Notes under the pieces: model-generated
What the model was told of the DNA's origin: nothing
The model's database searches: none
What the model saw: the letters and a program-made list of their open reading frames with translations, nothing else
Part shown: one piece after another, positions 1-64,000 of the stretch
Position numbering within the stretch: position 1 is the stretch's first letter
Layout of the letters: every line of letters starts with the position of its first letter
Position numbers and translations under genes: made by a program
DNA from: Haloarcula limicola
GTDB taxonomy: Archaea > Halobacteriota > Halobacteria > Halobacteriales > Haloarculaceae
Reading direction: 5' to 3'
Length of the DNA: 64,000 nucleotides
Assembly (NCBI RefSeq): GCF_010119205.1
Contig: NZ_WRXM01000001.1
Coordinates: 992,001-1,056,000 of the forward strand

Positions 1-620
1 GCGACGCCGCCACCGCGGAACAGATCATCGACTCGTTCAAGGAGGTCGTCGTCGCGCCGGGCTACACCGACGCCGCGCTCGACGTCCTCTTCGAGAAGGA
101 GAACCTCCGCGTCCTCGACGTCGACGGGGACCTCGAAGTGACGGACCCGCTGACCGAGAAGCCCCTCGTCGGCGGCCGGCTCGTTCAGGAGCGAGACACG
201 CAGCACCTCACCGCAGAGGACTTGGAGGTCGTCACGGAGCGCGAACCGACCGACGAGCAGATCGAGTCGATGCTGTTCGCGTGGCACACGCTCAAGCACG
301 TCAAATCGAACGGCATCCTCTTCGCGAAGGGAACCGAGACGGTCGGCATCGGCATGGGGCAGGTCTCCCGCGTCGACGCCGTCCGACTCGCCGCGATGAA
401 GTCCGAGGAGCACGCCGAGGGCAAGGACGCCGACGGCGCGGTGATGGCCTCCGACGCCTTCTTCCCGTTCCCCGACGGCATCGAACGCGCCGCCGAGGCC
501 GGCATCGAGGCAGTCATCCAGCCCGGCGGGTCGAAGAACGACGAGAGCGTCGTCGAGGCCGCGAACGAACACGACATGGCGATGGTCATGACCGGCCAGC
601 GGTCTTTCAGACACGACTGA
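1..620 (+). CDS. purH: AICAR formyltransferase PurH, C-terminal part (5' end outside window)
   Basis: The frame is open from base 3 and ends in TGA at 618-620, giving about 205 C-terminal residues. Stretches such as KHVKSNGILFAKG, GMGQVSRVDAVRLAA, DAFFPFPDGIE and IQPGGSKND are characteristic of the AICAR transformylase domain, which formylates AICAR with 10-formyl-tetrahydrofolate in the penultimate step of purine synthesis. Whether the missing N-terminus carries the IMP cyclohydrolase domain cannot be seen. An 8-bp inverted repeat (605-612 and 623-630) spans the stop codon. The next gene is in the same direction after 88 bases. Confidence 0.93.
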   Translation, partial: DAATAEQIIDSFKEVVVAPGYTDAALDVLFEKENLRVLDVDGDLEVTDPLTEKPLVGGRLVQERDTQHLTAEDLEVVTEREPTDEQIESMLFAWHTLKHVKSNGILFAKGTETVGIGMGQVSRVDAVRLAAMKSEEHAEGKDADGAVMASDAFFPFPDGIERAAEAGIEAVIQPGGSKNDESVVEAANEHDMAMVMTGQRSFRHD

Positions 621-630
621 GCGTCTGAAA
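605..630 (+). terminator. Hairpin over the purH stop codon
   Basis: TTTCAGAC (605-612) and GTCTGAAA (623-630) are perfect inverted copies with a 10-base loop that contains the purH stop codon. No T-run follows, so a role as 3'-end or stability element is inferred only from its position. Confidence 0.35.
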
Positions 631-708
631 CGACACGCGCGGTATCGCTTCACGGCGTCCGGTTCCCGTCTCGAAAAACGCTTCAGACGGGCTGTCGAAC
701 CGGCGGGC

Positions 709-1659
709 ATGTCTCAGGACACCGACCGAGAGCGCGCCGTCCGCGACGCGGTCGACCGCGCGCAGAGCGGGGCACCGGCGGGGGGCCGAACCATCCGCGA
801 CCGGTTCTCCGCCGACGAGATCTTCCAGCGAATCATCGTCGCCGCGGACCACGAGATAACGTCGAGCAAGCGCGAACTGCTCGCGAGCGCGCTCGCGGCC
901 GGGTTCGCAATCACGATCACCTTCCTCGTGTACGCCTCGCTGTACGCCTCGACCGGCGGCGACCCGGTGCTGAGCGCGCTGTTGTACCCGCTGGGGTTCG
1001 TCTTCATCATCCTCGGGGACTACCAGCTCTACACCGAGAACACGCTCCCGCCCGTCGCGCTCACGCTCGAACGGATCTCCTCGCTCCCCGTGCTGTTTCG
1101 CATCTGGGGGCTCGTCCTCCTCGGGAACCTCGTCGGCGGCGCGCTCGGCGCGCTCGCGCTCGCCTCGACCGGCGTGCTCTCGCCCGACGCCGCGGCGGCG
1201 GCCGCGGGCTTCGCCGAGAAGGCCATCGAGACGCCGTGGTGGACGCTGTTCGCCAAGGCGGTGTTCGCCGGCCTCATCGTCGCCGGCGTCGTCTGGGTCG
1301 ACTTCTCGCTGCGGGACAGCGTCTCCCGGCTGCTGCTGGTCTACCTCTCGTTCCTCGCCATCCCGTTCGCGAACCTCTACCACGTCGTCGTCTCGGCGAC
1401 CGAGATGCTGTTTCTGGTCTACGGCGGCGAACTCAGCCTGATGGTGGGGACGACGCAGTTCGTCCTCCCGGTGCTGCTCGGGAACTCCATCGGCGGCGTC
1501 GTCCTCGTCACCGTCGTCAACTACTTCCAGACGACGGAGCGTCGGTTGGAGACGGCGCGCGAGAGCGGCAAGAAGCGACAGCTGACTATCCGAGAGTGGG
1601 TGCTCGGTCGCTTCTCCGAGTCCGGCCGCTCGTACGTCCCGGCCGACCGCGACCACTAG
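709..1659 (+). CDS. Formate/nitrite transporter (FNT) family channel
   Basis: A 316-residue membrane protein with about six hydrophobic helices after a charged, cytoplasmic N-terminus of about 60 residues. The order of helices, the glycine-rich segment GNLVGGALGALALA and the paired segments FLAIPFANLYHVVV and LLGNSIGGVVLVTVVNY match the FNT fold of pentameric channels for small monovalent anions such as formate, nitrite or hydrosulfide. The classical central histidine may correspond to the one in NLYHVVVS, but the substrate cannot be read from sequence. The gene stands alone, with purH upstream and a SHOCT protein downstream. Confidence 0.8.
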   Translation: MSQDTDRERAVRDAVDRAQSGAPAGGRTIRDRFSADEIFQRIIVAADHEITSSKRELLASALAAGFAITITFLVYASLYASTGGDPVLSALLYPLGFVFIILGDYQLYTENTLPPVALTLERISSLPVLFRIWGLVLLGNLVGGALGALALASTGVLSPDAAAAAAGFAEKAIETPWWTLFAKAVFAGLIVAGVVWVDFSLRDSVSRLLLVYLSFLAIPFANLYHVVVSATEMLFLVYGGELSLMVGTTQFVLPVLLGNSIGGVVLVTVVNYFQTTERRLETARESGKKRQLTIREWVLGRFSESGRSYVPADRDH

Positions 1660-1745
1660 CGACGCCGCGCTGCCGACCGCGGCGGCGGGGCGGCCGATCG
1701 GTCCCGACGACAACGCCTTTGTCTCGCCTGCGACTAAGGGGGAGT

Positions 1746-2282
1746 GTGAGCTGGGTCTCCGACAACCGCCACTGGATCTTATTCGCCGGCGTCGTCCTGA
1801 CGACGCTCGGAGCGGCGGGCGTCGCCGTCGTCGGGCTCGTCGCCACGGTGTCGACGCTCGTAGCCGGCGGCCCGTTGCTCGGGGTCGTGGCCGTCACCGT
1901 CCTCGGGACGCTCCTGCTGGCCGGTCTCGACGTCGTCCTCGTCGCCGCCCTCGCCTCGGAGCTGGCCAGTCGCGCCTCGTTCCCGACCAATCGGGGGGCC
2001 GCCGACGCCTTCCACCGCGCCGAGCGGTTCGTCCCACCGCTTCGCTCGCTGGGGCTGGGCGACCGGTTCGAACCGTCTCTCGACGAGCGAAAGGCCGCCC
2101 TCGACGAGCGCTACGTCGAGGGCGACCTCTCGGAGCGCGAGTACGAGGCGGAACTGCAGACGCTGCTGGCCGAACACGACGAGTCGATCCCGGACGTGAG
2201 CCGCGAAACCGCCGTCGAAGCCGCCGACGCCCACGAGACTCACGAGGTCCGGGAGACCCGCGAGGTCGAGCGGGAGACCTGA
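1746..2282 (+). CDS. Membrane protein with C-terminal SHOCT domain
   Basis: 178 residues from a GTG start at 1746; no ATG precedes the conserved part. Two hydrophobic helices (about residues 9-33 and 38-66) are followed by a soluble part containing SLDERKAALDERYVEGDLSEREYEAEL, the short two-helix SHOCT module often found at the C-termini of small membrane proteins and thought to mediate oligomerisation. The tail is rich in Glu, His and Thr (ETHEVRETREVERET). The function is unknown; the start codon is the main uncertainty. Confidence 0.7.
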   Translation: MSWVSDNRHWILFAGVVLTTLGAAGVAVVGLVATVSTLVAGGPLLGVVAVTVLGTLLLAGLDVVLVAALASELASRASFPTNRGAADAFHRAERFVPPLRSLGLGDRFEPSLDERKAALDERYVEGDLSEREYEAELQTLLAEHDESIPDVSRETAVEAADAHETHEVRETREVERET

Positions 2283-2321
2283 CGGGCAGCGGCCACGTTT
2301 CTGCGAGCGCCGCCACACGGA

Positions 2322-2327
2322 TTTAAA
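2322..2327 (+). promoter_or_regulatory. TATA box for the gene at 2352
   Basis: TTTAAA is centred about 27 bases before the ATG at 2352, the spacing of a haloarchaeal leaderless promoter. Confidence 0.6.
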
Positions 2328-2351
2328 CCGCTGCCGTCCGTCAGTCCAGCC

Positions 2352-3179
2352 ATGAGCGAATACACCGTGCTTCGGATACGGGTCGGTGCCGGCGTCGCGG
2401 CGCGGGTGCTCGGTGCGATTCCGGGTATCACCGTCGTCGACGACCTCGATGCGGCTCTCGAGGACCGGGCGGACGCCGCGGACGACGCGGGGGCCGTCTC
2501 GGAGACGCCGCCGGCGTCGCGGCCGGTCGACACGACGACGCGCGAGACGTTCGCGTCGGAGGGCGCGGTCGAGCCCGCCGAGGACGACGAGGAATCCGCG
2601 TCCGCCGTGAAGAAGTGGGGACTGCTCGGCGCGGGCGTCACCTTCGTCGTGGTCGGACTGGGGACCGTCGGATTCTGGTTCCTCAAACGGCGGGGCTCCG
2701 ACGACGACGGCGACGGCCCGGTCGCCGAGACGCCGCCGCCGGCGACCGACACCGGCGTCGCCTCGACCGAGCGGACCGGCGGCCGTCGCGACGCGACCAC
2801 CAGAGGCAAGAGCGGCGGTGTCGACCGTGGTGGTATGGACGAGACAGACGCTGACGCGGGGACGGAGACGGACGCGGGAGCGTCCGCGTCGTCGACGGAC
2901 GAGACGTCGGCATCGACCGTCCTCGGCGAGGGGGCCAGTGAGACGGACGACACCAGCGATCGGAGCCACAGTCAAAGTTACATCGGGCCGACGAAGGGCG
3001 TCGGCGAGAGCGCGGGCGAGACGGGAGCGCCGGCGAGCGAACCCGAGATATCGGCCGACGAGCAGTCTGTCCGGACGCCCGGTAGCATCAACGTCGCGCC
3101 GCTGCTCGGCGTGGCCTTCCTTGCGGTGAGCGGGGCGGTCGTGCGCTGGATGCGGAGCGGGCGCGGCGGCGAGCGGTAG
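2352..3179 (+). CDS. Acidic, low-complexity protein with two membrane helices (unknown)
   Basis: A 275-residue protein of unknown function. After a short N-terminal segment (about residues 1-35) comes an acidic region, a transmembrane helix near residues 92-112 (LLGAGVTFVVVGLGTVGFWF) followed by KRR, a long Asp/Glu/Thr/Ser/Gly-rich stretch of more than 120 residues, and a second helix near the C-terminus (about 250-266) followed by basic residues. The low-complexity linker resembles flexible cell-surface or membrane-proximal spacers of halophiles. No catalytic motif is recognisable. A TATA box at -27 supports the ATG. Confidence 0.6.
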   Translation: MSEYTVLRIRVGAGVAARVLGAIPGITVVDDLDAALEDRADAADDAGAVSETPPASRPVDTTTRETFASEGAVEPAEDDEESASAVKKWGLLGAGVTFVVVGLGTVGFWFLKRRGSDDDGDGPVAETPPPATDTGVASTERTGGRRDATTRGKSGGVDRGGMDETDADAGTETDAGASASSTDETSASTVLGEGASETDDTSDRSHSQSYIGPTKGVGESAGETGAPASEPEISADEQSVRTPGSINVAPLLGVAFLAVSGAVVRWMRSGRGGER

Positions 3180-3219
3180 GTCCGACAGGCTAAAGCGCGC
3201 GGCTCTGAATACTCGGGAC

Positions 3220-5688
3220 ATGGAGTTCCACGAGGCCGCGAACTTCCTCTTCGAGTTGCGCCGGTTCGCGTCGCGGGCCGGCACCGACGCCACGCGGGAG
3301 TTGCTCTCGACGCTCGGCGACCCGCACGAGAGCCTCCGCTGTGTCCAGATCGCCGGCTCCAACGGGAAGGGCTCGACCGCGCGGATGGTCGAGCGGAGCC
3401 TCCGAGAGGCGGGATACGACGTCGGCCTCTACACCTCGCCGCACCTGGACGACGTGCGCGAACGCGTCCGGGTCAACGGTCGCAAAGTGCCCGAGGCGGC
3501 CCTCGTCGAGTTCGTCGAGACGGTGGAACCGTCCGTCACCGAGCGGGGAGCCGAAGGCGAGTCGCCCACTTTCTTCGAGACGCTGACCGCCTTGGCGCTC
3601 TGGGAGTTCGACCGACAGGACGTGGATATCGCCGTCCTCGAAGTCGGCATCGGCGGGAAGTACGACGCCACCAGCGTCGTCGACCCGGCGGCCAGCGCCG
3701 TGACCTCCGTGACGCTCGAACACACTCACATCCTCGGCGATACGGTCGGGGAGATCGCCCGCGACAAGGCCCACGTCGCGCCCGACGGCGCGCCGCTGGT
3801 GACCGGCACGACCGGCGACGCACTCGACGCCGTTCGGGAGGTCGCCGGCGACGTGGTGACCGTCGGCGACGGAACCAGCGGAACCGACCGCGGAGCGGAC
3901 GGCCCGGCGGACGTGGCCGTCACCTACGGCGGCCGCGACGGGCTGGAAGGCGCAGTTACCATCGAGGGTCCGGACTGGACCGTCGAAACCCACCTCCCGC
4001 TCCTGGGCGAGCATCAGGCGCAGAACGCCGGCATCGCGGCGGCGCTGGTCAGACAGGTCGCCGACGTGTCCCGAGAAGAACTGGAACGCGGTCTGCGGAA
4101 CGCCCACTGGCCGGGCCGATTCGAAGTGATGGGCGAGGACCCGCTCGTGGTGCTCGACGGGGCGCACAACCCCGGCGGCCTCGAACGGACGACGGAGACG
4201 CTCGACTCCTTCTCCTACGACGACCTCCACCTCGTCGTCGGCGCGATGGTCGACAAGGACCACGTCGGCATGGCCGCGGCGCTCTCGGACGCCGACCACG
4301 CGATCGTCTGCCGGCCGAACGTCGACAGAGCGGAGTCGCCCGCCGTCGTCGCCGAGGCGATGCGCGAGGCGACCGACGCCGACGTGGAGACGCGCAGCGA
4401 CGTGGCCGGCGCGCTGGAGATGGCTCTCGACGCCGCCGACGACGGCGACGCCGTGCTGGTCACCGGATCGCTGTACGCGGTCCGCGAGGCCCGCAACCGG
4501 TGGTCGCGCGCCATCGTCCCCAAGCGCGTCGACTCGCTCGACGAGGCCCGCGAGACCATCGACGACGCGCACGTCACCGAGGCCGGCGCGTGGCGGATGC
4601 GCGGGAAGGCCGTCCACCGCGTCCTCCGCACGCGGGTCCAGCCGCGACAGGCGCAGTATCTCAAGGAGGAACTGCTGTCGCTGGGCGGCGAGTGCGCCAT
4701 CTCCGGGCTGAACGACCAGGACGAGGAGCGGCTGGACGTGGTGACGATGGCGACGATGGCCCAGTACAAGCGACTGACCGAGAAGCTCGCCGGCCAGCCC
4801 TACGGCCTCTCGCCGTTCGCCGACGAGCTCCGAGAGGCGCTCGACATCCAGCAACCCGACAGCGGCCGCGGCTACCCGTGGGAGGACGGTCCCTCGGTCA
4901 TGGGCATCCTCAATATCACCCCGGACTCGTTCCACGACGGCGGCGAGTACGACGCCGTGGAGGACGCCGTCGCCCGCGCCGAGGAGATGATCGCCGACGG
5001 CGCGGACGTGATCGACATCGGCGGCGAATCCACGCGACCGGGTGCCGAGCCGGTCCCCGCCGACGAGGAGATCGCCCGAGTCGTCCCCGTCGTCGAGGAG
5101 CTGGCCGACCGGGACGTGCTCCTCTCCATCGACACGCGAAAGGCGAGCGTCGCCCGCGCCACGCTCGACGCCGGGGCGGACATTCTCAACGACGTCTCCG
5201 GCCTCGAAGACCCCGAGATGCGCCTGGTCGCCGCCGAGTACGACGTCCCGGTGGTGGTGATGCACTCCATCGAGACGCCCGTCGACCCCGACAGCGACGT
5301 CCAGTACGACGACGTGGTCACGGACTGCATCGACCAGTTGACCGAGCGCGTGCTGCTGGCGGAGAAGGCCGGGCTCGACCGCGAGCAGATCCTGGTCGAC
5401 CCCGGCATCGGCTTCGGGAAGTCCCGCGTCGAGGACTTCAAACTGCTGGACCGCCTCGACGAGTTCCGGGCGCTCGGCTGTCCGATCCTGTTCGGCCACT
5501 CCCACAAGTCGCTGTTCGGCCTCGTCGGCGAAGAGCCGGGCGACTGCCTGGAGGCGACCGTCGCGGGGACGACGCTCGCGGTCGAACGCGGCGCGGATAT
5601 AATCCGCGTCCACGACGTCGCCGAGAACGTCGCCGCCGTCGACGTCGCCGAGGCCGCCCGCGACCCCGAGCGGTTCGACGGCAGTTGA
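3220..5688 (+). CDS. folCP: Folylpolyglutamate synthase / dihydropteroate synthase fusion
   Basis: An 822-residue bifunctional enzyme. Residues 1 to about 430 are a Mur-ligase-type FolC with the P-loop GSNGKGST near residue 46, YTSPHLDDVRERVRVNG, and DGAHNPGG in the C-terminal ligase part. Residues from about 558 onward are dihydropteroate synthase, with both pterin-binding signatures: GILNITPDSFHDGGEY and DIGGESTRPGA, plus DPGIGFGK and GHSHKS. One chain thus makes dihydropteroate and adds glutamate to folate. This FolCP arrangement is known in haloarchaea. Between the two enzymes lies a linker of about 120 residues (about 430-550) that belongs to neither core fold. Confidence 0.95.
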   Translation: MEFHEAANFLFELRRFASRAGTDATRELLSTLGDPHESLRCVQIAGSNGKGSTARMVERSLREAGYDVGLYTSPHLDDVRERVRVNGRKVPEAALVEFVETVEPSVTERGAEGESPTFFETLTALALWEFDRQDVDIAVLEVGIGGKYDATSVVDPAASAVTSVTLEHTHILGDTVGEIARDKAHVAPDGAPLVTGTTGDALDAVREVAGDVVTVGDGTSGTDRGADGPADVAVTYGGRDGLEGAVTIEGPDWTVETHLPLLGEHQAQNAGIAAALVRQVADVSREELERGLRNAHWPGRFEVMGEDPLVVLDGAHNPGGLERTTETLDSFSYDDLHLVVGAMVDKDHVGMAAALSDADHAIVCRPNVDRAESPAVVAEAMREATDADVETRSDVAGALEMALDAADDGDAVLVTGSLYAVREARNRWSRAIVPKRVDSLDEARETIDDAHVTEAGAWRMRGKAVHRVLRTRVQPRQAQYLKEELLSLGGECAISGLNDQDEERLDVVTMATMAQYKRLTEKLAGQPYGLSPFADELREALDIQQPDSGRGYPWEDGPSVMGILNITPDSFHDGGEYDAVEDAVARAEEMIADGADVIDIGGESTRPGAEPVPADEEIARVVPVVEELADRDVLLSIDTRKASVARATLDAGADILNDVSGLEDPEMRLVAAEYDVPVVVMHSIETPVDPDSDVQYDDVVTDCIDQLTERVLLAEKAGLDREQILVDPGIGFGKSRVEDFKLLDRLDEFRALGCPILFGHSHKSLFGLVGEEPGDCLEATVAGTTLAVERGADIIRVHDVAENVAAVDVAEAARDPERFDGS

Positions 5689-5722
5689 ATCGGCGTCACG
5701 TTCTCGATCGTCGAAGCGGAGC

Positions 5723-7594
5723 TCAGTCCTCGGCAGCGGGCGCTTCGACGGCTTCGGCCTCCGTCTCGTTCACGCGGATGCCCTTCGAGGCGAGGTGGCG
5801 CATCTGCCGGCGGACGAAGTCCTCCTCGGTCGTGCCGCGCGTAGCGAGGATGACCATGCGCGCGTCGCCGGCGGGGCGCATCGTCCGCCCGGCGCGCTGT
5901 GCGCCCTGTCGCCGTGAACCGCCGAGTCCGGAGGCGACGACGGCGAGTTCGGCGTCGGGGAGGTCGATGCCCTCGTCGCCGACCCGGGAGACGACCAGGG
6001 TATCGCGTTCGCTCCGGCGGAACTCGTCGAACAGTTTCTCCCGGCGGGCGTGGGGCGTCTCGCCGCTGATGAACGGCGCGTCGATGGCCTCGCTGATGGC
6101 GTCGCCCTGGTCTAGGTACTCCACGAAGACGAGCGCCTTCGCCGCGGGATGTTGGGCGAGCGTGTAGCGGATCTCCTCGATCTTCCCGGTGTTGTTCGCC
6201 GCCGCCTGCCGCCGGTCGTGGCCCGACGTAGAGGCGTACTCCGTGCGCTCGTCGTCCGCGCCCCACGGCACGAGGCGGATCTCGACCTCGGGTTCGGCGA
6301 CGTACCCCTCGTCGAAGAGCTTCCCCCAGTCCGTCCCGATCGGCGGGCCGACGAGCGTGAATATCTCCTCCTCGTCGTCGCTCTCGCGGGTCGGCGTCGC
6401 GGTGAGGCCGAGACGGTGTTTGGTCTGCAAATCGGCGCTCCGGCGGTGGATGGGCGACGGCACGTGGTGGACCTCGTCGTAGACGATGAGACCCCACTTG
6501 CGCTGGTCGAAGAGCTTCCGGTGGCGGTCCATCCCGGCGGTGCGGTAGGTGGCGATGGTGACCGGGCGAATCTCCTTCGCGCCGCCGTGGTACTCGCCGA
6601 TGTCGTCGTCGGTCAGCGAGGTGTGCCGGACCAGTTCGTCGTGCCACTGCGTGGCGAGTTCCCGGGAGGGGACCAGGATCAGCGTCTCGCCGCCGATGGC
6701 GGCCATCGTCCCCATCGCCGCCACGGTCTTGCCCGATCCCGGCGGCCCGACGAAGACGCCCGAGCCCTGCTCGGTGAACCGCTCGACCCAGTCGGCCTGA
6801 TAGTCCCGCAGGCGGAGGAGGAGGTCCATCTCCAGGGCGTCGCCCTCGTCCAGTTCACGGTCGTCCCGGACCGGATAGCCCGCCTCGTACAGCGTCCGCT
6901 TGATTTCGGCGGTGGCGTCGCGGTTGACCCACGCTTCGGAGTCGGAGATCGGGGCGCGCAGATATTCGTCGTCGAGTTTCTGCCGGGCGACGTTGCCCAT
7001 CAAGTCATCGCTCTCGGCTTCTAAGACGACGTACCCCTCCTCGTGGGTATAGAGGCGGAACTTCCGGGCGCGCTCCCACTGGCTCGTCACCCACTCTTCG
7101 AGGTGGGGCGAGCGCTCGCCCAGCACGTCGCGCATCGTCGCCAGCAGGTCGTCGAGCGACTCGTGCGGGGCCGCCCAGACGTCCGCTTCGCGCAGCTCGT
7201 AGACGTAGCCGCCCGACCGGTTGGAGTCCTGCAGGCGGGCGAACTGCGAGAGCTGCGCCCGCGTGAACTGGTCGGGGTGTTCGACCACGACCTCCCGGCG
7301 GTCCGGGAAGAGGACGACGCGCTCGCGGTCGGTCACCTCGGCGACGTCCGTGGGGTACCAGACGGACTCGACCTCGCTCACGTTCTGGCGCTCTATCTCG
7401 CCCTCCTCGGAGAGCGCTTCGAGCGCCTCGCGGGCCTCGTCGGGCGTGAGGTCCGTCTTCCGAGATAGCTCGGTCGCCGTCAGGTGCGGGCGGCCGACGG
7501 CGTCGATGGCGTCGTAGACGGCGTCGAGTTCGACGGCCGGCCCGTCGCTGTCGGCGCTCTCCGGTTCCGAGTCGGCTGGCTCCTCGTCTGTCAC
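5723..7594 (-). CDS. rad25: XPB/Rad25-type DEAD/DEAH-box DNA helicase
   Basis: 623 residues from a GTG start at 7594; the long open frame upstream lacks family similarity. The order is: a small winged-helix-like segment (about 20-80), a damage-recognition-like region, then a superfamily 2 helicase core with Walker A GPPGSGKT (near 281), DEVH (near 371), LGLTATPTR, and the C-terminal RecA lobe with SRVGDEGIDLP and QRAGRTMRP. Archaeal XPB unwinds or translocates on DNA and, with the Bax1 nuclease, is linked to nucleotide excision repair; no bax1 lies nearby. It is convergent with folCP (34-base gap) and divergent from the NhaC gene. Confidence 0.92.
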   Translation of the reverse strand: MTDEEPADSEPESADSDGPAVELDAVYDAIDAVGRPHLTATELSRKTDLTPDEAREALEALSEEGEIERQNVSEVESVWYPTDVAEVTDRERVVLFPDRREVVVEHPDQFTRAQLSQFARLQDSNRSGGYVYELREADVWAAPHESLDDLLATMRDVLGERSPHLEEWVTSQWERARKFRLYTHEEGYVVLEAESDDLMGNVARQKLDDEYLRAPISDSEAWVNRDATAEIKRTLYEAGYPVRDDRELDEGDALEMDLLLRLRDYQADWVERFTEQGSGVFVGPPGSGKTVAAMGTMAAIGGETLILVPSRELATQWHDELVRHTSLTDDDIGEYHGGAKEIRPVTIATYRTAGMDRHRKLFDQRKWGLIVYDEVHHVPSPIHRRSADLQTKHRLGLTATPTRESDDEEEIFTLVGPPIGTDWGKLFDEGYVAEPEVEIRLVPWGADDERTEYASTSGHDRRQAAANNTGKIEEIRYTLAQHPAAKALVFVEYLDQGDAISEAIDAPFISGETPHARREKLFDEFRRSERDTLVVSRVGDEGIDLPDAELAVVASGLGGSRRQGAQRAGRTMRPAGDARMVILATRGTTEEDFVRRQMRHLASKGIRVNETEAEAVEAPAAED

Positions 7595-7745
7595 TACCGG
7601 CCGGAGGTGACCGAGGGCAAAACGGGTTTCGTCTGGCCGGCTTGCCGTCCGCGACGGGCCGCGGTCACGGCCGCCGACTCGCGCGGGCCGAGCGGCGACG
7701 CGGGCGAATACGTACGTTAATGTGTCGCCACTCGGACGACCAGAC

Positions 7746-9485
7746 ATGGTCGAAGGAATCGTGGCCGGCCCCTGGTCGGTCGTCCCGGCGCTCGTGGCCA
7801 TCGCGCTCGCCTGGTACACGCGCGACGCCCTCATCGGGCTGTTCGTCGGCATCGTCGTCACGAGCGTCCTGCTCGGGGCGCTGCACCCGCAGACCGTCGG
7901 GGTCCCGCCGGACCTGATCACCGCCGGCGGCGAGGTGGCGACGGTCCAGCCGCAGGCAGAGAACGCGAGTTCGTGGACGACCGGCGTCGGCGGCATCGGA
8001 CTGGGCGCGCTGTTCGGACTGAAGCTCGTCCCGGAGATCATCGCTACAGCCCCGCTATTCGGCGAGTGGTACGTCAAGAACGTCCTCCTGGCGATCTTCG
8101 CCATCGGCGGCATGATCGGTCTGATGATCCGAGCCGGGGCCATCCAGGGCGTCCTCGAAGCGCTCGCCTCGCGCGTCGACTCGGCCGACGACGCCGAGAA
8201 GGCGGCCTTCCTGGCCGGCATCGCCGTCCACATCGACGACTACTTCAACTGTCTCGTGGTCGGCTCGATGATGCGCCCGCTGACCGACCGCTTCGACGTC
8301 TCGCGGGCGAAGCTGGCCTACTACGTCGACTCGGCGGGGTCGCCGGCGTCCCGTCTCGCCTTCTACTCGACGTGGGGGGCGGCGATGGTCGGCTTCATCG
8401 GCAGTGGCCTCGTCGAGGCACAGAAACAGGGGTCGCTCCCGTCGGGAATGTCGAACTTCGTCGACGCCGGCGGCGAGCAGGTGACGGCGGCGACGGGAGC
8501 CGTCTGGCCGCTGTTCTTCAACACGCTGTTCACGGGCTTTTACTCCTGGGCCGCGCTCGCGCTCGCGGCGCTCGTCGCGTGGCAGGTCGTCCCGAACCTC
8601 TACGAGATGGGCACCGAGGAGTCGCGGGCGCGCGAAACCGGCGAGGTCGTCGGCGAGGACGCCGACCCGATGATCTCCGAGGAGATGGACGAGTACGAGG
8701 TCTCGGAGACCGCGACGCCGGACTGGCGGAACTTCGCCTGGCCCATCCTGACGATGGTCGTCGTCGGCCTGAGCGCGATGTTCTGGCGGGCCAGTCCGGT
8801 CATTTACGTCGAGGGCAGACAGAGGATGGGAACGACGCTGGTTCAGCTGGGCGGCTGGCGGCTCGTCGCGCCACCGAGCGGCCCGTGGGCGTTCAACATC
8901 GGCGGCGTCCAGCTCGGAATCGCTTCCATCGCCGCCCTGATCGTCGCCTTCCTGCTGTACCGCTGGAAGGGCGACATCCCGTCGAACGACGACGCCACCG
9001 ACGCGATGATGGTCGGTTTCAAGGGCATCTTACTGGCCGCCGTCATCCTCATGTTCGCCAGTTCCATCCAGAACGCGGTGTCGTTACTCGGCATCTCCTC
9101 GTTCGTGACGAACGTCTTCGGCGGCGTGCCCGCGTTCGTCGTCCCGGTGGGCGTCTTCCTCGTCACGTCGGCGGTCAGTTTCTCCGACGGCTCCTCGTGG
9201 TCGACCTACGGCATCATGTTCCCCATCGCCATCCCGCTGGCGTTCTCGACCGGGGCGAACCTCCCGCTCGTCCTCGGCGCGGTGTTCAGCGGCGGCATCT
9301 TCGGCGACCACACCTCGCCCATCAGCGACACGACCGTCCTGGCCTCCTCGACGAGCGGGAGCGACCACATGGTCCACGTCAGGAGTCAGGCTCCCTACGC
9401 CCTCATCGCGGCGGGGATCGCCGCCGCGCTGTTCCTCGTGCTCGGGTTCGTCGTCCCCGAGGGGTTCCGTATCATCCCCTACTGA
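7746..9485 (+). CDS. nhaC: NhaC-family Na+/H+ antiporter
   Basis: A 579-residue polytopic membrane protein with about eleven hydrophobic segments. The motif HIDDYFNCLVVGSMMRPLTD, the segment YYVDSAGSPASRLAFYSTWGAA, and SFSDGSSWSTYGIMFPIAIPLA with GDHTSPISDTTVLASS are hallmarks of the NhaC branch of the IT superfamily. It probably exports Na+ in exchange for protons at the cell membrane, a basic need in a halophile; some relatives exchange amines or acids, so the substrate is inferred. An in-frame GTG lies 24 bases upstream (7722), but the ATG at 7746 gives the normal N-terminus. Confidence 0.9.
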   Translation: MVEGIVAGPWSVVPALVAIALAWYTRDALIGLFVGIVVTSVLLGALHPQTVGVPPDLITAGGEVATVQPQAENASSWTTGVGGIGLGALFGLKLVPEIIATAPLFGEWYVKNVLLAIFAIGGMIGLMIRAGAIQGVLEALASRVDSADDAEKAAFLAGIAVHIDDYFNCLVVGSMMRPLTDRFDVSRAKLAYYVDSAGSPASRLAFYSTWGAAMVGFIGSGLVEAQKQGSLPSGMSNFVDAGGEQVTAATGAVWPLFFNTLFTGFYSWAALALAALVAWQVVPNLYEMGTEESRARETGEVVGEDADPMISEEMDEYEVSETATPDWRNFAWPILTMVVVGLSAMFWRASPVIYVEGRQRMGTTLVQLGGWRLVAPPSGPWAFNIGGVQLGIASIAALIVAFLLYRWKGDIPSNDDATDAMMVGFKGILLAAVILMFASSIQNAVSLLGISSFVTNVFGGVPAFVVPVGVFLVTSAVSFSDGSSWSTYGIMFPIAIPLAFSTGANLPLVLGAVFSGGIFGDHTSPISDTTVLASSTSGSDHMVHVRSQAPYALIAAGIAAALFLVLGFVVPEGFRIIPY

Positions 9486-9492
9486 CCGGGTC

Positions 9493-10551
9493 TCAGAACA
9501 GCCCGCGCTCCTCGACCAATCGCTCGTAGAGGGCCTCGTACTCGCCTCGCACCGCCTCGTGGTCGAACTGCGAGAGCGATTCGTCGACGGCCCGGCGCTC
9601 CATCTCGGCCGACTCGACGATCCTGTCGGCGATCTCCTGCGGCGTGGTGACGCGGAAGGCGCGGTCGCGGTGTTCGACGAGTTCGTGACCGCTCGATTCG
9701 GCCTGATACTCGACGATGCCGATACAGCCACAGGCCAGCGCCCACAGCAGGTCCGTGGCGAAGCACTCCCGGAACGCCGTCTGGACGAAGACGTGCGCGC
9801 CCTTGTAGATGGAGACGCGTCGCTCGCGGTCGCAGGCCCCGACGAATTCCACGCGGTCGTCGATGCGGAGGTCGGCGGCCTCCCGTTCGTAGGCGTCCCG
9901 CTCGGGGCCGTCACCGATGATCGTGGCCGACCAGTCCTTCCGGCGGAGCTCGGCGAGACCGAGAAACAGTGACTCGACGTTCGCGCTCTCGTCCAACGGA
10001 TGTGCGTACGCCACGTCGACCGCCTCGGCGGGGTCGGTCTCCCGGACGAGGTCCATGTCGATGCTCTCGGGGAGGACGGTCGTCTGGTCGGTCGAAGCAC
10101 CGGCCTCCCAGAGGCGGGTCTGGACGAGTTCGGAGGGTGCGACGAACTGGTCGGGGACGCGAAGGGACCAGTTCGTCCGGTGAGCGTCGGGCAGGCTCTC
10201 GTCGCCGTACCACTCGACGACCAGCGGCGAGCGCGAGAGAGACGCACCGAGGTTCGCCGCGAGGACGACCGACGGGGGGGACGGAATCGCGTGAACGATA
10301 TCCGGTCGGAACTTCGCCAGCAACGCGGGCAGTCTCGTACAGAACGAGGGTTCGGTCGGCGAGACGGTGACCGCCCGATACGTGACCGCGTCGGGCGTGA
10401 AGCGCTTGTCGAACCCCTCCCACCACTGCGAGCAGAACACCGACACCTCGTGGCCGGCGTCGGCGAGTTCGCGCGCGACCCGTTCGATGCGCCGTCGGCC
10501 GTCGGTGTCCCGGTAGTGGCTCGTCTCCATGGCGACGACCGCGACACGCAT
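9493..10551 (-). CDS. Glycosyltransferase family 4-like protein
   Basis: A 352-residue GT-B fold protein. The N-terminal lobe begins MRVAVVAMETSHYRDTDGRRR and contains FRPDIVHAIPSPPSV. The C-terminal lobe has the UDP-sugar-binding layout, IIGDGPERDAYEREA and VEFVGACDRERRVSIYKGAHVFVQTA. In the usual EX7E motif the first Glu is present (RECFATDLLWALACG) but the second is replaced by Trp, so the donor-binding site is altered. It probably adds a sugar to a glycolipid or S-layer glycan, but no glycosylation cluster surrounds it. It converges on nhaC with 7 bases between the stops. Confidence 0.8.
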   Translation of the reverse strand: MRVAVVAMETSHYRDTDGRRRIERVARELADAGHEVSVFCSQWWEGFDKRFTPDAVTYRAVTVSPTEPSFCTRLPALLAKFRPDIVHAIPSPPSVVLAANLGASLSRSPLVVEWYGDESLPDAHRTNWSLRVPDQFVAPSELVQTRLWEAGASTDQTTVLPESIDMDLVRETDPAEAVDVAYAHPLDESANVESLFLGLAELRRKDWSATIIGDGPERDAYEREAADLRIDDRVEFVGACDRERRVSIYKGAHVFVQTAFRECFATDLLWALACGCIGIVEYQAESSGHELVEHRDRAFRVTTPQEIADRIVESAEMERRAVDESLSQFDHEAVRGEYEALYERLVEERGLF

Positions 10552-10632
10552 ACCGAACCCGTCAACGGGGGTTCTCAAAAATCCACCCGTTCGCCGCAAA
10601 GGACTTTGCCCGCTCGCGCCCTCCGGACGGCC

Positions 10633-12432
10633 GTGTACGACTACGATCTCGAACGGTACCTGAACGTCCGGAGCGCCTACGGCGCGTCCTTCGCCCCCGA
10701 CGGGACGCTCTCGTTCCTCCACGACGCGACGGGCGTCTCGCAGGTCTGGACGCTCGACGCGGCCGGCCGCTGGCCCGAACAGCGCACCTTCTACGACGAG
10801 CCGGTGAGCTTCGTCGACTACTCCCCCGAGCGCCCGGAGCTCGTCTTCGGGATGGACGAGGGCGGCAACGAGCGTGCCCAGCTGTTTCTGCTCGGCGACG
10901 ACGGCCGAATCGAGAACCTCACGGGGATGCCCGACGCCAAGCACCGCTGGGGCGGGTGGCGGCCCGACGGCGGGGCCTTCGCCTTCGCGTCGAACCGCCG
11001 CGACGAGTCGGTCTTCGACGTTTACGTGCAGGGCCGCGAGGAGACGGGCGAGGACGCCGAACTGGTCTACGAGGGCGACGGCTGGTTCAGCGTCGGCGGG
11101 TGGTCGCCCGACGGCGAGCGGTTGATTCTGAGCGAGGCCCACTCCAGTTTCGACCAGGACGTCTACGTCCTGGACGTCGAGTCGGGCGACCTGACGCATC
11201 TGACACCCCACGAGGGCAGCGTCCGTTACGTCAGCGTCTCGTGGAGTCCCGACGGCGACGCGCTGTATCTGGCCACCGACGAGCGGAGCGACACGCTCTC
11301 GCTGGCCCGCCTCTCGCTGTCCGGCGACCTCGAAGTCGTCCGGGCGGACGACGACTGGAACATCGACGGCGTGGCCATCGACCAGGCGAGCGGCCGAGTG
11401 GCCTACTCGAAGAACGTCGAGGGGTACAACGAACTCACCGTCGGCGAGTTCGAGGACGCGACCACCATCGCGGAGTTCCCGACGCCGGACCTCCCCGGCG
11501 GACTCGCGGGCGGCGTGGCGTGGAGTCCCGACGCCGAGCGCTTCGCCGTCAGTGTCACGGGACGCACCGTCAACACGAACGTCTTCGTCGTCGAGACGGA
11601 GAGCGGGGGGAGCGAACGCTGGACCCACGCCTCGACGGCGGGCATCCCGCGGGAGACGTTCGTCGAACCCGACGTGATCCGCTTCGAGTCCTTCGACGGC
11701 CGCGAGATCCCCGCGCTGTTCTCCCTGCCGCCGGAGGCCGACGAGGACGGCACGACCCCGGTCATCGTGGACATCCACGGCGGTCCCGAGAGCCAGCGCC
11801 GCCCCTCCTTCGCCGGGCTCACGCAGTACTTCCTCTCGCGGGGGTACGCCGTCCTCGAACCGAACGTTCGCGGGTCGACCGGCTACGGGAAGGCGTACAC
11901 CCACTTAGACGACGTGGAGAAGCGACTGGACTCCGTGAAGGACGTCCGGGCGGGCGTCGAGTGGCTCCACGACCACCCCGCTGTGGACCCCGACCGCATC
12001 GTCGCGATGGGCGGCTCCTACGGCGGGTTCATGGTGCTCTCCTCGCTCACGGAGTACCCCGACCTGTGGGCGGCGGGCGTCGACATCGTCGGCATCGCCA
12101 ACTTCGTCACGTTCCTCGAGAACACGGGCGAGTGGCGGCGCGAGTTGCGCGAGGCGGAGTACGGGTCGCTCGCCGAGGACCGCGAGTTCCTCGAATCGGT
12201 CTCGCCGATCAACAACGTCTCCCGGATCAGCGCGCCGCTGTTCGTCCTCCACGGGGCGAACGACCCGCGAGTTCCCGTCGGCGAGGCCGAGCAGATCGCC
12301 GAGGAGGTCGCGGACCACGGCGTCCCCGTCGAGAAGTTGATATTCGAGGACGAGGGCCACGGCATCAGCAAGCGCGAGAACCGCATCGAGGCGTACACCC
12401 GCGTCGTCGAGTTCCTGAACGACCACGTCTGA
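10633..12432 (+). CDS. S9 family serine peptidase (acylaminoacyl-peptidase type)
   Basis: 599 residues from a GTG start at 10633. The N-terminal two thirds is a beta-propeller with repeated WSPDG-like blades; the C-terminal alpha/beta hydrolase carries the catalytic Ser in GGSYGGFM, the Asp in LHGANDPRVP and the His in DEGHGIS. HGGPESQRR is the usual oxyanion segment. Such cytoplasmic peptidases cut short, often N-acylated peptides admitted through the propeller. There is no signal peptide. The gene is divergent from the glycosyltransferase with 81 bases between the starts. Confidence 0.92.
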   Translation: MYDYDLERYLNVRSAYGASFAPDGTLSFLHDATGVSQVWTLDAAGRWPEQRTFYDEPVSFVDYSPERPELVFGMDEGGNERAQLFLLGDDGRIENLTGMPDAKHRWGGWRPDGGAFAFASNRRDESVFDVYVQGREETGEDAELVYEGDGWFSVGGWSPDGERLILSEAHSSFDQDVYVLDVESGDLTHLTPHEGSVRYVSVSWSPDGDALYLATDERSDTLSLARLSLSGDLEVVRADDDWNIDGVAIDQASGRVAYSKNVEGYNELTVGEFEDATTIAEFPTPDLPGGLAGGVAWSPDAERFAVSVTGRTVNTNVFVVETESGGSERWTHASTAGIPRETFVEPDVIRFESFDGREIPALFSLPPEADEDGTTPVIVDIHGGPESQRRPSFAGLTQYFLSRGYAVLEPNVRGSTGYGKAYTHLDDVEKRLDSVKDVRAGVEWLHDHPAVDPDRIVAMGGSYGGFMVLSSLTEYPDLWAAGVDIVGIANFVTFLENTGEWRRELREAEYGSLAEDREFLESVSPINNVSRISAPLFVLHGANDPRVPVGEAEQIAEEVADHGVPVEKLIFEDEGHGISKRENRIEAYTRVVEFLNDHV

Positions 12433-12498
12433 AGTCGACCGGGCGCTTCGGGAGACGGGTCGCCGAGCCGTCTCGGTCGGCGAGAAGGGTTAGCCGGA

Positions 12499-12504
12499 TT
12501 TATA
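12499..12504 (+). promoter_or_regulatory. TATA box for the NUDIX-like gene
   Basis: TTTATA is centred 27 bases before the ATG at 12529, which fixes that start codon and points to a leaderless mRNA. Confidence 0.7.
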
Positions 12505-12528
12505 CTGTTGGCCCCGCACCCACGGGGT

Positions 12529-13014
12529 ATGGACGTATCCGACCGCTCGCGGTCGCGGATAAAGGAGTGGTTGGAGCGCATCGAGTCCGAAGTCGGGTCG
12601 CCGACGGTCACGCAGACGACGTTCGAAGTGGCCGAAGACGGGTATCGACGTGCGCTCGACCAGGCCGAGGCGGGGAACCTCGACATTCAGGCGGTGGTGC
12701 GGGACGACGACGACGCGGTGTTGCTCAGCGAGGACGACGGCGGGTGGGGCGTCCCGCGCGGCCGACCCCGCGACGACGAGGGGCTGACCGAGGCCACGGA
12801 GCGAATCGTCCGCGACGCCACCGGCGTCGACTGCGCGGTGACGGACGCGACGAGCGCCACCATCTCGGGCATCCGCAACGCCGACGACGAGACGGCGGCG
12901 ACGGTGTATCGACTCAGCGTGGTCTTCACCGCGGAACTGACCGAGGCCGAGGCGGCCACGGACGAGGCGGTGCGGTGGGACACCGACCCGGACCCGGTCG
13001 CCGAGATCGTCTAG
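12529..13014 (+). CDS. NUDIX-like protein with degenerate NUDIX box
   Basis: 161 residues. An N-terminal helical part of about 50 residues precedes a NUDIX-like sandwich with WGVPRGRPRDDEG followed by TERIVRDATGV. Aligned to the canonical box G-x5-E-x7-R-E-U-x-E-E-x-G-U, the first Glu, the Arg and the Gly are kept, but the RE Glu and both metal-binding Glu residues are replaced (R-I-V-R-D-A-T-G-V). Hydrolysis is therefore doubtful and a binding or regulatory role is more likely. The stop codon shares the palindrome CTAG (13011-13014) with the stop of the convergent egsA gene. Confidence 0.7.
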   Translation: MDVSDRSRSRIKEWLERIESEVGSPTVTQTTFEVAEDGYRRALDQAEAGNLDIQAVVRDDDDAVLLSEDDGGWGVPRGRPRDDEGLTEATERIVRDATGVDCAVTDATSATISGIRNADDETAATVYRLSVVFTAELTEAEAATDEAVRWDTDPDPVAEIV

Positions 13015-14069
13015 ACGACGCCGGTGACCGTCGCCGCCTCGATGGCCGCCTCCTCGCTCATCCCGTCGCCCAGCACCGTGTAGCGGTCGCGTATCTCGTG
13101 GGCCGTCGTCAGCGCCTCGACGACCGTCTCGTCGTCGATACCCAACTCGTCGGCCGTCGTCGGCGCGCCGATGGCACCCAGCGCGTCCCGAACGTCGCGC
13201 CAGCGTCCCTTCGGGCCGCTGTGGAGGTACTCGGTCATGATAGCGCCGACGCCGACCTGATGGCCGTGCAGCCCCGGGTCGGGCGCGATGCGGTCTAACT
13301 GGTGGGAAAAGAGGTGTTCCGCGCCGCTGGCCGGCCGCGAGGAGTCGGCAATGGACATCGCGACGCCGGAGGAGACCAGCGCCTTCACGACGATCCAGGA
13401 GGACTCCTCCAGCCCCTTCTTGATCGAACTCGCGCTGTCGACGAGCATCTCGGCGGTCATCTGCGAGAGCGCGCCGGCGTACTCGGAGTAGGGGACGTTC
13501 TTCAGGCGGTGGGCGAGCTCCCAGTCCCGGACCGCCGTGTAGTTCGAGATGATGTCCGCACACCCCGCCGTCGTCAGTCGCCACGGGGCCTCCGCGAGGA
13601 CTTCGGTATCGGCGACGACGGCCAGCGGCGGTTCGGCGGCGACGCTGTGGCGCGTATCGCCCTCCGGGACCGAGCCGCGGCCCGAGACGATGCCGTCGTG
13701 GCTGGCCGCCGTCGGGACGGAGACGAACCCGAGTCCCAGATCGTCGGCGGCCATCTTCGTGATGTCGATGGCCTTCCCGCCGCCGACGCCGAGCATGAAC
13801 CCCGCGTCCACGTCCTCGGCGTGGGCGATGACCCGCTGGACGGCGTCGAAACTGGCCTCGTCGATGACGACTTCGGCCGGGTCGTAGCCCGCGTCCTCGA
13901 ACTGGTCGACGACGCGCTCGCCGGCGACGGCGTGCGGCGTCGGACTGGAGACGACCAGCGGCCGCCCCGCGAGATGGAGTTCGTCCACCGCGTCGAGCGT
14001 CTGGTCGAGTACCCCGTGACCCACCACGACGTTTCGCGGTAAGCGAATCCACGTCGATTTCTCGAACAT
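13011..14069 (-). CDS. egsA: sn-glycerol-1-phosphate dehydrogenase
   Basis: A 352-residue iron/zinc-type alcohol dehydrogenase-fold enzyme that reduces dihydroxyacetone phosphate to sn-glycerol-1-phosphate, the step that sets archaeal lipid stereochemistry. Visible features are GVGGGKAIDITKM (nucleotide binding, about residue 96), PTAASHDGI with the metal-ligand Asp, and the metal-binding His residues in SGAEHLFSHQLD and LHGHQVGVGA. The length matches the family. The gene is probably monocistronic, convergent with the NUDIX-like gene and divergent from the GH3 gene. Confidence 0.94.
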   Translation of the reverse strand: MFEKSTWIRLPRNVVVGHGVLDQTLDAVDELHLAGRPLVVSSPTPHAVAGERVVDQFEDAGYDPAEVVIDEASFDAVQRVIAHAEDVDAGFMLGVGGGKAIDITKMAADDLGLGFVSVPTAASHDGIVSGRGSVPEGDTRHSVAAEPPLAVVADTEVLAEAPWRLTTAGCADIISNYTAVRDWELAHRLKNVPYSEYAGALSQMTAEMLVDSASSIKKGLEESSWIVVKALVSSGVAMSIADSSRPASGAEHLFSHQLDRIAPDPGLHGHQVGVGAIMTEYLHSGPKGRWRDVRDALGAIGAPTTADELGIDDETVVEALTTAHEIRDRYTVLGDGMSEEAAIEAATVTGVV

Positions 14070-14219
14070 ACCCTCTGTCGTCTCTACGGCGAGAAAATTG
14101 TTTGTCCTCGACGGCCGATAGCGGTGTTTCTTTTCCGTCAGAAATTCGCGTACTGAAACGCTTTGACAGTCGTCTCACCATTGTTTACCAGAAACAATTA
14201 TGTACATCATCGTTTGGGT

Positions 14220-16772
14220 ATGGGTGCGATGGCAGACAATTCCGACACGACTGACGACGGCGTAGCCGAGACGTCCCGGCGGACGTTCATGAAAGCCACC
14301 GGCGCGGCGACGGCGACGGCGGCGGTGGGGGCCGGTACCGGCGCGGCGGCGGCACAGACCGACGAGGACATCGAGAACATCATCTCGACGCTGAGCCTCG
14401 AACAGAAGGCGGCACAGATGACCCAGGTCGCCATCAGCTCGTTCGAGCCCGACCCAGAGGGCTCGAACGTCCCCGACAACTTCGGCGTGGACACCGTCGG
14501 CGAGCTCTTCACCGAGCTCGGCGTCGGATCGGTGCTCTCGGGTGGGGCCGCACCGCCGAGCTTCGACGGCAGCGAGGTCGTCTCGGGCATCAACGACCTC
14601 CAGGAGTACAACCTGCGGAACGCCGACCACGACATCCCGTTCCTCTACGGCGTCGACGCGACCCACGGCAACGGCCTGCTGGAGGGCGCGACCGTCTTCC
14701 CGCAGCGGCTCAACATGGGGTCGACGCGGAATCCCGACCTGATCGAGAAGGCCGAGGAACACACCAGCGACTCGACGGTCTCGATGGGGGCACACTGGAC
14801 GTTCGCGCCGACGACGGACCTCCAGCGCGACCCCCGCTGGGGTCGCTTCTTCGAGGGCATCAGCGAGGACCCGAAGCTCGAAGGCGACGTGTCCCGGGCG
14901 CGAGCGCGGGGACTGGAGAGCGACGACCGCCTCGCCTCGTGTGTCAAACACTTCGGCGCGTACTCCATCCCGAACAACGGCAACGACCGCGCGCCCGCCT
15001 CGACGTCGCTGCGGGACCTCCGGACGAACCTCTTCCCGCCGTACCGCGAGGCGCTGAAAGCGGAACCGGGCACCGTGATGGTCAACAGCGGCGCGGTCAA
15101 CGGGGTTCCCGCCCACGCCTCCCACTGGCTCCTGACGCGGATGCTCCGGGAGAACTACGGCTTCGAGGGGATGGTCGTCTCGGACTGGGACGACCTCAAC
15201 CGGATGATCACCAACCACGACTACGCGCCGGACTTCCGGACGGCGACGAAGGAGGCCATCAACGCCGGCGTCGACATGTACATGATCGGCAACGGCGGGA
15301 GCGCTCCCGGCCCGGTCCAGTTCATCGACACCGTCGTCAGTCTCGTCCGAGACGGCGAGATCCCCGCGGACCGCATCGACGAGGCGGTGCGCAACATCCT
15401 CGAACTCAAGGCCGACCTCGGCCTGTTCGAGGAGCCGACCGTCGACGAGTCCCGCATCGACGGCGTCCTCGGCGGCGCGAAGGAGACCTCCGAGCAGATG
15501 GCCAAGGAGTCGATGGTGCTGCTGAAGAACGACGAAGACACCCTCCCGCTCTCGGGCGACGAGAACGTCCTGCTGACCGGGCCGGGCGTCGACAGCGAGG
15601 GCAACAACACCCGCGCGCTGATGCAACACGGCGGCTGGACGCTCGGCTGGCAGGGGCCGAGCGGAAGTGGGCCGTTCCCGCGACAGCGCCTGCTGGTGGA
15701 CGAACTCGAAGACTGCGTCGGGAACCTGACTCACGTCCCCACGTCCTACAACAACACGACGTGGTGGGCCGGACAGGGCGACGCGCCGAACCAGCAGAGC
15801 GACGAGAACGGGGAGTTCGACTTCACCGACGCGCAGGAAGAGCAGGTCCGGTCCGCCGCACCGAACGCCGACGCCGTCGTCGTCGTCGTCGGCGAGGGCT
15901 GTCACAACGAGGGCTTCGGCGACCGCGACGAACTCGTCCTGGACGAAGCTCAGCAGCGCCTCATCGACGTGGTGAACGAGGAGACGAGCGACTCGACGCC
16001 CGTCGTCGGCGTCATGCTCGCGGGCAGTCCGCGCGGGTCCCCCGAGACGTTCGAGAAACTCGACGCCCTGCTGTTCGCCGGCGAACCCGGAAGCGACGGT
16101 GGCGCTGCTATCACCGATACGCTCGTAGGCAACTACAACCCGTCGGGTAAACTCGCCTTCAGTTGGCCGACCAACGAGGGCACGCCCGTCGGGACGGTCC
16201 CGGTCCCGTACAACCGCTACCCGCCGACGTCGACCGGCGCGACGGACAACACCCCGTTGTACGAGTTCGGTCACGGTCTGAGCTACACCTCCTTCGAGTA
16301 CGGCGACGTCTCGCTGTCCCAGAAGACCGTCGGCAACCCGGCCAACCAGTCCGAAGTGACCGTCAGCGTCGAGGTGACGAACACCGGCGGAACGGCCGGC
16401 GACCACGTCGTCGAAGTGTTCAACACCCAGTCCTACGGCTCGGTCCTCCAGCCGCTCCGCCGGCTGCTCGGCTACGAGCGCGTCTCGCTCGCGGCCGGCG
16501 AGACGAAGACGGTCGAGGTGACCGCGGACCTCACCGCGCTGGAGGTCGTCCCCGGCGACATGCTCGGCGTCCAGCCGAAGGTCGTCGAGGCGGGTGACTA
16601 CGAACTCACCGTCGGCCAGGACGGCCCGACGGCGACGCTCACGGTCAAGAACACTCGAAGCATCACCGACGACGATCCGGTCCCCGGCCGCTACGACATC
16701 AACAACGACGGCGAGCGGGGGATGGACGACGTGAAAGCGCTGATGCAGGGCATCCGCGGCTACGACGACTGA
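14220..16772 (+). CDS. Secreted glycoside hydrolase family 3 enzyme with dockerin-like tail
   Basis: 850 residues. Residues 1-45 form a Tat signal (TSRRTFMKATG, then an Ala-rich stretch ending GAAAAQ). The GH3 N-domain carries the nucleophile Asp322 in VVSDWDD; GVDATHGNGLLEGATVFPQ, WTFAPTTDLQRDPRWGR and KHFGAY line the site. The GH3 C-domain and a fibronectin III-like domain (FGHGLSYTSFEY, then VTNTGGTAGDHVVEVF) follow. The last 25 residues contain DINNDGERGMDDVKALMQG, a single dockerin-type Ca-binding half-repeat. It probably cleaves beta-linked oligosaccharides outside the cell. Starts at 14220 (MGAMADNS) and 14229 are both possible. Confidence 0.93.
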   Translation: MGAMADNSDTTDDGVAETSRRTFMKATGAATATAAVGAGTGAAAAQTDEDIENIISTLSLEQKAAQMTQVAISSFEPDPEGSNVPDNFGVDTVGELFTELGVGSVLSGGAAPPSFDGSEVVSGINDLQEYNLRNADHDIPFLYGVDATHGNGLLEGATVFPQRLNMGSTRNPDLIEKAEEHTSDSTVSMGAHWTFAPTTDLQRDPRWGRFFEGISEDPKLEGDVSRARARGLESDDRLASCVKHFGAYSIPNNGNDRAPASTSLRDLRTNLFPPYREALKAEPGTVMVNSGAVNGVPAHASHWLLTRMLRENYGFEGMVVSDWDDLNRMITNHDYAPDFRTATKEAINAGVDMYMIGNGGSAPGPVQFIDTVVSLVRDGEIPADRIDEAVRNILELKADLGLFEEPTVDESRIDGVLGGAKETSEQMAKESMVLLKNDEDTLPLSGDENVLLTGPGVDSEGNNTRALMQHGGWTLGWQGPSGSGPFPRQRLLVDELEDCVGNLTHVPTSYNNTTWWAGQGDAPNQQSDENGEFDFTDAQEEQVRSAAPNADAVVVVVGEGCHNEGFGDRDELVLDEAQQRLIDVVNEETSDSTPVVGVMLAGSPRGSPETFEKLDALLFAGEPGSDGGAAITDTLVGNYNPSGKLAFSWPTNEGTPVGTVPVPYNRYPPTSTGATDNTPLYEFGHGLSYTSFEYGDVSLSQKTVGNPANQSEVTVSVEVTNTGGTAGDHVVEVFNTQSYGSVLQPLRRLLGYERVSLAAGETKTVEVTADLTALEVVPGDMLGVQPKVVEAGDYELTVGQDGPTATLTVKNTRSITDDDPVPGRYDINNDGERGMDDVKALMQGIRGYDD

Positions 16773-16924
16773 GCGCGGCTCGCGTCGAGGGCGCTCTACA
16801 CGGGTCCTCGCGGTAGTCCGTAGCAACACCCCACTCCGCTTCTGACGAAGGACTATACCGCCGTGGCGAGTACGTGCCAGCGACCGGACCCGCCCGCCGC
16901 GGCGCGCGGCGACCATCTCAACCC

Positions 16925-18025
16925 ATGTCGGACCAACCTCCAGCAGAGACGGAAACGATACGCGCGAAACTCCAGCAGTACGGCTTCTCCGAGACCGCGG
17001 CCGAGACGTACCTCGCGGTCGTCGAGCGCGGCTCGGCGACGGCGAGCACCGTCGCGGAGGCCGCCGGCGTCTCGACCAGTTACGTCTACGACGTCTGCGA
17101 CGACCTCGCGGCCGACGGTTTCGTCGCCGTCGACGACCACCGGACGCCCACGGAGATCCGAGCGGTGCCGCCCGCCGAGGCGTTCGGAGCGCTCCGGACC
17201 GACCTCGACGCCCTCGAATCGGCCGTCACCGCCCGATACGAGCGCCCGGCCGACGACGAGGAGACGTTCGAAGTCGTCAAATCGCGGGCGACCATCGGGA
17301 AGCGACTGGTGGATCACATCGACGCCGCCGAGTCCGAGGTGATCCTCCAGTTGCCCGCCCGCCGGTTACCCGTCGTCGCCGACGCGCTCAGGCGGGCCCG
17401 CGAGCGCGGCGTCCTGGTGTTGCTGACGCTCGGGGCCGACGAGGGCGACGGGTCGAAGTCGGACCCCGAGGTCGTCTCGGAGACGGGCGGTCGCCTCGAC
17501 GGGCTCGCGAACGTCGTCAGGTCCGGGCTGGCCGGCGCGCCGTCGCTGTTGGCGACCGACCAGGAGCGGGGGTTCGTCTCGCCGGCGACCATGCTGAGCT
17601 GGGACCACGACCAGACCCGCGCCATCACGTTCAGACAGGACGCCGTCGCCTCAGTACTGGTCGGGTCGTATCTGGGAAACTACTGGCCGATGGGCGAGGA
17701 ACTGCTCGTTACCCGCCCGCCTTCGTTGCCAGCGACCTACGAGATGTTCCGTCACACCGTCTTCGCGGCGGAACTCCGGATGCGAACTGGGACCGACGTC
17801 AGCGTCGACCTCTACGCCCGGCGGGTCGGGACCGACGACCCCTTCGAAACCGTCACCGGGACCGTCGTCGACGCCCGACAGAACCTCGTCGAACCCGGGA
17901 ACAGCGACTTCGGCTTCGAGAACTCGCTGATAGTCGACACCGGGACCGAACGCATCAGCGTCGGCGGCTACGGCGCGTTCCTCGAGGACTACGAGTGCAA
18001 ACGGGCGACCCTCCGTTCGGCGTAA
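16925..18025 (+). CDS. TrmB-family sugar-responsive transcription regulator
   Basis: A 366-residue protein. An N-terminal winged helix (about residues 8-75: LQQYGFSETAAETYLAVVERG, then STSYVYDVCDDLAADGFV) is followed by a central PLD-like/TrmB region and a C-terminal beta-rich ligand domain, as in TrmB proteins that bind sugars and control sugar uptake and glycolytic genes. It lies just after the secreted GH3 gene in the same direction and may regulate it in response to the released sugar; this is inferred from context. An in-frame GTG at 16874 is a less likely start. A TATA-like TATA lies at 16854-16857. Confidence 0.85.
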   Translation: MSDQPPAETETIRAKLQQYGFSETAAETYLAVVERGSATASTVAEAAGVSTSYVYDVCDDLAADGFVAVDDHRTPTEIRAVPPAEAFGALRTDLDALESAVTARYERPADDEETFEVVKSRATIGKRLVDHIDAAESEVILQLPARRLPVVADALRRARERGVLVLLTLGADEGDGSKSDPEVVSETGGRLDGLANVVRSGLAGAPSLLATDQERGFVSPATMLSWDHDQTRAITFRQDAVASVLVGSYLGNYWPMGEELLVTRPPSLPATYEMFRHTVFAAELRMRTGTDVSVDLYARRVGTDDPFETVTGTVVDARQNLVEPGNSDFGFENSLIVDTGTERISVGGYGAFLEDYECKRATLRSA

Positions 18026-18266
18026 CCACCGATTACCCGGCTACCTCGGGTCTGCCGCCGTGGAGTCAGTCGTGTGAACGCCGCCCGCGTCCGGCCGGTA
18101 ATGGGGTCGAAACTATATGTCAAATAGAGTTATCTTTCTGTCGAGGCGGGAACTATAGTAACCCTCGAAACGAGTCACAGACGGGGCGCGGCTATAGTGC
18201 GCTCGTGTGTATCGGCTTCCGAGGGTCGCTGTAGATAGCCAGCACCGCCGACACGGAGGACACACA
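18026..18266. other. Intergenic region with three spaced CTATA motifs
   Basis: No gene is seen in these 241 bases. The core CTATA occurs at 18113, 18153 and 18192, about 40 bases apart, in contexts AACTATATGT, AACTATAGTA and GCTATAGTGC. They could be alternative TATA boxes or a repeated operator for the downstream small ORF and membrane gene. Confidence 0.4.
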
Positions 18267-18386
18267 ATGGATGTGACACACGTCGAACCGAGCGGTCAGG
18301 GACGGAAACGGAAGTCAGGAGACGCTGTCGTCGGTGCGAGGACGCGGCCGGCCCGAGTCGAACAGGGAGGAAATCACGGATGGTAA
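18267..18386 (+). CDS. Putative 39-residue basic small protein, overlapping the next gene
   Basis: ATG at 18267 is preceded by GGAGG with a 7-base spacer, and the frame closes at TAA 18384-18386, which overlaps the ATG (18380) of the membrane gene. The peptide begins MDVTHVEPSGQGRKRKS and is rich in Arg, Gly and Lys. The downstream gene also has a GGAGG 10 bases before its start. Stop-start overlap with ribosome-binding sites on both ORFs suggests translational coupling. Function is unknown and the ORF is supported only by this architecture. Confidence 0.4.
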   Translation: MDVTHVEPSGQGRKRKSGDAVVGARTRPARVEQGGNHGW

Positions 18387-19444
18387 TCACGGCGTTACAG
18401 CTACCGGTCATCGGTCTGGAACTGTCGGCGTTCGTCGTCCTCGTCATCGCCGCCTTCGCCGGGGGCGCGTTCGGGGCCGCGCTCGGCGCGCTCCCGGCGT
18501 TCTGTTTCACGGGATTCCTCGTCGTCGTCGGCGAGGGCGCGGCCTACGCCGGTGCCGAGTTAGCGGGTAGCATCACCGGCGCGGTCGCCTTCGGCCCGGT
18601 GTTCGGCCCGCACGTCTCCTTCGCCGGGGGCGCGGCGGCCGCCGCCTACGCCGCCAAACACGACGAGATGGGAGCCGCCTTCGACTTCCACAACGCGAAG
18701 GCGATCACGTTCGCTCTCGGCACGAAACCGAGCCACCTCGCCGTCGGCGGCGCGTTCGGCATCGTCGGAATGTTGATCAGGCAGATATCCGGCGGCCTGT
18801 TGCTCCCCTGGGACCCGATCGCGATGGGCGTCACGCTCAGCGCGTTGCTCCACCGGCTCGTCTTCGGGTACTCCATCATCGGCGTCGTCGCCGGCGACGG
18901 CATCTTCGACATGACGCCGTTCGAACGCGGCGAGACACGGTCCGAAGGCGAGGTGTCGGGCGACGCCGACAAACCCGGCGAGGAGCGCTTAGCCGTCGAG
19001 CCGTGGCTCCCCCACCAGTACAAGTGGCCGGGCGTCGCGCTCATCGGCTTCGTCACCGGCGTCCTCGGCGGGTACATCTGGCTCGAAACGGGGAGTTACT
19101 TCCTCGGCTTCGGCATCTCGGCGGCGTCGCTCACCTTCCTCAACCTCGGCGTGGAGAAGATCCCGGTGACACACCACATGACCCTGCCCGCCTCGACGGC
19201 GGGGGCGGCCGTCGTCGCCAGCGACCCCGGCGGAAGCGCTTTGCTGGTCGTCATCGTCGCGGCGATCTTCGGCGTCTACGGCGCGTTACTCGGCGAGACG
19301 TGGCAGCGGATCTTCTACGCCCACGCCGACACGCACTGGGACCCGCCGGCGGCGGCCATCACGCTGGCGACGTTCACCATCGCGATTCTCTACATCCTCG
19401 GCGTCTTCCCCGGGTCGGCGTGGGTGCCGGCGCTCGGTCTCTAA
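18380..19444 (+). CDS. Polytopic membrane protein of unknown function
   Basis: A 354-residue protein with roughly nine hydrophobic segments, rich in Gly and Ala. A charged cytoplasmic-type loop lies at about residues 178-215 (ERGETRSEGEVSGDADKPGE). Conspicuous motifs are FGPVFGPHVSFAGG, LPWDPIAMGVTLSALLHRLVFGYS and KIPVTHHMTLPAS; the conserved-looking histidines sit at membrane edges, as in metal or proton sites. I do not recognise the family with confidence. The start is fixed by GGAGG upstream and by the overlap with the small ORF. Confidence 0.7.
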   Translation: MVITALQLPVIGLELSAFVVLVIAAFAGGAFGAALGALPAFCFTGFLVVVGEGAAYAGAELAGSITGAVAFGPVFGPHVSFAGGAAAAAYAAKHDEMGAAFDFHNAKAITFALGTKPSHLAVGGAFGIVGMLIRQISGGLLLPWDPIAMGVTLSALLHRLVFGYSIIGVVAGDGIFDMTPFERGETRSEGEVSGDADKPGEERLAVEPWLPHQYKWPGVALIGFVTGVLGGYIWLETGSYFLGFGISAASLTFLNLGVEKIPVTHHMTLPASTAGAAVVASDPGGSALLVVIVAAIFGVYGALLGETWQRIFYAHADTHWDPPAAAITLATFTIAILYILGVFPGSAWVPALGL

Positions 19445-19461
19445 CTCCCGCACCTCTCCGC

Positions 19462-20448
19462 TCACTCCGTCAGGTCGTCGAGCAGTTCCTCCTCCACGTC
19501 GCGGTCCGGCCCGAACTGCCGTCCGGTCCGGTCGTTCTCCCGGTGTTCCTCGACCGTCCGCTGGAGCGCGACCCGGTGCGGCGTCGAGGACCAGCCGAGC
19601 GCTCGGAGCTTCGCCGTCTCCAACAGATGGGGCGACGCCCGATGAATCGGAAAGTCCTGCGGCGTCAGACCGTGCCGCGCGAGGTCGCGTTCGGTCGCGC
19701 CGACCGTCTCGACGCCCGTCTGCAGCGTCTCGGCCAGTAACTCCACCCACTGACCGAGCATCGGCGCGTGTTCGTCGCCGACGTTGTACGCCTCGCCGGC
19801 CTCCCCCTCCTCGGCGACGATTCGGAGCGCGCTCGCCACGTCCTCGACGTAAGCCATCTGCCAGAGGCTCATCCCGTCGCTCGGCACGGCGATGCGGTCC
19901 TGGACGGCCACCCGATCGACCCAGTAGGCGAACCGCTCGGTGTAGTCGTGGGGGCCGTAGACGACGGTCGGCCGGACGCTCATCGCTCGCACGCCGTCCT
20001 CCGCGGCGGCGAACACCTCGCGGTCGCCCTCGGCCTTGCGGGGGCCGTACGTCGCGCCGCTGTCGGTCGTCGCCTCCTCCTCGCTACACGGTTCGAGCGC
20101 CGTGTCGTCCTCGCGTTTCGGCACCCGCTCCTCACCGTAGGCCGCGCCGCTGGAGACGTAGACGTACGCGTCGACGTCGGCGAAGACGTCGGTAGCGACC
20201 CGGACGTCCTCGGGGAAGTACGCCACGCAGTCGACGACCGCGTCGGGGTCGACCTCGTCGCGGGCGGCCGCGAGGTCCTCGCGGTCGCGGCGGTTCCCCT
20301 GGACGTGGGTCACGCCCTCGTCGTCCGCGAAGGGGTTGTCGTGATTCCCCCGGTTGAAAATCGCCACGTCGTAGCCTGCGTCACGGAACTCGGAGACGGT
20401 GTAGCGGCCGATGAACCGCGTACCGCCGACGATGAGAACCTGGTCCAT
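19462..20448 (-). CDS. NAD-dependent epimerase/dehydratase (extended SDR)
   Basis: 328 residues with the Rossmann motif GGTRFIGRY at the N-terminus, the catalytic Ser/Thr region YVYVSSGAAYGE and the YxxxK pair in ATYGPRKAEGD. RPTVVYGPHDYTERFAYWVDRV and AYVEDVASAL are typical of sugar-nucleotide epimerases and reductases. The substrate cannot be determined; no glycan gene cluster surrounds it. It converges on the membrane gene at 19444 (17-base gap) and lies 137 bases downstream of gltB in the same direction. Confidence 0.82.
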   Translation of the reverse strand: MDQVLIVGGTRFIGRYTVSEFRDAGYDVAIFNRGNHDNPFADDEGVTHVQGNRRDREDLAAARDEVDPDAVVDCVAYFPEDVRVATDVFADVDAYVYVSSGAAYGEERVPKREDDTALEPCSEEEATTDSGATYGPRKAEGDREVFAAAEDGVRAMSVRPTVVYGPHDYTERFAYWVDRVAVQDRIAVPSDGMSLWQMAYVEDVASALRIVAEEGEAGEAYNVGDEHAPMLGQWVELLAETLQTGVETVGATERDLARHGLTPQDFPIHRASPHLLETAKLRALGWSSTPHRVALQRTVEEHRENDRTGRQFGPDRDVEEELLDDLTE

Positions 20449-20585
20449 ACCCGCCCAACGGAGGGCGGCGTCAAAACGAGTGGGGTGGCGGGCAGGCGGG
20501 TGTGGTCACGCCGGTCGTCGCGCGGTATGTTCGGAAGGCGAAACGCGTCCGAGGGAGCGGAACGCGCCCAGCATCGCGGCCGCCG

Positions 20586-23500
20586 TCAGTCGTCGGAGGA
20601 GGCCGCGAAGTCCACCTCGTCGCCGGCGTCGGCCGGGGCCGACGCGGCGGCGGGCGGTTCGTTGCGCACGTCGTCGCGCTCCCGGTCGCTGATGACCTCG
20701 GCGTAGGCGTCGGGCATCACCTTCGTGAAGTTCTCGACTTCGGCGTCCCACTCGTCTAACAGCGCCGCCGCCTTCTCGGAGCCCGTGTAGGCCGCGTGGT
20801 TCTCGACGAGGCGGGAGATCATCCCCCGGTCCTTGCCCTCTAGGCCCTCCTCGATGGAGACCATGCCGGTGTTGGCCTGGTCGGCGAGGTTACCCTCGGG
20901 GTCGTAGACGTAGGCGACGCCGCCGGACATCCCGGCCGCGAAGTTCTTGCCGGTGTCGCCGAGGACGACGATGGCACCGCCAGTCATGTACTCACAGCCG
21001 TGGTCGCCGACGCCCTCGACGACGCCCTTGACGCCTGAGTTTCGCACGGCGAAGCGCTCGCCGGCCTGCCCGTTGATGTAGGCCTCGCCCTGGGTCGCGC
21101 CGTACAGCGCGACGTTGCCGACGACGATGTTCTCGCTGGCCTCGTAGGACGCCTCCGCGGGCGTGTTGACGACGAGTTTGCCGCCGGAGAGCCCCTTGCC
21201 GACGTAGTCGTTGGCCGTCCCGGTGAGGTCCATCGTCACGCCCTGCGCGAGGAACGCGCCGAAGGACTGGCCCGCCGTCCCGTTCAAGTCGACCCGGACG
21301 GTGTCGTCCGGCAGGCCGTCGCCGCCGTACTCCCGGCAGATGCGGTTCGACAGCGTCGCGCCGACGGCCCGGTCGACGTTGTCCACCTCGGTGTCGACGG
21401 CGACCGGTTCGCCGCTCTCGAAGGCGGACTCGGCCGCGTCGATAAGGTCCCAGTCGAGCTGTTCGTCGACCTCGTGGTCCTGTTCGCGCTGTTTGTAGCG
21501 GCCGTCGTTGTCGACCGGCTCGGCGATGACCGACGAGAGGTCGATCTTCTCGGCCTTCGGCTGGCTCACGTCGTCTCGCTGTTCGAGGACGCCGACCCGC
21601 CCGATCATCTCCTCGATAGTCTCGAAGCCGAGTTCGGCCATTATCTCGCGGAGCTCCTGTGCGACGAACGTCATGTAGTTGATGACGTGCTGTGGCTCGC
21701 CGGGGAACCGGCTCCGCAGATTCTCGTTCTGCGTGGCGATGCCGACCGGGCAGGTGTTCTCGTGGCACTGTCGGGCCATCACGCAACCGGACGTGACCAG
21801 CGAGGCGGTCCCGAACGTGTACCCCTCGGCACCGAGCAACGCGGCGACGGCCACGTCGCGGCCGGTCTTCATCCCGCCGTCGGCGGTGACTTTGATGCGC
21901 GAGCGCAGCCCCGTCGCGCGGAGCATCTGGTTGGCCTCGGCGACGCCCAGTTCCCACGGCAGGCCGGCGTTCTTGATGGAGGTCTTCGGCGACGCGCCGG
22001 TCCCGCCGTCGTGGCCCGAGATGTGGACCACGTCGGCGTTGGCCTTGGCGACGCCGGCCGCGATGGTGCCGATGCCGTCCTCGGCGACCAACTTGACGTT
22101 GATGTCGGCCTCCGGATTGCTGGCCTTCAGGTCGTGGATGAGCTGTTTGAGGTCCTCGATGGAGTAGATGTCGTGCAGCGGCGGCGGCGAGATGAGGCCG
22201 ACGCCCGGCGTCGCGTAGCGGACGTGGGCGATCATCTCGTTGACCTTCTTCCCGGGCAGGTGACCGCCCTCGCCGGGTTTGGACCCCTGTGCCATCTTGA
22301 TCTGGAGCTCGTCGGCCGATTCGAGGTAGTGGGCGGTGACGCCGAAGCGACCCGAGGCGACCTGCTTGGTCGTGCACTCCTTCTCGGTGTCGAACCGCTC
22401 GGGCGGTTCGCCGCCCTCGCCGGTGTTGGCGTTGGCCCCCATCCGGTTCATGGCGATGGCGTTGTTCTCGTGCATCTCCGGGGAGAGCGACCCGAGCGAC
22501 ATCGCCGCCGTCTCGAAGCGCTTCACGATGTCGTCGACGGGTTCGACGTCCTCGATGGGGACGGAGTCGCGGTCCGAGTCCAGTTCGAGCAGGCCCCGGA
22601 GCGTCTGGAGCTGCTCGTTCTGGTCGTTGATGAGTTCGGCGAACTCCTGGTAGGTCCCGTAGTCGCCCATCCGGACGGCCTGTTGGATCTTACCGACCGT
22701 CTCGGGGTTCCACTGGTGGTGGATGCCGTTCGAGCGGAACTCGTACTCGCCCTGTCGGGGCATGTCGGGCTCCTCCTCGCTCCAGGCGACGTCGTGTCGC
22801 TGGAGGAGGTCCTCCTCGATGTCGTCGATGTCGATCCCCTCGGTCCGGCAGGTCGTCCCCTCGAAGTACTCGGCGATGAAGTCCGAGGAGAGGCCGACGG
22901 CCTCGAAGATCTGGGCGCCCTGATAGCTCTCGACGGTGGAGATGCCCATCTTCGCCATCGTCTTCAGCAGGCCGTCCTCGACGGCGGTGATGTAGGCGTC
23001 GATGGCCTCCGAGAGGTCCGCGCCGTCCGGCCCGGCGACGAGGTCGTCGATGGTCTGATAGGAGAGGTAGGGGTTGACCGCGCCCGCGCCGTAGCCGATG
23101 AGCGTCGCGAAGTGATGGACCGCACGCGGGTCGCCGGACTCGAGGACGAGCCCGACGTGGTTGCGCAGGCCGTTGCGGACGAGGTGGTGGTGGACGCCGC
23201 CGACCGCCAGCAGCGACGGAATGGGAACGCGGTCCGGGCCGGCGTCTCGGTCCGAGAGGACGACGACGTCGTGGTCCTCCGCGGCGGCGTCGGCCTCGGC
23301 GCGCACGTCCTCGACGGCCTCGCGGAGGTCGGTGCCGCGCTCGTAGGTGATGTCGACGACCGCCGTCGACATGCCGTTCTCGTCCAAGTCCTTGATGGCC
23401 GCCGTCTCCTCGTCGGTGAGGATGGGCGAGTCGAGGACGAGTTGCCGGGCGTGGTCCTGCGACTCGTCCAGTAGGTTGCGCTGGTAGCCGAGTCGGGACT

Positions 23501-25139
23501 CCAGCGAGGTGACCAGTTCCTCGCGGATGTAGTCCAGCGGCGGGTTGGTGACCTGCGCGAACAGCTGCTTGAAGTAGGTGAACAGCGGGCGATTGAACTG
23601 CGAGAGCACCGACAGCGGCGTGTCGTCGCCCATCGACCCGACCGGGTCCTTCCCCTTCTCGGCCATCGGTTCGATGAGGTGGTCCACCTCGTCGTAGGTG
23701 TAGCCGTACATGGCCTGCTGGCTCCGCAGGCCGGCGGCCTCGGTCTGGGGCGTGTTGTCCTCGCGGGCGGCGATGTCGTCGATGTCGACCTGCTCCTCGG
23801 CGACCCACTCGCCGTACTTCTCGTCGCCGATGTCGTCGAACACTTCGGCGTCGGGGATGACCCGTCCTTCCTCGGGGTCGGCGAGGAAACACTGCCCCGG
23901 CTGGAGTCGGCCGCGTTCGGCGATCTCACCGGCGTCGTGGTCGAGCGCGCCGGCCTCCGAGGACATCACGAGCGTGTCGTCCTCCAAGACGTCGTAGCGA
24001 CAGGGGCGCAGGCCGTTCCGGTCGAGGACGGCACCGATGCGCTCGCCGTCGGTCGCCGCGACCAGCGCGGGGCCGTCCCACGGTTCGACCAGCGAGGCGT
24101 GGTAGTCGTAGAAGTCGCGCCGGTCGCCGGTCACGTCGTTCATCTCGCCGCGCCACGCCTCGGGGATGAGCATCCGGAGCGCGTGCGGAAGGTCGCGGCC
24201 GCCCTGTAAGAGGAGTTCGAGCGCGTTGTCGACGCTCGCGGTGTCGGACTGGTCGGGGTCGTCGATGATGGGCTTGATCTTTCCTATCTCATCACCGAAG
24301 CGCTCGCTCTGGATGTCCGTCTCGCGGGCCCGCATCCAGTTGATGTTGCCCTGGATGGTGTTGAACTCGCCGTTGTGGATGATGCGGCGGTAGGGGTGTG
24401 CGAGGTGCCACGCGCCGAGCGTGTTCGTCGAGAAGCGGGCGTGGACCATCGCGAAGGTAGATGTCAGGCGCTCGTCGGCGAGGTCCGGGTAGTACTCGGG
24501 GAGCTGTTCGGCCTTCAGCAGCCCCTTGTAGACGACGACGTCTGTCGCCAGCGAGACGACGTAGAAGCGCTCGTGTCCGGCCGGTCGCTCCTCGCCGACG
24601 GTGTTCTCGAGGACGCGGCGGCCGACGTAGAGCTGGTTGTCGAGTTCCTGGTCCGTCTTGCCGTCCTCGGACGTGACCGCGAACTGGGCGACGGCGGGCT
24701 CGGCGTCGAGTGCGGTCTGTCCGATGTCCGCGTTGTCCGTCGGGACGTCGCGCCAGTCCAGGACGTCGAGTCCCTCGTCGGCGAGTTCCGTCTCGACTAA
24801 GTCCTTCAGCTCGGCGGCGTCGTCCTCGTCTCGCGGCAGAAAGAGCGTCCCGACGGCGTACTCGCCGGGGTCGGGGAGATCGGCGTCCAGCTCGTCGGCG
24901 AAGAAGTCGTGGGGCAACTGGAGCATGATGCCCGCGCCGTCACCGGTGTTCTGTTCGGCCCCCGTCGTCCCTCGGTGTTCGAGGTTCTCGAGGAGTTGCA
25001 GGCCGTCCTGTACCGTCTCGTGGTCGCTGCCGCCGTCGAGGTCCATCACGACCCCGACGCCGCAGTTCGACCGGGAATCCGTGGGGTCTACGAGCCCGGC
25101 CTCGCTCGCAGCCTCGTCGCTGTCGTGTCGCTCAACCAT
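20586..25139 (-). CDS. gltB: Glutamate synthase large subunit
   Basis: 1517 residues, full length for the GltB family. After a propeptide of 25 residues, Cys26 in SNCGVGVVMD would be the N-terminal nucleophile of the glutamine amidotransferase domain; LENLEHRGTTGAEQNTGDGAG follows. Then come the central domain, the FMN-binding synthase domain (KPGEGGHLPGKKV, HISGHDGGTGASP, GGMKTGRDV) with the 3Fe-4S cysteines in GCVMARQCHENTCPVG (about 1115-1130), and the C-terminal GXGXG helix domain. It makes two glutamates from glutamine and 2-oxoglutarate. No small subunit is adjacent, so ferredoxin may be the electron donor. Confidence 0.96.
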   Translation of the reverse strand: MVERHDSDEAASEAGLVDPTDSRSNCGVGVVMDLDGGSDHETVQDGLQLLENLEHRGTTGAEQNTGDGAGIMLQLPHDFFADELDADLPDPGEYAVGTLFLPRDEDDAAELKDLVETELADEGLDVLDWRDVPTDNADIGQTALDAEPAVAQFAVTSEDGKTDQELDNQLYVGRRVLENTVGEERPAGHERFYVVSLATDVVVYKGLLKAEQLPEYYPDLADERLTSTFAMVHARFSTNTLGAWHLAHPYRRIIHNGEFNTIQGNINWMRARETDIQSERFGDEIGKIKPIIDDPDQSDTASVDNALELLLQGGRDLPHALRMLIPEAWRGEMNDVTGDRRDFYDYHASLVEPWDGPALVAATDGERIGAVLDRNGLRPCRYDVLEDDTLVMSSEAGALDHDAGEIAERGRLQPGQCFLADPEEGRVIPDAEVFDDIGDEKYGEWVAEEQVDIDDIAAREDNTPQTEAAGLRSQQAMYGYTYDEVDHLIEPMAEKGKDPVGSMGDDTPLSVLSQFNRPLFTYFKQLFAQVTNPPLDYIREELVTSLESRLGYQRNLLDESQDHARQLVLDSPILTDEETAAIKDLDENGMSTAVVDITYERGTDLREAVEDVRAEADAAAEDHDVVVLSDRDAGPDRVPIPSLLAVGGVHHHLVRNGLRNHVGLVLESGDPRAVHHFATLIGYGAGAVNPYLSYQTIDDLVAGPDGADLSEAIDAYITAVEDGLLKTMAKMGISTVESYQGAQIFEAVGLSSDFIAEYFEGTTCRTEGIDIDDIEEDLLQRHDVAWSEEEPDMPRQGEYEFRSNGIHHQWNPETVGKIQQAVRMGDYGTYQEFAELINDQNEQLQTLRGLLELDSDRDSVPIEDVEPVDDIVKRFETAAMSLGSLSPEMHENNAIAMNRMGANANTGEGGEPPERFDTEKECTTKQVASGRFGVTAHYLESADELQIKMAQGSKPGEGGHLPGKKVNEMIAHVRYATPGVGLISPPPLHDIYSIEDLKQLIHDLKASNPEADINVKLVAEDGIGTIAAGVAKANADVVHISGHDGGTGASPKTSIKNAGLPWELGVAEANQMLRATGLRSRIKVTADGGMKTGRDVAVAALLGAEGYTFGTASLVTSGCVMARQCHENTCPVGIATQNENLRSRFPGEPQHVINYMTFVAQELREIMAELGFETIEEMIGRVGVLEQRDDVSQPKAEKIDLSSVIAEPVDNDGRYKQREQDHEVDEQLDWDLIDAAESAFESGEPVAVDTEVDNVDRAVGATLSNRICREYGGDGLPDDTVRVDLNGTAGQSFGAFLAQGVTMDLTGTANDYVGKGLSGGKLVVNTPAEASYEASENIVVGNVALYGATQGEAYINGQAGERFAVRNSGVKGVVEGVGDHGCEYMTGGAIVVLGDTGKNFAAGMSGGVAYVYDPEGNLADQANTGMVSIEEGLEGKDRGMISRLVENHAAYTGSEKAAALLDEWDAEVENFTKVMPDAYAEVISDRERDDVRNEPPAAASAPADAGDEVDFAASSDD

Positions 25140-25164
25140 GTGTGCGCGCTACTAGTGGAACACC

Positions 25165-25172
25165 TCATAAAA
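25165..25172 (-). promoter_or_regulatory. TATA box of gltB
   Basis: Reading on the minus strand, CTTTTATG is centred about 30 bases before the gltB ATG (25139), fitting a leaderless transcript. Confidence 0.65.
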
Positions 25173-25215
25173 GGATGGTCCTGAAGGTATTAGCGTTGTT
25201 AGACCACATATTAGG

Positions 25216-25249
25216 GCATATATATTTATAACGATAGATTGCAGTCTAT
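25216..25249. promoter_or_regulatory. AT-rich block and imperfect palindrome upstream of gltB
   Basis: An A/T run (25216-25230) is followed by ATAGATTGCAGTCTAT (25234-25249), whose arms ATAGA/TCTAT are perfectly inverted. It lies 80-110 bases upstream of gltB and could be an operator. On the plus strand a 25-codon ORF starts at 25260 (MTARADDGDAARM..., stop 25335-25337), overlapping the end of the CBS gene; it is too short to support alone. Confidence 0.35.
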
Positions 25250-25333
25250 TCAGTTCGACATGACGGCGAGAGCGGACGACGGCGACGCCGCTCGGATGGG
25301 GGTGCGGAAAACGAGACCGAACGCGCGTCTGTG

Positions 25334-25750
25334 CTAGTTCTGGGCGCGTGCCGGCGACGGCTCTTCGATACCGGAGACGTAAGCGGTGAGGTCCGTGGTC
25401 GTCAGCATCCCGACGACGCCCTCCGTCTCGTCGGTGACCGGGACGTGGTGGATCCCGTTCGCTATCAGGGTGTCAGCGACGGATTCGACGGACTCGTTGG
25501 CCGTCGTCGTCACGACGTCGGTGCTCATGTACTCGGAGACGGGTATCGAGTCCGTCTCCCCGCCCTGTGCGGCGATGCGAACGAAGTCAGTCGACGTGAC
25601 GATCCCCTCCAGTTGGCCCGCGTCGTCGACGACCACGACGGAACTGATGTTCTCCGCGATCATCTTCTCGGCGACAGACGCCGCCGACGCGTCCGCCGAT
25701 ACCGTCTGTACGGGCGAGGACATCAGGCGACCGACAAAAATGTCATCCAT
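25334..25750 (-). CDS. Two-CBS-domain protein
   Basis: 138 residues made almost entirely of a tandem CBS pair: MSSPVQTVSADASAASVAE with IVTSTDFVRIAA, then MSTDVVTTTANESVESVAD with GMLTTTDLTAYVSG. Such stand-alone Bateman modules bind adenine nucleotides and sense energy state. The start is set at MDDIF (25750), which has a minus-strand TATA-like CTTATCC near 25778; an ATG 15 bases further upstream is possible. Its place between gdh and gltB, all in one direction, suggests a role in nitrogen or energy control, an inference from position. Confidence 0.85.
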   Translation of the reverse strand: MDDIFVGRLMSSPVQTVSADASAASVAEKMIAENISSVVVVDDAGQLEGIVTSTDFVRIAAQGGETDSIPVSEYMSTDVVTTTANESVESVADTLIANGIHHVPVTDETEGVVGMLTTTDLTAYVSGIEEPSPARAQN

Positions 25751-25885
25751 GGGTATCGGTATCATCTCTCCTTGGATAAGTTTGTCGTCTCCAGCGATTC
25801 GCGACGAGAACCGTCCGGCGTACAGTCGCCGGGCGAGAGGTCGGAAACGAATCGAGAGGCCGTCGTCTTCGGCCGTTCGAACGGA

Positions 25886-27142
25886 CTACGGCCAGACGTC
25901 GGCCTGTTCGGCCGCCTCGACGACGCGGTCGATCGCGACGACGTAGGCGGCGACGCGCATGCTCGGGAGGTCGTGTTCCTCGTAGGCGTCGACGAGCGTG
26001 TCGAACTGGTCGACCATGATCTCTTCGAGTTCGTCGTTGACGCGCCCCTCGTCCCAGTAGAAGCGCTGGCGGTTCTGGACCCACTCGAAGTACGAGACCG
26101 TGACGCCGCCGGCGTTGGCCAGGATGTCGGGGACGACGAGCACGTCCTCGTCTTCGAGCACGTCGTCACCGGCCGGCGTGATGGGGCCGTTGGCCGCCTC
26201 GGAGATGACGTCGGCCTGAACTCCCCGTGCGATCTCCTCGTCGATGGCGTTCTCCAGCGCCGCCGGGATCAGCAGGTCGACGTCCAGCTGGAGCAGTTCG
26301 TCGTTGGTGATCTCCTCGTCCGCGTCGGGGTACTCCACGACGCTCCCGGTCTCTCGCTTGTGTCGCTTGGCGTCGACGGCGTCGATGCCGTCCTCGCTGT
26401 AGATACCGCCGCTGGAATCGGAGACGGCGACGACGTCCGCGCCGAGCTCCTCGGCGAGCTTCGCCGAGATCCAGCCGGCGTTCCCGTAGCCCTGGACGGC
26501 GACGGTCGCGTCCGAGATGTCGCGGCCGAGGTAATCGAAGGCCTCGCGGGCGGCGATGACCGTCGAGCGCCCGGTCGCCTCGACGCGGCCCTCGCTCCCC
26601 CCGCTCGAGATGTCCTTCCCCGTGATGACGCCGGGTTCGGTCGTGTTCTCTAGGGTCTCGTAGGTGTCCTTGATCCAGTTCATCTCGCGCTGGCCCGTGT
26701 TGACGTCCGGCGCGGGGATGTCCCGGTCCTCACCGATGAGCGGCGTCAGTTCCTCCGCGAAGGCGCGAGTGATGCGCTCCAGCTCGGATTCGGAGTACTC
26801 AGCGGGGTCGATGACGATGCCGCCCTTGCCGCCGCCGAGGGGGATGCCGGCCGTCGCGGTCTTGTACGCCATCCACCCCGAGAGGGCCTTGACCTCGTCG
26901 CGGGAGACGTTCGGGTGATAGCGGATGCCGCCCTTGTAGGGGCCGCGGTCGCCGTTGAACTGCGAGCGATACGCGCGGAACACCTCGATAGAGCCGTCGT
27001 CCATCTCGACCGAGAGGTTCGTTTCGAGGATCCGCTCCGGGTTCTTGAGCCTCTCGAGCATTCCCTCGTCGACCTCGATGTGCTCGGCGGCCTCGTCTAC
27101 CTGTTCCTGAAAGCTCTCGAACGGGTTGACCGAATCTCCCAT
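25886..27142 (-). CDS. gdh: Glutamate dehydrogenase (Glu/Leu/Phe/Val family)
   Basis: 418 residues, the usual length. The substrate-binding and catalytic stretch is complete: [30 protein letters not shown], then [13 protein letters not shown] with the catalytic Lys. The dinucleotide domain has [15 protein letters not shown]-like [11 protein letters not shown] and [18 protein letters not shown] are family markers. It interconverts glutamate and 2-oxoglutarate plus ammonium. Cofactor preference cannot be read reliably. With gltB nearby it forms a nitrogen-assimilation neighbourhood. Confidence 0.95.
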
Positions 27143-27444
27143 ATATGAACGAACGCGCAGGGGTATTTAAAAAGAATTCGAAGTATTACCACCTCTCGCA
27201 GTTAACGGGCAAGAAATGACATAGTACAGGTATAGTGAGGTAATACAATATAATGCCGACCCAACTCATAATATCTCCGATAGGGTTCGCATATCTAACA
27301 GCATCTCGCCTCGAACATCATCGCCGTCTGTCGTTTGTCTGCCCCGAGTCTGACGGTGATTTATATACGACCGCGTGTCACTCGACACTGGGGGCGCGGA
27401 GAAAGTCACACGCTCCCTCAGCCCCACCTTTCGCGACGTCGAAG
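27143..27444. other. AT-rich intergenic region upstream of gdh
   Basis: It holds the gdh TATA box (reads TTTAAATA on the minus strand, 27164-27171, about 25 bases before the ATG) and an inverted repeat GTATTACC (27183-27190) / GGTAATAC (27239-27246) separated by 48 bases. A TTTATATA lies near 27360-27367 with no convincing ORF in either direction. A regulatory region or small RNA is possible; no gene is seen. Confidence 0.5.
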
Positions 27445-28212
27445 CTACGATTCTGCGAGGACTGCCGCCGCGTCGTCGCGCGGCTGGTAATCGAGCGCTA
27501 CGACCGTCTCAGCCAGCGTCAGATACCGGTCCTCGTTCCGCGAGATGGCGTTGGCGACGAGCGGCGAGGTCGGGAGCGCGTGGCGAACGGCGGCGGAGAC
27601 GAGGGACCGGCAGTCGCGCGGACTCAACCACATCGCTCGAGCGAACCGATGGCGAGCGGCCGGACCGGCCCGTGTGGCGCGGAGCTCCGCCTCCGTCATG
27701 AGCCACCCGAGCCGGAGCGAGACGACGTCGACGCCGTACCGGTCGGCGTAGAGGGACCCTATCGCCTCGCAGGCCGCCTTTGCGACGCCGTAGTACGAGT
27801 CGGGTCGGAGCGGATCCTCGGGGCCGACCACCGTGGACAGCTCCTCCGTCAGCGACTCCATCTCACCGGGGTCCTCGCGGTTGTACATCCCGACGACGTG
27901 ACTCGTGCTGGCGACGACGATCCTATCGAGGTCGTTTCGGCGGGCGGCCTCGAAGGCGTTGTACGTTCCCCGGACGTTCTCGCCGTGCGCGGACGTCCAC
28001 CCTCCCTCGCTCGCGGACTCCCACGCCAGATGAAGGAGCGTGTCGGTTCCGTCGAGCGCTTCGACGAACGCCGATTCGTCGGTCACGTCGAGAGCGGCCC
28101 CGTCGACGTGCGGCGCTTCCCGCTGCGTGTATAGCTCTCGCTCCTCCTCGTCGAATACGTCTCTGACTACGTCACCGACCGCGCTGGCAGCCCCAGTGAC
28201 TGCGATTGTCAT
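27445..28212 (-). CDS. Extended SDR of the Azf/uronate dehydrogenase type
   Basis: 255 residues from ATG 28212 (MTIAVTGAASAVG). The NAD motif TGAASAVG, a Ser-containing ASTSHVVGMY, the catalytic YYGVAK and the segment FARAMWLSPRDCRSLV are visible. The AMWLSxRDC stretch is shared with the haloarchaeal NAD-dependent glucose-6-phosphate dehydrogenase Azf and with uronate dehydrogenases. A role in sugar-phosphate or uronate oxidation is thus likely, but which substrate is used is not clear. The gene is monocistronic and 302 bases from gdh. Confidence 0.75.
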   Translation of the reverse strand: MTIAVTGAASAVGDVVRDVFDEEERELYTQREAPHVDGAALDVTDESAFVEALDGTDTLLHLAWESASEGGWTSAHGENVRGTYNAFEAARRNDLDRIVVASTSHVVGMYNREDPGEMESLTEELSTVVGPEDPLRPDSYYGVAKAACEAIGSLYADRYGVDVVSLRLGWLMTEAELRATRAGPAARHRFARAMWLSPRDCRSLVSAAVRHALPTSPLVANAISRNEDRYLTLAETVVALDYQPRDDAAAVLAES

Positions 28213-28377
28213 TACCAACCACGACAGCCACGGGAAAGTTTGTTACCCGAACGATATTCGGCGATAAGCGCGCCGTACAGGCCGATAGCGGCAGTCTACT
28301 CGTCTGCTGATCTGAGCCGTTTCGGCGTGTCGTGTCGGGGTGACGACGGCCACCGACCGCCGCGATGACGCCCCTAC

Positions 28378-29832
28378 TCAGTAGCTCTTGGCGAAGTACG
28401 CCGTCTCTTCGGCGTCTTCACCGCAGATCGCGCACTCGTCGTGGATCGGCTCCTCGTCGCGGTCGAGGGGGACCATCACGATCTCGGCGGCGATGGCGTC
28501 TTTGATTGGGTCCTCGCAGTCCTCGTCGCCGCACCAGCCGCATTTGACGTAGCCGCCGTGCTGGCCGATGGTGCCGAGGATCTCCTCTCGGGAGTCAGCC
28601 TCCCGAATCTCGCCCTCTAAGGTCTCCTCCGCGCTGGCGTACAGTTTCCCGTGGACGGTGTCGAGGTGCTCTCGAACGGTTTCGGCGATGCCCTCGCGGC
28701 CGACGGTCTCCTGTTCGCCGTCGGGGCGGTGAGCGAGCGTCGCCTCCCCGTCGTCGACCTCGTGGGGGCCGATCTCGACCCGGAGCGGGACGCCGTTGAG
28801 CTCGTGTTCGTTGAACTTGAAACCGGGATTGCGGTGCTCGCGGTCGTCGAGTTCGACGCGGACGCCCGCCTCTTCGAGTTCCGCGGCGAGGTCGGCGGCG
28901 TATTCGATCACCTCGTCTTTGTTCTCCTCCTGCCAGATGGGGACGACGACGACCTGGTCGGGGGCCAGCGCGGGCGGCAGGACGAGTCCCTGGTCGTCGG
29001 AGTGAGTCATGATGAGCGCGCCCATCGCACGCCACGAGATGCCCCATGACGTGGTGTGAGCCGTGTTCTCGTCCTCGTCGGCGTCGGCGTAGGTGATGTC
29101 GAACGCCTCCGCGAAGGAGGTCCCAAGATAGTGCGAGGTCGCGGCCTGCACCGACTTCCCGTCGGGCATCAGCGCCTCGATGGAGGTGGTCGTGTGCGCG
29201 CCGGGGAACTTGTCGTGTTCGGGCTTGCGGCCCTTCAGCGGCGGCAGCGCCATCACGTCCTCGTAGAGGCGGGCGTACTGCTCCAGCCGGGTCATCGTCT
29301 CGTCCCACGCGCCCTCCTCGTCGGTGTGGGCGGTGTGGCCCTCCTGCCAGAGGAACTCCTTGGTGCGGAAGAACGGCTTGGTCTCGGTGGCCTCCCACCG
29401 GACGACCGAACACCACTGGTTGAGCCGCATCGGGAGGTCCCGGTGCGAGCGGGTCCAGTCGGCCATGAACGGCGCGATGATGGACTCGCTGGTGGGCCGC
29501 ACGGCCAGTCGCTCTTCGAGTTCCTCGTTGCCGCCGTGGGTCACCCACGCCACCTCGGGGTCGAACCCCTCGACGACGTCCTTCTCCCGTTCGAGGTACG
29601 ACTCGGGGATGAACATCGGGAAGTAGGCGTTCTCGACGCCGGTGTCCTTGAACCAGCCGTCGAGGTTGTCCTGAATGCGCTCCCAGATAGCGTAGCCGCG
29701 CGGTCGCGTGACGATGAACCCGCCCATGGGGGCGTAGTCCGCGAGGCCGGCCTTCTGGACGACCTCGGCGTACCACTCGCCGGGTGAATGCTCCTTGCTC
29801 TCCGTGATGCCGAGTTCCTGCTCGCCGCTCAT
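28378..29832 (-). CDS. proS: Prolyl-tRNA synthetase (archaeal/eukaryotic type)
   Basis: 484 residues of class II architecture: MGGFIVTRPRGYAIWERIQ, motif 2 in LPMRLNQWCSVVRWE with FFRTKEFLWQEGHTAH, and motif 3 region in WRAMGALIMTHSDDQGLVLPP. An anticodon-binding domain follows, then the C-terminal zinc-binding extension typical of this ProRS type (GYVKCGWCGDEDC, HDECAICGED) ending in Tyr. It charges tRNA-Pro. No editing insertion is present, as expected for this type. Confidence 0.97.
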   Translation of the reverse strand: MSGEQELGITESKEHSPGEWYAEVVQKAGLADYAPMGGFIVTRPRGYAIWERIQDNLDGWFKDTGVENAYFPMFIPESYLEREKDVVEGFDPEVAWVTHGGNEELEERLAVRPTSESIIAPFMADWTRSHRDLPMRLNQWCSVVRWEATETKPFFRTKEFLWQEGHTAHTDEEGAWDETMTRLEQYARLYEDVMALPPLKGRKPEHDKFPGAHTTTSIEALMPDGKSVQAATSHYLGTSFAEAFDITYADADEDENTAHTTSWGISWRAMGALIMTHSDDQGLVLPPALAPDQVVVVPIWQEENKDEVIEYAADLAAELEEAGVRVELDDREHRNPGFKFNEHELNGVPLRVEIGPHEVDDGEATLAHRPDGEQETVGREGIAETVREHLDTVHGKLYASAEETLEGEIREADSREEILGTIGQHGGYVKCGWCGDEDCEDPIKDAIAAEIVMVPLDRDEEPIHDECAICGEDAEETAYFAKSY

Positions 29833-29891
29833 TACCGGAATCGTGGCCGACGCGGCTAATAAACTCCCCGAAGGGTCGGGACGGCGTGTCA

Positions 29892-30614
29892 CTACGCACC
29901 GAGCGTCGTCAGCGACGCCACGGAGTCGGCGATTCGCCGCTCCATCTCCGCGCCGGCGAAGCTCGGGACCGGCGTCGCCCCGAGCGCGTAGAACTCGCCG
30001 TCTTCGCCCCGCGTGAAATCGACCGCGACGGCGCGCGCGCCGAAGCGGTCCTGTAGCTCCCGGACCCGCGCGGCCAGCATGATGTCGACCTCCGTCGACT
30101 CGACCAGCGAGTCCGTCCCCGAGATCGACGTCCGAATCTTCAGCGCTCGCATGTGCGTCTCGCGGCCGTCGTCGACGGCGTAGTAGCGGTGGTCGACCGG
30201 GCCGTCCCTGACGTCTTCGACGTGGAAGTCGGCCTCGCCGAGCGAGGCCCCTCCGGTCCACGCGTACCGGCGGCCGGCGACGTACCCCTCGCTCGGCCCG
30301 TCGAAACGCACCTCGGGGACGCGACAGCCGACCGCCGACAGCGCGTCGAGCGAGACGAGGCGAGCGGACAGCGCCGTCGTCGCCGCGAAGCCGTTCCACG
30401 TCGGGACGCCCACCCGATCGGCGAACCGGAGCGCCGCGAACGCCTCGGGGTGGAGCACGCCGTTGACGAGCGCCGAGAGACCTGCTACCTCCCCGGGCGA
30501 GATCGGGTCGGCCGGCCGGCGGAACTCGACGTCGAACCCCCGCGCCGCCAGGCGTTCCGCGACCGGACCGAAGGCCGCGTGGTCCGGCTCGCAGACGAAC
30601 CCGATTGTGTCCAT
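29892..30614 (-). CDS. RimK-like ATP-grasp-related protein (possibly degenerate)
   Basis: 240 residues. The layout ALVNGVLHPEAFAALRFADRVGVPTWNGFAATTALSARLVSLDAL resembles the entry of ATP-grasp proteins, and AVAVDFTRGEDGEFYALGATPVPSFAGAEMERRIADSV resembles their C-terminal metal-binding end. The usual metal-site Asn (as in E-x-N-x-x-P) is replaced here by Thr in ALGATPVPSF, and the Gly-rich ATP loop is weak, so ligase activity is uncertain. The gene lies 59 bases downstream-facing from proS on the same strand and is divergent from the small membrane gene at 30693. Confidence 0.5.
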   Translation of the reverse strand: MDTIGFVCEPDHAAFGPVAERLAARGFDVEFRRPADPISPGEVAGLSALVNGVLHPEAFAALRFADRVGVPTWNGFAATTALSARLVSLDALSAVGCRVPEVRFDGPSEGYVAGRRYAWTGGASLGEADFHVEDVRDGPVDHRYYAVDDGRETHMRALKIRTSISGTDSLVESTEVDIMLAARVRELQDRFGARAVAVDFTRGEDGEFYALGATPVPSFAGAEMERRIADSVASLTTLGA

Positions 30615-30692
30615 GGCGGCGGGTCGAACGGCGGGCGTAAAAAACTCCGGCAGAACCGAGCGACTCAGGTGGCTCCGTCCCCAAACCCGACC

Positions 30693-31034
30693 ATGATTCG
30701 GCCGGGTCACGTCGGCGTCCACTGGGGCGACTTCCACGCCGACTTCGCCGTCGTGCTCGCGGTGTCGGCCGTCGCGACGGCGGCGCTCTGTGCCCTCGGC
30801 CTCGCGGTGTACCGGCGGCGCGGATCGCGGGCCTATCTGTTGCTCGCGCTGGCGCTCGTCGCGCTGGTCGCCCGCCCGCTGGTGGCCGGGCTGGCGATGC
30901 TGGGGACCGTCAGTCCCGCGACCCACCACACGCTGGAACACGGGGCCGACGCCGTCGTCGTCGCGCTGGTGTTCGGGGCGGTCTACTACGCCCGCAGCGT
31001 CGAGAAGCGACTAGACAACGAGGAGGACACGTGA
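30693..31034 (+). CDS. Small three-helix membrane protein
   Basis: 113 residues with three hydrophobic helices (about 18-38, 47-67, 85-103). HWGDFHADFAV at the N-terminus and THHTLEHGADAVVVALVFG supply several histidines at membrane edges. I do not recognise a characterised family. It is followed after 37 bases by a winged-helix gene in the same direction; paired membrane-protein/regulator genes of this kind often act together, which is an inference. Confidence 0.65.
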   Translation: MIRPGHVGVHWGDFHADFAVVLAVSAVATAALCALGLAVYRRRGSRAYLLLALALVALVARPLVAGLAMLGTVSPATHHTLEHGADAVVVALVFGAVYYARSVEKRLDNEEDT

Positions 31035-31071
31035 CTGGAACAACAGCGGTACGGACCGAGGCGGAGGGACG

Positions 31072-31575
31072 ATGAACGAGACGCGGCGGCGCATCCGCGA
31101 CCACATCGAGCGGGACCCCGGCGTCCACTTCCGGGAGCTGACCCGGGCGCTGGATCTCGGGACCGGACAAGTGCAGTACCACCTCCGGAAACTCGACGAC
31201 GTCGTCGGTGAATCGGTCAGCGGTCGGAAGCACTACTACCCGCCGGGCTACGACCCGTGGGAGCGGCGCGCGCTGGCGCTCCTCCGGCGCGAGACGGCCC
31301 GCGACGTGGTCGTGACGCTGCTGGAGCGAGAGACCGCTCGACCCGCGGCCGTCGCCGACCACCTCGGGATCGCCCGGAGTACGCTCGAACACCACCTCGA
31401 CGGGCTCGCGGAGTGCGGCGTGGTCGAGAAGCGCCGGGACGCCGGCCGCGTGACCCTCGCGCTCTGTCGGCCCGAGGAGACCGCTCGCCTCCTCCGTTCC
31501 GCCGAACCGACCCTCCCCGAACGGCTGACCGACCGGTTCGAGCGGCTGGTGGACGGGCTGCTGGAAGACCCGTAG
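31072..31575 (+). CDS. Double winged-helix transcription regulator
   Basis: 167 residues containing two tandem winged-helix DNA-binding domains: TRRRIRDHIERDPGVHFRELTRAL...VQYHLRKLDDVV (about 4-45) and RDVVVTLLERETARPAAVADHLGIARSTLEHHLDGLAECGVVEKR (about 78-122). This is the layout of haloarchaeal ArsR/MarR-like regulators. It sits directly before a run of Tat lipoprotein genes and after a membrane protein, so it is the likely regulator of that cluster. No ligand-binding domain is seen. Confidence 0.8.
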   Translation: MNETRRRIRDHIERDPGVHFRELTRALDLGTGQVQYHLRKLDDVVGESVSGRKHYYPPGYDPWERRALALLRRETARDVVVTLLERETARPAAVADHLGIARSTLEHHLDGLAECGVVEKRRDAGRVTLALCRPEETARLLRSAEPTLPERLTDRFERLVDGLLEDP

Positions 31576-31655
31576 GACGGTACGAATCCGTCCCGTCCCC
31601 TCGTTCGACGCCCGTACCAGAACCCAATAAGGGGTGCAGTCCCTAGCGGGCGTCG

Positions 31656-32924
31656 ATGACCGACCGCGGCATCTCCCGACGCGAGTTCGCCAAGAGCGCC
31701 GTCGCCATCGGCGGGACGGCCGCGCTCGCCGCCTGCCTCGACCGCGGCGCGCCCGACGTGCCCGAGGGGACGGACGACCCCGGCGGCTTGCCGGCCCGCC
31801 AGCACGCGTGGAACGCCTCCCTGGCGACCGACGACGCCGGCAACCCGCGCATGCCCCACCACCACGTCCTCCTGTTGCTCGACTACGAGGGCGACGGCGC
31901 GCCGACCGACGGCGACCGGAGACAGGTGGAGGAGGCACTGACCGGGCTCGAACGCGCCTACGAGTGGAGCAACGAGGGGCTGCTGTTCACGCTCGGGTAC
32001 ACGCCATCGTACTTCGAGCGCTTCGAGTCGGGGCCAACGGGCGTGGAGTTGCCGGCCCCGAAGGCCCTCGCCCCCTTCGAGGACCCCGCGTTCGACACGC
32101 CCGACGCGCTGTTGCACCTCGCCAGCGATCACGAGAGCGTCGTGCTGGCCGCCGAGGAGGCGCTGAAGGGCAACCGCGAGACGGTCAACGACCGCGAGGT
32201 GTCGGCGACGTTCTCGGGCGTCTTCACCGAGTCCGACCGTCGAACCGGCTTCGTCGGTCCCGGCCTGCCGGCGGACAATCAGGACGTCGAGGGGATTCCG
32301 GACTCCGACCCGGTCCCCGAGGAGTCGCCGCTGTTCATGGGCTTCAAATCCGGCTTCAAGGGAAATCAGGCCAGCGAGGACCGCGTGAGCGTCGACTCCG
32401 GCCCGTTCGCCAACGGCGCGACGGAGCACCTCTCGTTCATCCGCCTGCACCTCCAGCAGTGGTACGAACAGGACTCCCGAGAGCAGCGTGTCTCGAAGAT
32501 GTTCTGCCCGGCCCACGCGGACGAGGACCGCGTCGAGGGCGTCGGCGAGAACCTCGGGACCGACAGCGGCATGGACGAGTGCCCGGAAGACGTCGTCGAG
32601 AGCAGCCGACGCGAGGGTGTCGCGGGCCACTCCCAGAAGATGACCCGGGTGCGCGAGGACGACAGTCCCCTGATACTCCGCCGGGACTTCGACTCGACGG
32701 ACGGCGGCGAGGCGGGGCTTCACTTCCTCTCGCTCCAGCGGTCCATCGCCGACTTCGTGAACACGCGGGAGTCGATGAACGGCACCGACGTCGCCGAGAA
32801 CTCGGCGGTCGGCCAGCGGGTCAACAACGGCATCCTGCAGTACATGACCGTCGAGCGCCGCGGGAACTACCTCCTGCCGCCGCGGGACCTGCGCGCGCTG
32901 CCGAGCGCCGACCCGAGCGCCTGA
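31656..32924 (+). CDS. Tat lipoprotein with DyP-peroxidase-like fold
   Basis: 422 residues. SRREFAKSAVAIGGTAALAAC combines a Tat motif and a lipobox, so the protein is exported folded and anchored at the outer face. Near residue 324 the segment GHSQKMTRV followed by LILRRDFDS and GLHFLSLQRSIADFV parallels the DyP-type peroxidase end, in which the proximal heme His lies in a similar H-x-x-K/R context, followed by RRG and the FQRD-type helix. The distal GxxDG motif is not obvious, so peroxidase activity is unproven. A deferrochelatase-like or heme/iron role is an inference supported by the neighbouring metal-transport-like protein. Confidence 0.65.
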   Translation: MTDRGISRREFAKSAVAIGGTAALAACLDRGAPDVPEGTDDPGGLPARQHAWNASLATDDAGNPRMPHHHVLLLLDYEGDGAPTDGDRRQVEEALTGLERAYEWSNEGLLFTLGYTPSYFERFESGPTGVELPAPKALAPFEDPAFDTPDALLHLASDHESVVLAAEEALKGNRETVNDREVSATFSGVFTESDRRTGFVGPGLPADNQDVEGIPDSDPVPEESPLFMGFKSGFKGNQASEDRVSVDSGPFANGATEHLSFIRLHLQQWYEQDSREQRVSKMFCPAHADEDRVEGVGENLGTDSGMDECPEDVVESSRREGVAGHSQKMTRVREDDSPLILRRDFDSTDGGEAGLHFLSLQRSIADFVNTRESMNGTDVAENSAVGQRVNNGILQYMTVERRGNYLLPPRDLRALPSADPSA

Positions 32925-32976
32925 TTTCGCCGCCCGTACCAGAACCGTCTTTGGGGGAAAGCCGATAGTCAGCGGC

Positions 32977-34026
32977 ATGAACCGCCGTCGTTTTCTCGCC
33001 GGAACCGGCCTCGCCGGAGCCTCGCTGCTCTCGGGGTGCGGGTCGCTGCAGAGCCAGTCGACGCGTGCGCCGCCGCTGGTCGAGGACCGCCCCGACGCGA
33101 CCTACTGGCCAACTCACGCCGAGGGGATGGGGATGGCCGGAATGGCGCAGGCGGGCGACTACATGGTCGGCCTGACCTACTCGTTCCCACACCGGTTCTG
33201 GACCGTGACCGGGACCGACGCGGAGAAGGTCGAGATCCAAAGCGACGACAGCCTCCACCTGATGGCGACGGTCTGGGACCCGAAGACCGAGATGGTCCTG
33301 CCGGTGAAAGCCGGAGTCTCCATCACGATTAAGCAGGACGGCGAGACGGTCGCCGACAAGTCGCCGTGGCCGATGATCTCACAGAACATGGGATTTCACT
33401 ACGGCGACAACTACGCCCTCTCCGGCGACGGCCTCTACACGATCAGCGTCCGCGTCAACGGCATGTCCGAGCGCCGCCTCGGCGCGTTCTCCGGCCGATT
33501 CGGCGAAGCCGGCGAGGCCAGCGTCGAGTTCGACTTCTCGCAGTCGGCCCTGCGGGACCTCTCCTTCGAGGAGTTCCCCGACCAGCAGGGCGAGCGCAAC
33601 GCGGTCGAGCTGATGGAGATGGAGATGATACCGACCTCGCAGACGCCCCCCGCCGGGCAGCTGCCCGGGTCGGTGCTGGGAACGAAGAAGGGGAACGACG
33701 GGGTGTACGCCGCGACGTGGCTGACCGAGGCCGACTTCCTCGGCGACGGCGAGTCGTATCTGGCCGTCTCGCCCCGCACGCCGTACAACCGCATTCCGTT
33801 GCCGATGATGTCGCTCGACGCGAGCGTCGAAGCGAGCGGTGAGACGGCCTTCGACGACGCCCTGAGCGCGGCGATCCACCCCGACCTCGGGTATCACTAC
33901 GGCGCGGTCGTCCCCGCGACCGGTAGCGACCCCTCGGTCACCGTCGAGGTCATCGCGCCGCCGCAAGTGTCGCGCCACGAGGGCTTCGAGACGGCATTCC
34001 TGTCGACGCCGTCACTCTCGTTTTAG
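32977..34026 (+). CDS. Tat lipoprotein related to Tp34/P19 metal-transport proteins
   Basis: 349 residues; RRRFLAGTGLAGASLLSGC is a Tat signal with lipobox. The mature protein opens with EGMGMAGMAQAGDYMVGLTYSFPHRFWTV, a Met/His-rich beta start like that of Tp34/P19 periplasmic iron-binding proteins, and has later metal-ligand candidates in QNMGFHYGDNYALSG and HPDLGYHYGAVV. The gene lies 52 bases after the DyP-like lipoprotein. Together they recall parts of bacterial ferrous iron uptake systems, but no FTR1 permease is present here. Similarity is from motifs only. Confidence 0.6.
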   Translation: MNRRRFLAGTGLAGASLLSGCGSLQSQSTRAPPLVEDRPDATYWPTHAEGMGMAGMAQAGDYMVGLTYSFPHRFWTVTGTDAEKVEIQSDDSLHLMATVWDPKTEMVLPVKAGVSITIKQDGETVADKSPWPMISQNMGFHYGDNYALSGDGLYTISVRVNGMSERRLGAFSGRFGEAGEASVEFDFSQSALRDLSFEEFPDQQGERNAVELMEMEMIPTSQTPPAGQLPGSVLGTKKGNDGVYAATWLTEADFLGDGESYLAVSPRTPYNRIPLPMMSLDASVEASGETAFDDALSAAIHPDLGYHYGAVVPATGSDPSVTVEVIAPPQVSRHEGFETAFLSTPSLSF

Positions 34027-34506
34027 GTCGAGGGTGAATCGGCTCTCCCCTTCCTGCCACGACCACCCAGGAAGTCGGGTCTGGACGCCCGCCGCGAGCG
34101 CCGCGTCGAGGTCGTCGGCTCCCGCCGCGTCGCCCTCGTCGCCGTGGGTCCGCATATCGGCGACGTGGAAGGTCGCCTCCGCGAGCAGTCGAAGGGGCTG
34201 GTTCCCGGCCACCATCCCGGCGAGTTCGCGGCCGAGCAGTTCGTCGACGACGAATCCGGGGTAGTCCCCCTCGACGTCGAGCGTCCGGAGCAGGCGGACC
34301 AGCGCCGCGACGTTGACGGCCACGTCGCCGTCGGCGAACACCGCGTCGACGGCGTCGAGGTACGCCTCCTCGTCGATGGTCGCGACGTCCGTATCGAACA
34401 GCTCCCCCAGATGGTCGCGGGTCTCGTTGACCAGCGGGACCACTGCGCCGCGCCGCTCGCGGACCCACTCGTACTCCTCGGCGACGACCGCAGGCGTGAC
34501 GTGCAT
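34012..34506 (-). CDS. Unknown helical protein, overlapping the 3' end of its neighbour
   Basis: 164 residues, soluble, acidic, mostly helical (EEYEWVRERRGAVVPLVNETRDHLGEL; LRLLAEATFHVADMRTHG). No motif is recognised. Its stop lies inside the last codons of the convergent Tp34-like gene (15-base overlap), so the two transcripts would be antisense at their ends. The position inside the lipoprotein cluster on the opposite strand suggests an associated but separately transcribed gene. Confidence 0.6.
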   Translation of the reverse strand: MHVTPAVVAEEYEWVRERRGAVVPLVNETRDHLGELFDTDVATIDEEAYLDAVDAVFADGDVAVNVAALVRLLRTLDVEGDYPGFVVDELLGRELAGMVAGNQPLRLLAEATFHVADMRTHGDEGDAAGADDLDAALAAGVQTRLPGWSWQEGESRFTLDLKRE

Positions 34507-34604
34507 GGGTCATCCTCGCGCGCCGCCGCCTTCGGTGTGGCGGCGGTTCCGCGCGCTCCGATCGGGCGTTCGATAGGTCAATCGAGATCGTAGCGAACAG
34601 GAGA

Positions 34605-34610
34605 CTTATT
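34605..34610 (+). promoter_or_regulatory. TATA-like box for the lipoprotein pair at 34636
   Basis: CTTATT is centred about 28 bases before the ATG at 34636, suggesting that the two lipoprotein genes downstream form their own leaderless transcript. Confidence 0.5.
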
Positions 34611-34635
34611 CCGGTGGGCGAGCGACGCTGAGACG

Positions 34636-35400
34636 ATGGTCCCTCCGACACGCCGACGCGTCCTCCACGGAGCCGCGGGCATCGCGGCCGCCTTATCGGG
34701 ATGCGGCGAACTTCTCAGCGGGAGCGATAGCTCGACGCGGTCACAGCCGACCCCGACCGCCGGCGAGAGCGGCGAATCGAGCCGCGGAGACTTCGCCGGC
34801 AGCGAATCGGACCCCGCTTCCCTCGCGCTGCGGGTCGATACCGACCGCCCGCCGGTCTGGTTCGACGACCCCGACCGCGAGGACGGCGGGCGACCGACCC
34901 CCGCGGAGCACGGTGGGTACGGGTACTTCCGAACGCACGGGCTGGTCGACTCCGCCGACCGCGCCGGGCGCGTCTCGGTCGCCGACGTACCGGACCCGGA
35001 CCGGATCCCGGCGTTCTTCGAGGCGACGGATTTCGACAGCGAGACGGTCTACGTCGAGAGCCAGCTGGTCGAGGAGTGCTTCCGCCTCGAACTCTGTAGC
35101 GTCTCGTGGAGCCCCGACGAGGTCCGGACCGACTACGGGCGGGTCGTCCGCCCCTACGACGACCGCTGTGAGGACGGCGAGAAAGTCTTCGCGGTGCGTT
35201 TCATCAGGATTCCGGCCGCCCTCGACGCCGAGGAAGTGAGCGGCTACGGCTCCTCTGTCGGAGCCGGGAGCTGTGGGAACCGACGGGCGCGGGCCGAGTT
35301 CGGCTCGTCCGAGGACGACGGCGACAGCGAGACGGCGACGGCAGACGGCAGCGAGACGCCGATCGAGCCGCCCGCGACGCCGACGGGAGGCGAGCAGTGA
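34636..35400 (+). CDS. Tat lipoprotein, unknown
   Basis: 254 residues. RRRVLHGAAGIAAALSGC gives a Tat signal and lipobox; a Ser/Thr/Gly-rich spacer follows. The folded part (about 60-220) has four Cys residues in VEECFRLELCSVSW, DDRCEDGEK and GAGSCGNRR that could form two disulfides outside the cell, and the tail is acidic and Thr-rich. I know no function. Its TGA overlaps the ATG of the next lipoprotein gene (TGATG at 35398-35402), so the two are translationally coupled. Confidence 0.65.
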   Translation: MVPPTRRRVLHGAAGIAAALSGCGELLSGSDSSTRSQPTPTAGESGESSRGDFAGSESDPASLALRVDTDRPPVWFDDPDREDGGRPTPAEHGGYGYFRTHGLVDSADRAGRVSVADVPDPDRIPAFFEATDFDSETVYVESQLVEECFRLELCSVSWSPDEVRTDYGRVVRPYDDRCEDGEKVFAVRFIRIPAALDAEEVSGYGSSVGAGSCGNRRARAEFGSSEDDGDSETATADGSETPIEPPATPTGGEQ

Positions 35401-36698
35401 TGCCCGCCGGAGACCGCCTGAGCCGACGCGGGATGCTCGCCGGGATCGGTGCAGTCAGCGCGGGCGCGCTCGCCGGCTGTGGCGGTATCGGCGACCTCAC
35501 CGGGTCCGAGGGGACGGAGATACGGAGCCACGAGCTGCCGGCGGTCGACCCGGACGAGGACGGCCGACTGGTCGCGTCTGCCGTGCCCGTCGCCATCGAC
35601 AGCGATCACCTCGCGGCCGCCCGCGACCGCGCCACCTCGCTGCTGGCCGAGTTGCCGACGCCGCTCGGCCCGGACGAGATCCCGAACGGGCACGTCCGGG
35701 GGCGGTTGCTCGGCGCGGCCGACGACGCGACCGACTCGCTCGACGAGGCGCGGCGCGCGCAGACCGACCTCGCAGCGATGACAGAACTCCGGCGGAGCCG
35801 CGAACGCGCCCGCTACGCCGCCGGCGGCTGGCGGTTCGCCGCCGGGACGCAGTCGCTCGACGGCCTTCGGACGGCCCGGCAAAACGCCGTCGGCGAGGCG
35901 CGGACGTTCGAGTCGTCCCGAGAGTACCGGGGGAGCGACCCCGTCAGGGCGGCGCTGGTCCACGCCCGCATCGAGGAGTTGCTGCGCCGTGCGACCGACG
36001 ACGAACCCCCGCATACGGAAGCCGACGGCGGCGGGCTCCTGACCGTCGCCGAGTGGGCCGAGGAGGTCGAGACGGCGCGGGCGCTGCTCGCCGACGCTCG
36101 CCACCTCGATTCGCAGTTCGCGGCCTCGCTCTCCGCGGACGCCGGGACCGTCGAGGGACAACTGCGCCGCGCGGCGGAGGCGCTGCTCGCCGACGTTCGC
36201 TCGCGCCGAGAGGGCCTCCCACCGGAACCGACCGCCGACGACTGGGGCGTCCGAGAGCGAGCCGTTCACGAACTCCGGAGCGACGCCGACTACGGAGCGA
36301 AGCGCGTCGCCGACGCCGCCGGACCGGCCGACGCCGTTCTCGACGCCACGGGACGACTCGCCGCGTTCGCCGCGCTGGACAGCGTACTGGAGCGCGTCGA
36401 GTCGGGCGAACGGTTCGCCGTCGAGAGCGCCGCCGACGTCCGCCGGTACCGACAGACCGCCGTGGACGCAATCACCTCGACGCTGGCCGACAGCGCCGAA
36501 CCGGGGTTGACTCGAACCGTCCTCACCGACGCCGCCGGCCGCGTCTGGAGCGCGGACTGGGAGAGCAGCCGTCTCAGCGGCGAGGTCAGCCCCGCGCGGC
36601 TGACCGACCCGGTCTCGTCCTATGTCGTCGCCGCGGCGCTGGCGCGGGCCGCGCCGAAAGCCAGCGAGCGGGCGGCCGAGGCGCTACGGACGGCCTGA
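35400..36698 (+). CDS. Large helical Tat lipoprotein, unknown
   Basis: 432 residues from ATG 35400 (a GTG immediately before it is in frame). LSRRGMLAGIGAVSAGALAGC is a Tat signal with lipobox. The rest is almost wholly alpha-helical and Ala/Arg/Asp-rich (for example DSLDEARRAQTDLAAMTELRRSRERARYAAGG), without cysteines after the lipobox or a clear metal motif. Such helical bundles occur in exported binding proteins, but I cannot assign a family. It is coupled to the preceding Cys-containing lipoprotein. Confidence 0.65.
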   Translation: MPAGDRLSRRGMLAGIGAVSAGALAGCGGIGDLTGSEGTEIRSHELPAVDPDEDGRLVASAVPVAIDSDHLAAARDRATSLLAELPTPLGPDEIPNGHVRGRLLGAADDATDSLDEARRAQTDLAAMTELRRSRERARYAAGGWRFAAGTQSLDGLRTARQNAVGEARTFESSREYRGSDPVRAALVHARIEELLRRATDDEPPHTEADGGGLLTVAEWAEEVETARALLADARHLDSQFAASLSADAGTVEGQLRRAAEALLADVRSRREGLPPEPTADDWGVRERAVHELRSDADYGAKRVADAAGPADAVLDATGRLAAFAALDSVLERVESGERFAVESAADVRRYRQTAVDAITSTLADSAEPGLTRTVLTDAAGRVWSADWESSRLSGEVSPARLTDPVSSYVVAAALARAAPKASERAAEALRTA

Positions 36699-36908
36699 GC
36701 GAGCCGGCAGCGGCGTCGCCCGCTCGGGTTCAGTGCGAAGTCTTTAATATTTCGAGCGGGCTACAGTCGGGTACACTCGGTTTTCCGGGCAGTTTCGCCT
36801 GGAGTTCACTCGCCGAATCAGGGATAACTGTATGACCGTATCACACGCTCGGTCCGGATCTGCCGACGGTGTCGACACCGCCAGCAGGCCGCCCACTCGT
36901 TCTACACT
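36699..36908. other. Intergenic region with 9-bp inverted repeat
   Basis: GCCCGCTCG (36718-36726) and CGAGCGGGC (36753-36761) are perfect inverted copies around a T/A-rich loop containing TTTAATATTT. It may end the lipoprotein transcript and also supply a TATA element for the gene at 36909, which would then have a leader of roughly 130 bases. Confidence 0.4.
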
Positions 36909-38813
36909 ATGAGCACGGTAGACAAGCAACTCGAAGACGTACGAGCAACGATCGACGAAGAGGTCCCGAACTACATCTCCATCTCCGAGGTCACCTACGA
37001 GGGACCGGAACTGGTAATCTACACGCGCGACCCGAAGGAGTTCGCCTCGGACGGCGACCTCGTCCGGCGACTGGCGTCGAAGCTCCGGAAGCGCATCACC
37101 GTCCGGCCCGACCCGGACGTTCTCACGACGCCCGACACGGCCGAGGAGCAGATCCGGGACATCGTCCCCGACGAGGCCGGCGTCACCGACATCCAGTTCC
37201 TGGCCGACACCGGCGAAGTCGTCATCAAGGCCGAGAAGCCCGGCCGCGTCATCGGTCGCGGCGGCGAGACGCTCCGGGAGATCACCAAGGCCGTTGGCTG
37301 GACGCCCGACGTGGTCCGCACGCCGCCCATCGAGTCGCCCACCGTAGCCAACGTCCGCAGTTTCCTCACGCAGGAACGCGACGACCGGCGGGACATCTTG
37401 GAGCGGGTCGGCCGGCAGATTCACCGCGAGCCGATGTCCAGCGACGAGTGGGTCCGCATCACCACGCTCGGCGGCTGCCGCGAGGTGGGCCGCGCCGCCT
37501 ACATCATCTCGACGGCCGACACGCGCATCCTCGTCGACTGCGGCGACAAGCCCGGCGAGCGGACGGAGAAGCCGTATCTGGACGTGCCCGAGGCCATCGG
37601 TTCCGGGGCGTCCTCGCTCGACGCCGTCGTCCTCACGCACGCCCACCCCGAACACGCGGCGCTGGTCCCGCTACTGTTCGACCACGGCTACGACGGGCCG
37701 GTGTACTGCACCGAACCGACGCGGGACTTACTCGGCCTGCTGACGCTGGATTACATCGGCCGGACCGACGAGAACGGCGGCAAGCGACCGTACGGCACCG
37801 ACATGGTCCGCGAAGCGGTCAAGCACTGCATCACGCTGGAGTACGGCGACGTGACCGACATCGCGCCGGACGTGAAGCTCACGCTCCACAGCGCCGGCCA
37901 CGTGCTCGGCTCCTCGGTGGTCCACTTCCACATCGGCGACGGCCTCTACAACGTCGCCTTCTCCGGGGACATCCACTACGACAGCACCCGCCTGTTCGAC
38001 GGCGCGGTCAACGAGTTCCCCCGCGTCGAGACGCTCGTCCTCGAATCGACCTACGGCGGTCGCAACGACTACCAGACCGACCAGGACGACTCCGAGAGAA
38101 AGCTCAAGCAGGTCGTTCAGAACGCCGCCGACCGGGAGGGGACCGTCCTCGTCCCGACTCACGCCGTCGGCCGCGCACAGGAGCTCATGGTCGTCCTCGA
38201 AGAGGCGATGCGCCGCGACGAGGTCCCCGAGATGCCGGTGTATCTCGACGGCATGATCTGGGAGTCCACGGCGGTCCACACCACCTACCCCGAGTACCTC
38301 CGCGACGAGGTGCAGGAGCGCATCCACGACGCCGACCGGAACCCGTTCCTCGCCGACCAGTTCACCCCCATCGACGGCGAGGACCGCGAGGAGATCGCCG
38401 ACCGCGACGAGGCCAGCGTCGTCCTCGCCGCGCCGGGGATGCTCACCCCCGGCCCGAGCCGGTCCTGGCTCGAACACCTCGCCGGCGACGCCGACTCGAC
38501 GCTCACGCTCGTCGACTATCAGGCGAAGAACACGCTCGGCAGGCGCATCCAAAACGGCCAGCGCAAGGTCCCCGTCGGCGGCGGCGACAGCGTCCCGCTG
38601 GAGATGAACGTCGAGACCATCGACGGCTTCTCCGGCCACGCCGACCGGCAGGGGCTTGAGAACTTCGTGAAGACGATGCACCCCCGTCCCGAGAAGGTCC
38701 TCTGTGTCCACGGCGACGAGTCCGCCACGCAGGACCTCTCCTCGTCGCTGTACCACGACTACAACCTGCGGACGTTCGCGCCGGAGAACTTAGAGACGTT
38801 CCGGTTCAAATAG
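36909..38813 (+). CDS. aCPSF1/FttA-like KH-beta-CASP protein with altered metal motif
   Basis: 634 residues. Two N-terminal KH-type domains (the second with VIGRGGETL) lead into a metallo-beta-lactamase core and beta-CASP insertion: DCGDKPGE, LHSAGHVLGSS, FSGDIHYDST, LESTYGGRNDYQ, GFSGHADRQGLE and CVHGDE. FttA of this family ends archaeal transcription by cutting nascent RNA. Here the metal motif HxHxDH reads HAHPEH (His244-His249), so the second-metal Asp is Glu248. The segments usually written AFAVGR and TSGM are THAVGR and APGM. It may be a diverged paralogue with weakened or RNA-binding-only function; the rest of the fold is intact. Confidence 0.85.
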   Translation: MSTVDKQLEDVRATIDEEVPNYISISEVTYEGPELVIYTRDPKEFASDGDLVRRLASKLRKRITVRPDPDVLTTPDTAEEQIRDIVPDEAGVTDIQFLADTGEVVIKAEKPGRVIGRGGETLREITKAVGWTPDVVRTPPIESPTVANVRSFLTQERDDRRDILERVGRQIHREPMSSDEWVRITTLGGCREVGRAAYIISTADTRILVDCGDKPGERTEKPYLDVPEAIGSGASSLDAVVLTHAHPEHAALVPLLFDHGYDGPVYCTEPTRDLLGLLTLDYIGRTDENGGKRPYGTDMVREAVKHCITLEYGDVTDIAPDVKLTLHSAGHVLGSSVVHFHIGDGLYNVAFSGDIHYDSTRLFDGAVNEFPRVETLVLESTYGGRNDYQTDQDDSERKLKQVVQNAADREGTVLVPTHAVGRAQELMVVLEEAMRRDEVPEMPVYLDGMIWESTAVHTTYPEYLRDEVQERIHDADRNPFLADQFTPIDGEDREEIADRDEASVVLAAPGMLTPGPSRSWLEHLAGDADSTLTLVDYQAKNTLGRRIQNGQRKVPVGGGDSVPLEMNVETIDGFSGHADRQGLENFVKTMHPRPEKVLCVHGDESATQDLSSSLYHDYNLRTFAPENLETFRFK

Positions 38814-38817
38814 TACC

Positions 38818-38880
38818 TTTTTGCTTCGGGGGGTGTCCTCGGCCGCTTTGCGGCCTGTGGGCACCCCCCACTCGCAAAAA
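38818..38880 (+). terminator. Long imperfect hairpin after the beta-CASP gene
   Basis: Outer arms TTTTTGC (38818-38824) and GCAAAAA (38874-38880), middle arms GGGGGGTG (38828-38835) and CACCCCCC (38862-38869), and an inner hairpin GGCCGC-TTT-GCGGCC (38841-38855) are nested. It begins 4 bases after the stop codon, and the T5 run could act as an archaeal terminator. Confidence 0.6.
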
Positions 38881-38895
38881 TCTACGCTAAAAAGG

Positions 38896-38925
38896 CCGGA
38901 AGACGCGCCGAAGGCGCGTTTCCGG
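38896..38925. repeat. 13-bp hairpin with GAA loop
   Basis: CCGGAA plus ACGCGCC pair with GGCGCGT plus TTCCGG around a GAA loop (38910-38912), with one bulged G at 38902. Confidence 0.7.
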
Positions 38926-38952
38926 GGTCTGCCGGAGCGTAGCGACGGCAGG

Positions 38953-38978
38953 CTCGTCAGCGCTCTGCTCTGACGGCG
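38953..38978. repeat. Copy 1 of the CTCRTCAG...CTGAYGGCG hairpin family
   Basis: Starts CTCGTCAG and ends CTGACGGCG; the arms CGTCAG/CTGACG are inverted. Related copies lie at 39056-39081 and 53271-53295. Confidence 0.6.
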
Positions 38979-39055
38979 AACCGGCGGCTTCGCCGCCGGA
39001 TGCTCTTCCGTCTCCGCCTGCCCTTCCCCGTCTTCGTGAGCGGAGCGAACGAAGG

Positions 39056-39081
39056 CTCGTCAGAACGAAGTTCTGACGGCG
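39056..39081. repeat. Copy 2 of the CTCRTCAG...CTGAYGGCG hairpin family
   Basis: Arms CGTCAGAAC (39058-39066) and GTTCTGACG (39070-39078) are perfect around a GAA loop, flanked by CT on the left and GCG on the right as in the other copies. Confidence 0.7.
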
Positions 39082-39187
39082 TTCGCCAGCAATTAAACCA
39101 CTGGCGAGGCCGACAGCAGCGCTCCGTGCGGTGTGGGAACGCACGCCGCACGGAACGCTTTTTCCGGAGCGGTGCGGTAGAGAGGCT

Positions 39188-39610
39188 GTGAGTCAGCCCT
39201 CCAGAACGGTCCCGCTCGGCACGCGACAGTTGCTCGGCTTCGCGACGCTCGTCGCCGCCGTCGCGACCGCGGGGAGCCTCTACTTCTCGCTGGGCGTCGG
39301 CCTGACGCCGTGTCGGCTCTGCTGGTATCAGCGAATCTTGATGTACCCGCTCGTGGTGGTGCTCGGCGTCGCCGCGTTCGAGCGCCGGGCCGAGGTCGCG
39401 CGGACGGTCCTCCCGCTCGCCGTCCTCGGCGGGAGCATCTCCGCCTATCACTCCTGGCTCCAGGTGAGCCAGTCCTCCTGCGGACTGGGCGCGGTGAGTT
39501 GCTCGGCGGTGGTGTACCGCGTCGTCGGCTTCTCCATCCCGAACCTCGCGCTGATGGCCTTCTCGCTCGTCGTCGCGTCCGTCGGCCTCGCGTGGTGGCA
39601 GCGGGGATGA
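39188..39610 (+). CDS. dsbB: DsbB-family disulfide bond formation protein
   Basis: 140 residues from a GTG at 39188. Four membrane helices are visible. The first cysteine pair is in LTPCRLCWYQR (CxxC) and the second in QSSCGLGAVSCSAVVYRVVGFSIPNLALM, the DsbB pattern. DsbB reoxidises a thiol-disulfide oxidase outside the membrane and passes electrons to quinone. No DsbA-like gene is adjacent, but cysteine-bearing exported lipoproteins lie a few kb upstream. An earlier in-frame ATG (39131) falls inside the hairpin array and is unlikely. Confidence 0.9.
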   Translation: MSQPSRTVPLGTRQLLGFATLVAAVATAGSLYFSLGVGLTPCRLCWYQRILMYPLVVVLGVAAFERRAEVARTVLPLAVLGGSISAYHSWLQVSQSSCGLGAVSCSAVVYRVVGFSIPNLALMAFSLVVASVGLAWWQRG

Positions 39611-39667
39611 ATCTCGCGGCTTGCCGGGCGCATCAGCGTTTTAGCCGTCCGCTACATTGGCCCGTGC

Positions 39668-40699
39668 ATGGAGTACACACGACTCGGGTCGACCGGGACG
39701 AAGGTCTCTGAGCTCTGCTTCGGAACGTGGCGCTTCGGTCGGGAGACCGGCGGCGTCGTCGAGACGGAGCGAGAGGAGGCCCACGAGCTGCTCGACGCGG
39801 CGTGGGAGCGCGGCGTCAACTTCATCGACACCGCGAACGTCTACGGCTCGCCCCACGGGACGAGCGAGGAGTTCATCGGCGAGTGGCTGGAGGACCACGA
39901 CCGCTCGGACTTCGTCCTCGCGTCGAAGGTCTACTTCCCCTTCGACGGCTGGGGCGAACCCGGTCCGAACGACTCGGGACTGGGCCGCAAGCACATCCGA
40001 AATCAGATCGAGGGGACGCTGGACCGCCTCGGCACGGACTATCTCGACCTCTACTACATCCACCGCTGGGACGAGGAAGCGGACGTCGAGGAGACGCTCT
40101 CGACGCTCGATACCCTCGTCAGGAAGGGGAAGGTCAACCACCTCGGCGCGTCGACGATGGCCGCCTGGCAGCTGACGAAGGCGCTCTGGAAGTCCGACGT
40201 CGAGGACTTCGAGCGCTTCGAGGTCACGCAACCGCTGTTCCACGCGGGCTACCGCGACGACGTGAAGGACTACCTCGACGTCTGTGCCGACCAGGAGATG
40301 GCCGTCTGTCCCTACTCGCCGCTCGCCGGCGGCTTCCTCACTGGGAAGTACGAGCGCACGGACGACGACGACCCGACGGCCTTCGAGGGGCCGGAGGGCT
40401 CGCGCGGCTCGCTCGACGATCGCTTCGACGAGTACTACCTCTCCGAGCGCGGCTGGCACGTCTTAGACGAGGTCCGCGCCGTCGCCGACGAGCTGGACGC
40501 GACGCCCGCGCAGGTCGCGCTCCGCTGGCTCATCGAGCAGCCCGACTTCACCTGCGTCCCCATCGTCGGCGCGCGCACCGTCGATCAACTGGAGGAGAAC
40601 GTCGGCGCGACGGACGTCTCGCTCTCCGACGACCAGTTCAACCGCATCGTCTCGGCCCGCTACGCCGAGGACGGCGAGCGCTGGGGCCACCGCCGCTGA
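39668..40699 (+). CDS. Aldo/keto reductase
   Basis: 343 residues, a TIM barrel of the Kv-beta-like branch. The catalytic tetrad is visible: Asp and Tyr in FIDTANVYGS, Lys in LASKVYF and His in YYIHRWDE. LRWLIEQPDFTCVPIVGARTVDQLEENVGA is the NADPH-binding end. A Trp/Gly-rich segment DGWGEPGPNDSG follows the Lys. It reduces carbonyl compounds with NADPH; the physiological substrate is unknown. It converges on nth with 32 bases between stops. Confidence 0.9.
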   Translation: MEYTRLGSTGTKVSELCFGTWRFGRETGGVVETEREEAHELLDAAWERGVNFIDTANVYGSPHGTSEEFIGEWLEDHDRSDFVLASKVYFPFDGWGEPGPNDSGLGRKHIRNQIEGTLDRLGTDYLDLYYIHRWDEEADVEETLSTLDTLVRKGKVNHLGASTMAAWQLTKALWKSDVEDFERFEVTQPLFHAGYRDDVKDYLDVCADQEMAVCPYSPLAGGFLTGKYERTDDDDPTAFEGPEGSRGSLDDRFDEYYLSERGWHVLDEVRAVADELDATPAQVALRWLIEQPDFTCVPIVGARTVDQLEENVGATDVSLSDDQFNRIVSARYAEDGERWGHRR

Positions 40700-40731
40700 G
40701 TTCGGGTTCCCGTCCGCTCCCCCTCGCGGAC

Positions 40732-41553
40732 TCAGTCCATCGCTTCGGCCGGGTCGACGACCTCGCCGCTCTCGGGGTAAACGCCGACCTGATCGCAGAC
40801 GTCCGCCAGCGGGCAGGCGTCGGGGTCGTCTAAGCACGCCGGCTTGCGCGCCGTGCAGTACTCCCGACCGAACTGGATCATCGCCGTGTGGCCGAAGCCG
40901 CACTTCTCGGCCGGCACCGCCTCCTCGAGCGCTGCGCGGACATCCTCGTGGTCCGCGTCGGCGGGCGCGAGGCCCATCCGCCGGGCGATGCGGTGGACGT
41001 GCGTATCGACGGGAAAGACGCCGCCGCGCCCGCCGGCGAAGAGGAGGACGCAGTCGGCGGTCTTCGGCCCGACGCCGTTCATCTCCAGCAGCCGGTCCCG
41101 GACCTCGCTCGGGTCGCCCCCTCTGACGAACTCGTCGAAGCCGGCCGCGCCGCCGAACTCGTCTCGGATCTCGTCGGCCAGCGCGATCATGCGCTCGGAC
41201 TTCTGGTTGTAGAGCCCGGCCGAGGAGATGGTCTCGGCGAGTTCCCGCTGATCCGCTTCGGCGAGTGCGTCCGCTAAGTCGCCCGTGTTCGCCGGTCCGT
41301 CGCCACCGTACCGCTCCATCAGCGCGTCGTGAGCGGGTTGGCTCGCCACGTCGGAGGTGTTCTGGCTGAGGATCGTGCGGACCAGACACTCGAAGGCGTC
41401 GCGGCCGCCGTAGGTCTTTGTCCAATACAGTTCGCCGAGGCGGTCGACGACGGCTTCGGCCCGTGTGCCGGCCGTCTCCGGGTCGAAGGTCGCCTCCCGG
41501 CCGCCGCCCGCCGCGCCCCCGCTGATATTCTGTTCGGGTTCCCGATCGGCCAT
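40732..41553 (-). CDS. nth: Endonuclease III (DNA glycosylase/AP lyase)
   Basis: 273 residues. The helix-hairpin-helix MNGVGPKTADCVLLFAGG contains the catalytic Lys, and FPVDTHVHRIARRMG the catalytic Asp. The C-terminal 4Fe-4S ligands are in EYCTARKPACLDDPDACPLADVC with spacing Cx6Cx6Cx5C; the middle spacer is longer than the classical Cx2C. The enzyme removes oxidised pyrimidines and nicks the abasic site. An acidic N-terminal extension of about 30 residues is typical for halophiles. It is divergent from the NmrA-like gene. Confidence 0.93.
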   Translation of the reverse strand: MADREPEQNISGGAAGGGREATFDPETAGTRAEAVVDRLGELYWTKTYGGRDAFECLVRTILSQNTSDVASQPAHDALMERYGGDGPANTGDLADALAEADQRELAETISSAGLYNQKSERMIALADEIRDEFGGAAGFDEFVRGGDPSEVRDRLLEMNGVGPKTADCVLLFAGGRGGVFPVDTHVHRIARRMGLAPADADHEDVRAALEEAVPAEKCGFGHTAMIQFGREYCTARKPACLDDPDACPLADVCDQVGVYPESGEVVDPAEAMD

Positions 41554-41612
41554 ACTCGGACGACGGGCGCAAGCGGCAAAACCCCTTCACCCGGGGCGCG
41601 TAACGAGGGCGT

Positions 41613-42464
41613 ATGACGCGAACGATTCTCGTGACCGGCGCGACCGGTACCGTCGGGTCGGCGCTCCGCGACGAACTGGCCGAGCGAGACGCCGTCGTCC
41701 GCGCGGCGACGAGGAGTCCACCGGGCGACGGTTCCGCAGACGAGTGGGTCGCCTTCGACTTCGGGAAACCCGAGACGTGGGGGGCCGCGCTGGAGGGGGT
41801 TGACGCCGTCTTCCTGCTTCGGCCGCCGGAGATGTCACAGGTCGGGCGGGCCCGGGAGTTCGTCGACGCGGCGGCTCGCGTCGACGCCGAACACTGCGTC
41901 GTCCTCTCGGTGCTCGGAGCTGACCGGAACCCGCTGTTGCCACACCGCCGGATCGAACGGCACGTCGAGTCGTCGGGGCTGTCCTACACGCATCTCCGAC
42001 CCTCGTTCTTCACGCAGAACCTCCTCGAGGTCCACGGCGACGCGTTCGCGCGCGGCGAGATCCCGGTGCCGGCCGGCGACGGCGAGACGAGTTTCGTCGA
42101 CGCCCGCGACGTGGGAGCCGTCGCCGCCGTCGCTCTCACCGAGTCGGGTCACGAGAACGCGGCGTACGATCTAACTGGGCCGGACGCGCTCACGTACGAC
42201 GAGGTCGCCGCTATCGCCGAAGACGTGCTGGGTCACCCGGTCGAATACACTGACCCATCGCTCCCGTCGTTCGTCCTCCGAGAGGTGCGACGCGGCCGAC
42301 CGCTCGCGTTCGCGCTCGTCATGTCGGGGATCTACACCACGGCGCGCCTCGGCCTCGCCGGTCGAGTGACGGACGACGTCTACCGAGTCCTCGGCCAAGA
42401 ACCGCGGAGCGTCCGGGCGTTCTTCGAGGACTACGCGGCGGCGTTTCGCGAGAAGACGCGGTAA
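41613..42464 (+). CDS. NmrA/SDR-a5-like NAD(P)-binding protein
   Basis: 283 residues. VTGATGTVGSALRDEL is the Rossmann dinucleotide motif, and VDAVFLLRPPEMSQVGRAREFVDAA with LRPSFFTQNLLEVHGDAF marks the atypical SDR (NmrA/azoreductase-like) family, which lacks the YxxxK pair. FVDARDVGAVAAVAL is the usual motif near the C-terminal part. These proteins act as redox sensors or quinone/isoflavone-type reductases. The gene stands alone. Confidence 0.82.
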   Translation: MTRTILVTGATGTVGSALRDELAERDAVVRAATRSPPGDGSADEWVAFDFGKPETWGAALEGVDAVFLLRPPEMSQVGRAREFVDAAARVDAEHCVVLSVLGADRNPLLPHRRIERHVESSGLSYTHLRPSFFTQNLLEVHGDAFARGEIPVPAGDGETSFVDARDVGAVAAVALTESGHENAAYDLTGPDALTYDEVAAIAEDVLGHPVEYTDPSLPSFVLREVRRGRPLAFALVMSGIYTTARLGLAGRVTDDVYRVLGQEPRSVRAFFEDYAAAFREKTR

Positions 42465-42476
42465 AGCAGAAACAGT

Positions 42477-42902
42477 TCAGGCGGGATCGACAGACAGAGT
42501 CAGCGTCAGGTCCGCGCCGTCGGCCAGCGCGGCAATGAGGTCGCGGTCCACGTCGCCCGCCGCCGCGTCCGCGTGGACCATCACCGTCCGGTCGTCGACG
42601 TAGTCGCTCGTCCGCAGGACGTGGCTCCGCTCGTCCTCGAAGGTCAGCTCGGGGTGGCCCGACCCCGTGACAGTGACGCTGTGGCCGTCGGCTTCCAGGG
42701 TGGCCGTGATCGCCGCGTCTCCGTCCTGGCACGCCGAGACGAACGCCTCGTCGAAGTCGGCGGGGACGGTGTCGGCCTCGATACCGAGGATGCAATCGCC
42801 AGCGGGCGTGAGGAAGTCGTCGCTGGTCACTTCGAGCGTGCTCGCGTGCTCGGCGGAGACGTGTTCGTGGCCCTGCGCGCGGACGACGACTTCGTGGGGC
42901 AT
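42477..42902 (-). CDS. DUF371 family protein
   Basis: 141 residues matching the archaeal DUF371 pattern: MPHEVVVRAQGHEHVSAEHASTLEVT, then DDFLTPAGDCILGIEAD, and GSGHPELTFEDERSHVLRTSDYVDDRTVMVHADAAA. No function is established for the family. The gene follows the 57-residue cysteine protein on the same strand after 26 bases, so the two are likely cotranscribed. It is convergent with the NmrA-like gene (12-base gap). Confidence 0.85.
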   Translation of the reverse strand: MPHEVVVRAQGHEHVSAEHASTLEVTSDDFLTPAGDCILGIEADTVPADFDEAFVSACQDGDAAITATLEADGHSVTVTGSGHPELTFEDERSHVLRTSDYVDDRTVMVHADAAAGDVDRDLIAALADGADLTLTLSVDPA

Positions 42903-42928
42903 GCGCCTCGGTAGCCCGCCGCCGCACT

Positions 42929-43102
42929 TCAGTGAGACGAATCCGGGCGGACGACGGTGACCGTCACCGCACCGCACGCGCATTCGTGGGCCTCGCGGCG
43001 GCCCGCTGGCGTCTCGAAGACGAGCGCGGGGTCGCCGAGCGGCCAGTCGCAGTCCGTGGCGTCACAGGTCGGCGTGGTCGCCTCGTCCAGTTCGCTGAAC
43101 AT
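42929..43102 (-). CDS. 57-residue zinc-ribbon-like small protein
   Basis: A short ORF from ATG 43102 to TGA 42929-42931. The four cysteines lie in TPTCDATDCDW and HECACGAVTV, an arrangement expected for a single zinc site like those of the many haloarchaeal small zinc-finger proteins. It starts MFSELDEATTP and ends PDSSH. It lies directly upstream of DUF371 on the same strand. The function is unknown; Cys spacing, codon usage and position argue that it is real. Confidence 0.7.
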   Translation of the reverse strand: MFSELDEATTPTCDATDCDWPLGDPALVFETPAGRREAHECACGAVTVTVVRPDSSH

Positions 43103-43291
43103 GATAGATAAGAGGAACCGAAGCCACCTTAACCTGAGCCGTCCCCGGAGTGAAAGTGAAAGTAACGGACGGCAGCGTGGTATACGAGCGGAACCGCCGA
43201 TTTCGCCGCGGCGGCCGCGAACGCTGTCGTTTTACCGTCAGGAACGGCGAGCGGAGAAAAGGATATCCCTCCGGGGGACGGGCGATTCGGT

Positions 43292-45166
43292 ATGTCGCTG
43301 GAGTGGCGCGGCGCGGCGGTAGCGCCGACCGACGGGATGCCGGAACCGGACGAGTGGGACGCAGTGACGGTGCCGGGCCGACCGTCACGGTTCGCCGGGG
43401 CCGACGCCGTGGCCTACGAGACTTCCTTCTCGGACCCGCGCGAGGGCGACGACGTCCACGCGGTCTTGGAGCTGCGCGGGACGTACGCTCACACGCGCGT
43501 CTGGTGTAACGGCGAGCGATTGGCCGAGCACGACGCCTACCTCGCGCCGCTTCGCGTCCAGTTACCGGAGGCCGACGAGTACCGGATCGTCGTCGAGTGC
43601 CGCGCCCCCGAAGACCACTTCGGCGGCCTCCACGGGACCGCGATACTCCCCGAAGAGCGGTGCGTCCCGGGCGTCTGGTGGGCGGCCGACCTGCAGACCC
43701 ATCCCGACCCGTACGTGAGCGCGGTGCGGGCGCGGCCGCGAGTCGCGGTCGCGGACGGGAGCGTCGACAGCGCCGCCGTCGACGTCACCGCGGACGTCGT
43801 CACGAACGAGGCGATCGACGACCGGCTCACGCTCTCGTTTCGCCCCGAGGGGAACGCTCGCGGCGGCGGTGCGATGGACCGGACGCGCGTCGCCGCCGAG
43901 CCGGGAGCGACGACGGTCCAGTACACCGTCGACGTGCGCGACCCGGCGCTGTGGTGGCCCCACGACCGGGGCGCACAGCCGCGGTACACCGTTCGGACGA
44001 AACTCGACGGCGCGACCGCGAGCGTGACGACTGGCCTCCGTTCGGTCTCCTACGGCGACGAACTCCGCGTCAACGGCGAACGCCTGCCGGCCAGAGGCGT
44101 CGCGCTGCTCGACCCGACGCCCGAGGACGTCAGACGGGCGGCCGCGGCCAACGCGAACCTCGTCCGCGTTCGCGCGCAGGGCGTGCCCCCGGCGGTCGCC
44201 GACGCGTGCGACGAACACGGCGTCCTCCTCTGGGCCGACCTGCCGCTCTCCGGTCCCGGCGAGTTCGACGCCGACCGCGGGCGAGCGCTGGCGGACCACC
44301 TCGTTCGGAGCAACGGCCATCACCCGAGTCTCGCCGCCGTCGGCGTCCACGACGAACCGGTCGAGCCGTACGCCGACGGCCTCGGCTCCGGGTTGCTGGA
44401 CCGCCTGCGCTTTCGCTTCCGCGCGTGGCGGGCGAGCTACGACGACGCGGCCGCCCGGACCGTCGCCGACGCCGTCGACGGCGTGCCGACCTTCCCCGTG
44501 ATGGGGCCGCCCGGCATCGACCCGGACGCGGTCACGCTGTACCCCGGCTGGCAGTACGGCGCAGCGGCCGACTGCGCGTGGCTCTGTGACCACTACGGCG
44601 TCGGGAGCGTCGTCGCCGGGTTCGGGGCGGGCTCGCTGGGGACCGACGGAAGCGCCGAGGACAGAGACGCCGTCCCCGCGGCGTTCGACCACACCGTCCA
44701 CGACGACGCCCACCTCGGCGGGGACGCGGCGACTTCGCAGGCCACGCAGGCGCGCGTCGTGCAAGCGGTGGCCGAACAGCTCCGCCGGCGCGGGAGCGAC
44801 GTGACGATTCTGGATAGCCTCAGAGACGCCGCCGACGCCGGCATGGGCGTGCTTCGGTCGAACGGGAGCGAGAAGCCCGCCTACGGGACGCTGACCGACA
44901 GCTACCAGCCGACGCAGGCCGTCCTGACCGATCCGACGCCGGGCGAGAGCGACGTCTGCGTGGTCCACGACCGGCCGACGGAGACGGCGATCACCGTCGA
45001 GTGGGACCACAACGGCGAGCGGACACAGGAGGAACAGACCATCGAAGCGTTCGGCCGCGTCACCGTCGGGTCGGTGACGCTCGCCGAGGGCGACGAACTC
45101 ACGCTGGCCGTCGCCGTCGGCGAGAACGTGGTGAAAAACGAGTACGCCATCGGCCACAATATTTAA
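43292..45166 (+). CDS. GH2-like protein lacking the catalytic nucleophile
   Basis: 624 residues with glycoside hydrolase family 2 order: a jelly-roll sugar-binding domain (about 1-150; LRGTYAHTRVWCNGERLAEHDAYLAPL), an Ig-like domain (to about 255, with WWPHDRGAQPRYTV), a TIM-barrel-like domain and a C-terminal beta domain. The acid/base region near residue 353 reads VGVHDEPVE instead of the usual NE pair, and the segment that normally reads SEFGA reads VVAGFGAGSLG near residue 441, so the nucleophile Glu is Gly. No signal peptide is present. It is probably a cytoplasmic carbohydrate-binding or non-hydrolytic protein. Confidence 0.75.
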   Translation: MSLEWRGAAVAPTDGMPEPDEWDAVTVPGRPSRFAGADAVAYETSFSDPREGDDVHAVLELRGTYAHTRVWCNGERLAEHDAYLAPLRVQLPEADEYRIVVECRAPEDHFGGLHGTAILPEERCVPGVWWAADLQTHPDPYVSAVRARPRVAVADGSVDSAAVDVTADVVTNEAIDDRLTLSFRPEGNARGGGAMDRTRVAAEPGATTVQYTVDVRDPALWWPHDRGAQPRYTVRTKLDGATASVTTGLRSVSYGDELRVNGERLPARGVALLDPTPEDVRRAAAANANLVRVRAQGVPPAVADACDEHGVLLWADLPLSGPGEFDADRGRALADHLVRSNGHHPSLAAVGVHDEPVEPYADGLGSGLLDRLRFRFRAWRASYDDAAARTVADAVDGVPTFPVMGPPGIDPDAVTLYPGWQYGAAADCAWLCDHYGVGSVVAGFGAGSLGTDGSAEDRDAVPAAFDHTVHDDAHLGGDAATSQATQARVVQAVAEQLRRRGSDVTILDSLRDAADAGMGVLRSNGSEKPAYGTLTDSYQPTQAVLTDPTPGESDVCVVHDRPTETAITVEWDHNGERTQEEQTIEAFGRVTVGSVTLAEGDELTLAVAVGENVVKNEYAIGHNI

Positions 45167-45412
45167 GCTATCTCAGAAGCGTGTTAATCCTTCACTCGCC
45201 CGTAGACGGGTGTGTGAGGGGTCGCCACGGTATTCGGTGCACCGGAATATTTAAACAATATCCCCCGGTACTAGCGGGTACCAGAACGCTCACGCGTTCA
45301 GGCAGTATCGCGTCGTGCCCAACATGAGAGGGAACCCTTGTTATTGGTGCCAGCCCCTCAACAGCGACGGGCCTGTCTGTGCGAGAGCGGTGATGGCATA
45401 GAGGTTTCAACA
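45167..45412. other. Intergenic region: hairpin, palindrome and distant TATA
   Basis: A hairpin at 45192-45217 (core CCCG-TAGA-CGGG, extended with one mismatch and one wobble) may end the GH2-like transcript. Further on are the palindrome CGGTGCACCG (45235-45244), an AT box ATATTTAAAC (45247-45256), and GGTAC/GTACC arms (45267-45271 and 45278-45282). If the AT box is the promoter of the coiled-coil gene, its mRNA has a leader of about 130 bases, unusual for a haloarchaeon. Confidence 0.5.
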
Positions 45413-46303
45413 ATGGTAGACTCGATAGACGAATCAAAGAACGTCACAGTAACCGAAGAGGATCTCGAAAACAAATCCAAAGGCGAGCTCATCAAACTCG
45501 CCGGCCAGCTCCGCGACCGGCGCAACGAGCTGAACCAGATGGCCTCCGAGCGGGCCTCCAGCCGCGACGACCTGAACGCGAAGACCCGCGAGAAGGTCGA
45601 CGAGGCCCAGGAACACCGCGAGAAGCGCGACGAGCTCAACGAGCAGGTCCAGGAGCACAAGGACAAGCGCAACGAGCTCAACGCCGAGGCCAACGAGCTG
45701 TTCGACAAGGTCGACAACGTCAAGAACGACCTCGAACTCGACGAGGGCAAGTCCGTCGACGAGCTCAAGGACGAGATCGAAGACTTAGAGTTCAAGCAGC
45801 AGACGGAAGTCCTCTCCTCGGAGGACGAGAAGGAGCTCATCGAGAAGATCGAGACCAAGCGCGAGAAGCTCCAGACCAAGCAGGAGAAACTCGACGAGAG
45901 CGGTGACCTCGAAGGGCTCAAGGAGGAGGCCGAGGAGGTCCGCTCGGAGGCTTCGAAGCACCACCAGAAGGTCACGGAACTCGCGGACGAGGCCCAGAAA
46001 CACCACAACAAGATGATCGAGGCCTACCGCGAGGCCGACGAGATCCGCGACGAGGCCGACGAGAAGCACGAGGAGTTCGTCGAGGCCCAGGAAGCGGCCG
46101 ACCAGCACCACGAGGACTTCGTCCGCGTCCAGAAGCGCCTGCGCGAACTCGACAAGAAGGAAGAGCAGGAAGAGCGGTCCCAGCGCGAGGAGAAGCAGGA
46201 AGCCGCGCGCGAGGAAGCCGAGGAGATCTACCAGAAGTTCAAGGAAGGCGAGACGCTCGACACCGAGGACCTGATGAAGCTGCAGAAGGCTGGCAAGCTG
46301 TAA
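45413..46303 (+). CDS. Long coiled-coil protein
   Basis: 296 residues, nearly all heptad-patterned and very rich in Glu, Lys, Arg and Gln, from about residue 20 to 275 (for example RRNELNQMASERASSRDDLN and EQEERSQREEKQEAAREEAEE). The composition is much richer in Lys than its neighbours. The layout matches the archaeal coiled-coil family COG1340-like proteins. Function is unknown; a structural or ribosome/RNA-associated role is guesswork. A C-terminal FKEGETLDTEDLMKLQKAGKL is non-coiled and could be a docking end. Confidence 0.75.
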   Translation: MVDSIDESKNVTVTEEDLENKSKGELIKLAGQLRDRRNELNQMASERASSRDDLNAKTREKVDEAQEHREKRDELNEQVQEHKDKRNELNAEANELFDKVDNVKNDLELDEGKSVDELKDEIEDLEFKQQTEVLSSEDEKELIEKIETKREKLQTKQEKLDESGDLEGLKEEAEEVRSEASKHHQKVTELADEAQKHHNKMIEAYREADEIRDEADEKHEEFVEAQEAADQHHEDFVRVQKRLRELDKKEEQEERSQREEKQEAAREEAEEIYQKFKEGETLDTEDLMKLQKAGKL

Positions 46304-46341
46304 GCGCTCCGCGATTCTCTCTCCGTTTTCACGCCCTATAG

Positions 46342-47094
46342 ATGCATCACTGGCTCCTCTCGACACAGCCGGCCGCGCTCTCGATCGGAACGCTGCTCTC
46401 GACGGCGATCGGCGGCGTCGTCTTCGGCCTCGCGCTGGCGGCCCCGCCCGGCCCGATGAACGCCGTCATCGCGGAGGAGAGCGCCCTCCGAGGCTGGCGC
46501 GCCGGGCTGTTCGCCGGGCTCGGAGCGATGACCGCCGACGCGTGCTTCTTCGTCCTCTCGCTTGCTGGCGTCGCCACCGTCGTCACGGAACTACCCGGAC
46601 TGCGGCAAGCCATGGTCGCCGCGGGCGGACTCCTGATGCTGTGGTTCGCCTACGGCGCGATACAGGACGCGAACGCCCTCTCGTCAGTCGACGCGGAGAG
46701 CGACGGCGACGCGAGCCGCGGGTTCCGAAAGGCGCTGGTGCTGGCGCTCACGAACCCGTATCAGGTGGTGTTCTGGCTCACCGTCGGCGTCGGGCTCTTG
46801 CGCCCCGGGACGCTCGACGTGCTGTCGTCGCTCCCGCTGGTCGGTCGCGAGGCCGCCGGGCTGTTCGTCGTCCGAACCGGCCACCCCGTGTTGCTGGCGG
46901 GGCTGTTCGGGGGAATCGTCTGCTGGATCACCGGGTTTCCGGCGGCGATCGTCGCCGCGCGCGAGCGCGTCGAACGGCTCGCGCCGGCGATCGCGTGGGC
47001 GAGTGCGGCGGTGCTCGCCGTCTCGGGCGCGGTCTTTCTCGCACAGGCGCTCGGGCCGGCCCTCGCGTGGGCCGGCTCGGCGCTGTTACCCTGA
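46342..47094 (+). CDS. LysE/RhtB-family exporter
   Basis: 250 residues with about six membrane helices. The family signature AAPPGPMNAVIAEESALRGWRAGLFAGLGAMTADACFF lies in the first third, and FRKALVLALTNPYQVVFWLTVGVGLL in the middle. LysE-type proteins export amino acids or related small molecules. The substrate is unknown. The gene follows the coiled-coil gene by 38 bases and converges on the HD-domain gene (19 bases between stops). Confidence 0.85.
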   Translation: MHHWLLSTQPAALSIGTLLSTAIGGVVFGLALAAPPGPMNAVIAEESALRGWRAGLFAGLGAMTADACFFVLSLAGVATVVTELPGLRQAMVAAGGLLMLWFAYGAIQDANALSSVDAESDGDASRGFRKALVLALTNPYQVVFWLTVGVGLLRPGTLDVLSSLPLVGREAAGLFVVRTGHPVLLAGLFGGIVCWITGFPAAIVAARERVERLAPAIAWASAAVLAVSGAVFLAQALGPALAWAGSALLP

Positions 47095-47113
47095 CGAGAC
47101 CGCTCGTCCTGCT

Positions 47114-47830
47114 TCAGGAGTCGCCCATCCCGGTCGCGACGTCGTCTAGACTCTCCTCCGTGTTCATCTCGGTGACTTCGGCTTCGAGCCACTCTTGGAA
47201 CCAGCGCGCGCGCTTGAGCCGCTGGTGGACGATAGACTCGGCCGTGTCGCTCCGAACGCGGTCCTCGGCGTCCTCGCCGCGCTCGATGACGCGGTCGACC
47301 ATCTCGGCGGCGTCCATGTGCGTTCTCGACTCGTACCCCATCCGGAGGAGCATAAGCGCAGCGCCGTTGGCACCGACCTTATCGAGGATGTCCGCCTCGA
47401 TGAGACACTGCGTCTCCAGGGGGAGGTTCGAGAGGTCCCCCTGATAGGAGTGGTCCTCGATGGCGCGACACACCTGCTCGACGAACGACTCGGGGTAGTC
47501 ACCGTGTGCGGAGAGGTACTCGCGTGCGATGCGAGCGCCGGCCTCGGCGTGGACGTCCTGTTCGACCTCTAGCTTCGCGATGTCGTGAAAGAGTGCCGCG
47601 ACGCGCGTCACGTCCACGTTCGCTCCTTCCTTCCGGGCGATCTCGGTCGCGATGTCGACCACGTTGAGGATGTGGTTGAACCGGTACTCCGCGGAGTGCC
47701 ACGGGTACCAGCGCATCCGGCCGCCCTCCTCCTCGTTCTCGACACTGGCAGCGAGGTAGTCGTGAACGAACGTTCGCATCGCGTCGAATTCCGCGTCTGA
47801 GACGGGTGACTCCTTAATCTCGACGCCCAC
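47114..47830 (-). CDS. HD-domain phosphohydrolase
   Basis: 238 residues from a GTG at 47830, chosen because GGAGGTG lies 5 bases upstream (47836-47842 on the minus strand). The HD metal ligands are visible: His in RFNHILNVV, His-Asp in ALFHDIAKLE, His in QDVHAEAG, and the distal Asp in EADILDKVG. Such enzymes hydrolyse phosphoester bonds in nucleotides. The substrate is unknown. The use of a ribosome-binding site contrasts with the leaderless genes around it. Confidence 0.85.
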   Translation of the reverse strand: MGVEIKESPVSDAEFDAMRTFVHDYLAASVENEEEGGRMRWYPWHSAEYRFNHILNVVDIATEIARKEGANVDVTRVAALFHDIAKLEVEQDVHAEAGARIAREYLSAHGDYPESFVEQVCRAIEDHSYQGDLSNLPLETQCLIEADILDKVGANGAALMLLRMGYESRTHMDAAEMVDRVIERGEDAEDRVRSDTAESIVHQRLKRARWFQEWLEAEVTEMNTEESLDDVATGMGDS

Positions 47831-48295
47831 ACCACCACCTCCGGCGATAGGTTCCGATATTCATCTTACGGATAAGAAGGTGCGTTCGACTCTTTAGCGT
47901 TACGACAAGACGCATCCCGGCGTTCACGGGACTGACAGGCGTGAAATCACGCAGAACGGGCCGAAAATTGCCGAAACAGAGCCCGGCGGTCGAGCGAGCG
48001 AACGGTGAGACGTGAGCCAACCGGGGCAATCCACCGGTCCGCGGGTACGCTTACGGGCAGTCTCGGCAAGTGACCGGGCGAACGCTTCCGGCCGGCAACA
48101 GCAATTACGCTCGAGCAGTGCATATCTAAACCGCCTATACGAGTACTTGCGCGCCCGATATTTGTTCGTTCGTCCATATGCCTGCGCTTCTCGTGAGGAT
48201 GAACAGTTACATTTTTCAGGGAGATACGTCCGTCGACGTGGAGATACTCGGCAACGGTATGTACGTTTATACCGGTTCCCTACGATTAACCGTGC
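47831..48295. other. Divergent intergenic region, 465 bases
   Basis: It lies between the HD gene and the acetyltransferase. Apart from the HD gene's ribosome-binding site and the acetyltransferase TATA box (48266-48271) I see no supported gene. Composition is less GC-rich than the flanks (for example 48120-48180). Short ORFs on both strands lack family features. Confidence 0.5.
48266..48271 (+). promoter_or_regulatory. TATA box for the acetyltransferase gene
   Basis: TTTATA is centred 27-28 bases before ATG 48296, marking a leaderless start. Confidence 0.7.
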
Positions 48296-49024
48296 ATGAA
48301 CGTTCGACCGGCTTCGCCAGCCGATGGACCGGCAATCAGAGACGTCGCGCGACGGTCGCTGCAAGCGTCGTACTCGCTGGGACCGCAGGCGATCACCAGC
48401 GCCATCGAGGAGTGGTACGACGAGGAGCAGCTCGAGGCGACGCTGGCTGACGGGGACCGGCTCCTCCTGGTCGCCGACGACGACGGGCAGATCGTGGGTT
48501 TCTCCGAGAGCGTCCTCGCGGCCGACAACACCGGGACGCTCCTGTGGTTGCACGTCGACCCGGCCCATCGCGGCGTCGGGAACGCCGCGTCGCTGTTCGA
48601 GCGGACCCGCGAGCAACTCCGCGAGCTCGGCGCGACGCACCTCCAGGGACGCGTCCTAGACGACAACGTCGACGGCAACACGTTCTACGAGGAGCAGGGC
48701 TTCGAACGCGCCGGCTCGGAGGAGATCGACATCGCCGGCCAAACCTACGTCGAGAACCTCTACACGGAGAGCGAGCGGTGGGGCCGCGAGCCCATGGAGA
48801 CGGACGAAGGTCGAACCGTCTACGTCGACCACGACAACCACGAGCGGGGCTCGATCGCGCCGTTCCACGTCGTCTACGGCGGCGAGGACGCCGAGGACCG
48901 ATACGGCTACTTCTGTAGCAACTGCAACACCCTCGCCAACGCGATGGACTCGATGGGCCGCATCGAGTGCGACGGCTGCGGGAACGTCCGAAAACCGCTG
49001 CGCTGGGACGCCGCGTACCTCTGA
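48296..49024 (+). CDS. GNAT acetyltransferase fused to a zinc ribbon
   Basis: 242 residues. The N-terminal GNAT domain (about 1-150) has the acetyl-CoA loop in WLHVDPAHRGVGNAASLFERTREQLRELGA and the terminal DDNVDGNTFYEEQGFERAG. The C-terminal part (about 165-242) carries YFCSNCNTLANAM and IECDGCGNVRKPLRW, two CxxC pairs forming a probable zinc ribbon. The fusion suggests that the ribbon recruits a protein or nucleic-acid substrate for acetylation; this is inference. The two modules are joined by an acidic linker. Confidence 0.85.
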   Translation: MNVRPASPADGPAIRDVARRSLQASYSLGPQAITSAIEEWYDEEQLEATLADGDRLLLVADDDGQIVGFSESVLAADNTGTLLWLHVDPAHRGVGNAASLFERTREQLRELGATHLQGRVLDDNVDGNTFYEEQGFERAGSEEIDIAGQTYVENLYTESERWGREPMETDEGRTVYVDHDNHERGSIAPFHVVYGGEDAEDRYGYFCSNCNTLANAMDSMGRIECDGCGNVRKPLRWDAAYL

Positions 49025-49094
49025 GCGGGCGACGACGGCGGATCGGGGTAGGTCCCGAGCGACTTCCGCGTCGGATCCCGCTCGCTCGCCATAC

Positions 49095-49102
49095 ATTTTT
49101 TA
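49095..49102 (+). promoter_or_regulatory. TATA box for the UspA gene
   Basis: TTTTTTAT is centred about 27 bases before ATG 49126 and supports that start over the in-frame ATG at 49102. Confidence 0.65.
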
Positions 49103-49125
49103 TGGGACTGCTGATTAGCGTAGTC

Positions 49126-49608
49126 ATGGTCCGGGTCCGTCACGTGCTGGTCCCCATGGGAAACACCGAGCGCTCGGAACGAGCGCTGGTGTTCGCCCTG
49201 GAGGAGTACCCCGAGGCGAGAATATCAGTCATCCACGTGACCGAGTCGAGTGACCCGTTGGGACTGTTCGGACGGCGCGAAGTCGAAGATTACCTGATCC
49301 CCGACCGCGATGGTGGGTTGGAAGATGAACTGGTTCCCGACGGGAGCTCGTTCAACCGAGCGCAACGAAAACGGGCGGAGCAGGTGTTCACTCGCGCCTG
49401 CCAAATCGCAGACGGGTACGGGACAGATATCGAACTCATCGTCAGATCGGGCGACGTCGTCGAGGAGATTCGCTCGTATACCGATGCCGAAGCGGTCGAT
49501 CGTATCGTCATCGCGGACCACCAACCGACGGGTGTCCGCCCGCGAATTCGCGGCGTCTCGGCGTCGATCGCGAGACACGCAGCGCCGCCCGTTACGATGA
49601 TCGGATAA
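49126..49608 (+). CDS. Universal stress protein (UspA)
   Basis: 160 residues of the UspA fold: HVLVPMGNTERSERALVFAL at the N-terminus, a central helical stretch, and IVIADHQPTGVRPRIRGVSASIARHAAPPVTMIG at the end. The ATP-binding signature G-2x-G-9x-G(S/T) is degenerate (the first Gly is Ala, the last is G-V-S), so ATP binding is uncertain. A long acidic insertion (EVEDYLIPDRDGGLEDELVPDGS) is unusual. TATA spacing selects the start at 49126. Confidence 0.85.
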   Translation: MVRVRHVLVPMGNTERSERALVFALEEYPEARISVIHVTESSDPLGLFGRREVEDYLIPDRDGGLEDELVPDGSSFNRAQRKRAEQVFTRACQIADGYGTDIELIVRSGDVVEEIRSYTDAEAVDRIVIADHQPTGVRPRIRGVSASIARHAAPPVTMIG

Positions 49609-49661
49609 CACACTCGAAGCCTGCAACGAGATCTGCCGCCGTCATAGACCCCATACGACCC

Positions 49662-49916
49662 TCAGGTGACGGGATTTCTGACAGCGGGATGGCGGAAGAA
49701 CGCGATGAGTCCCCACATCCCCGCCGCGACGAGCATTCCCATCGCGGAGAGCAGCATATCCATCGACAGGAACGTGACGCCGAAGACCACCTTCAGAGCG
49801 GCGGCGGGGATGCTCGTCGCCCACGGGACGCTGGCCGACTTGTTGCTGAGCGTCGGGTAGAGCACGCCGACCGTGATGGCGGCACCAGTCAAGAATATGA
49901 TATCTTGCCACGCCAT
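49662..49916 (-). CDS. Small membrane protein with an upstream coupled mini-ORF
   Basis: 84 residues with three hydrophobic stretches (DIIFLTGAAITVGVLYPTL; WATSIPAAALKVVFGVTFL; LLSAMGMLVAAGMWGLIAFF). The family is unknown. The ATG at 49916 lies in TGATG, overlapping the stop of the 13-codon upstream ORF, and GGAGG lies 7 bases before it. Expression therefore probably depends on translation of the mini-ORF. Confidence 0.65.
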   Translation of the reverse strand: MAWQDIIFLTGAAITVGVLYPTLSNKSASVPWATSIPAAALKVVFGVTFLSMDMLLSAMGMLVAAGMWGLIAFFRHPAVRNPVT

Positions 49917-49957
49917 CAGTATCCTCCTATCGGTCGGCAAATCACTGAGACACTCAT
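49916..49957 (-). CDS. Leaderless 13-residue upstream ORF
   Basis: ATG at 49957 begins the peptide MSVSVICRPIGGY, and its TGA overlaps the next ATG. A TATA box (reads TTTATATC on the minus strand, 49981-49988) is centred 28 bases before the mini-ORF start, not before the membrane gene, so the transcript should begin at this ORF. It looks like a translational leader. Confidence 0.5.
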   Translation of the reverse strand: MSVSVICRPIGGY

Positions 49958-49980
49958 ATTTGAACGACGTTTCTGACGGC

Positions 49981-49988
49981 GATATAAA
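49981..49988 (-). promoter_or_regulatory. TATA box of the mini-ORF/membrane gene transcript
   Basis: Read on the minus strand it is TTTATATC, placing the transcription start at or next to the mini-ORF ATG (49957). Confidence 0.6.
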
Positions 49989-49989
49989 C

Positions 49990-50327
49990 CTTCTCAAACT
50001 GCACCGATCGTCGTGGGGAGTACGTACGCAGCCCGGAACTCCGGCTAGTACCACACTCTACTACGGTAAACGCAGGGGGAAGCCGGTGTGCCGAACGATT
50101 CCAGCCGATCGCCTGATCTTCATAGGATGCCGTCAGTGGCATACCACTTCTTCGCACGATCGCTCGTCGGTCGGGATTACCGCCAGTATACTCTTCGGAA
50201 GAGCGATTTGTGCCGTTTTGAGTGGCGCTCCGGGCGGATTCGAGTCGCGGCCGTCTCGCCGACGCTTCACTCCCTGGGTTACGACTCCGATAGACTATCC
50301 GCTCCTCGCGTTCGATCGTCGCAGGAT
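49990..50327. other. Region 3' of tRNA-Gln with a partial tRNA-like copy
   Basis: No gene is seen in these 338 bases. CCGGGCGGATTCGA at 50230-50243 repeats exactly the tRNA-Gln T-arm/acceptor segment at 50332-50345, in the same orientation. The surrounding bases diverge. The region is less GC-rich than the coding DNA. Confidence 0.5.
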
Positions 50328-50399
50328 AGTCCCGGGCGGATTCGAACCGCCGTCAAGGGCTCCAAAGGCCCTTATGATTGGCCGCTACACCACGGGACT
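50328..50399 (-). tRNA. tRNA-Gln (anticodon TTG)
   Basis: 72 bases folding as a cloverleaf on the minus strand: acceptor arms AGTCCCG and CGGGACT, anticodon stem AGGGC/GCCCT with loop CTTTGGA (anticodon TTG, decoding CAA), variable loop TGAC, and T-arm GGCGG-TTCGAAT-CCGCC. The D-arm GTGTAGCGGCCAATCAT fits tRNA-Gln. CCA is not encoded. No intron. Confidence 0.93.
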
Positions 50400-50459
50400 T
50401 CACTACTCGTCCGTGAGATTCGCAATCTCTGCGAGATCGCTGACCACCACGGGACTTCA
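50388..50459. repeat. 15-bp direct repeat covering the tRNA-Gln 5' end
   Basis: CACCACGGGACTTCA occurs at 50388-50402, where it contains the tRNA 5' acceptor strand, and again at 50445-50459, 57 bases away in the tRNA's upstream region. It may be a duplication scar or att-like trace. Confidence 0.6.
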
Positions 50460-50499
50460 GATAGACCAACCGACGGAGGACACTTGAACGCTTCGAGAC

Positions 50500-50934
50500 T
50501 CAGTCGCTGACGGCTTCGGCCTCGGTTTCGAGCAGTTCGCAGACGTCGTCGTCGGCGTTGAAGCAGTCGGGACACTGCGGTTCGCGGTCGATGATGGTGT
50601 CGAGGCGTTCGGCCACCGTCTCGTCGATGACGCCCTCTAACTGCTTGGCCTCGGTGCGGAACTCCTCGACTTCCAGCACCTCGACGAGGAACCGCTCGAT
50701 GATGCAGTAGTTCTGGAGGGCGTCGCGGGCCTGCTGGATCCCCTCGTCGGTCAGGTCGACCCCCTTGTACTTCTCGTGCTCTAAGAGACCGCGCTCTTCG
50801 AGCTTGCCGATCATCTCGTTGGCGCTCGCCGGGCTCACGTCCAGCAGATCCGCGATCGCGCCTGTGGAGGCGGGACCGTCCTCTTGCTGTTGGGTGAGGT
50901 AGATGGCTTTCAGATACTGCGCCTGGGTGTTCAT
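50500..50934 (-). CDS. DtxR/MntR-family metal-dependent repressor
   Basis: 144 residues. The N-terminal winged helix (NTQAQYLKAIYLTQQQEDGPASTGAIADLLDVSPASANEMIGKLEERGLLEHEKYKGVDLT) and the dimerisation domain with metal-ligand candidates (QNYCIIERFLVEVLEVEEF; Glu, His-poor, and Cys in PQCPDCFNADDDVCELLE) follow the IdeR/SirR plan. The SH3-like domain is absent, as in MntR-type proteins. It would repress iron or manganese genes. Its ATG overlaps the stop of the ferritin-like gene (50931-50934), so they are coexpressed. Confidence 0.88.
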   Translation of the reverse strand: MNTQAQYLKAIYLTQQQEDGPASTGAIADLLDVSPASANEMIGKLEERGLLEHEKYKGVDLTDEGIQQARDALQNYCIIERFLVEVLEVEEFRTEAKQLEGVIDETVAERLDTIIDREPQCPDCFNADDDVCELLETEAEAVSD

Positions 50935-51413
50935 CGTCGTTCCTCCATGAGTGTGGTCACTTCCTCGGCCCCCTCGGCCTCCTCCTCGCGGATGGTTCGC
51001 AGGACGTCCAGCAGTCGGTCGCGGTCGACGTTGAACGATACCTCAGAGGCCTCGATCGCCTCGATGAGGTCGTCGTAGAACTTGTAGGCGGTCTCCTCGT
51101 TGCAGAGCTGGTCGTAGAGAATGCCGTCGAAGTCCTCGTCGCTCTCGTACTGGGCCTCGACGAGCGTCTGTATCTCCTCGAAGGCGACCGTCTCGGCTTC
51201 GAGGTCGTCGACGAGCGCTTCGAGGCGGCGGCGGTGGTCGGCGGACTCCGCGGCGGCGTGGTCGAGCAGCTCGCCGATCGCCGGGTCGAGCGTCTCGCCG
51301 GACTCCTCGGCGTGTTTCGAGGCGCGGGCCTCGACGACCTCCTCGAGGACGATGCCGATCTGGAGCAGCCGCGCGAGCTGGTGGTCCGATGCGACCGGCT
51401 GGGTCAGACTCAC
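50931..51413 (-). CDS. Ferritin-like (rubrerythrin-type) protein
   Basis: 160 residues from a GTG at 51413, a four-helix-bundle layout with carboxylate/histidine ligands in EEVVEARASKHAEE, HAAAESADHRRR, FEEIQTLVEAQYESD and CNEETAYKFYDDLIEAIE. It may bind or oxidise iron, or protect against peroxide. It is the first gene of a two-gene operon with the DtxR-type repressor (stop-start overlap). An 11-codon ORF just upstream overlaps its GTG. Confidence 0.8.
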   Translation of the reverse strand: MSLTQPVASDHQLARLLQIGIVLEEVVEARASKHAEESGETLDPAIGELLDHAAAESADHRRRLEALVDDLEAETVAFEEIQTLVEAQYESDEDFDGILYDQLCNEETAYKFYDDLIEAIEASEVSFNVDRDRLLDVLRTIREEEAEGAEEVTTLMEERR

Positions 51414-51445
51414 GGCGTCACCCCCGGACGTGGCGATGCAGTCAT
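51410..51445 (-). CDS. 11-residue upstream ORF coupled to the ferritin-like gene
   Basis: ATG at 51445 encodes MTASPRPGVTP; the TGA (51410-51412) overlaps the GTG start of the next gene in GTGA. A TATA-like CTTAAGTTT on the minus strand is centred near 51471, about 27 bases before this ATG, so the transcript would be leaderless for the mini-ORF. Confidence 0.4.
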   Translation of the reverse strand: MTASPRPGVTP

Positions 51446-51545
51446 GTGGAAACGTCGGAGAGGGTGAAACTTAAGCCGTTCCCTGTCGGGTTCGGCGCGC
51501 CGGTACTTTTAGCCGCGCGGGAGAACACGTGGGAAGTGACCAGCA

Positions 51546-53189
51546 ATGACTGACCACCCCCAGTGGTACCGCGACGCGGTCATCTACTCGCTCGACGTGA
51601 AGACGTTCGCCGACGGGAACGGGGACGGCATCGGCGACTTCGTCGGTCTGCGCGACAGACTCGACTACCTCGACGACCTCGGAGTGACCTGTCTCTGGCT
51701 GTTGCCCTTCTATCCCAGCCCGTGGCGGGACAACGGCTACGACGTCGCCGACTACTACGGCATCGACGAGCGCCTCGGGACGATGGGAGACTTCCGACGG
51801 TTCCTCGACGAGGCCCACGACCGCGGGATGCGCGTGCTCGCCGACATGGTGTTCAACCACACCTCGACGGATCACCCGTGGTTCCAGCGCGCCCGCGACG
51901 GCGACGAGGAGTATCGGGACTACTACCTCTGGACTGACGACCCCGAGAGCGCACCCGACGTGCAGAACATCTTCCCTGGCGAGGAAGACGGCGTCTGGAC
52001 CTACGACGAGGCCGCCGACGCGCACTACTACCACCAGTTCTACCACTTCCAGCCCGACCTGAACGTCTCGAACCCCGCGGTGCAAGACGAGATAGAGCGC
52101 GTCCTCCGGTTCTGGACCGAACAGGGCCTCGACGGGTTCCGCGTGGACGCCGCGACCCCGATGATCGGGCCGAAGGGGGCCGAACCGGTCAGCATCGACG
52201 ACCCGCACTCGCTGTTCAGACGGATGAAGAGCACCGTCGGCGACGTCGACGAGGAGACGGTCCTGCTGGCCGAGGCCGACGACGAACCCGCCGAACTGAA
52301 GCGCTACTTCGGAACCGGCGACGAGTTCGACCTGCTCTTGAGCTTCGTCTCGAACGCCCACCTCGTCTGGGCGCTCGTCGACGAGAACGCCGATCACCTC
52401 GGCGAGGCCTTCGACCGGCTACCCGACTACGACGAGGTCGCGGAGCACGGCCAGTGGGCGAACTTCCTGCGGAACTTCGACGAGTTGAACCTCGGGCCGC
52501 TCCCTCGGCAGGAGTTCGACCGCGCGTTCGAGCGCATCGGTGCCGACCCCGACACCCGGCTCTACGGTCGCGGCGTCCGCCGCCGGCTGGCCCCGCTCTT
52601 GGACGGCGACCCCGACCGAATCGCCTGTGCGACCAGCCTCTGTTTCGCGCTCCCGGGGACGCCGATCATCGTCGCCGGCGACGAGATCGGGATGGGCGAC
52701 GAGCTGTCGCTGCCGGGCCGTGACGCCGTCCGGACGCCCATCCAGTGGACCGACGACCCCACTGGCGGGTTCTCGACCGGCGACGCGGAGACGCTTTTCA
52801 GGCCGGTCGTCGAGGGAGAGTACGGTCCCGAATCGGTCAACGTCGCCGCTCAGAGCGGCGAGCCCGATTCGCTGCTGGCCCACGTCCGCGAGATCATCGC
52901 CACTCGGAAGGCCTGCCCGGAGCTCTCCCGCGGCGAGCAGTCCGTCGTCGAGACCGAGGACCCCGCCGTCTTCCTCCACCGGAGCGACTGGGGCGAGACG
53001 ACGCTGCTGACGGCCCACAACGTCGGCAGCGAGCCGACGACGGTCAACTTGGACGCTCCAGACGACGTCGTCACGCACCTGCTCGGCCCCGGCGAGTACT
53101 CGCTAGACAGCGACACGGTGAGCATCGAGCTCGGCGGCTACGAATACTGCTGGCTACGTCTCGGCCGCCCGCGGACGCGGTCGGCGTAG
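51546..53189 (+). CDS. GH13 enzyme of the trehalose synthase/alpha-amylase type
   Basis: 547 residues. GNGDGIGDFVGLRDRLDYLDDLG, DMVFNHTSTDHPWFQ, FYHFQPDLNVSNPAVQDEIERVLRFWTEQGLDGFRVDA (nucleophile Asp near 200) and VLLAEADDE (acid/base Glu near 242) follow trehalose synthase. Motif IV, normally NHDE, reads NFDE (FLRNFDEL, near 310), so the transition-state His is Phe. TPIIVAGDEIGMGDE and PIQWTDDPTGGF complete the barrel; a C-terminal beta domain follows. It is cytoplasmic (no signal). It may interconvert maltose and trehalose, or use alpha-glucosides. Confidence 0.85.
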   Translation: MTDHPQWYRDAVIYSLDVKTFADGNGDGIGDFVGLRDRLDYLDDLGVTCLWLLPFYPSPWRDNGYDVADYYGIDERLGTMGDFRRFLDEAHDRGMRVLADMVFNHTSTDHPWFQRARDGDEEYRDYYLWTDDPESAPDVQNIFPGEEDGVWTYDEAADAHYYHQFYHFQPDLNVSNPAVQDEIERVLRFWTEQGLDGFRVDAATPMIGPKGAEPVSIDDPHSLFRRMKSTVGDVDEETVLLAEADDEPAELKRYFGTGDEFDLLLSFVSNAHLVWALVDENADHLGEAFDRLPDYDEVAEHGQWANFLRNFDELNLGPLPRQEFDRAFERIGADPDTRLYGRGVRRRLAPLLDGDPDRIACATSLCFALPGTPIIVAGDEIGMGDELSLPGRDAVRTPIQWTDDPTGGFSTGDAETLFRPVVEGEYGPESVNVAAQSGEPDSLLAHVREIIATRKACPELSRGEQSVVETEDPAVFLHRSDWGETTLLTAHNVGSEPTTVNLDAPDDVVTHLLGPGEYSLDSDTVSIELGGYEYCWLRLGRPRTRSA

Positions 53190-53226
53190 CCGCGGCTGAC
53201 GGTGGCAGGAGACGAGAAGCGTAGAA

Positions 53227-53373
53227 TTCCGCGGCTTCGGAAGGAGTAGGTCGCCGTTTACTCTCGTAGGCTCATCAGAGCTCGCTCTGATGGCGTCTTC
53301 GAGAGTAATCCGGTGATTACTCGCGGGTCACTGTGTTCCCCGCTCGTGAAACCGAGGTCGCTGCGCGACCTCG
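53227..53373. repeat. Second hairpin array between GH13 and sufD
   Basis: It holds TTCCG/CGGAA (53227-53242); TTACTCTCG/CGAGAGTAA (53258-53266 and 53300-53308) enclosing CATCAGAGC/GCTCTGATG (53273-53292); GAGTAATC-CGGT-GATTACTC (53303-53322), which competes with the outer arms; and CGAGGTCGC-TGC-GCGACCTCG (53353-53373). The last ends at the sufD stop. The convergent GH13 and sufD transcripts both end here, so these may be bidirectional 3' ends. Confidence 0.7.
53271..53295. repeat. Copy 3 of the CTCRTCAG...CTGAYGGCG hairpin family
   Basis: Starts CTCATCAGAGC and ends GCTCTGATGGCG, matching copies at 38953-38978 and 39056-39081, with a compensated change (G-C to A-T) at the second arm position. 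Confidence 0.65.
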
Positions 53374-54585
53374 CTACTCCCGAAGACGCTCGTAGATGAG
53401 CTGATCCAGGTCGTCGCGGAGCTCGTCGACCTCGACCTCGTCGAGGACGGGGACGAAGAAGCCCTCGACGAGCATGTTCTTCGCCGCCTCGGGGTGGACA
53501 CCGCGGGAGGTCATGTAGAACATGTCCTCTTCGTCGACCTGGCCCACCGTCGCGGAGTGGGAGGCCTCGGTGTCGTGGTTGTTGATGATGAGCTTCGGCG
53601 AGGCGTCGGCCTCGGACTCGTCGGAGAGCATCAGCGTGTTCTCGCGCTGGTACGAGGAGGTGTCCCACGCCTCTTTGCCGACGTCTTGGACGCCCTCGTA
53701 GACCGAGCGCGCCTCGTCGTCTAAGACGCCGCGCGTGACGAGGTCGGCGACCGTGTGCTCGGCCTCGTGCCAGACGCGGCTGGCGATGTCGAAGTGCTGG
53801 TCGTCGTGGCCGAAGAACGCGCCGACGATCTGGGACTCCGAGGAGTCGCCGAGCAGGCGCGTCTCGACGTTACTCTTCGTCAGTCGGGAGCCGATGTTGC
53901 CGTCGATCCAGTCGAGCGTGCCGTAGGTGTCGGCGTGGCCGCGCTTGACCTGATAGTTGTAGGTCCCCTGAGAGAGGTTCTGGAGCGTGCCGTACTGGAC
54001 GTAGGCGTTCTCGCCGACGGACGCCTCGACGACGCCGGAGTAGTACTGGTTACCCTCGACGGTATCGCCGTTCTCCTGGCGTTCGAGGATCGTGACCGAG
54101 GCGGACTCCTCGGCGACGACGAGCGTGTAGTTGAACAGCGACTGGCTGTTCATCGTCGTCCGGATCTTCACGTCCTCGGCGTCGACGCCCTCGGGGACGT
54201 AGACGACGGTCCCGGCCGAGAACAGCGCCGTCGACAGCGCCGTGAGGTAGTCTCGCTGGGGGTCGACGACCGAGCCGAAGTGGTCCTCGATCAGGTCGCC
54301 GTGCTCGGAGAGCGCCTCGGACCACGAGAGGACGTCGACGCCCTCGGCGTCGATACGGTCCTTGTCCTGTGCGTAGTCCAACGGGTCGACGAGCGACTCG
54401 TAGTCGAGCGCGTCGAGGTTCGTCCACTTGCGGCCGGGCGTCTGGATGACGTCGGGCATCTCGAGGTCGTCGAGCGCCGACAGCGCCTCTTTGCGCGTCT
54501 CCAGGAGCCACTCCGGCTCGTCTAAGTCCGACGATATCTGTTCGACTTGGCTCTCTGTGAGATCCGCGTGTACCTGCGTGCTCAT
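53374..54585 (-). CDS. sufD: Fe-S assembly scaffold protein SufD
   Basis: 403 residues, beta-helix core of the SUF scaffold: PGRKWTNLDAL, VVYVPEGVDAEDVKIRT, ESASVTILERQENGD, YGTLQNLSQGTYNYQVKRGHAD and ASHSATVGQVDEEDMFYMTSRGVHPEAAKNMLVEGFF. The C-terminal AxATVG region with its His is the SufD/SufB signature. SufD supports iron acquisition in the SufBC2D complex in the cytoplasm. It lies 2 bases after sufB, last in the sufC-sufB-sufD operon. Confidence 0.95.
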   Translation of the reverse strand: MSTQVHADLTESQVEQISSDLDEPEWLLETRKEALSALDDLEMPDVIQTPGRKWTNLDALDYESLVDPLDYAQDKDRIDAEGVDVLSWSEALSEHGDLIEDHFGSVVDPQRDYLTALSTALFSAGTVVYVPEGVDAEDVKIRTTMNSQSLFNYTLVVAEESASVTILERQENGDTVEGNQYYSGVVEASVGENAYVQYGTLQNLSQGTYNYQVKRGHADTYGTLDWIDGNIGSRLTKSNVETRLLGDSSESQIVGAFFGHDDQHFDIASRVWHEAEHTVADLVTRGVLDDEARSVYEGVQDVGKEAWDTSSYQRENTLMLSDESEADASPKLIINNHDTEASHSATVGQVDEEDMFYMTSRGVHPEAAKNMLVEGFFVPVLDEVEVDELRDDLDQLIYERLRE

Positions 54586-54587
54586 GG

Positions 54588-56018
54588 TTATCCGAGCGAG
54601 CCCTCCATCTCCAGTTCGATGAGGCGGTTGAGTTCGACCGCGTACTCGATGGGCAGTTCCTCCGTGATGGGTTCGATGAACCCGGCGACGATCATCTGCT
54701 TGGCGTCGTCGTCGTCCAGTCCGCGCGACTGGAGGTAGAAGACGTCCTCGTCGCCGATCTTGCCGACGGTCGCCTCGTGGGCGACGTCGACTTTCGACTC
54801 CTGGATCTCCATGTACGGCATCGTGTCGGAGGTGGAGTCGTTGTCGAACATCAGCGCGTCACACTCGACGGACGTGGAGGAGTCCTCCGCGCCGTCGGCG
54901 ATGTGGACGAGCCCGCGGTAGTTCGTGCGGCCGCCGTCCTTCGCGATGGACTTGGACTCGATGGTGGACTTCGTCTCGGGCGCGTTGTGGTAGACCTTCG
55001 CGCCGGTGTCGATGTCCTGTCCCTCGCCGGCCATGGCGATGGTGATGTGGTTGTCCGTCGCGCCGGGGCCCTTGAGGACGGTGGAGGGGTACAGCATCGT
55101 GGCCTTCGATCCCATGCTGCCGGAGACCCACTCCATCGTGCCGTCGGCCTCGCAGATGGCGCGCTTGGTGTTGAGGTTGTAGGTGTTCTTCGACCAGTTC
55201 TGCACGGTCGAGTACTGGACGTGAGCGTTCTCGCCGACGAACACTTCGACGCCGCCGGAGTGGAGGTTGAACGCGGAGTACTTCGGGGCGGAACAGCCCT
55301 CGATGTAGTGGACCTCGGAGTTCTCCTCGGCGATGATGAGCGTGTGCTCGAACTGGCCCATCCCCTCGGAGTTCATCCGGAAGTACGCCTGCACGGGCAT
55401 CTCGACGGTCGTGTCCTCGGGGATGTAGACGAACGACCCGCCGGACCAGACGGCGCCGTGGAGCGCCGCGAACTTGTTGTCGCTCGGGGGGACGCACTTC
55501 GTCATGAAGTGGTCCTTGACGAGGTCTTCGTGCTCCTGGACCGCCTTGTCCATGTCACAGAAGATGACGCCCTTCTCCTCCCAGCGCTCCTGCATGTTCT
55601 GGTAGACGATCTCGGACTCGTACTGCGCGCCGACGCCCGAGAGGGCGTTCTTCTCGGCCTCCGGGATGCCCAGTTTGTCGAAGGTGTCCTGGATCTCCTC
55701 GGGGAGGTCCTCCCAGGACTCGGCCCCGCCGCGCGTCTCGATGTCGGGGCGGATGTACGGGACGATGTCCTCGATGTCTACCTCCGAGAGGTCGGGCGCG
55801 CCCGGCCAGCCTTCCGGCATGGGCATCTGCTGGAACTGCTCCAGCGCGCGCAGGCGGCGCTCGAGCATCCACTCGGGCTCGTCTTTGTCTTCCGAGATGA
55901 CCCGGACGGTCTCCTCGGTGAGGCCCTTCTCGGTCTCGAAGGCGGCGTTCTCCTCCTTCTTGAACTCGAAGCGAGCCTCGGTGTCGGTCTCTTTGAGATG
56001 GTCTTGATCTGAACTCAT
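54588..56018 (-). CDS. sufB: Fe-S assembly scaffold protein SufB
   Basis: 476 residues, full length. KDEPEWMLERRLRALEQFQQMPMP, GVIFCDMDKAVQEHEDLVKDHFM, FVYIPEDTTVEMPVQAYFRMNSEGMGQFEHTLIIAEENSEVHYIEGCSAPKYS and SAKATMLYPS-like GSKATMLYPSTVLKGPGA are SufB signatures. EGCSAP contains a sulfur-acceptor Cys candidate. SufB is the scaffold on which clusters are built with SufC ATPase. It starts 38 bases after sufC. Confidence 0.97.
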   Translation of the reverse strand: MSSDQDHLKETDTEARFEFKKEENAAFETEKGLTEETVRVISEDKDEPEWMLERRLRALEQFQQMPMPEGWPGAPDLSEVDIEDIVPYIRPDIETRGGAESWEDLPEEIQDTFDKLGIPEAEKNALSGVGAQYESEIVYQNMQERWEEKGVIFCDMDKAVQEHEDLVKDHFMTKCVPPSDNKFAALHGAVWSGGSFVYIPEDTTVEMPVQAYFRMNSEGMGQFEHTLIIAEENSEVHYIEGCSAPKYSAFNLHSGGVEVFVGENAHVQYSTVQNWSKNTYNLNTKRAICEADGTMEWVSGSMGSKATMLYPSTVLKGPGATDNHITIAMAGEGQDIDTGAKVYHNAPETKSTIESKSIAKDGGRTNYRGLVHIADGAEDSSTSVECDALMFDNDSTSDTMPYMEIQESKVDVAHEATVGKIGDEDVFYLQSRGLDDDDAKQMIVAGFIEPITEELPIEYAVELNRLIELEMEGSLG

Positions 56019-56056
56019 TGTTGTGTTTCGGTGTTGGTGTCGTGGACGGAAGGGTG

Positions 56057-56971
56057 TTACGCGGCCTCGTAAACTTCCTCGCGAACCCAGTCGTATCCCT
56101 CGTCTTCGAGCTGCTCGGCCAGTTCGGGACCGCCGGACTTGGCGATCTCGCCGTCGATCATGACGTGAACGTGGTCGGGCTCGACGTAGTCGAGGATACG
56201 TTGGTAGTGGGTGATCTGGAGGATCCCGGTGCCCTGCTCGTCGCGCAGCGCGTTGATGCCGTTCGAGACGTCCTGCAGGCGGTCGATGTCCAGGCCGGAG
56301 TCGATCTCGTCGAGCACGGCGATCGAGGGTTCGAGGATGGCGGCCTGCAGCACTTCGTTCTGCTTCTTCTCCCCGCCGGAGAAGCCGGCGTTCAGATAGC
56401 GGGAGGCGAACTTCTCGTCCATGTCGAGTTGCTCCATCTTCTCCTGGAGGATCTCCTGGAACTCGGCGACGCCGACCTCGCCCTCTTCGACGTCTCCCTC
56501 CATCGGGGAGGTGTCGTAGCCGGCCTCCTCCTCTTCGTCCTCGTCGGCCTCGTCGTCGTCCTCGAAGAGCTCCTCGCGCTCTTCGAGCTTGGCGTTGAGC
56601 GCCGTGCGGAGGAAGTTCACCATCGTGACGCCCTCGATCTCGGCGGGGTACTGGAAGCCGAGGAAGATGCCGAGCGCCGCGCGCTCGTTCGGTTCGAGGT
56701 CCAGCAGGTCCCACGTCCGCAGGTCCTCAGGGATCTCGAAGTCCTCGCCGAACTCGTCGTCCTCGAGGTGGATGAGGACCTCGCCGTCCGTGACCTCGTA
56801 GGCCGGGTGGCCGGCGATGATCTTCGCCGTCGTCGACTTCCCGGAGCCGTTCGGTCCCATCAGCGCGTGGATCTCGCCGGACTCGACTTCGAGGTTCACA
56901 CCGCGAAGGATGGTCTCACCGCCCTCTTCTGCGACTTCCGCGTGGAGATTGTTGATTTCGAGTTCTGCCAT
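56057..56971 (-). CDS. sufC: Fe-S assembly ATPase SufC
   Basis: 304 residues: Walker A GPNGSGKST, Q-loop FQYPAEIEG, ABC signature FSGGEKKQNEV, Walker B IAVLDEIDSGLD and His in ITHYQRI. An acidic insertion of about 40 residues (EELFEDDDEADEDEEEEAGYD to VEEGEVG) separates the Q-loop from the signature. SufC powers the SufBCD scaffold. An in-frame ATG at 57013 would add 14 residues; a TATATA at 57047-57052 lies upstream. The cysteine desulfurase and sulfur carrier are not in the window. Confidence 0.96.
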   Translation of the reverse strand: MAELEINNLHAEVAEEGGETILRGVNLEVESGEIHALMGPNGSGKSTTAKIIAGHPAYEVTDGEVLIHLEDDEFGEDFEIPEDLRTWDLLDLEPNERAALGIFLGFQYPAEIEGVTMVNFLRTALNAKLEEREELFEDDDEADEDEEEEAGYDTSPMEGDVEEGEVGVAEFQEILQEKMEQLDMDEKFASRYLNAGFSGGEKKQNEVLQAAILEPSIAVLDEIDSGLDIDRLQDVSNGINALRDEQGTGILQITHYQRILDYVEPDHVHVMIDGEIAKSGGPELAEQLEDEGYDWVREEVYEAA

Positions 56972-57046
56972 AGTGTCTGTTAGGTCAACCGAAAGAAGGT
57001 CTGTTTCACCCATCAAGCTTTCGCATTGCCGCGAAATCGAGTTCGG

Positions 57047-57067
57047 TATATAGAAACAATATTTCTC
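57047..57067 (-). promoter_or_regulatory. TATA box and inverted repeat upstream of sufC
   Basis: TATATA (57047-57052) adjoins AGAAA (57052-57056) and its inverted copy TTTCT (57062-57066). The overlap of a palindrome with the TATA element is typical of a repressor operator, perhaps for iron or oxidative control of suf; this is inferred. Confidence 0.4.
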
Positions 57068-57093
57068 CGCCGAGAAAATCGGTGGCTGCGAGG

Positions 57094-60000
57094 CTACATG
57101 TACTGGCCGAGGCCGGTCTGTTCCTGTCCGGACTTGACCTCGTCCCACGAGACGTCGAGCGCCTCCAGAATCCGGGCGATCGGTCCCTTCAACGTCTTAT
57201 CGAGCATCTTGTCCCAGTCCACCTCGAACTCCTCGGGAATCTGGTCCGCGTACTCGAAGCAGATGACGTCCGGGTTCCGGCGGAACTCGCCGTACAGCGG
57301 GTCCTGTGCCGGGTCGAGACCCAGTTCGTCCTCGACGCGCGTGAAGAAGTCGGCGTGGACCCTGTCGAGATAGAGTCGCTTCGGCTTCGACCCGCTCTGG
57401 AAGTTCGTCCCCAACAGGAGGTTGGCGTACTTCGCCCCCCGAACCTGTGCGGTGTCGGTGTCGTAGTTGTCCAGTTTCTTTCCGATGCCGCCCGGGATGC
57501 CCACGTCGTCTAAGTCGACGTTGCCGTCCTGGTAGTCCTCGATGACGTCGGCGACGTAGGTCTTGAGGCTCTCCGCGTCCTCCCCGTGGACGATGCGGTC
57601 GATGACGTCCTTCTGGACGCGCTTGGTGATGGGCGCGATGTCCGAGCGCTGGTACTCGAAGCCCGTGATGTCGATGTCGTCGACGTGTTTGCCCTCCTTC
57701 CAGACGATGTGACCGGCGTAGCGCTTCTTCTTGCCCGCCTGGAAGAAGCGCCGGTACAGTTTCTCGAACTCGATCTCGAACCGGTGGAACTGCGCATTGA
57801 GTCGTTCGAGCGCGAAGTCGTCGTAGGAGGCGTTTATCGTCTCCTCGACCTCGAACCCCTTCTGGATGGTCGCCGCGATGATCTCCAGTTCGTCGTCGCT
57901 CATCTCGGGATGCTTCTCGCGCATCTCGTCGGTGACCGTCACGTCCCCCTCGACGTCCTCGGGACCGAGGTCGCCGAGTTGGAGCATGACCGAGTCGGTG
58001 TCGCCGTAGGCGACCTCGTACCCCTCGTTCTCGACCACTTCGTCGGTGTAGTCGATGACTTCCCGACCGGTGGCCGTGACCGCCGCGCCCATCTCCTTGT
58101 CGTAGAGGCGGAAGCGGTCCCAACCGAGAACGCCGTACAGCGACTGCCCGACGAACTGGAACTTCCCGTTGCGACCGGCCATGAGCGTGTGGTTGTCCTC
58201 GACGGTGACGCAGTAGACGCCGTCGTCGGCCGTGCTTCGGTCGCTGCTCCGATGCATCCGGAGCGTGTTCTTGCTCTCTTCGGCGCAGTAGACGCGCCAC
58301 GACCCGCTGTCGTGGTCGTAGCTGGCGGTCAGCCCGAGATGCGCACAGAGTCGCAGTACGTCGTCGCGTAGCCGCTCGCTGGACGTAGTGTACCGCCACG
58401 AGTTCGGCTGCCAGTCGCCGTCACCGTCTATGAGCGTGTCGAGGAACCGTCGTTTCTGCCGTCGGCTCGCCTTGAAGACGAAGTCCGGAATCCGCTTGCT
58501 GAAACTGTCGGCTCCTGCGAGGTCTTCGAGCAGGTTCCCGAGCAGTTTCGAGGTGAACTGGTAGGCCCGGTCGTCGACGTAGTAATCGAAGCCCATCCGG
58601 TCGAGCAGGGACCCGATGGAAGCGTGGTGACCCTCGCCGCCGTCGGCGACGGCGTCCTGAGCGATTTTGACCGTGGTCCCGGACCCGCGCGTGTTCTCGC
58701 CAAACTGCTTCGTCTCGGAGGTGTAGACGTTCCCCTCGGTGACGTACCACGCGAGCAACTCCAGAAAGTCGTCGCCGTCGAACGTCCGCGGAATCCACTT
58801 GCGACCCGCCGCCGCGTGGACGAAGGTCGTTTCCGCGACCGACTCGATGTACTCGCGGTGGCGCTCGAACTCCTCGGGATCGAAGACATACCCCTCTCGT
58901 CCGACGTCGTCTTTCAGTACTTTGTCGGGATAGTAGCCGAGTTCGGCCGCGAACGTGTGTCCGTGGACCGATGGTCGGACCCACACCTCGTAGTCGTCTA
59001 CGAGCTCGGTCAGGTCGACGGCCTCCAGCGGGTCACCGTCCGGACCCTCCCAGTCGTGCGGGAGCTCGTAGTTCGTCGCGTCGTCTAGTTCGCCCGCCTC
59101 CACGAACCGATACTTGTCCTCGGTGATCCCGTTCGTCTCGTTCTTTCGGACGAGCATTCGGTGGTTCGGCGTGACGCGGAAGTCCGTCTTACTCGTCTCG
59201 ATGTCGACGAGTTCGCCGCGATAGTCCGGGTACGCCTGGGTTTCGACGACTGGCTTGACCTCCATCTCCATCGTCTCGGGGTCCAGCGAGTACACCTCGT
59301 CGCCGACCTCGAGCTCGCGGATGTTCTGGACGCCCGCGGGCGTCAGCACGTCGGTGTCCGGCGTGAAGCAGTTCATGATCACCTTCACGGCCGCCTGCTG
59401 GCGGTCGTAGCGCTCGTACTCCGGGTCGGCCGGGCTGTGGCTGTTCCGTCGCTCCTTCTTCTCCTCGCGCTCGGTCAGGAGCTCGTCGACCATCTCCCGG
59501 ATGACGCCGTCCGGCTCCTTTCGGAAGTGGGTGCCGTTTGGCGCGCGGTAGGTGTCGCCGTCGTAGGCGTCGGGGTCGACTTTCGTCTCCGGGCTCGCGT
59601 TCGTCGTCACCATGCACATCGGATAGAGCGACTTCAGGTCCAGCACGGTGACGTTCTCGCGGACGCCCGTGATCGGGTCGAAGACGGCTCCGCCCTCGTA
59701 GTCCTCGCTCTCCTGTTGGCCCTTCGAGGGTAGCGCGTACTCGCCGTAGAGCTTGTGGAGGACGTACATGTCGACGGCGTCGCCGGGCGTCGTCGCGTCT
59801 TCGAGCTTACAGCCGACGAACGTGCGGACCTCGTCCCAGAAGTCGATGATGTCCTGCTCCCGGTCGAGTTCCACGCAGAGTTCCACGTCCCGGAGGTTGT
59901 ATTCGAGGAGTCGCTCGGGGTCGTCCTCCCAGAGGTCGCCGATGTCGCCGGTGTAGCGTTCCTTGCCGACGCCGAGCTCCTGTTCGCCGACGGCGTCCAG

Positions 60001-61134
60001 CCGGTAGGACTCGAGTTCGGTGAACTGCGTGCGCTTGTAGGCGTACAGCAGGTCGAAGACGACCCGACCCTTGATGTCCGGGCCGTTCCAGTCGCTGCGC
60101 CAGACCTCGTCCACGCGCGAGAGGCGGTCGATATCGAGGTCGTAGTCGTGGTCGTAGCTCTGGAGCTCCTCGATGCGGTCCAAGAGGTACGGCGCGTCGA
60201 AGTCGTCGAAGTTCCACCCGGTCAGCACGTCCGGGTCCGTCGTCTCGACGTACTCGATGAACGCGTCGAGCATCGCTTCCTCCTCCTCGAAGACGCGCAC
60301 GTCGGCCTCGAACTCGGCGTCCTCGCGGATGGGATCGTACTCGGCGAGCGCCTCGGGCCCCTCGATGCCGTCCGGTGACTCGTAGAGCCAGACGACGTAC
60401 TGGTCGTCGTAGGAGTCGTGAGAGGTGAGACAGACGATGGTCTCCTCGCCGTCCTCGGGGAACCCGTGGCGGTCGTCGACCTCGATGTCGAAGGTGTTCA
60501 CCCGCGGTTCGGCGCTGGCGTCGACCGGCGTCACCTCCTCGTGGTGGACCTGATAGCTCCCGTCGTCGAGTTCGCGGGCCGGGACCCGAACGCCGCTCGT
60601 GATGTCCTTGTCGATGAGCAGGCGGTTCGGGAAGAGGATGTCAGCCTCGTAGTGGTCGAAGTCGTCCCGCATCTGGCCCACGTCGCGGGGGGTCTGTCCG
60701 AAGATCTTGCGGAGCCGCTCGCCGCGGATCGACTCGTAGGGGTCGCCGTCCCCGTCGGCGTCCTCCCACCCGGTGATGCTGTCGTACTGCCGAAGTCGGT
60801 CTTCGGTCGCGCTCGCCACCGGCGCGTAGAAGTACGGCTTGAATTCGTAGACGCGCGCGTGGACCGCCTCGTTCTCGGCGGTACGACCGAAGACGTGGAC
60901 GACGGGGAACTCGTCGTCCCCGCTGCTCTCGACCGTGTAATCGACCTGCGTCACCACGAACTCCACCGTCTCCTCGACCGGCGGGAACTGCTGTTCGTCC
61001 ACGTCGACGACGCTCGCCCCGGATCCCCCGTCGCCGGCGACGGCCGCCGCCTCGTCGGCGACCGGCCGGTTCCCGTCGCCGTCGCCATCGCTCGGCGCGA
61101 AGTCCCCGAGCGCTCGCTGGCCCTCGTCACTCAT
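57094..61134 (-). CDS. polB: DNA polymerase B (replicative), interrupted by an intein
   Basis: 1346 residues as precursor; about 937 after splicing. The exonuclease site Exo I is FDIEVDD (near 213). Polymerase motif A is VLDLKSLYPMCM (near 498), motif B is split between KVIMN and SLYG by the intein, and motif C is YGDTDSVML (near 1041). An acidic N-terminal tail of about 60 residues precedes the fold, usual in halophiles. This is the archaeal family B replicase. The start at 61134 has a TATA box at -29. Antisense neighbour on the upstream side is the small gene at 61242. Confidence 0.96.
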   Translation of the reverse strand: MSDEGQRALGDFAPSDGDGDGNRPVADEAAAVAGDGGSGASVVDVDEQQFPPVEETVEFVVTQVDYTVESSGDDEFPVVHVFGRTAENEAVHARVYEFKPYFYAPVASATEDRLRQYDSITGWEDADGDGDPYESIRGERLRKIFGQTPRDVGQMRDDFDHYEADILFPNRLLIDKDITSGVRVPARELDDGSYQVHHEEVTPVDASAEPRVNTFDIEVDDRHGFPEDGEETIVCLTSHDSYDDQYVVWLYESPDGIEGPEALAEYDPIREDAEFEADVRVFEEEEAMLDAFIEYVETTDPDVLTGWNFDDFDAPYLLDRIEELQSYDHDYDLDIDRLSRVDEVWRSDWNGPDIKGRVVFDLLYAYKRTQFTELESYRLDAVGEQELGVGKERYTGDIGDLWEDDPERLLEYNLRDVELCVELDREQDIIDFWDEVRTFVGCKLEDATTPGDAVDMYVLHKLYGEYALPSKGQQESEDYEGGAVFDPITGVRENVTVLDLKSLYPMCMVTTNASPETKVDPDAYDGDTYRAPNGTHFRKEPDGVIREMVDELLTEREEKKERRNSHSPADPEYERYDRQQAAVKVIMNCFTPDTDVLTPAGVQNIRELEVGDEVYSLDPETMEMEVKPVVETQAYPDYRGELVDIETSKTDFRVTPNHRMLVRKNETNGITEDKYRFVEAGELDDATNYELPHDWEGPDGDPLEAVDLTELVDDYEVWVRPSVHGHTFAAELGYYPDKVLKDDVGREGYVFDPEEFERHREYIESVAETTFVHAAAGRKWIPRTFDGDDFLELLAWYVTEGNVYTSETKQFGENTRGSGTTVKIAQDAVADGGEGHHASIGSLLDRMGFDYYVDDRAYQFTSKLLGNLLEDLAGADSFSKRIPDFVFKASRRQKRRFLDTLIDGDGDWQPNSWRYTTSSERLRDDVLRLCAHLGLTASYDHDSGSWRVYCAEESKNTLRMHRSSDRSTADDGVYCVTVEDNHTLMAGRNGKFQFVGQSLYGVLGWDRFRLYDKEMGAAVTATGREVIDYTDEVVENEGYEVAYGDTDSVMLQLGDLGPEDVEGDVTVTDEMREKHPEMSDDELEIIAATIQKGFEVEETINASYDDFALERLNAQFHRFEIEFEKLYRRFFQAGKKKRYAGHIVWKEGKHVDDIDITGFEYQRSDIAPITKRVQKDVIDRIVHGEDAESLKTYVADVIEDYQDGNVDLDDVGIPGGIGKKLDNYDTDTAQVRGAKYANLLLGTNFQSGSKPKRLYLDRVHADFFTRVEDELGLDPAQDPLYGEFRRNPDVICFEYADQIPEEFEVDWDKMLDKTLKGPIARILEALDVSWDEVKSGQEQTGLGQYM
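58144..59370 (-). mobile_element. PolB intein at motif B with homing endonuclease; C-terminal Gly-Gln
   Basis: 409 residues (precursor 589-997) between VIMN and SLYG, the pol-b insertion site. It starts with Cys (CFTPDTDVLTP), has block B TPNHRM with its His, and blocks F/G DNHTLMAGRNGKFQFVGQ followed by Ser as +1. The usual His-Asn end is Gly-Gln. The two LAGLIDADG endonuclease motifs LLAWYVTEGN (near 793) and TLIDGDGDW (near 900) keep their acidic residues, so homing activity is possible. Gln-terminated inteins are known but uncommon, and the penultimate Gly is a further departure. Confidence 0.93.
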
Positions 61135-61158
61135 GCTTGCCCACCCTTCGAGACGCCC

Positions 61159-61166
61159 CATAAAAA
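61159..61166 (-). promoter_or_regulatory. TATA box of polB
   Basis: Reads TTTTTATG on the minus strand, centred about 28 bases before ATG 61134, which argues for a leaderless polB mRNA. Confidence 0.65.
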
Positions 61167-61241
61167 CGTCGGCGGTCGGCCGTGTTTGACGCAGGCAGAA
61201 AGTATATGCCACACAATGACATACGACCTGCTGACGCCCCT

Positions 61242-61433
61242 ATGTCGCACCACGCATCTCCCGACGGCCAGTCGGATCGGGCGGACGACCTTCGGTCGGA
61301 GCCTGCGCTCCCTGACGCAGTCCAGACCACCGAGACGTACGAGACCGAAGAGGGGACAGTGTTCTACGACGCGCAGAACCCGCTCGCGTGGGTCCAGACG
61401 GACACCGCCGTGTCGCTGAGCGAGGTCGCCTAG
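61242..61433 (+). CDS. Small acidic protein of a haloarchaeal conserved type
   Basis: 63 residues from ATG 61242 (MSHHASPDGQSDRADDLRSE). The C-terminal core VFYDAQNPLAWVQTDTAVSL looks conserved and is reminiscent of short haloarchaeal proteins of unknown function. Upstream in-frame ATGs at 61182 and 61206 would extend it across the polB promoter. It is divergent from polB and followed by another small gene after 35 bases. Confidence 0.6.
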   Translation: MSHHASPDGQSDRADDLRSEPALPDAVQTTETYETEEGTVFYDAQNPLAWVQTDTAVSLSEVA

Positions 61434-61439
61434 AAGTCC

Positions 61440-61445
61440 TTTTAT
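61440..61445 (+). promoter_or_regulatory. TATA box for the gene at 61469
   Basis: TTTTAT is centred 26-27 bases before the GTG at 61469. Confidence 0.6.
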
Positions 61446-61468
61446 CGGTCGCGGTCCGACTCGATACC

Positions 61469-61876
61469 GTGCTGGACGGTTCCGACGAGGACGACCCGGA
61501 CGCCACGGAGAGCGTCTTCTCCGAGAAGAGCCCCCACGAGCCCGACGAGTTCGATCCGGACAGCCTCGGACCGGACGTCCCGGAAGCGCCCAGCGCCCCG
61601 GACGGCAGCGCCGCCAGCGACACGGCCGCGCTGTTCTGGAAGCTCGTCATCGTGTTCAACGTCGCGCTGCTCGCCCTCTCGGTGGGGCCGATGTTCATCT
61701 ACTTCGAGGGCCGAGTCGACCTCGGCCTCCGGATCTTCCTCGTCGGCGTCGTCGCCTTCGGCTACGGGACCTTCCGCTACGTCAGGTTCCAGCACGAGCG
61801 CAAGCGAGACCGAGAGGACGGCGGAGAGGATAGCAGCGACGACGCCGAGGACACGTCCACCGACCGCAACGGCTAA
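61469..61876 (+). CDS. Small two-helix membrane protein
   Basis: 135 residues from a GTG at 61469, supported by a TATA box 27 bases upstream. An acidic N-terminal half (DEDDPDATESVFSEKSPHEPDEFDPDS) precedes two hydrophobic helices (LFWKLVIVFNVALLALSVGPMF; LGLRIFLVGVVAFGYGTFRYV) and a charged tail. Function unknown. Confidence 0.65.
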   Translation: MLDGSDEDDPDATESVFSEKSPHEPDEFDPDSLGPDVPEAPSAPDGSAASDTAALFWKLVIVFNVALLALSVGPMFIYFEGRVDLGLRIFLVGVVAFGYGTFRYVRFQHERKRDREDGGEDSSDDAEDTSTDRNG

Positions 61877-61900
61877 CCGCGCGAGTCGGTTACCGCCGGT

Positions 61901-62329
61901 ATGCGCACCGTTCGCGACGGGTCCGGCGCCCGCTACCTGCTGCTGAAGGAGTCCAGCGACGCGAGCCTCGTCCGCGACCCCGAGACCGGCTCGGAGCGCC
62001 ACGTCTCTAATGACGACCTGGAACCCGTCGAGGGGGAGTCGCCGCTCGCGACGGCCGCGAGCGCGGTCCCCGACGCCGTCCGCGTCGTCGTCACGGCCGC
62101 CCACGACGACCGAGCGCTCGGCCTCCTCGTCGAGGTGGACGCGCGCGGCCCGCTCTCGGTCCAGCAACTGCTCGATAGCTACGACCTCTGTGAGAGCGAT
62201 CTCCACGGACTGCTCGGCGAGTTCCGCGCGGCCGGACTGCTGGAAGAGGCGACCGTCGCCGGCCAGCGGGGCTACGACGCGACGGAGACGGCGAGCGAAG
62301 CCGTCGCGTTCCTCACCGCGACCGAGTGA
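61901..62329 (+). CDS. Small winged-helix-like protein next to rad50
   Basis: 142 residues. The N-terminal half begins MRTVRDGSGARYLLLKESSDASLVRDPETG and is beta-rich; the C-terminal half (GPLSVQQLLDSYDLCESDLHGLLGEFRAAGLLEEATVAGQRGYDAT) reads as a winged helix. It converges on rad50 with 21 bases between stops. No established function; a DNA-associated role is suggested by the fold and position only. Confidence 0.65.
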   Translation: MRTVRDGSGARYLLLKESSDASLVRDPETGSERHVSNDDLEPVEGESPLATAASAVPDAVRVVVTAAHDDRALGLLVEVDARGPLSVQQLLDSYDLCESDLHGLLGEFRAAGLLEEATVAGQRGYDATETASEAVAFLTATE

Positions 62330-62350
62330 ACCGAACCGAGTCGACCCGTC

Positions 62351-64000
62351 TCAAGCCAGTTCCGCGACTTTCTCCTCGATTCGCTCGACGCGGTCGACCC
62401 GCGAGCGGTTCGAGGTGACGTTCTTCTCGACGCGCACGAGGTCGTCGGCCGCGCCGACGAGTTCCTCGTCGTGGCTGACGACCAGAATCTGCTCGACGCC
62501 GACGTCGTCGCGCATGTACTCGACCAGATCGAGCAGTTGCGTGACGTGGCCGGAGTCGAGGAAGACGGTGGGTTCGTCGAGGATGAGCGGCGGCATCGGC
62601 GCGGACCCCTCGATGCCCTCCGCGAGCAGCCGGTAGATGGCACAGCGCAGGCTGAGGTTGAACAGCGCGCGCTCGCCGCCGGAGAGCTGCTCGGGCTCCA
62701 GCGGCTCGCCGTCCTTCTGGAACACGGTCAGCTGGTACTCCCCGTCGAGTTCGATTCGGGCGTAGGAGTCGTTCTGATAGACCAGCGAGAACGTCTCGTT
62801 CAACATCCGTTCGAGCGTCTCGACGTTGCGCTGGCGCAGCTCCGCCCGGAGCGTCCCGTACATCTCCTGTAGCTGTTCGGCCTCGTCGTACAGCGATTCG
62901 AGCTTCTCGACCTCCCCGGCCAGCTCCTCGCGGCGCTCCCTGAGCGATTCCAGTTCGTCGAGTTCGTTCTCGACGGCACCGACGGCGCTCTGGAGGTCGT
63001 CGCGCTCCTCGCGCAGCTCCTCTAACTTCGCGTCGGCCTTCTCGACGTAGTTCTCGGCGCGCTGTCGCTCCGAGCGCGCCTCCTCGATGCGGGACTCGTC
63101 TACCTGCTCGGTCAGCTCCCGCTTTCGCTCGCGCTTCTCCGTGAGGCGTTCCCGGCGCTGGTCGTTCGTCTCGGCCAGTCGCGTGCGCGTCTCGCGGCGC
63201 TGTTCGATCTCGCGCTCGCACTCCTCTACGTCGGAAAGCAGTGTCTCGATCCGTTCCAGCCGCTCGATAGCGGTCTTGACCCGCTGGCGCTCCTGGTTAC
63301 ACTCGGCGATGACCGACCGGCAGTCGTCGGCCGCCTCGCGCTGCTCGGTGGCATCTTCGCGCTTTTCCTCGGCCCGTGAGTCGAGGTCCGCGGCGTCCTC
63401 GCGCAGTTGCTCGGCCCGCTCTTCGTCGGCTTCCAGTCCCGACTCCTTCTCCTCGACCAGTTGGACGACGTTCGAGCGGTTGTCTTCGAGCGTCGCCAGT
63501 CGGTCGGCGGCGTCGGCGAGCGACTCCGCGCGTTCGAGCTTCGATTCGAGCGTCTCGACCGTCTCGCGGGCGGATTCGAGGTCACCCTCCAGTTCGGCGA
63601 CGCGCTCCCGGTCGTCCTCGATGGACTCGACGTGGGGCGACTCCTCGACGCTCTGCCCGCACTCGGGGCACTTGCCCGCTTCGAGGAGAGTCTCGGCCTC
63701 GCGGAGCGACTCGCGCTCGCTCCGCAGTTTCGTCTCCAGTTGGGTCACTCGCTGTCGGGACTCGTCGAGTTCGGCGGCCACCTCCTCGCGGTGGGCCTCG
63801 GCGGACTCGCGGTCCACCGCTGCGTCGGCGAACCGGGCTTCGAGCGTCTCGATTTTCCCGTCGATCTCGTCGAGTCGGTCCCGGCGGTCAGCGATGGTCT
63901 CGCGGGCGTCTTCGAGGGCCGATTCGACCTCGTCGGCCTCCCCTCGCTTCGCCTCGGCGCGCGATTCGAGGTCCTCGGCCTGCTCCTCCAACGAGTCGGC
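62351..64000 (-). CDS. rad50: DNA double-strand break repair ATPase Rad50, C-terminal part (5' end outside window)
   Basis: About 550 residues of the C-terminal side; the frame stays open to the window edge. Long antiparallel coiled coils flank the zinc hook [12 protein letters not shown] (CxxC). The C-terminal ATPase lobe has the ABC signature [14 protein letters not shown], Walker [15 protein letters not shown] and VVSHDEELV. Rad50 tethers DNA ends with Mre11; the mre11 gene is presumably beyond the right edge. The last residues end with ...[16 protein letters not shown]. Confidence 0.95.

Follow-up and report, generated by a model that had tools for sequence, protein, structure and literature searches.

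A DyP-fold and P19-like lipoprotein pair conserved across Halobacteria, with altered catalytic and metal-site residues and a possible role in copper handling

Genes of the locus

The window analyzed here, a 64,000-nucleotide stretch of the Haloarcula limicola genome, encodes a membrane protein, a transcriptional regulator and four predicted Tat lipoproteins within 6 kb (Table 1). In each of the four lipoproteins an RR motif is followed by a lipobox cysteine: SRREF...LAAC in C, NRRRF...LSGC in D, TRRRV...LSGC in F and SRRGM...LAGC in G. A simple regular-expression scan of the 51 predicted genes of at least 80 aa in the window, in which G was included via its upstream GTG start, found the two motifs together in no other gene. 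An earlier note, made from the letters of this DNA, had pointed out the four Tat lipoproteins and had placed A to D, F and G at the same positions. It had also read B as a double winged-helix protein, and Pfam indeed finds two winged-helix domains in it. E, F and G have no Pfam match. Among the named loci, the closest relative of C is that of Haloarcula amylovorans, with 93% identity.

Table 1. Genes and features of the locus, with positions in the window and the supporting evidence
Feature	Positions	Strand	Evidence
A, DUF7471 small membrane protein	30693-31034	+	PF24283 91 bits (cut-off 27); alignment of 20 homologues; two hydrophobic segments
B, transcriptional regulator, HVO_0163 N-terminal HTH and ArsR-like second winged helix	31072-31575	+	PF24266 114 bits; PF01022 39 bits
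C, Tat lipoprotein DUF7405, predicted DyP fold without the catalytic Asp	31656-32924	+	PF24152 E 8e-166; AF2; Z 27.4 to EfeB 6jbn
C Ser232 codon, at the place of the DyP GxxDG aspartate	32349-32351	+	hhalign to E. coli EfeB
C His325 codon, equivalent of the DyP proximal haem histidine	32628-32630	+	EfeB alignment
C Arg343 codon, equivalent of the DyP distal arginine	32682-32684	+	EfeB alignment, ILRRD vs MLRRG
D, Tat lipoprotein DUF7350, P19-like domain and second related domain	32977-34026	+	PF24041 168 bits in two stretches; PF10634 26.8 bits (cut-off 21)
D domain 1, residues 49-193, P19/Tp34 fold	33121-33555	+	Z 13.2 to Tp34 2o6c; Z 12.9 to Cu-FetP 3nrq
D domain 2, residues 228-348, DUF7350 proper, probable repeat of domain 1	33658-34020	+	second HYG motif, His307, His334
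E, opposite-strand gene parting D from F	34012-34506	-	no Pfam match; present in Haloarcula loci
F, Tat lipoprotein, four further Cys (148, 154, 178, 213)	34636-35400	+	first gene of F-G module
G, Tat lipoprotein, GTG start overlapping the F stop by 4 bases	35397-36698	+	gene prediction

Two modules and their distribution

The four lipoproteins belong to two unrelated modules, a core consisting of A, B, C and D and a separate pair formed by F and G. C is present in 262 and D in 255 of 292 haloarchaeal genomes. Both occur in 254 of them, C alone in 8, D alone in 1 and neither in 29. Haloferax volcanii is a species whose genome has a match to each of the two families. The co-occurrence has a Fisher p of 1e-31, a value that overstates independence, the genomes being related. 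The C-D pair is therefore found in about 87% of the sampled haloarchaeal genomes, in families that are still listed as DUFs. None of the papers searched names DUF7405, DUF7350 or DUF7471, in agreement with the suggestion of the earlier note that the system was not yet described.

Gene neighborhoods were examined at C loci from about 75 genomes and at 80 further loci with organism names. In 51 of 74 loci C and D are no more than 5.5 kb apart (46 of 69 if the five loci fetched via D are omitted); the chance expectation, with a few D genes per 3.7 Mb genome, is about 1% or less. B is found within the same distance of C in 23 and A in 20 of the 74 loci. The order A-B-C-D recurs in distant genera (L047, L059, L063, L076, L090, L101, L107 and L110, among others) and again in a second set of loci (L126, L132, L146, L162, L187 and L189, among others). 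Elsewhere the layout varies, with D placed before C or with A-B divergent from C.

The second module behaves differently. F occurs in 159 of the 292 genomes, mostly distant from C, and G adjoins F in 10 of 10 loci examined; for these two reasons F-G is taken to be an independent module. It stands beside A-D only in the source species and a few related species. F and G had been candidates for membership of the A-D system and were rejected, since they move as a pair of their own. The single cluster proposed earlier thus holds for A-D, which recur together across Halobacteria, and does not extend to F-G. A loose link is seen in Halorussus, in which a few kb separate F-G from A-B-C. E, which is kept in Haloarcula loci, is outside the A-D system.

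A has two clear hydrophobic segments and a motif, HHxxEHxxD, in which His78, His79, His83 and Asp86 are invariant among 20 homologues and Glu82 nearly so. Through this motif A is perhaps a metal sensor. In many genera a B homologue adjoins or even overlaps A, and the A-B pair is sometimes divergent from C. Their adjacency and joint movement are consistent with a regulator that has a membrane partner.

A polytopic membrane family, K, adjoins C and D in many genera. It is absent from many other C-D loci, including the A-D locus of the source genome. In that genome K is found beside a second DUF7350 gene (L091) and, elsewhere, beside an oxidase subunit III-like gene. K has no match in Pfam, NCBIfam or the solved structures.

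Folds and altered residues of C and D

The AlphaFold2 model of C, built with 50 homologues, has a pLDDT of 85 and a pTM of 0.86. Structure searches with Foldseek and VIA-align returned DyP-type proteins only among the top matches. The best match is Sphingomonas EfeB (6jbn), with a Z of 27.4 and 3.1 Å over 317 residues, and many DyPs align with a Z of 26-27 over about 300 residues of the alpha+beta barrel (double ferredoxin-like) fold. As modeled, C carries the full DyP fold, so that the likeness to DyP peroxidases first noticed in the sequence is upheld by structure comparison. The sequence matches are fainter. Dyp_perox_C scores 17.1 bits on C, below its curated cut-off of 20, and Dyp_perox_N, also from Pfam, has no match. 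A profile alignment with E. coli EfeB (hhalign) gives an E of 0.007, which is weak alone and agrees with the fold.

This alignment places the EfeB motif GFKDG on residues G229-F-K-S232-G233 (GFKSG) of C. Residue 232 is Ser in 46, Ala in 26 and Thr in 2 of 74 homologues and Asp in none, and it is Ser in 50 of 50 homologues of a second set. A by-eye placement of GxxDG at RRTGFVG was dropped, since the EfeB profile alignment gives GFKSG. His325, which aligns with the EfeB haem histidine, is kept in 74/74 and 50/50 homologues, as is Arg343, and Arg342 is invariant too. The heme histidine that had looked conserved from a single sequence is therefore conserved throughout. A DyP fold without the catalytic aspartate across a whole class offers a natural test of the role of that residue.

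The effect of such a loss is known to differ. In a class V DyP loss of the aspartate abolishes compound I, and in some class P DyPs the essential residue is the arginine, one of them keeping peroxidase activity on Arg alone (review PMC8197335). Because the role of the aspartate differs by class and the arginine is essential in some class P enzymes, residual peroxidase activity of C is possible by analogy. C might then serve in oxidative-stress defence, induced by B and ridding the cell surface of peroxide or products of hypochlorite. Hypochlorite raises the level of HVO_0163, the type member of the B family, in proteomes of Haloferax volcanii (PMC10294847), although this protein could be a paralogue rather than a member of such a cluster. 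C keeps the arginine on which the class P enzyme works, but lacks the aspartate whose loss abolishes compound I in class V (PMC8197335). A defence role would also leave the tight link of C to D and the metal site of D unexplained, and we regard it as rather unlikely.

D was modeled with a pLDDT of 91. Its domain 1 superimposes on Tp34, HftA, FetP and P19 with Z scores of 12-13, and the Helicobacter pylori copper-resistance protein CrdA, with a Z of 9.0, is among the next fold matches. D also matches FtrA in hmmsearch (E 1.5e-7) and the PF10634 model above its cut-off, which together bear out its resemblance to Tp34 and P19. The structural matches of domain 2 on its own are weak. Besides domain 2, the DUF7350 model also picks up domain 1 (E 3e-5), and a HYG motif is present in both domains. 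Since the model fits both domains and each has HYG, D is probably a tandem duplication of related domains. The D protein of locus L089 has in addition a long Met-rich GMSGM repeat.

In domain 1 six residues, His72, His94, Met96, Met133, Met138 and His141, are invariant in 50/50 homologues. They were compared with P19 by a profile alignment with an Azospirillum P19-type protein that is encoded close to FTR1. The segment DSLH94LM96 of D aligns on SDVHLEAD of that protein, and WPM133ISQNM138GFH141YGDN aligns on MPMVANDGPHYGDN. By this alignment the invariant His94, Met133 and His141 of D are the counterparts of His42, Met88 and His95 of P19, which we take to be copper ligands (a reading also drawn from PDB variant titles). 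His132 of P19, presumably the fourth copper ligand, has no counterpart in the D alignment.

P19 carries copper next to iron, and its Glu44, Asp46 and Asp92 lie in an acidic patch that holds Mn and has been read as the likely iron site (PMC9174327). In D, Glu44 is replaced by Met96 and Asp92 by Met138, each in 50/50 homologues, and Asp46 is replaced by Ser, Thr or Val at position 98. Another acidic iron ligand of P19, Glu3, may survive as Glu49.

The EfeB fold of C would also fit the capture of haem, with C stripping iron from haem and D receiving it, as EfeB has been reported to be a deferrochelatase (review PMC8197335). That activity of EfeB is itself disputed (PMC8197335), the site in D is not iron-like, and among the families scanned the cluster has no haem transporter as a neighbor. 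Haem capture is thus very improbable.

The metal and comparison with known systems

FTR1 is absent from all 292 haloarchaeal genomes, including the source genome (0/292; positive controls matched). Its lack, which had been noticed at this locus, is therefore class-wide, and it follows that the A-D cluster is not an Efe/FetMP iron importer. Among the cluster proteins there is also no Pfam match to EfeO, either to its cupredoxin or to its M75 domain.

Iron uptake or ferroxidase activity could still be served by the EfeB-like and P19-like proteins if FTR1 were replaced by an unrecognized membrane protein, for which K, a recurrent polytopic partner, would be the natural choice. C is nearest to EfeB in fold and D is nearest to P19, FetP and FtrA, all of which are parts of iron importers, and P19 itself has copper next to iron (PMC9174327). 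Yet many C-D loci, that of the source included, have no K, FTR1 is found in none of the genomes, and D has invariant methionines in place of the acids that probably form the iron site of P19. The window has no match to a simple 5-5-5 palindrome resembling an iron box, a weak test given how approximate the motif is. An iron importer of this kind is unlikely, and the iron and Efe reading with which the cluster was first presented is not sustained, D being without the likely iron-site acids of P19 and C without the DyP catalytic aspartate in all homologues.

Copper-linked genes are found near C in some loci. Sco1/SenC neighbors occur at L060, L069 and L074 and haem-copper oxidase genes at L037, L058 and L105, but such Cox and Sco neighbors are few and near chance level. 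Sco1 is absent from the source genome. Of three P1B ATPase neighbors that were scored, that of L089 is Cu-type and those of L077 and L078 fit Zn/Cd models better than Cu. The ATPases were set aside as proof of copper because the Zn/Cd type accounts for two of these three.

A transferable island carries B-A-C-D-D-K together with a P1B ATPase resembling the Zn/Cd-type one of L077, and similar ATPases are encoded at L135 and L138. These would suit a general resistance to heavy metals (Zn, Cd and Pb plus Cu) rather than copper trafficking. However, the loci with such ATPases belong mostly to a single related lineage, a metal ATPase is lacking at most C-D loci, and Met/His ligands prefer Cu(I) to Zn or Cd. 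General heavy-metal resistance is accordingly judged improbable.

For the A-D cluster the evidence leans to copper over iron, mainly because the counterparts of P19 Glu44 and Asp92 in D are the invariant Met96 and Met138. The Met-rich repeat in D of L089, the CrdA match, the copper-linked neighbors of some loci and the DtpA precedent from Streptomyces point the same way. We put at roughly one half the probability that A, B, C and D form a cluster for handling copper outside the cytoplasm of haloarchaea, with copper as its metal. In the proposed scheme, D would be a lipid-anchored copper binder outside the cell, with its origin in the P19/Tp34 fold. Retention of the His, Met and His of the P19 copper site, together with the change of iron-site carboxylates to methionine, would make the site soft and suitable for Cu(I). 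C would be a lipid-anchored haem protein of the DyP fold acting on the metal pool of D. It would most likely oxidize Cu(I) to Cu(II), or else its haem redox center may serve copper loading or detoxification, in a pathway that would operate like Sco-ECuC-DtpA of Streptomyces; the exact redox step is a less secure part of the proposal than copper itself. B as transcriptional regulator and A as its small membrane partner would together sense a metal or redox signal, and K may be an additional polytopic partner in many relatives. The purpose would be either the supply of cuproenzymes or protection from Cu(I).

A wider and more tentative suggestion, to which we give less than even odds, is that nearly all Halobacteria have re-tooled a DyP and P19 iron-importer pair for copper. 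A methionine site would have replaced the P19 iron site, the DyP protein, having lost its peroxidase acid, would now oxidize Cu(I) by means of haem or help to load the metal, and the regulator would be coupled to a membrane metal sensor. The parts are known folds; what is new is a DyP-P19 pair that lacks FTR1, has changed residues at its catalytic and metal sites, and occurs throughout a class. If the copper reading is true, it illustrates how a few exchanges of carboxylate for methionine can adapt a pair of iron-import folds to a different metal. It would also close a gap in what is understood of copper handling in haloarchaea, above all in species without Sco1.

The cluster can be compared with several known systems. 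C shares with EfeB of the EfeUOB system its fold and Tat signal. Unlike EfeUOB, the class has no EfeU/FTR1, the cluster proteins show no EfeO-like match, and C is without the catalytic aspartate. Domain 1 of D is homologous to P19 and retains His, Met and HYG from the copper site, as in the P19, FetMP and FtrABCD systems; it differs from these in the missing FTR1, in the change of the iron-site acids to methionine and in the second domain fused in D. Helicobacter CrdA has a related beta-sandwich (Z 9.0 to domain 1), but this structural match is weaker than that to P19 (Z 13). In Streptomyces, the Sco-ECuC-SLI_4212-DtpA operon encodes a Tat DyP with copper chaperones, and DtpA has been proposed to oxidize Cu(I) (PMC4736821). 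The chaperone of the haloarchaeal cluster would be the P19-derived double-domain D instead of ECuC or Sco, C lacks the GxxDG aspartate, and the source genome has no Sco1. As in the Streptomyces operon, however, a Tat DyP protein is encoded together with a membrane protein and with what appears, from the predicted metal site of D, to be an extracytoplasmic chaperone.

An identical island in assemblies from several genera

An island of 17,269 bases, carrying the DyP-fold lipoprotein C, two genes for the P19-like lipoprotein D, the membrane protein K and a P1B ATPase, showed 100% identity across five assemblies: Haloarcula japonica, Ha. amylovorans, Halorussus marinus, Hrs. halobius and Halosegnis rubeus. 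Other versions, at 84-93%, were found elsewhere. The identity reflects either a very recent transfer of mobile DNA or cross-contamination of the assemblies.

Relatives of D and family K

In the D homologue at L089 the P19 domain is preceded by a long Met-rich GMSGM repeat; a gene for a copper-type P1B ATPase is located within 5 kb of this homologue. The HTH/DUF7521 pair at L091 is a second case of a regulator and a small membrane protein adjoining a DUF7350 gene.

K may be an assembly factor, either for an oxidase or for copper. In the window's own genome, K and a small C2H2-type membrane protein are encoded next to an oxidase subunit III-like gene.

The F-G lipoprotein pair

About half of the haloarchaeal genomes carry F, which has four Cys; its partner G is without a known family. 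The position of a DsbB-type gene downstream of the pair is retained in some Haloarcula.

Coordinates of the features (L, collected loci; A, small membrane protein; B, winged-helix regulator)
Feature	Location	Remark
Island, B-A-C-D-D-K and P1B ATPase	1-17269 in L163, L165, L166, L168, L169	
D homologue, Met-rich repeat	L089 7987-9207	
D paralogue (DUF7350) near overlapping HTH/DUF7521 pair	L091 4709-7756	same genome as window
K and small C2H2-type membrane protein, adjoining oxidase subunit III-like gene	G000:C4 (L211 7532-10156)	
F-G, conserved Tat lipoprotein gene pair	window 34636-36698; also L192-L200	
DsbB-type disulfide oxidoreductase gene	window 39131-39610	2.4 kb downstream of F-G
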